From Paracoccus sp. (in: a-proteobacteria) (GTDB lineage Bacteria > Pseudomonadota > Alphaproteobacteria > Rhodobacterales > Rhodobacteraceae), in contig JAGPGI010000042.1 of the NCBI GenBank assembly GCA_018056045.1, forward strand, positions 1-12,113: a stretch of 12,113 nucleotides of DNA, in the 5' to 3' direction. Of the stretch, positions 1 to 12,113 are shown piece by piece; the stretch's first letter is position 1; every line of letters begins with the position of its first letter. The translations under genes and the position numbers were made by a program. Below the pieces are notes generated by a model. The model was not told the origin of the DNA. It did not search any database and saw only the letters and a list, made by a program, of their open reading frames with translations.

Positions 1-470
1 GTGGTGTCCGAACCGCCCCGGCCCAGCGTGGTCACGCGGCCGTCCGGGCCGATGCCCTGAAAGCCCGCGACCACCGCGACCTTGAAGCCTTCGGCGAATT
101 TCTGGTCGATATTCCTGCGCGGAATGTCGACAAAGCGCGCGGAGGAATGCTGGGCGGTGGTGTTGATCGGCACCTGCCAGCCCTGCCAGCTGCGCGCCGG
201 CACGTCCATTTCCTGCAGCGTCAGCGCCATCAGCCCGGCGGTCACGTTCTCGCCCGAGGCGACGACCGCGTCATATTCGCGCGCGTCGAACAGGGGCGAG
301 GTCGCCTCGACCCAGCCGACCAGTTCATTGGTCTTGCCCGACATGGCGCTGACGATGACGATCACGTCATAGCCACGTTCCACCTCGCGCTTGACCTTTT
401 GCGCGGCATTCTTGATGCGGTCCAGGTCGGCCACCGAAGTGCCGCCGAATTTCATCACCAGAAGCGGCAT
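1..470 (-). CDS. lysC: Aspartokinase (aspartate kinase), 3' end outside window
   Basis: Aspartokinase catalyses ATP-dependent phosphorylation of L-aspartate, the first committed step to lysine, threonine and methionine (and diaminopimelate). Reading the minus strand from 470, about 156 codons are visible. The protein begins MPLLVMKFGGTSVAD, the classic N-terminal nucleotide-binding KFGGTS motif of the amino-acid kinase fold. It continues through VIVIVSAMSGKTNELV, a SGENVTAGL segment, QGWQVPI, and finally TTLGRGGSDT at the window edge, the expected family motif order. The C-terminal half, including the regulatory ACT domains, is outside the window. The start at 470 is supported by a GGGGG Shine-Dalgarno-like run (complement of 477-481) six bases upstream. 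An ATG at 475 is in another frame. The family assignment is near certain; whether the enzyme is feedback-inhibited cannot be judged here. Confidence 0.97.
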   Translation of the reverse strand, partial: MPLLVMKFGGTSVADLDRIKNAAQKVKREVERGYDVIVIVSAMSGKTNELVGWVEATSPLFDAREYDAVVASGENVTAGLMALTLQEMDVPARSWQGWQVPINTTAQHSSARFVDIPRRNIDQKFAEGFKVAVVAGFQGIGPDGRVTTLGRGGSDT

Positions 471-504
471 TTCATGCCCCCAGTATCGCCAGATTTACCG
501 GGGC

Positions 505-533
505 GTTCTATGGCTCGGATCGAAAAAGAACAA
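505..533 (-). promoter_or_regulatory. Candidate lysC promoter
   Basis: On the minus strand TTGTTC (533-528) is followed by a 17-base spacer and TAGAAC (510-505), a reasonable sigma-70 -35/-10 pair about 35 bases upstream of the lysC start. The match is by eye only and the -35 box is imperfect. The rest of the 273-bp gap between lysC and the phospholipase D gene (471-743) holds no convincing gene. It contains an imperfect hairpin with CCCCGG at 682-687 and CCGGGG at 704-709. Confidence 0.3.
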
Positions 534-743
534 GGGGCGGCGGGGGCCTCATTGCAGATATCGACATTTGGGATTTGCACTTTGCCGGCGGTTTCATGAT
601 GGTTGCGGCGCGGGTCCCCGTTTCGCGCATGGCATCGGTTCAATGCGGCGGCCACCGGGCCGGCGACAAGTTGGGGCGAATCCCCGGGTTTTCAAAGGGT
701 TTGCCGGGGGCATCAGCCCGTTCCGGCGCGGATGGAGGCATAG

Positions 744-2291
744 ATGTTGCGCATTTTCCGGGGGCTGCTGGCAGTCGTGATCGTCCTTGTGGCGGCGATC
801 TTCATCGCGCGGCTGATCTTTCCTTTGCCCGACATCTCGCAGCGCCCGCCCGAGACGGCGCTGCCGATCAGCGCCGGGACCCCGCTTGGTCAGCGCGTGC
901 TGGCCGCACAGGAGACCCATCCCGGCCTTTCGGGCGTCATGCCGCTGGCCCATGGCCATGATGCGCTGGCCAGCCGCCTCGCGCTGATCGACGAGGCGCA
1001 ATCCTCGGTCGATGCGCAATATTACATCTGGCACGACGACACTTCGGGGATCCTGCTGCTGGAGGCGCTGGACCGCGCCGCCAAGCGCGGGGTGCGGGTG
1101 CGGCTGCTGCTTGACGACAATGGCGTGCCGGGGCTGGACGGCTTCATGGCCGCGCTGAACCGGGACGAGAATTTCGAGATCCGGCTTTTCAATCCCTCGA
1201 CCATCCGCAGCCCCAAGATGGCGGGCTATGCCATTGATTTCATGCGCATGAACCGGCGCATGCACAACAAGTCGATGATCGTGGACGGGGCCGCCGCCAT
1301 CATCGGCGGGCGCAATATCGGCAATGAATATTTCCAGATCGGCGAGGCCTTCTATGTCGATATGGACGCGCTGGCGATCGGCAGCATCGTGCCCCGGACC
1401 ATGGAGGTCTTTGACCAGTACTGGAACGCCGCCTCGGTCTTCGAGATCGAAAACATCATCCCCGGCGAGGGCGACCGCGCCGGCTTTGACGCCCGCGTCG
1501 CCGAGGTCAGGAACAGCGCCGAGGCCAAGGAGTTGCTGGACGTTCTGGAAAACAGCGCCAGCCGTTTCGCCAGGGGCGACGTGCAGCTGGAATGGACGCA
1601 GGTTCAGCTTGTGGCCGACGATCCGGTCAAGGGTCTGGGCATTGCCCGGCGCGACCAGCTGATGATCACCCGTCTGGCCGAGATCCTTGGCCAGGTCGAG
1701 AAACGGCTGGATCTGGTCTCGGCCTATTTCATCCCCGGCAAGCAGGGCACGGCGTTTTTCGACGGGCTGGCGCGGTCGGGCAAGCAGGTCAATATCCTGA
1801 CCAATGCGCTTAACACCACCGACGTGCTGCTGGTCCATTCCGGCTATACCAAATACCGCCGCGAACTGCTGGAATCCGGCGTCCATCTTTATGAGCTGAA
1901 GCTGCGCGGCGGCGCCGCCCCGGGATCCGAGACACAGTTGAAGCCGCTGGGGCTTTCGGGCGCCAGCCTGCATGCCAAGACCTTCGCCGTCGATGAAAAG
2001 CGCGTCTTCATCGGATCGTTCAATTTCGATCCGCGCTCGGCCATGCTGAACTGCGAGATGGGCTTCCTGATCGACAGCCCGACCATGGCCAAAGAGGTCA
2101 GCACAGGCTTTGACGGGCCGCTGGACAAGGTCAGCTACCGCCCCGAACTGACCGCCGACGACCGCATGATGTGGCTTGAGACCGAGCCCTCGGGCAAGGT
2201 CCTGACCTGGCAGCAGGAACCGGGCGCGACCCTGTTCCAGCAGGTCACGCTGACGGTGATGGGGGTGCTGCCGATCGAGTGGATGCTCTGA
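744..2291 (+). CDS. Phospholipase D family protein, ClsC-like cardiolipin synthase
   Basis: A 515-residue membrane-anchored phosphatidyltransferase-type protein of the phospholipase D superfamily. Residues about 4-27 form one N-terminal hydrophobic segment. Two HKD catalytic motifs are intact: H174-N-K176 with D181 followed by GGRN (188-191), and H410-A-K412 with D417 followed by GSFN (424-427). The first motif ending in GGRNIGNEYF and a C-terminus ending LPIEWML are features I associate with the ClsC (YmdC) subgroup. E. coli ClsC makes cardiolipin from phosphatidylglycerol and phosphatidylethanolamine. A GGAGG ribosome-binding site at 734-738, five bases before the ATG, fixes the start. The gene stands alone and converges on the aldehyde dehydrogenase gene. 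No YmdB-like macrodomain partner is adjacent. It could instead be a phospholipase or another transphosphatidylase; the superfamily is certain, the substrate is not. Confidence 0.88.
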   Translation: MLRIFRGLLAVVIVLVAAIFIARLIFPLPDISQRPPETALPISAGTPLGQRVLAAQETHPGLSGVMPLAHGHDALASRLALIDEAQSSVDAQYYIWHDDTSGILLLEALDRAAKRGVRVRLLLDDNGVPGLDGFMAALNRDENFEIRLFNPSTIRSPKMAGYAIDFMRMNRRMHNKSMIVDGAAAIIGGRNIGNEYFQIGEAFYVDMDALAIGSIVPRTMEVFDQYWNAASVFEIENIIPGEGDRAGFDARVAEVRNSAEAKELLDVLENSASRFARGDVQLEWTQVQLVADDPVKGLGIARRDQLMITRLAEILGQVEKRLDLVSAYFIPGKQGTAFFDGLARSGKQVNILTNALNTTDVLLVHSGYTKYRRELLESGVHLYELKLRGGAAPGSETQLKPLGLSGASLHAKTFAVDEKRVFIGSFNFDPRSAMLNCEMGFLIDSPTMAKEVSTGFDGPLDKVSYRPELTADDRMMWLETEPSGKVLTWQQEPGATLFQQVTLTVMGVLPIEWML

Positions 2292-2303
2292 CCGCGGCCC
2301 GGC

Positions 2304-2325
2304 GCCGGCGGGTTTCCCCGCCGGC
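2304..2325. terminator. GC-rich hairpin between convergent genes
   Basis: A perfect 9-bp inverted repeat, GCCGGCGGG (2304-2312) and CCCGCCGGC (2317-2325), flanks a four-base loop. It lies between the stop of the phospholipase D gene (2291) and the stop of the convergent aldehyde dehydrogenase gene (2334). Position and stability suggest a bidirectional terminator. There is no T-tract on either side, so intrinsic termination is inferred rather than shown. Confidence 0.6.
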
Positions 2326-2333
2326 CAGAACCG

Positions 2334-3848
2334 TCATTGCAGGTCGGCGGGCAGCAGGCCTTCGGGAAAGTTCTGATAGCTGACCGGGCGCAGGAAACGG
2401 CGGATCGCCATGGTCCCGACCGAGGTCGCGCCGAAATTGGTCGAGGCCGGGTAAGGCCCGCCATGAACCATGGCGTCGCAGACCTCGACCCCGGTCGGGA
2501 AGCCGTTGACCAGCACCCGCCCGGCCTTGCGCTCAAGGATCGGCAAGAGCTTCTGCGCGTCGCCCAGATCGCCCGCGTCCATATGCAGCGTCGCGGTCAA
2601 CTGCCCCTCGAAACCGCGCGCCAGCCGCGCCATCTCGTCGACCGAGCCCACGCGCACGATCAGACCCAGCGGACCGAAAACCTCTTCGCCAAGCGCGTGA
2701 TCCTGAAGATAGGCGTCGGCGGTGGTCTCATAGAGGTTCGGGCTGGCCTCGCGCCCGGCCGAGGGGGTGGTATGGACCTTGCGCACGGCATTGCGCGTCT
2801 CGAAACGCTCCTTGCCGTCGCGATAGGCTTTGGCGATGCCATCGGTCAGCATGGTCTGCGGGCCGACCTTTTCCAGCGCGGCAGTGGTCGCGGCGACGAA
2901 CTGGTCGGCATCGGCGCCGTCCAGCACCACGGCGATGCCGGGATTGGTGCAGAACTGCCCCGCGCCCATGGTCAGCGAGCCGGCCCAGCCCTGACCCAGC
3001 GCCTCGGCCCGCGCGGCCATGGCCTCGGGCAGCAGGAACATCGGGTTGACCGAGCCCAGCTCGCCAAAGAAGGGGATCGGCTCGGGGCGCGCCGCACAGA
3101 GATCAAAAAGCGCCCGGCCCCCGGCCAGAGAGCCGGTAAAGCCCACCGCCTTGATCAGCGGATGCGTCACCAGCGCCGAGCCGACGTCGCGCCGCCCGCC
3201 CTGAATCAGGCTGAAGACGCCGGGATGCAGGTTGCAGGACCTGATCGCCGCGTGAATGGCCTCGGCGACGATCTCGCCGGTGCCGGGATGGGCGGAATGG
3301 CCCTTGACCACGACCGGGCAGCCGGCGGCCAGCGCGGCGGCGGTGTCGCCGCCCGCGGTCGAAAACGCCAAGGGGAAATTCGAGGCGCCAAAGACCGCGA
3401 CCGGGCCGATGGGACGTTCCATCAGCCGGATATCGGGGCGCGGCAGCGGCTGGCGGTCGGGCAGCGCGGCGTCATGGCGGCGGTCCAGATACTCGCCCTT
3501 GCGGATATGGCTGGCGAACAGCCGCAACTGGCCCACGGTGCGGCCACGCTCGCCCTGCAGGCGGGCCTCGGGCAGGCCGGTTTCCTGACTGCCGATCTGG
3601 GTGATGGCCTCGGCGCGGGCCTCGATCTCGTTGGCGATGGCGTCGAGGAAATCGGCGCGGGTCTCGCGGGTGGAATAGCCATAGGACCAGAAGGCGTCCT
3701 CGGCCGCCGCGCAGGCGCGATCCACCAGATCGACGGTGCCGACGGCGAAATCATGCGCCGGACCATGCGCCGGCTCCGACCGGAACGTCTCTGCGCCGCC
3801 AACCCAGTCGCCGGCGATAAGGTGCTTGCCATGGGGGGTGAAGGTCAT
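2334..3848 (-). CDS. 2-oxoglutarate-semialdehyde (2,5-dioxovalerate) dehydrogenase-like aldehyde dehydrogenase
   Basis: A 504-residue NAD(P)-dependent aldehyde dehydrogenase, most like the branch that oxidises 2-oxoglutarate semialdehyde to 2-oxoglutarate. That reaction is the last step of non-phosphorylating pathways for galactarate/glucarate, L-arabinose, D-xylose or hydroxyproline. Visible family residues are FGASNFPLAF with the oxyanion Asn157, GFTGS (236-240) in the cofactor fold, the general base Glu263 in FGELGSVNP, the nucleophile Cys300 in GAGQFCTNPG, and EEVFGPLGL (388-396). The FGASNFPLAFSTAGGDTAAA segment and QFCTNPG context fit this branch better than betaine-aldehyde or methylmalonate-semialdehyde enzymes. 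The start is ATG at 3848, six bases after an AGGAG site (complement of 3855-3859). A TTG three bases earlier in frame is too close to that site. The gene is divergent from the KdgF-like cupin, with 163 bp between them. The exact substrate is inferred from the family. Confidence 0.85.
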   Translation of the reverse strand: MTFTPHGKHLIAGDWVGGAETFRSEPAHGPAHDFAVGTVDLVDRACAAAEDAFWSYGYSTRETRADFLDAIANEIEARAEAITQIGSQETGLPEARLQGERGRTVGQLRLFASHIRKGEYLDRRHDAALPDRQPLPRPDIRLMERPIGPVAVFGASNFPLAFSTAGGDTAAALAAGCPVVVKGHSAHPGTGEIVAEAIHAAIRSCNLHPGVFSLIQGGRRDVGSALVTHPLIKAVGFTGSLAGGRALFDLCAARPEPIPFFGELGSVNPMFLLPEAMAARAEALGQGWAGSLTMGAGQFCTNPGIAVVLDGADADQFVAATTAALEKVGPQTMLTDGIAKAYRDGKERFETRNAVRKVHTTPSAGREASPNLYETTADAYLQDHALGEEVFGPLGLIVRVGSVDEMARLARGFEGQLTATLHMDAGDLGDAQKLLPILERKAGRVLVNGFPTGVEVCDAMVHGGPYPASTNFGATSVGTMAIRRFLRPVSYQNFPEGLLPADLQ

Positions 3849-3957
3849 CAAAGGCTCCTGTGTGGTCGGATGGGAAATGCCGGTGCCCTTTGGCCCGGTG
3901 CCCGCACAGAGGGGTCAAATCACACGGCTTTTGTCAAGTCGCCACCGGCCCGGGCGC

Positions 3958-3986
3958 TTGTCCGCCGCCAGCCCCCGTGCTTTACA
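3958..3986 (+). promoter_or_regulatory. Weak candidate promoter for the cupin gene
   Basis: TTGTCC (3958-3963) and TTTACA (3981-3986), 17 bases apart, could form a sigma-70 promoter 25 bases before the cupin start. The same intergenic region (3849-4011) contains a minus-strand TTGACA (3937-3932) that could serve the divergent dehydrogenase gene, but I see no good -10 box at the right distance. It also has two TTGAC words about 20 bases apart on the minus strand that could belong to an operator. All of this is by eye. Confidence 0.25.
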
Positions 3987-4011
3987 AAACCACCAGCCAA
4001 GGAGATCCGCC

Positions 4012-4326
4012 ATGTCCCTGCCCGTCTATCCGGTCGCCCGTCCCGATGCCGGCGTCGAGCGTCAGGTCCTGTCGCATTCGCCCGAACTGATGGTGGTCTC
4101 GTTTCGCTTTCAGGCCGGCGCCACTGGCGCGCTGCACAGCCATCCGCATGTGCAATCGACCTATGTCGCGCGCGGCCGGTTCCGGTTTTTCCGCGACGGC
4201 GTGGCCCATGACCTGAAGCCGGGCGACAGTCTGGTGATCGGCCCGCAGGTCGTGCATGGCTGCGAATGCATCGAGGCGGGCGAGCTGATCGACACCTTCA
4301 CCCCGCGCCGCGACGATTTTCTCTGA
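4012..4326 (+). CDS. kdgF: KdgF-like cupin (uronate linearisation family)
   Basis: A 104-residue single-domain cupin. The metal-binding set is visible as H42 and H44 in LHSHPHVQSTYV, Q48, and H82 in VVHGCE. The second cupin motif is LKPGDSLVIGPQVVHG (68-83). The C-terminus TFTPRRDDFL resembles the SP-R-DFL ending of KdgF proteins. KdgF converts 4,5-unsaturated uronates released from pectin or alginate oligomers to the linear ketouronate, a step that otherwise proceeds spontaneously. An AAGGAGAT ribosome-binding site at 3999-4006 supports the start. It is divergent from the 2-oxoglutarate-semialdehyde dehydrogenase gene and converges on the MFS gene with only nine bases between the stops. Small cupins are easily misassigned, so the fold is firm but the KdgF function is a moderate-confidence inference from motif spacing, the C-terminus and the sugar-acid context. 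Confidence 0.72.
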   Translation: MSLPVYPVARPDAGVERQVLSHSPELMVVSFRFQAGATGALHSHPHVQSTYVARGRFRFFRDGVAHDLKPGDSLVIGPQVVHGCECIEAGELIDTFTPRRDDFL

Positions 4327-4335
4327 CCGCACGGG

Positions 4336-5508
4336 TCAGCGCCGCCCCCGGACCTGACGCAGCGCCCGGATGCCGAAGGCGGGGCCAAGGGCCATCACCG
4401 CCAGCGTCACCGGCCAGCCCACCGCCGCCGCAAGCAGCGGCGTCAGTTGCACGGTCAGCACCGTCAGCGCAAATCCCAGCGCGGTCTGCATGGCCATCAG
4501 GCTGCCGACCAGATGCGGCGGCGCATGATCGGCGATCAGCGCCGAGAATTGCGCGCTGTCAGGAACGATGGCTGCGCCCCAGACCAGCAACAGCAGCATG
4601 ACCAGCCAGACCGGCCCGCCAAAAGCCGCCGCCGTCGCCAGCGCGGCGCCCCCCGACAGCCACATCGCCCCGGCGGCGATCCGCGCCTTGCCATGGCGGT
4701 CCGCAAGCCAGCCCGCCGGCACGCAGAAGAACGCCCCAAGGGCGATGCTGGCAAAGGCGGTCAGCGCCGCCAGCCGCTCGGCCCCCGGACCCGGCATATG
4801 GGCGCCATAGCTGGTCGCGGCGATGACGCCGATCCATGACCACAGGGCATAAAGCTCCCACATATGGCCAAGATAGCCGCCGGTCGCGGCGCGGATATTG
4901 CGGTCGGTCCAGAGCAGCCGGATCGCGCGCGGATCGAATGCCAGCGCCTGCGCGTGATCGGGGCCGATGGCAAGGCAGGGCGCCAGCGCCGCCGCCAGCA
5001 ACGAGGCCAGCGCCGCCGCCCCCACAACCACGCGCCATTCCGCGCCGCCAAGGAACGCCGCCAGATGCGGCAGCGCCGAGCCAAGCGTCACCGCCCCCAC
5101 CAGCATGCCCACCAACAGCCCGCGATCATCGCGGCCCCAGCCGACCATGATCTTCATGCCCACCGGATAGATGCCGGCAAAGCCGATGCCGGTCGCCAGC
5201 CGCAGCGCGACCGAGGCGGGCGTGCCCGGCGCGATCACCAGCAGCGCGGCGGTGCTCAGCGCATTGATCAGCGCCGCCAGCATCATCACCCGGCGCGGAT
5301 CGAAGCGGTCGGCGATGCCGGTCACCGCAAAGCCAAAGGCGCCCAGCACGAAACCCGTCTGCACCGCCGATGACAGCAGCGCCTGCAAGCCGGGGCTGAT
5401 GCCGCGCTCGCGGGCGATGTCCATCACCGCAGCCCCGGTCGCGAACCATGGCGACATGCCGCAAATGACGGTCAGGCACAGCAAAAGCGTGGCGCGGCGT
5501 TTGGTCAT
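4336..5508 (-). CDS. MFS transporter, candidate sugar importer of the rhamnose operon
   Basis: A 390-residue major facilitator protein with about 12 predicted membrane segments. Loop motif A is present in both halves: GIADRFDPRR (64-73) and GWLADRHGK (266-274). A central WELYALWSW stretch (217-225) lies in what is probably TM7. It follows rhaK on the same strand with no terminator visible between them, so it is probably co-transcribed with the rhamnose genes. Its substrate cannot be read from the sequence. Because the usual rhamnose ABC transporter is missing from this locus, import of L-rhamnose (or a related sugar) is a reasonable hypothesis. The start at 5508 puts the first hydrophobic segment right after a basic MTKRR. 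An in-frame ATG at 5565, nine bases after the rhaK stop, would add 19 residues. Neither has a strong ribosome-binding site, so the start is uncertain. Confidence 0.85.
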   Translation of the reverse strand: MTKRRATLLLCLTVICGMSPWFATGAAVMDIARERGISPGLQALLSSAVQTGFVLGAFGFAVTGIADRFDPRRVMMLAALINALSTAALLVIAPGTPASVALRLATGIGFAGIYPVGMKIMVGWGRDDRGLLVGMLVGAVTLGSALPHLAAFLGGAEWRVVVGAAALASLLAAALAPCLAIGPDHAQALAFDPRAIRLLWTDRNIRAATGGYLGHMWELYALWSWIGVIAATSYGAHMPGPGAERLAALTAFASIALGAFFCVPAGWLADRHGKARIAAGAMWLSGGAALATAAAFGGPVWLVMLLLLVWGAAIVPDSAQFSALIADHAPPHLVGSLMAMQTALGFALTVLTVQLTPLLAAAVGWPVTLAVMALGPAFGIRALRQVRGRR

Positions 5509-5574
5509 GCCCGCCAGAGCGCATGAAACCGCCACCGATGTCCAGACCGCAATCCCTCCGGGCATGCCGCCCGG

Positions 5575-6918
5575 CTAGAGCGTCGCCCGCCAGCGCGCGG
5601 CATAGTCGGCAAGGCGCGGATCGGGCGCGACCGCACGGGTCTGCGGCGCCGAGGCCGCCTTGACGCAAAGCATCGCCGCGCCCGCCGAGGTGCCGGTGGC
5701 CGAGGATGCGATCTCGACCCCCTCGGGACGCAGCGTGGCCAGCATGGCGCAATAATCGGGGTTGCGGGCAAAGGGGCCCTCGATGATCGCGGGACCGCGC
5801 GCGCCGGTCAGGCCCAGACAGGTATCGGTCATCAGCGCCAGATACCATGACAGCGCCGCCATGCGTTCGCCGCCGGTCCCCGGCGCGGCGGTCCAGCGCA
5901 TGGCGCGACCCTGAAACGGCCCCGATCCCGGCTCGACCGCCGGCAGGATCATCGCCCCCGCCCGCAGGATTGCGGCGCGGTCGGCCTCGGTCGCGGGGCT
6001 GGCGTCGCCCTTGCGGATCAGCTCATATTCGCGCCCGCCCATGAAGCGGGCCGAGGGCACCGGCTGTCCCAGCGCGTTCACATTGACCAGCACATCGCGC
6101 GCCGGGTCCAGCGCCACCGCATCCCCCGCCATCGCCATCGAGACCACCCATGTCCCGGTCGAAATGACCGAAAACGCCCCCCGCCGCCCCAGCACATAGG
6201 GGTAAAGCGAGGCATTGCTGTCATGGATGCCGACCGCGACCGGCGTATCCGCGCGCAGCCCCGCCCGCGCCGCCAGATCCGGTCGCAGCCGCCCCAGCAC
6301 GTCATTGGCCCGCCGCGCCGGGGCCATCTTTCCCGCCAGCCCCAGCCTTTCGACCAGATCCGAAAACTGCCCCCGCCACGGGTCCCACAGATCGGTGTGG
6401 CAACCCAGCGAGGTCACATCGCTGGCCAGCTCTCCGGTCAGGCGCCAGCCCCAATATTGCGGATAGGTCAGCACATGGCCCAGCCGCGCGGCCAGCCCCG
6501 GATCCTGATGCATAAGCCAATGCAGCTGCGCCCCCACATTCAGCCCCATCGGCAGGCGCGGCGCGCCGGTCTGCGCGAAATCCGGGCGGATCGCGTCATA
6601 CTCCGCCGCCAGATCGTTCGGGCCGGGATGTTCGTAATCCAGCATCGGCGCGGCCAACCCACCCTTGCCGTCCAGGACCACGCATGAGGCGCCATGCGTG
6701 GTCACCGATATCGCGTCGATGCCGTGGCGGGCGTGGAATTCGGCCAGATGGTGCAGGAAGAAATCCCAATGCCCCTCAAGGTCGAAATGCGGCCAGGGCG
6801 GGCCGGGCAACACGCGGTTGGGGCGTGTGACGACGGCGATCTCGTCCAGCGTCTCGCCCTCGACCAGCGCCAGTTTCGCGTTGGTCTTGCCGATGTCGAT
6901 GACGGCAATGCGGGTCAT
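5575..6918 (-). CDS. rhaK: FGGY-family L-rhamnulose (rhamnose) kinase RhaK
   Basis: A 447-residue FGGY carbohydrate kinase. It should phosphorylate L-rhamnulose to L-rhamnulose 1-phosphate in the cytoplasm. The N-terminal phosphate-binding loop is DIGKTNAK (8-15). The catalytic base is probably Asp233 in GIHDSNASLYPY, and STGTW (253-257) forms the ATP-site loop. Its place after the mutarotase (seven bases between the mutarotase stop and this ATG) matches rhaU-rhaK of Rhizobium leguminosarum. In that organism, published genetics show the kinase is also needed for activity of the RhaSTPQ ABC transporter. That transporter is absent from this locus, so any such coupling must be lost or act through another system. 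The ribosome-binding site is weak, suggesting translational coupling to rhaU. The substrate is assigned from context and family. Confidence 0.9.
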   Translation of the reverse strand: MTRIAVIDIGKTNAKLALVEGETLDEIAVVTRPNRVLPGPPWPHFDLEGHWDFFLHHLAEFHARHGIDAISVTTHGASCVVLDGKGGLAAPMLDYEHPGPNDLAAEYDAIRPDFAQTGAPRLPMGLNVGAQLHWLMHQDPGLAARLGHVLTYPQYWGWRLTGELASDVTSLGCHTDLWDPWRGQFSDLVERLGLAGKMAPARRANDVLGRLRPDLAARAGLRADTPVAVGIHDSNASLYPYVLGRRGAFSVISTGTWVVSMAMAGDAVALDPARDVLVNVNALGQPVPSARFMGGREYELIRKGDASPATEADRAAILRAGAMILPAVEPGSGPFQGRAMRWTAAPGTGGERMAALSWYLALMTDTCLGLTGARGPAIIEGPFARNPDYCAMLATLRPEGVEIASSATGTSAGAAMLCVKAASAPQTRAVAPDPRLADYAARWRATL

Positions 6919-6925
6919 GGCCGGA

Positions 6926-7243
6926 TCACGCCAGGTAGAACATCGGGATCAGCGGCACCGCCACCGGCGCCCCGTCCGGATGCGTCACCATGATATCGGC
7001 CATATGCGCCCACCAGCGCCGCATCACCGGATCAAGGGGCAGATCGTCCATGCGGTGATCCGCAGGCCGCGACAGCATGCCAAACAGCGCATTGGTTTCC
7101 GGGTCCAGATGGATCGAGTAATCGCTGATCCCGGCCTGATGCAGCAGCGTCACCAGTTCGGGCCAGATCGCGTCATGGCGGCGGCGGTATTCCTCGGCCA
7201 TCCCCGGGTTGAGCTGCATGCGAAAGGCATATTTCTGCGTCAT
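6926..7243 (-). CDS. rhaM: L-rhamnose mutarotase
   Basis: A 105-residue dimeric alpha/beta-barrel-type mutarotase that interconverts alpha and beta anomers of L-rhamnose, supplying the anomer used by the isomerase. The family signature is clear: [20 protein letters not shown] at the start, [10 protein letters not shown] with the likely catalytic His23, [17 protein letters not shown], then the [11 protein letters not shown] segment (75-85) with paired tryptophans. Its length is typical of RhaM/RhaU (about 104 residues). The start ATG at 7243 overlaps the TGA of the upstream permease remnant in an ATGA arrangement, so translation was probably coupled to rhaQ originally. Starting further upstream in this frame (to 7399) would translate the permease remnant out of frame and is rejected. 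In Rhizobium the same gene is called rhaU. Confidence 0.95.
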
Positions 7244-7395
7244 TTCCTGATCATCCCCCAAAGCCGCGGCGGCGCGATCACCCCGATCAGCAGCACCCCC
7301 ACGATAAACGACATGACGATGCCCGGCACGTTCAAAAGCCCCTGCCCGAATGTCACCAGCCCCATGACCAGCGCCGCGATGGGCGCTGATGCGCG
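7240..7395 (-). pseudogene. rhaQ: Remnant of rhamnose ABC transporter permease (C-terminal tail of RhaQ)
   Basis: Between the rhaR stop and the rhaM start the minus strand reads 51 codons plus stop without interruption. They encode a hydrophobic segment containing [18 protein letters not shown], then [17 protein letters not shown] and a basic end, WGMIRK. This looks like the last membrane helices and cytoplasmic tail of a ribose/rhamnose-type ABC permease. It sits exactly where RhaQ ends in the Rhizobium order rhaRSTPQUK. The remaining 80-90% of the permease, and the genes for the binding protein, ATPase and first permease, are absent. No start codon with a ribosome-binding site is visible. 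The fragment lies in the same frame as rhaR, separated from it only by the rhaR TGA (7398-7396). It may persist because it carries the translation-initiation context of rhaM. Family by eye, not by search. Confidence 0.82.
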
Positions 7396-8202
7396 TCACT
7401 CCTCCGCGCGCTTTTGCCGGTCGGACGCCCGCGCCTCGACCACGATCAGCCGGACCTCGGCCGCCTCGAGCATCCGGGCGGCGCGGTCGTCGATGCCGTC
7501 ATCGGTGATGACGGTGTGAATGCGGGTCAGCGGGCACAAGAGCAGGCTGGAGCGCTGGCGGAATTTCGAGCTGTCGGCCAGCACCACCAGCTCATCGGCC
7601 TGATCAATCAGCTTCTGCTCGGCCTGAACCAGCAGCGGATCGCCCTCCATCAGGCCCAGGGGACCAAGGCCGCGGCAGCCCATGAACATGCGCCTGGCAT
7701 AGAAATGGCTGGAGCCATCGGCGTCGAACGGCGACAGGATGATGTTCTGTTCACGATAGATCGCGCCCGCCGGCACCAGCACGGTGTTTCTGGACTGCTT
7801 CAAGAGATGCTCGGCGATCGGAAAACTGTTGGTAAAGACCTGCAATCGCTTGGTGGTCAGCGGATGCACCATCTGGAATGTGGTGGTGCCGCCATTGACG
7901 ATGATCGCGTCGCCATCCTCGCACAGATCCACCGCCGCCTGCGCGATGGCGCGCTTTTCGGCGATATGCAGGGTCTGGCTCACCGCAAAGGGCCGGGCAT
8001 TGATGCCGACGAATTGCGGCGGCGTGATCGCTTCGGCCCCGCCCCGCACGCGCCGCAGCTTCTTCATCATATGCAACTGCGCGATGTCGCGCCGCACCGT
8101 CGCCTCGGATGCGCCGGTAAGCGCGCAAAGATCGGCCACCGTGACCACCGGCCGTTCCTGCACCGCCGAGAGGATAATCCGATGGCGTTCGGTTTCCAGC
8201 AT
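7396..8202 (-). CDS. rhaR: DeoR-family transcriptional regulator of the rhamnose genes
   Basis: A 268-residue DeoR-type regulator. The N-terminal winged helix spans about residues 1-57. It includes [20 protein letters not shown] and the recognition-helix motif [15 protein letters not shown], the hallmark of the family. The C-terminal sugar-phosphate-sensing domain contains [11 protein letters not shown], a typical ligand-loop GGTT, and LADSSKF. In Rhizobium leguminosarum the orthologue is the negative regulator of both rhamnose operons, and the divergent arrangement here fits that. The start at 8202 has an AGGGGG ribosome-binding site (complement of 8207-8212) four bases away. An in-frame start 17 codons upstream lacks family support. 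The C-terminus runs directly into the permease remnant after a TGA, so this gene borders the deletion. The effector (rhamnulose, its phosphate or a catabolite) is not evident from the sequence. Confidence 0.92.
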
Positions 8203-8248
8203 GTCGCCCCCTGCATATCGCGCAAGGCTTCCATCCGCTTCAAGCATT

Positions 8249-8265
8249 GTCAATCATTTTCAATC
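8249..8265 (+). promoter_or_regulatory. Candidate RhaR operator 1 (rhaR side)
   Basis: The 17-mer GTCAATCATTTTCAATC contains two TCAATC half-sites (8250-8255 and 8260-8265) spaced ten bases, one helical turn, apart. The same 17-mer, with a single mismatch, recurs in inverted orientation at 8304-8320. Read toward rhaR, its outer edge contains TTGACA (8253-8248), a consensus -35 hexamer, so bound repressor would occlude rhaR transcription. A good -10 box at the right distance is not visible. Confidence 0.6.
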
Positions 8266-8303
8266 GCAGAAAGTCATTCTGCGCCTGCACAATGCGCGTT
8301 TAT

Positions 8304-8320
8304 GATTGAAATTGATTGAC
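8304..8320 (-). promoter_or_regulatory. Candidate RhaR operator 2 (rhaD side)
   Basis: The plus strand reads GATTGAAATTGATTGAC, whose complement matches operator 1 at 16 of 17 positions. It holds two GATTGA half-sites (8304-8309 and 8314-8319), again ten bases apart. It lies 55 bp from operator 1, roughly five helical turns, in inverted orientation. Its outer edge merges into a possible rhaD -35 box. Tandem half-sites with oppositely oriented copies suit a DeoR-type oligomeric repressor controlling both divergent operons. Confidence 0.6.
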
Positions 8321-8345
8321 GCTGGCCCGGACGGGCGTGTATCCG
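8316..8345 (+). promoter_or_regulatory. Candidate rhaD promoter
   Basis: TTGACG (8316-8321) and TATCCG (8340-8345), 18 bases apart, form a plausible sigma-70 promoter. It would give a leader of about 40 bases before the rhaD ATG. The -35 box overlaps the end of operator 2, consistent with repression by RhaR. Assigned by eye; the -10 box is a poor match. Confidence 0.35.
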
Positions 8346-8389
8346 AAACAGCAAGGCGGCCCCGGCCGGTCGCCTCAGCGGAGGCATCC

Positions 8390-10492
8390 ATGACCCAGAC
8401 CAATACCGGAAATTTTCTTGAAAATCTGTGGGACAGCGACAAGTCCGCGTCGATGAGCGAATCCGGAAAGCTGCTTTACCGCTCGAATCTGCTGGGCTCG
8501 GACAAGCGGGTGACGAATTACGGCGGCGGCAATACCTCGGCCAAGGTGATCGAGACCGACCCGCTGACCGGCGAGGCGGTCGAGGTGCTGTGGGTCAAGG
8601 GCTCGGGCGGCGATATCGGCTCAATGAAGCTGGACGGCTTTTCGACGCTTTACATGGACAAGCTCCGCGCCCTGAAAAGCAAGTATCGCGGCCCCGCCTT
8701 CGAGGATGAGATGGTCGGCTATCTGCCCCATTGCACCTTTGCGCTGAACCCGCGCGCGGCCTCCATCGACACGCCGCTGCATGCCTACGTGCCGAAAAAG
8801 CATGTCGATCACGTCCATTCCGACGCCATTATCGCCATCGCCGCATCCGTGAATTCCCGCGCGCTGACGGCCGAGATCTTCGGGAATGAGATCGGCTGGC
8901 TGCCATGGAAAAAACCGGGCTATGAGCTGGGCCTGTGGCTTGAGAAATTCGCCACCGAAAACCCTCAGGCCAAGGGCTGCGTGCTGGAAAGCCACGGGCT
9001 CTTCACCTGGGCCGACACGGCCGAGGACTGCTATCAGACCACTCTCGACATCATCAACAAGGCCGCGGCATGGCTTGAGGCGCGGATGGCGGGCAAGCCT
9101 GCATTCGGCGGAGAAAAGCGTCCCACCCTGCCCGAGGCGCAACGCCGCGAGATCGCTGCCCGGCTGATGCCGGTGATCCGCGGGCTGATCTCCGGTGATC
9201 GCCACAAGGTCGGGCATTTCGACGACCAGAAGGCGGTGCTGGACTTTGTCGGCTCGAACATGCTCGACGAGCTGGCGCCCCTTGGCACCTCCTGTCCCGA
9301 CCATTTCCTGCGCACCAAGATCCGGCCGCTGGTCGTCGATTTCGACCCGGCGAACCCCGATATTCAGGCGACGATTGCCGGGCTGGCGGATGCCGTCGCC
9401 GCCTACCGCGCCGATTACGCCGCCTATTACGCGCGCTGCAAGCACCCCGACAGCCCGGCTTTGCGCGACCCGAATGCGGTCGTCTATCTGGTGCCGGGCG
9501 TCGGCATGCTGACATTCGCGCTGGACAAGGCGACGGCCCGCATCTCGGGCGAATTCTATGTCAACGCCATCAACGTGATGCGCGGCGCCTCCGGCGTCTC
9601 GACCTATCAGGGCCTGCCCGAGCAGGAGGCCTTCGATATCGAATACTGGCTGCTTGAAGAGGCGAAACTCCAGCGCATGCCCAAGCCGAAATCGCTGGCG
9701 GGCCGCATCGCGCTGATCACCGGCGGCGCCGGCGGCATCGGCGCGGCGACGGCCGAGCGTTTCCTGCGCGAAGGCGCCTGCGTCATGCTGGCCGATATCG
9801 ACGCCGCCGCGCTCGATGAGGTGACAAGCGGCTTTGCCGCGCGCCACGGCAGGGACATGGTGCGCGGCGTGCAGATGAACGTCACCGACGAGGCACAGGT
9901 GATCCGCGCCTATGCCGATCTGGCGGTCGAATTCGGCGGCATCGACATTCTGGTCTCGAATGCCGGCATCGCCTCATCCGCGCCCATCGAGGAGACCACT
10001 CTGGCCTTGTGGAACCGCAACATGGACATCCTGTCCACCGGCTATTTCCTTGTCTCGCGCGAGGCGTTCCGGATGTTGCGGGTGCAGGATATCGGCGGCG
10101 CGGTGGTCTTTGTGGCCTCGAAGAACGGGCTCGCCGCCAGCCCCAATGCCAGCGCCTATTGCACCGCCAAGGCGGCGGAAATCCATCTGGCCCGCTGCCT
10201 CGCGCTTGAAGGCGCCGGCGCCGGCATCCGCGTCAATGTCGTCAATCCCGATGCGGTGCTGCGCGGATCGAAAATCTGGGCGGGCGAATGGCTGGATCAG
10301 CGCGCCGCGACCTATCAGACCGACAAGGAGGGGCTTGAGGAAATGTATCGCCAACGCTCGATGCTGAAGCGATCCGTGCTGCCCGAGGACATCGCCGAGG
10401 GCGCCTATTTCCTTGCCAGCGACCTCAGCGCGAAATCGACCGGCAATATCCTCAATGTGGACGCTGGCAACGTCCAGGCATTCACCCGGTGA
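8390..10492 (+). CDS. rhaD: Bifunctional rhamnulose-1-phosphate aldolase/short-chain dehydrogenase
   Basis: A 700-residue fusion protein. Residues about 25-430 are a class II (zinc) aldolase with GGGNTS (45-50), metal ligands H141 and H143 in HVHSD, and H202 in ESHG. This half cleaves L-rhamnulose 1-phosphate to dihydroxyacetone phosphate and L-lactaldehyde. Residues about 435-700 are a short-chain dehydrogenase with TGGAGGIG (444-451), an acidic NAD-preferring D469, NAG (524-526), Ser577, and Y590-x3-K594. This domain probably oxidises the lactaldehyde to lactate, as shown for related RhaEW fusions. Length and architecture match the known aldolase-dehydrogenase family, and no catalytic residue is missing. 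A GGAGG site at 8380-8384 sets the ATG at 8390. A TTG 28 codons upstream would lie inside operator 2. It is the first gene of the operon, followed directly by rhaI. Confidence 0.95.
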   Translation: MTQTNTGNFLENLWDSDKSASMSESGKLLYRSNLLGSDKRVTNYGGGNTSAKVIETDPLTGEAVEVLWVKGSGGDIGSMKLDGFSTLYMDKLRALKSKYRGPAFEDEMVGYLPHCTFALNPRAASIDTPLHAYVPKKHVDHVHSDAIIAIAASVNSRALTAEIFGNEIGWLPWKKPGYELGLWLEKFATENPQAKGCVLESHGLFTWADTAEDCYQTTLDIINKAAAWLEARMAGKPAFGGEKRPTLPEAQRREIAARLMPVIRGLISGDRHKVGHFDDQKAVLDFVGSNMLDELAPLGTSCPDHFLRTKIRPLVVDFDPANPDIQATIAGLADAVAAYRADYAAYYARCKHPDSPALRDPNAVVYLVPGVGMLTFALDKATARISGEFYVNAINVMRGASGVSTYQGLPEQEAFDIEYWLLEEAKLQRMPKPKSLAGRIALITGGAGGIGAATAERFLREGACVMLADIDAAALDEVTSGFAARHGRDMVRGVQMNVTDEAQVIRAYADLAVEFGGIDILVSNAGIASSAPIEETTLALWNRNMDILSTGYFLVSREAFRMLRVQDIGGAVVFVASKNGLAASPNASAYCTAKAAEIHLARCLALEGAGAGIRVNVVNPDAVLRGSKIWAGEWLDQRAATYQTDKEGLEEMYRQRSMLKRSVLPEDIAEGAYFLASDLSAKSTGNILNVDAGNVQAFTR

Positions 10493-11772
10493 TGGCCATG
10501 ATCGACCCGCATCTGATCGAGGCCGAAAACGCCCGCCACGGCACCCATCTGGCGCGGGATTTCGACGCGCTTGGCGAAAGGCTCGGCCGCATCGGCCTCG
10601 ATATCGAGGCGCTGACGCGGCGCGCCATGGATTTCGGCGTCGCCATTCCCAGCTGGGGCACCGGCACCGGCGGCACCCGCTTTGCCCGCTTTCCCGGCGC
10701 GGGCGAGCCGAACGGCATCTTCGACAAGCTCGACGATTGCGGCGTCATCCACCAGCTCAGCGCCGCCACCCCCCGCGTCAGCCTGCATATCCCGTGGGAC
10801 AAGGCCGACCCCGCGCTTTTGCGCGAAAAGGCCGAGGCGCTGGGGCTGGGCTTTGACGCCATGAACTCGAACACGTTCCAGGATCAGCCGGGACAGCGGC
10901 ACAGCTACAAATTCGGCTCGCTGGCCCACAATGCCCCCGCGACCCGCCAGCAGGCCATCGAGCATAATCTGGAATGCATCGAGATCGGCCGGCAGATCGG
11001 CTCGAAGGCATTGACGGTCTGGATCGGCGACGGCTCGAACTTTCCCGGCCAGACCTCCTTTACCCGCCAGTTCGAGGACTATCTGACCTCGATGAAGGCG
11101 ATCTATGCCGGCCTGCCCGATGACTGGCGGATTTTCAGCGAACACAAAATCTATGAGCCGGCCTTCTATTCGACCGTGGTTCAGGACTGGGGCACCAGCC
11201 TGATGACCGCGCAGGAACTGGGCCCCAAAGCGCAATGTCTGGTCGATCTGGGCCATCACGCGCCCAATGTGAATATCGAAATGATCGTCGCCCGGCTGAT
11301 CCGCGCCGGCAAGCTGGGCGGGTTTCATTTCAATGACAGCAAATATGGCGATGACGATCTGGACAGCGGCACCATCGACCCGTTCCGGCTGTTTCTGGTC
11401 TTCAACGAGCTGGTCGAGCTGGAAAATACCCCCGGCCTGAACCTGTCGCACATGATCGACCAAAGCCACAATGTCACCGACCCGATCGAAAGCCTGATCG
11501 TCTCGGCCTGCGAGATCCAGCGCGCCTATGTTCAGGCCTCGCTGGTCGATGCCGCGGCGCTGGGGGAATACCGTCACCAGAATGACGCGCTGATGGCGGC
11601 GGCAACGCTGCGCGCGGCCTTCCGCACCGATGTCGAGCCGATCCTCGCCATGGCGCGGCTGCGCGCGGGGGCGGCCATCGACCCGATCGCGGCCTATCGC
11701 GCCTCGGGCTATCGCGCCCGCGTCGCGGCCCTGCGGCCCAAGGCGTCAGGCGGCGGCGGCGGCATTGTCTGA
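10492..11772 (+). CDS. rhaI: L-rhamnose isomerase (RhaI type)
   Basis: A 426-residue metal-dependent isomerase converting L-rhamnose to L-rhamnulose. It resembles the Pseudomonas stutzeri/Rhizobium RhaI type rather than E. coli RhaA. Metal-ligand and catalytic residues known from the P. stutzeri enzyme are recognisable. They are E217 in FSEHKIYEPAF, D252 and H255 in LVDLGHHAPN, H279 with D287 and D289 in GGFHFNDSKYGDDD, and D323 in HMIDQSH. The ATG at 10492 overlaps the rhaD stop by one base (TGATG), so translation is probably coupled. A second in-frame ATG at 10498 has a GGTGAT run upstream and is equally possible. The C-terminus ends in a Gly5 run encoded by five GGC codons (11749-11763), probably a flexible tail. 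It closes the rhaD-rhaI operon. Confidence 0.95.
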   Translation: MAMIDPHLIEAENARHGTHLARDFDALGERLGRIGLDIEALTRRAMDFGVAIPSWGTGTGGTRFARFPGAGEPNGIFDKLDDCGVIHQLSAATPRVSLHIPWDKADPALLREKAEALGLGFDAMNSNTFQDQPGQRHSYKFGSLAHNAPATRQQAIEHNLECIEIGRQIGSKALTVWIGDGSNFPGQTSFTRQFEDYLTSMKAIYAGLPDDWRIFSEHKIYEPAFYSTVVQDWGTSLMTAQELGPKAQCLVDLGHHAPNVNIEMIVARLIRAGKLGGFHFNDSKYGDDDLDSGTIDPFRLFLVFNELVELENTPGLNLSHMIDQSHNVTDPIESLIVSACEIQRAYVQASLVDAAALGEYRHQNDALMAAATLRAAFRTDVEPILAMARLRAGAAIDPIAAYRASGYRARVAALRPKASGGGGGIV

Positions 11773-11793
11773 GGCGGGCTGAATCGCCCTGCC
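11773..11793. terminator. Possible terminator hairpin after rhaI
   Basis: Immediately after the rhaI stop, GGCGGGC can pair with GCCCTGCC around a six-base loop, leaving one bulged T. It sits between the convergent ends of rhaI and the last gene. There is no T-tract, so termination by this structure is only suggested by position. Confidence 0.35.
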
Positions 11794-11812
11794 CCGCTCT
11801 CGACGGCCGGTC

Positions 11813-12113
11813 TCAGGGCGCGACCGGACCGGCGGCCCCGACAAAGCGATAGCGGCAGTTGAACTGGTGGCGCGCCATGACCGCGATGCGGCCATCGCCA
11901 TGGCGCAGCACCGCATCCCCGGCCGGCACCTCGATCTCGGCCGCGTCCTCGCCGATGCGCAGCCGGCAGTCATCGGGCAGGCAGATCGCCTGCAGCGGCG
12001 CATAGCGCGGCTTGAAGACCCTTGCGTCGCAAAGCGGCAGATGCGTCCGCTCGAACGCGGCGCGGTCGGCCTCAAAGCGGTTCCCGCTCTGGTCGCGCAG
12101 CATCATCTGCACC
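11813..12113 (-). CDS. Unidentified protein, C-terminal part (5' end outside window)
   Basis: A minus-strand frame is open from the window edge to a TGA at 11815-11813, giving about 100 residues. A GTG at 12112 and ATG codons at 12106 and 12103 are possible starts, but the frame may continue beyond the window. I do not recognise the protein. It appears soluble, with no membrane segment. Two stretches 64 residues apart share a pattern: LRDQSGNRF...AAFERTH near the start and LRHGDGRIAV...HQFNCRY near the end (L, R, G, R, F and an aromatic or His at equal spacing). This suggests a duplicated small beta unit, loosely like PGDYL-type domains. It converges on rhaI with 40 bp between the stops. Coding status is supported by GC-rich third positions; any function is unknown. 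Confidence 0.6.
   Translation of the reverse strand, partial: VQMMLRDQSGNRFEADRAAFERTHLPLCDARVFKPRYAPLQAICLPDDCRLRIGEDAAEIEVPAGDAVLRHGDGRIAVMARHQFNCRYRFVGAAGPVAP

Follow-up and report, generated by a model that had tools for sequence, protein, structure and literature searches.

A rhizobial-type rhamnose locus in a Paracoccus contig that has probably lost its ABC importer genes through one deletion

In Rhizobium leguminosarum and Sinorhizobium meliloti, the genes for rhamnose utilization are arranged as rhaRSTPQUK and, divergently, rhaDI. In their comparative analysis of 55 genomes, Rodionova et al. (2013, PMC3870299) report that every other alphaproteobacterium examined has orthologues of the ABC importer RhaSTPQ in its rhamnose operon; they also describe RhaY, an MFS sugar-porter rhamnose transporter candidate of Actinomycetales and Bacillales. 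Another publication (PMC9025865) describes an S. meliloti rhaP deletion mutant that fails to grow on rhamnose, apart from very weak growth that takes more than 10 days, as well as an rhaT insertion mutant that does not grow on it, with some residual uptake in both. According to the same source, the RhaK kinase of R. leguminosarum is required for uptake and has the ABC ATPase RhaT as an interaction partner.

The locus described here was analyzed in a window of 12,113 bp, which is an entire contig of a metagenome-type assembly of Paracoccus sp. (3.04 Mb, 491 contigs, 71.8% complete). The features of the window are as follows.

744-2291, plus strand: PLD-like gene
2334-3851, minus strand: aldehyde dehydrogenase gene
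4066-4326, plus strand: cupin gene
4336-5565, minus strand: MFS transporter gene (Pfam MFS_1), candidate for a substitute importer
5575-6918, minus strand: rhaK, FGGY sugar kinase, intact (profile match and relatives' loci)
6926-7243, minus strand: rhaU, L-rhamnose mutarotase, intact (profile match and relatives' loci)
7240-7395, minus strand: C-terminal remnant of rhaQ, comprising 5 spacer codons, 46 rhaQ codons, and the stop (direct alignment)
7379-7398, minus strand: deletion joint, with the rhaR stop and 15-17 nt of the rhaR-rhaS spacer fused to rhaQ
7396-8253, minus strand: rhaR, DeoR-family regulator, intact (profile match and relatives' loci)
8306-10492, plus strand: rhaD, bifunctional rhamnulose-1-phosphate aldolase/dehydrogenase, intact
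10489-11772, plus strand: rhaI, rhizobial-type L-rhamnose isomerase, intact

Gene calls and family matches confirm the order rhaR...rhaU-rhaK with divergent rhaD-rhaI, which the first-pass annotation had compared with that of R. leguminosarum. A DeoR-type rhaR divergent from rhaD-rhaI is present, as is the rhaU mutarotase gene followed by the rhaK kinase gene, and there is no RhaSTPQ importer between rhaR and rhaU. The locus shares with those of R. leguminosarum and S. meliloti the order and divergence of rhaR, rhaU, rhaK, rhaD, and rhaI, together with the five protein families, but it differs in the absence of rhaS, rhaT, rhaP, and 86% of rhaQ, as well as in the MFS gene that follows rhaK. 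It is, consequently, a deleted derivative of the rhizobial-type rha locus rather than a complete member. Past rhaI, a minus-strand frame (11813-12112) is cut by the end of the contig; it has no match in Pfam and none in the subset of loci compared.

The remnant of rhaQ is a minus-strand frame of 51 codons (7395-7240) that lies in the frame of rhaR directly after its TGA, and its own TGA overlaps the ATG of rhaU. The frame reads RASAP, followed by a permease C terminus. Its last 46 codons align with residues 285-332 of the 333-residue RhaQ of locus L032 (genome G049) at 83% amino-acid identity (E 2.2e-17, own-genome protein search), and their nucleotide identity to the 37 other loci of the genus is 78.5-89.4% (local BLAST). 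In the alignment of these 37 loci, the part derived from rhaQ starts at the ATC of IAAL, leaving 46 rhaQ codons. The remnant is thus homologous to the RhaQ C terminus and, with 46 codons compared to 333 in L032, is not a full-length permease. Since neither Pfam nor NCBIfam yielded a match when the 51 residues were searched alone, its identity rests on direct alignment. The permease-like C terminus noted earlier between rhaR and rhaU, and its ATGA overlap with the mutarotase start, are both corroborated, whereas the reported length of 51 permease codons is reduced to 46, the first five belonging to the rhaR-rhaS spacer. Four of the 46 residues, including a change of L to Q and a change to P, are absent from all 37 relatives, each of which has 0-2 unique residues in the same columns. 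Such residues are as would be expected of a decaying remnant, although this reading is weakened by the general divergence of the lineage, described below.

Comparison with L032 defines the extent of the loss. The end of rhaR matches at 89% until just past the stop codon, and the tail, together with the start of rhaU, matches the 3' end of rhaQ and rhaU at 84%; in L032 these two stretches are separated by ~4.4 kb, and the segment lost comprises rhaS and its ribosome-binding site, all of rhaT and rhaP, and 86% of rhaQ. By eye, 14 of 17 bases just after the rhaR stop equal the rhaR-rhaS spacer of L037. When the joint bases were scored against 33 loci of the genus (L065-L068 left out), the alignment score had a median of -3 and a best value of 1 for the rhaR-rhaS spacer, versus a median of -6 and a best value of -3 for the bases preceding the rhaQ tail. 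As the alignment favors the spacer over the pre-tail part of rhaQ, the deletion is judged to begin, on its left, ~15-17 nt beyond the rhaR stop. The initial BLAST had suggested a 9-base "filler" at the joint, but comparison of the spacers of relatives led to its rejection. At the joint, a possible microhomology spans 2-3 bp (AT or CAT): the lost rhaQ codon may have been GTG or GTC, both of which are present in relatives, and the length follows from which of them it was. In the breakpoint regions (±60 bp) of the 37 relatives, the longest common word has a median of 7 and a maximum of 9 bases, compared to 7 and 12, respectively, for a random-place control. The earlier proposal that several kilobases were cleanly deleted from within the locus agrees with this simple joint and with the length of the segment missing relative to L032; the end proposed in the last part of rhaQ is upheld, while the other end, taken to be the rhaR stop, has to be moved into the spacer. 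Through the deletion, a GTG located on the rhaR stop also comes to share the frame of rhaU, creating a minus-strand frame of 157 residues (6926-7399). As a candidate for a new fusion protein this frame was set aside as probably due to chance, none of the 120 listed of 3832 matches covering more than 72%.

The intact arrangement is the rule among relatives. Within the genus, a RhaR match (E<=1e-60) was found in 38 of 125 genomes, its own included, and the order rhaK-U-Q-P-T-S-R, with rhaD and rhaI, is present in all 37 others, in which rhaSTPQ is intact between rhaR and rhaU. The absence of rhaS, rhaT, rhaP, and most of rhaQ, as originally reported, is therefore substantiated, and the present locus is the only one of the 38 without rhaS-T-P-Q. 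In L063, the 3' end of rhaR and the rhaR-rhaS spacer are unlike those of other loci of the genus, with the match stopping at residue 276 and odd sequence beyond, perhaps a small insertion. In the family sample, a RhaR match was present in 102 of 394 genomes, again including its own. In 29 of the 101 others, seen with 1.5-kb flanks only, rhaS and then rhaT always follow rhaR, and 63 of the 72 fetched loci contain contiguous Q-P-T-S-R. The nine that remain consist of five at contig ends (L129, L136, L151, L193, and L195, with L151 and L193 uninformative on the transporter), two with divergent ABC sets at 36-42% identity (L194 and L196), one rearranged rha locus in which the ABC genes are present, with rhaS-T-P-Q-U on the strand opposite rhaR and rhaK (L192), and one lone RhaR-like gene (L191). 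The class sample gave RhaR matches in 9 of 385 genomes, its own included; in the eight others, rhaS adjoins rhaR in five, and in three rhaR-rhaK is followed by a divergent ABC set. Three class-level loci in which rhaR adjoins rhaK (L307-L309) were considered as further losses and rejected, since downstream of rhaK they carry a divergent ABC set. An order variant with rhaR-rhaK and then a divergent ABC set is seen in L313, L314, and L315, from one other alphaproteobacterial genus, and a second RhaR-like copy (L312), in one of the five class genomes with rhaS beside rhaR, has no rha gene within its short flank. Among the titles listed by literature searches on rhaSTPQ and on gene or transporter loss for rhamnose in Paracoccus, none reports a transporter-less rhamnose locus.

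A second reduced locus was identified on a circular plasmid of a cultured strain, Rhodobacter sp. CZR27 (NZ_CP023549.1), the best among the 30 listed of 228 plasmid records matching 4330-8300, with the rhaR and rhaK matches joined in one place. In this locus (L302, 6724-11197), rhaD is divergent from rhaR-rhaK, and the annotated kinase begins 7 bp after rhaR. Searches by tblastn of the 20 kb fetched from the plasmid detected no RhaS, RhaP, RhaQ, RhaU, or RhaI, and RhaT-like ATPases only at 25-28%, none of them a RhaT orthologue. The annotation of this stretch includes further ABC transporter genes, the nearest ~2.7 kb past the end of rhaD, beside a peptidase gene. RhaSTPQ is absent between rhaR and rhaK, as in the present locus, but rhaU and rhaI are also absent from the 20 kb and no rhaQ tail was found there. 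Since the plasmid is circular and from a cultured strain, its reduction is not a metagenome artefact; it looks like an independent event and shows that such reductions do occur.

The PLD, aldehyde dehydrogenase, and cupin genes recur in the nearest relative by flank, G046 (99% complete), with nucleotide identities of 93% over 1-2310, 94% over 2315-3868, and 88% over 4001-4326. The similarity stops at the cupin stop codon (4326), with other genes beyond it, and G046 has no rha genes: a 51-base match is all that was found, with no RhaI and no RhaR match. It follows that, in this lineage, everything from the MFS gene to rhaI forms an accessory block, the far end of which lies beyond the contig; the deletion is located in this block, not in the region common to this lineage and the nearest relative. 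In G046, a further gene of ~700 bp, which by eye encodes a regulator of the GntR/FadR type, separates the PLD gene from the aldehyde dehydrogenase gene; it is absent at 2310-2315 and in G033.

Rhamnose uptake by another route, or by a transporter encoded elsewhere, was part of the first-pass annotation. In the 71.8%-complete assembly, no orthologue of RhaS, RhaP, or RhaQ was found at another location, with best matches of 29%, 38%, and 38%, respectively (RhaQ apart from the tail), so that the whole-genome check it had suggested for RhaS came out negative, and the RhaT-symporter family (PF06379) was not found either. The assembly also contains at least four further ABC permease loci of sugar type (C174, C483, C485, and C354; 29-38%), which could, in principle, carry rhamnose, and a second copy of rhaSTPQ could lie in the missing part of the genome. 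Among the matches listed, there are RhaU clusters 93-99% identical to the present RhaU, one of them with 22 members, on contigs of up to 2.6 kb; intact loci may be found among these contigs.

The other-route part of that proposal gains a candidate which it had overlooked, the MFS gene. It lies immediately downstream of rhaK in the same orientation, separated from it by 9 bp if the longest frame is taken and by 66 bp if the likely start at 5508 is used. Its Pfam and NCBIfam matches are to generic MFS_1 and, weakly, to organic-ion carriers, with no sugar-porter model among them. Like RhaY (PMC3870299), it is an MFS gene adjoining rha genes, but RhaY is a sugar-porter candidate and the present protein matches MFS_1 rather than a sugar-porter model. 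A full-length homologue was not detected in 138 other rha loci, of which 29 end before rhaK and some others at contig ends. Orthologues with 59-77% identity are present in eight other genomes of the genus, and none of the eight neighbourhoods contains rha enzyme genes; in the six of these genomes that carry rha genes as well, the orthologue maps elsewhere in the genome, away from the rha loci that were fetched. Co-localization is thus not conserved in related genomes, and for this reason the MFS protein was rejected as an established rhamnose carrier. Genomes with such an orthologue (>=59%) have rhaR in six of eight cases, and the other 116 genomes of the genus in 31 (Fisher p 0.009, shared ancestry ignored). 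An MFS homologue is also near the rha clusters of Saccharopolyspora (4 of 80 loci: L261, L266, L271, and L281, all of one genus), which by eye appear to have a sugar porter of their own. In MAG locus L219, the MFS homologue is near a 71-73% homologue of the PLD gene, suggesting that it resided beside PLD before the arrival of rha, although G046 and G033 lack this gene at their PLD loci. From this arrangement, we read the MFS gene as a resident neighbour, with the rha block now behind it and co-directional through rhaK.

The remaining rha genes have open frames and are under apparent purifying selection, in accord with the earlier description of the catabolic genes as intact. Pairwise dN/dS values, which have little power for recent change, are 0.11 for rhaR, 0.15 for rhaD, 0.17 for rhaI, 0.23 for rhaU, and 0.26 for rhaK between the present locus and 33 relatives (distant loci L065-L068 left out), compared to 0.11, 0.13, 0.14, 0.17, and 0.26, respectively, among the relatives themselves. 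Unique residues amount to 4.47% in RhaI (rank 1 of 38, median 1.29%) and 4.76% in RhaU (rank 3), and they are not unusual in RhaR, RhaD, and RhaK (ranks 24, 16, and 17). In protein trees, the terminal branches of RhaR, RhaD, RhaI, RhaU, and RhaK rank 7, 6, 2, 3, and 16 of 38, all five above the median. These long branches, together with the unique residues of RhaI and RhaU, indicate that the lineage diverges generally, which makes the argument from decay of the tail weaker. The rha enzymes appear to be maintained, with at most a slight relaxation in RhaI and RhaU.

An assembly artefact, in which the assembler skipped a transporter region that is intact or varies among strains and so joined rhaR to rhaQ, was originally regarded as the main alternative to a deletion. 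The assembly is indeed fragmented and of metagenome type, and the joint is present in one contig only. However, assemblers as a rule bridge such gaps via a repeat common to both ends, and the breakpoint regions of the 37 relatives have no common word longer than 9 bases; the tail has residues unlike any of the 37 intact RhaQ proteins, and rhaS, rhaP, and rhaQ have no orthologues on other contigs, making such a collapse quite unlikely. Replacement of the ABC importer by the MFS carrier is possible. That the gene behind rhaK was captured as the rhamnose importer, freeing the ABC system for loss, would fit its position and strand, the lack of full-length homologues in the other rha loci, and the co-occurrence of its orthologues with rhaR. 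Such a swap is nevertheless unlikely, considering that in related genomes the orthologues are located away from rha genes, that L219 points to residence before rha, that the matches do not include a sugar porter, and that the Saccharopolyspora clusters appear to have their own. A fuller scenario, in which the rha operon landed beside an unrelated MFS gene and recruited its product as a carrier, after which the four genes of the ABC pump were lost and RhaK no longer had its second function as partner of the ABC ATPase, seems rather improbable.

The pathway as a whole might instead be dying, with the locus in the course of being lost and the enzymes still present only because little time has passed since the deletion. 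The absence of rha genes from G046, the elevated unique residues in RhaI and RhaU, and the lack of further rha genes in the CZR27 locus are consistent with this tentative reading, and selection on the pathway may already be relaxed; on the other hand, the five rha genes are open with low dN/dS, although pairwise values are a weak guide to recent change. Whatever the fate of the pathway, it is likely that a standard alphaproteobacterial locus (rhaRSTPQUK divergent from rhaDI) lost its ABC importer by one deletion of ~4.4 kb. The deletion would span from the rhaR-rhaS spacer to rhaQ codon ~287, and for the joint observed the most likely mechanism would be illegitimate recombination at the 2-3 bp microhomology. 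Because its right end is inside rhaQ, the overlap of the rhaQ stop with the rhaU start was retained. The shortened rhaR-(tail)-rhaU-rhaK unit, now with the MFS gene behind it, would still be transcribable from the divergent promoter. Judging by the named homologues, the known importer would be lost, and rhamnose, if still used, would enter via another carrier. The S. meliloti mutants (PMC9025865) likewise have the ABC importer removed, with downstream genes still transcribable in the rhaP deletion, but they were made in the laboratory, whereas the present deletion is natural and larger.

Deletion of the importer genes thus is probably a genuine, lineage-specific event in an accessory operon and probably neutral or mildly deleterious. 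Loss of the transporter is uncommon yet mechanistically ordinary, being otherwise seen in our surveys only on the CZR27 plasmid, in a different form. Together, these two loci are exceptions to the alphaproteobacterial RhaSTPQ rule of PMC3870299. Since RhaK interacts with RhaT, a locus with RhaK but no ABC importer shows the part of RhaK that is kept once its partner is gone. If the importer swap were true, it would reveal a kind of rhamnose carrier other than the DMT, ABC, and sugar-porter ones of Rodionova et al., as well as a natural test of the dual role of RhaK. A complete set of rhamnose enzymes, as found here, does not imply the use of rhamnose.
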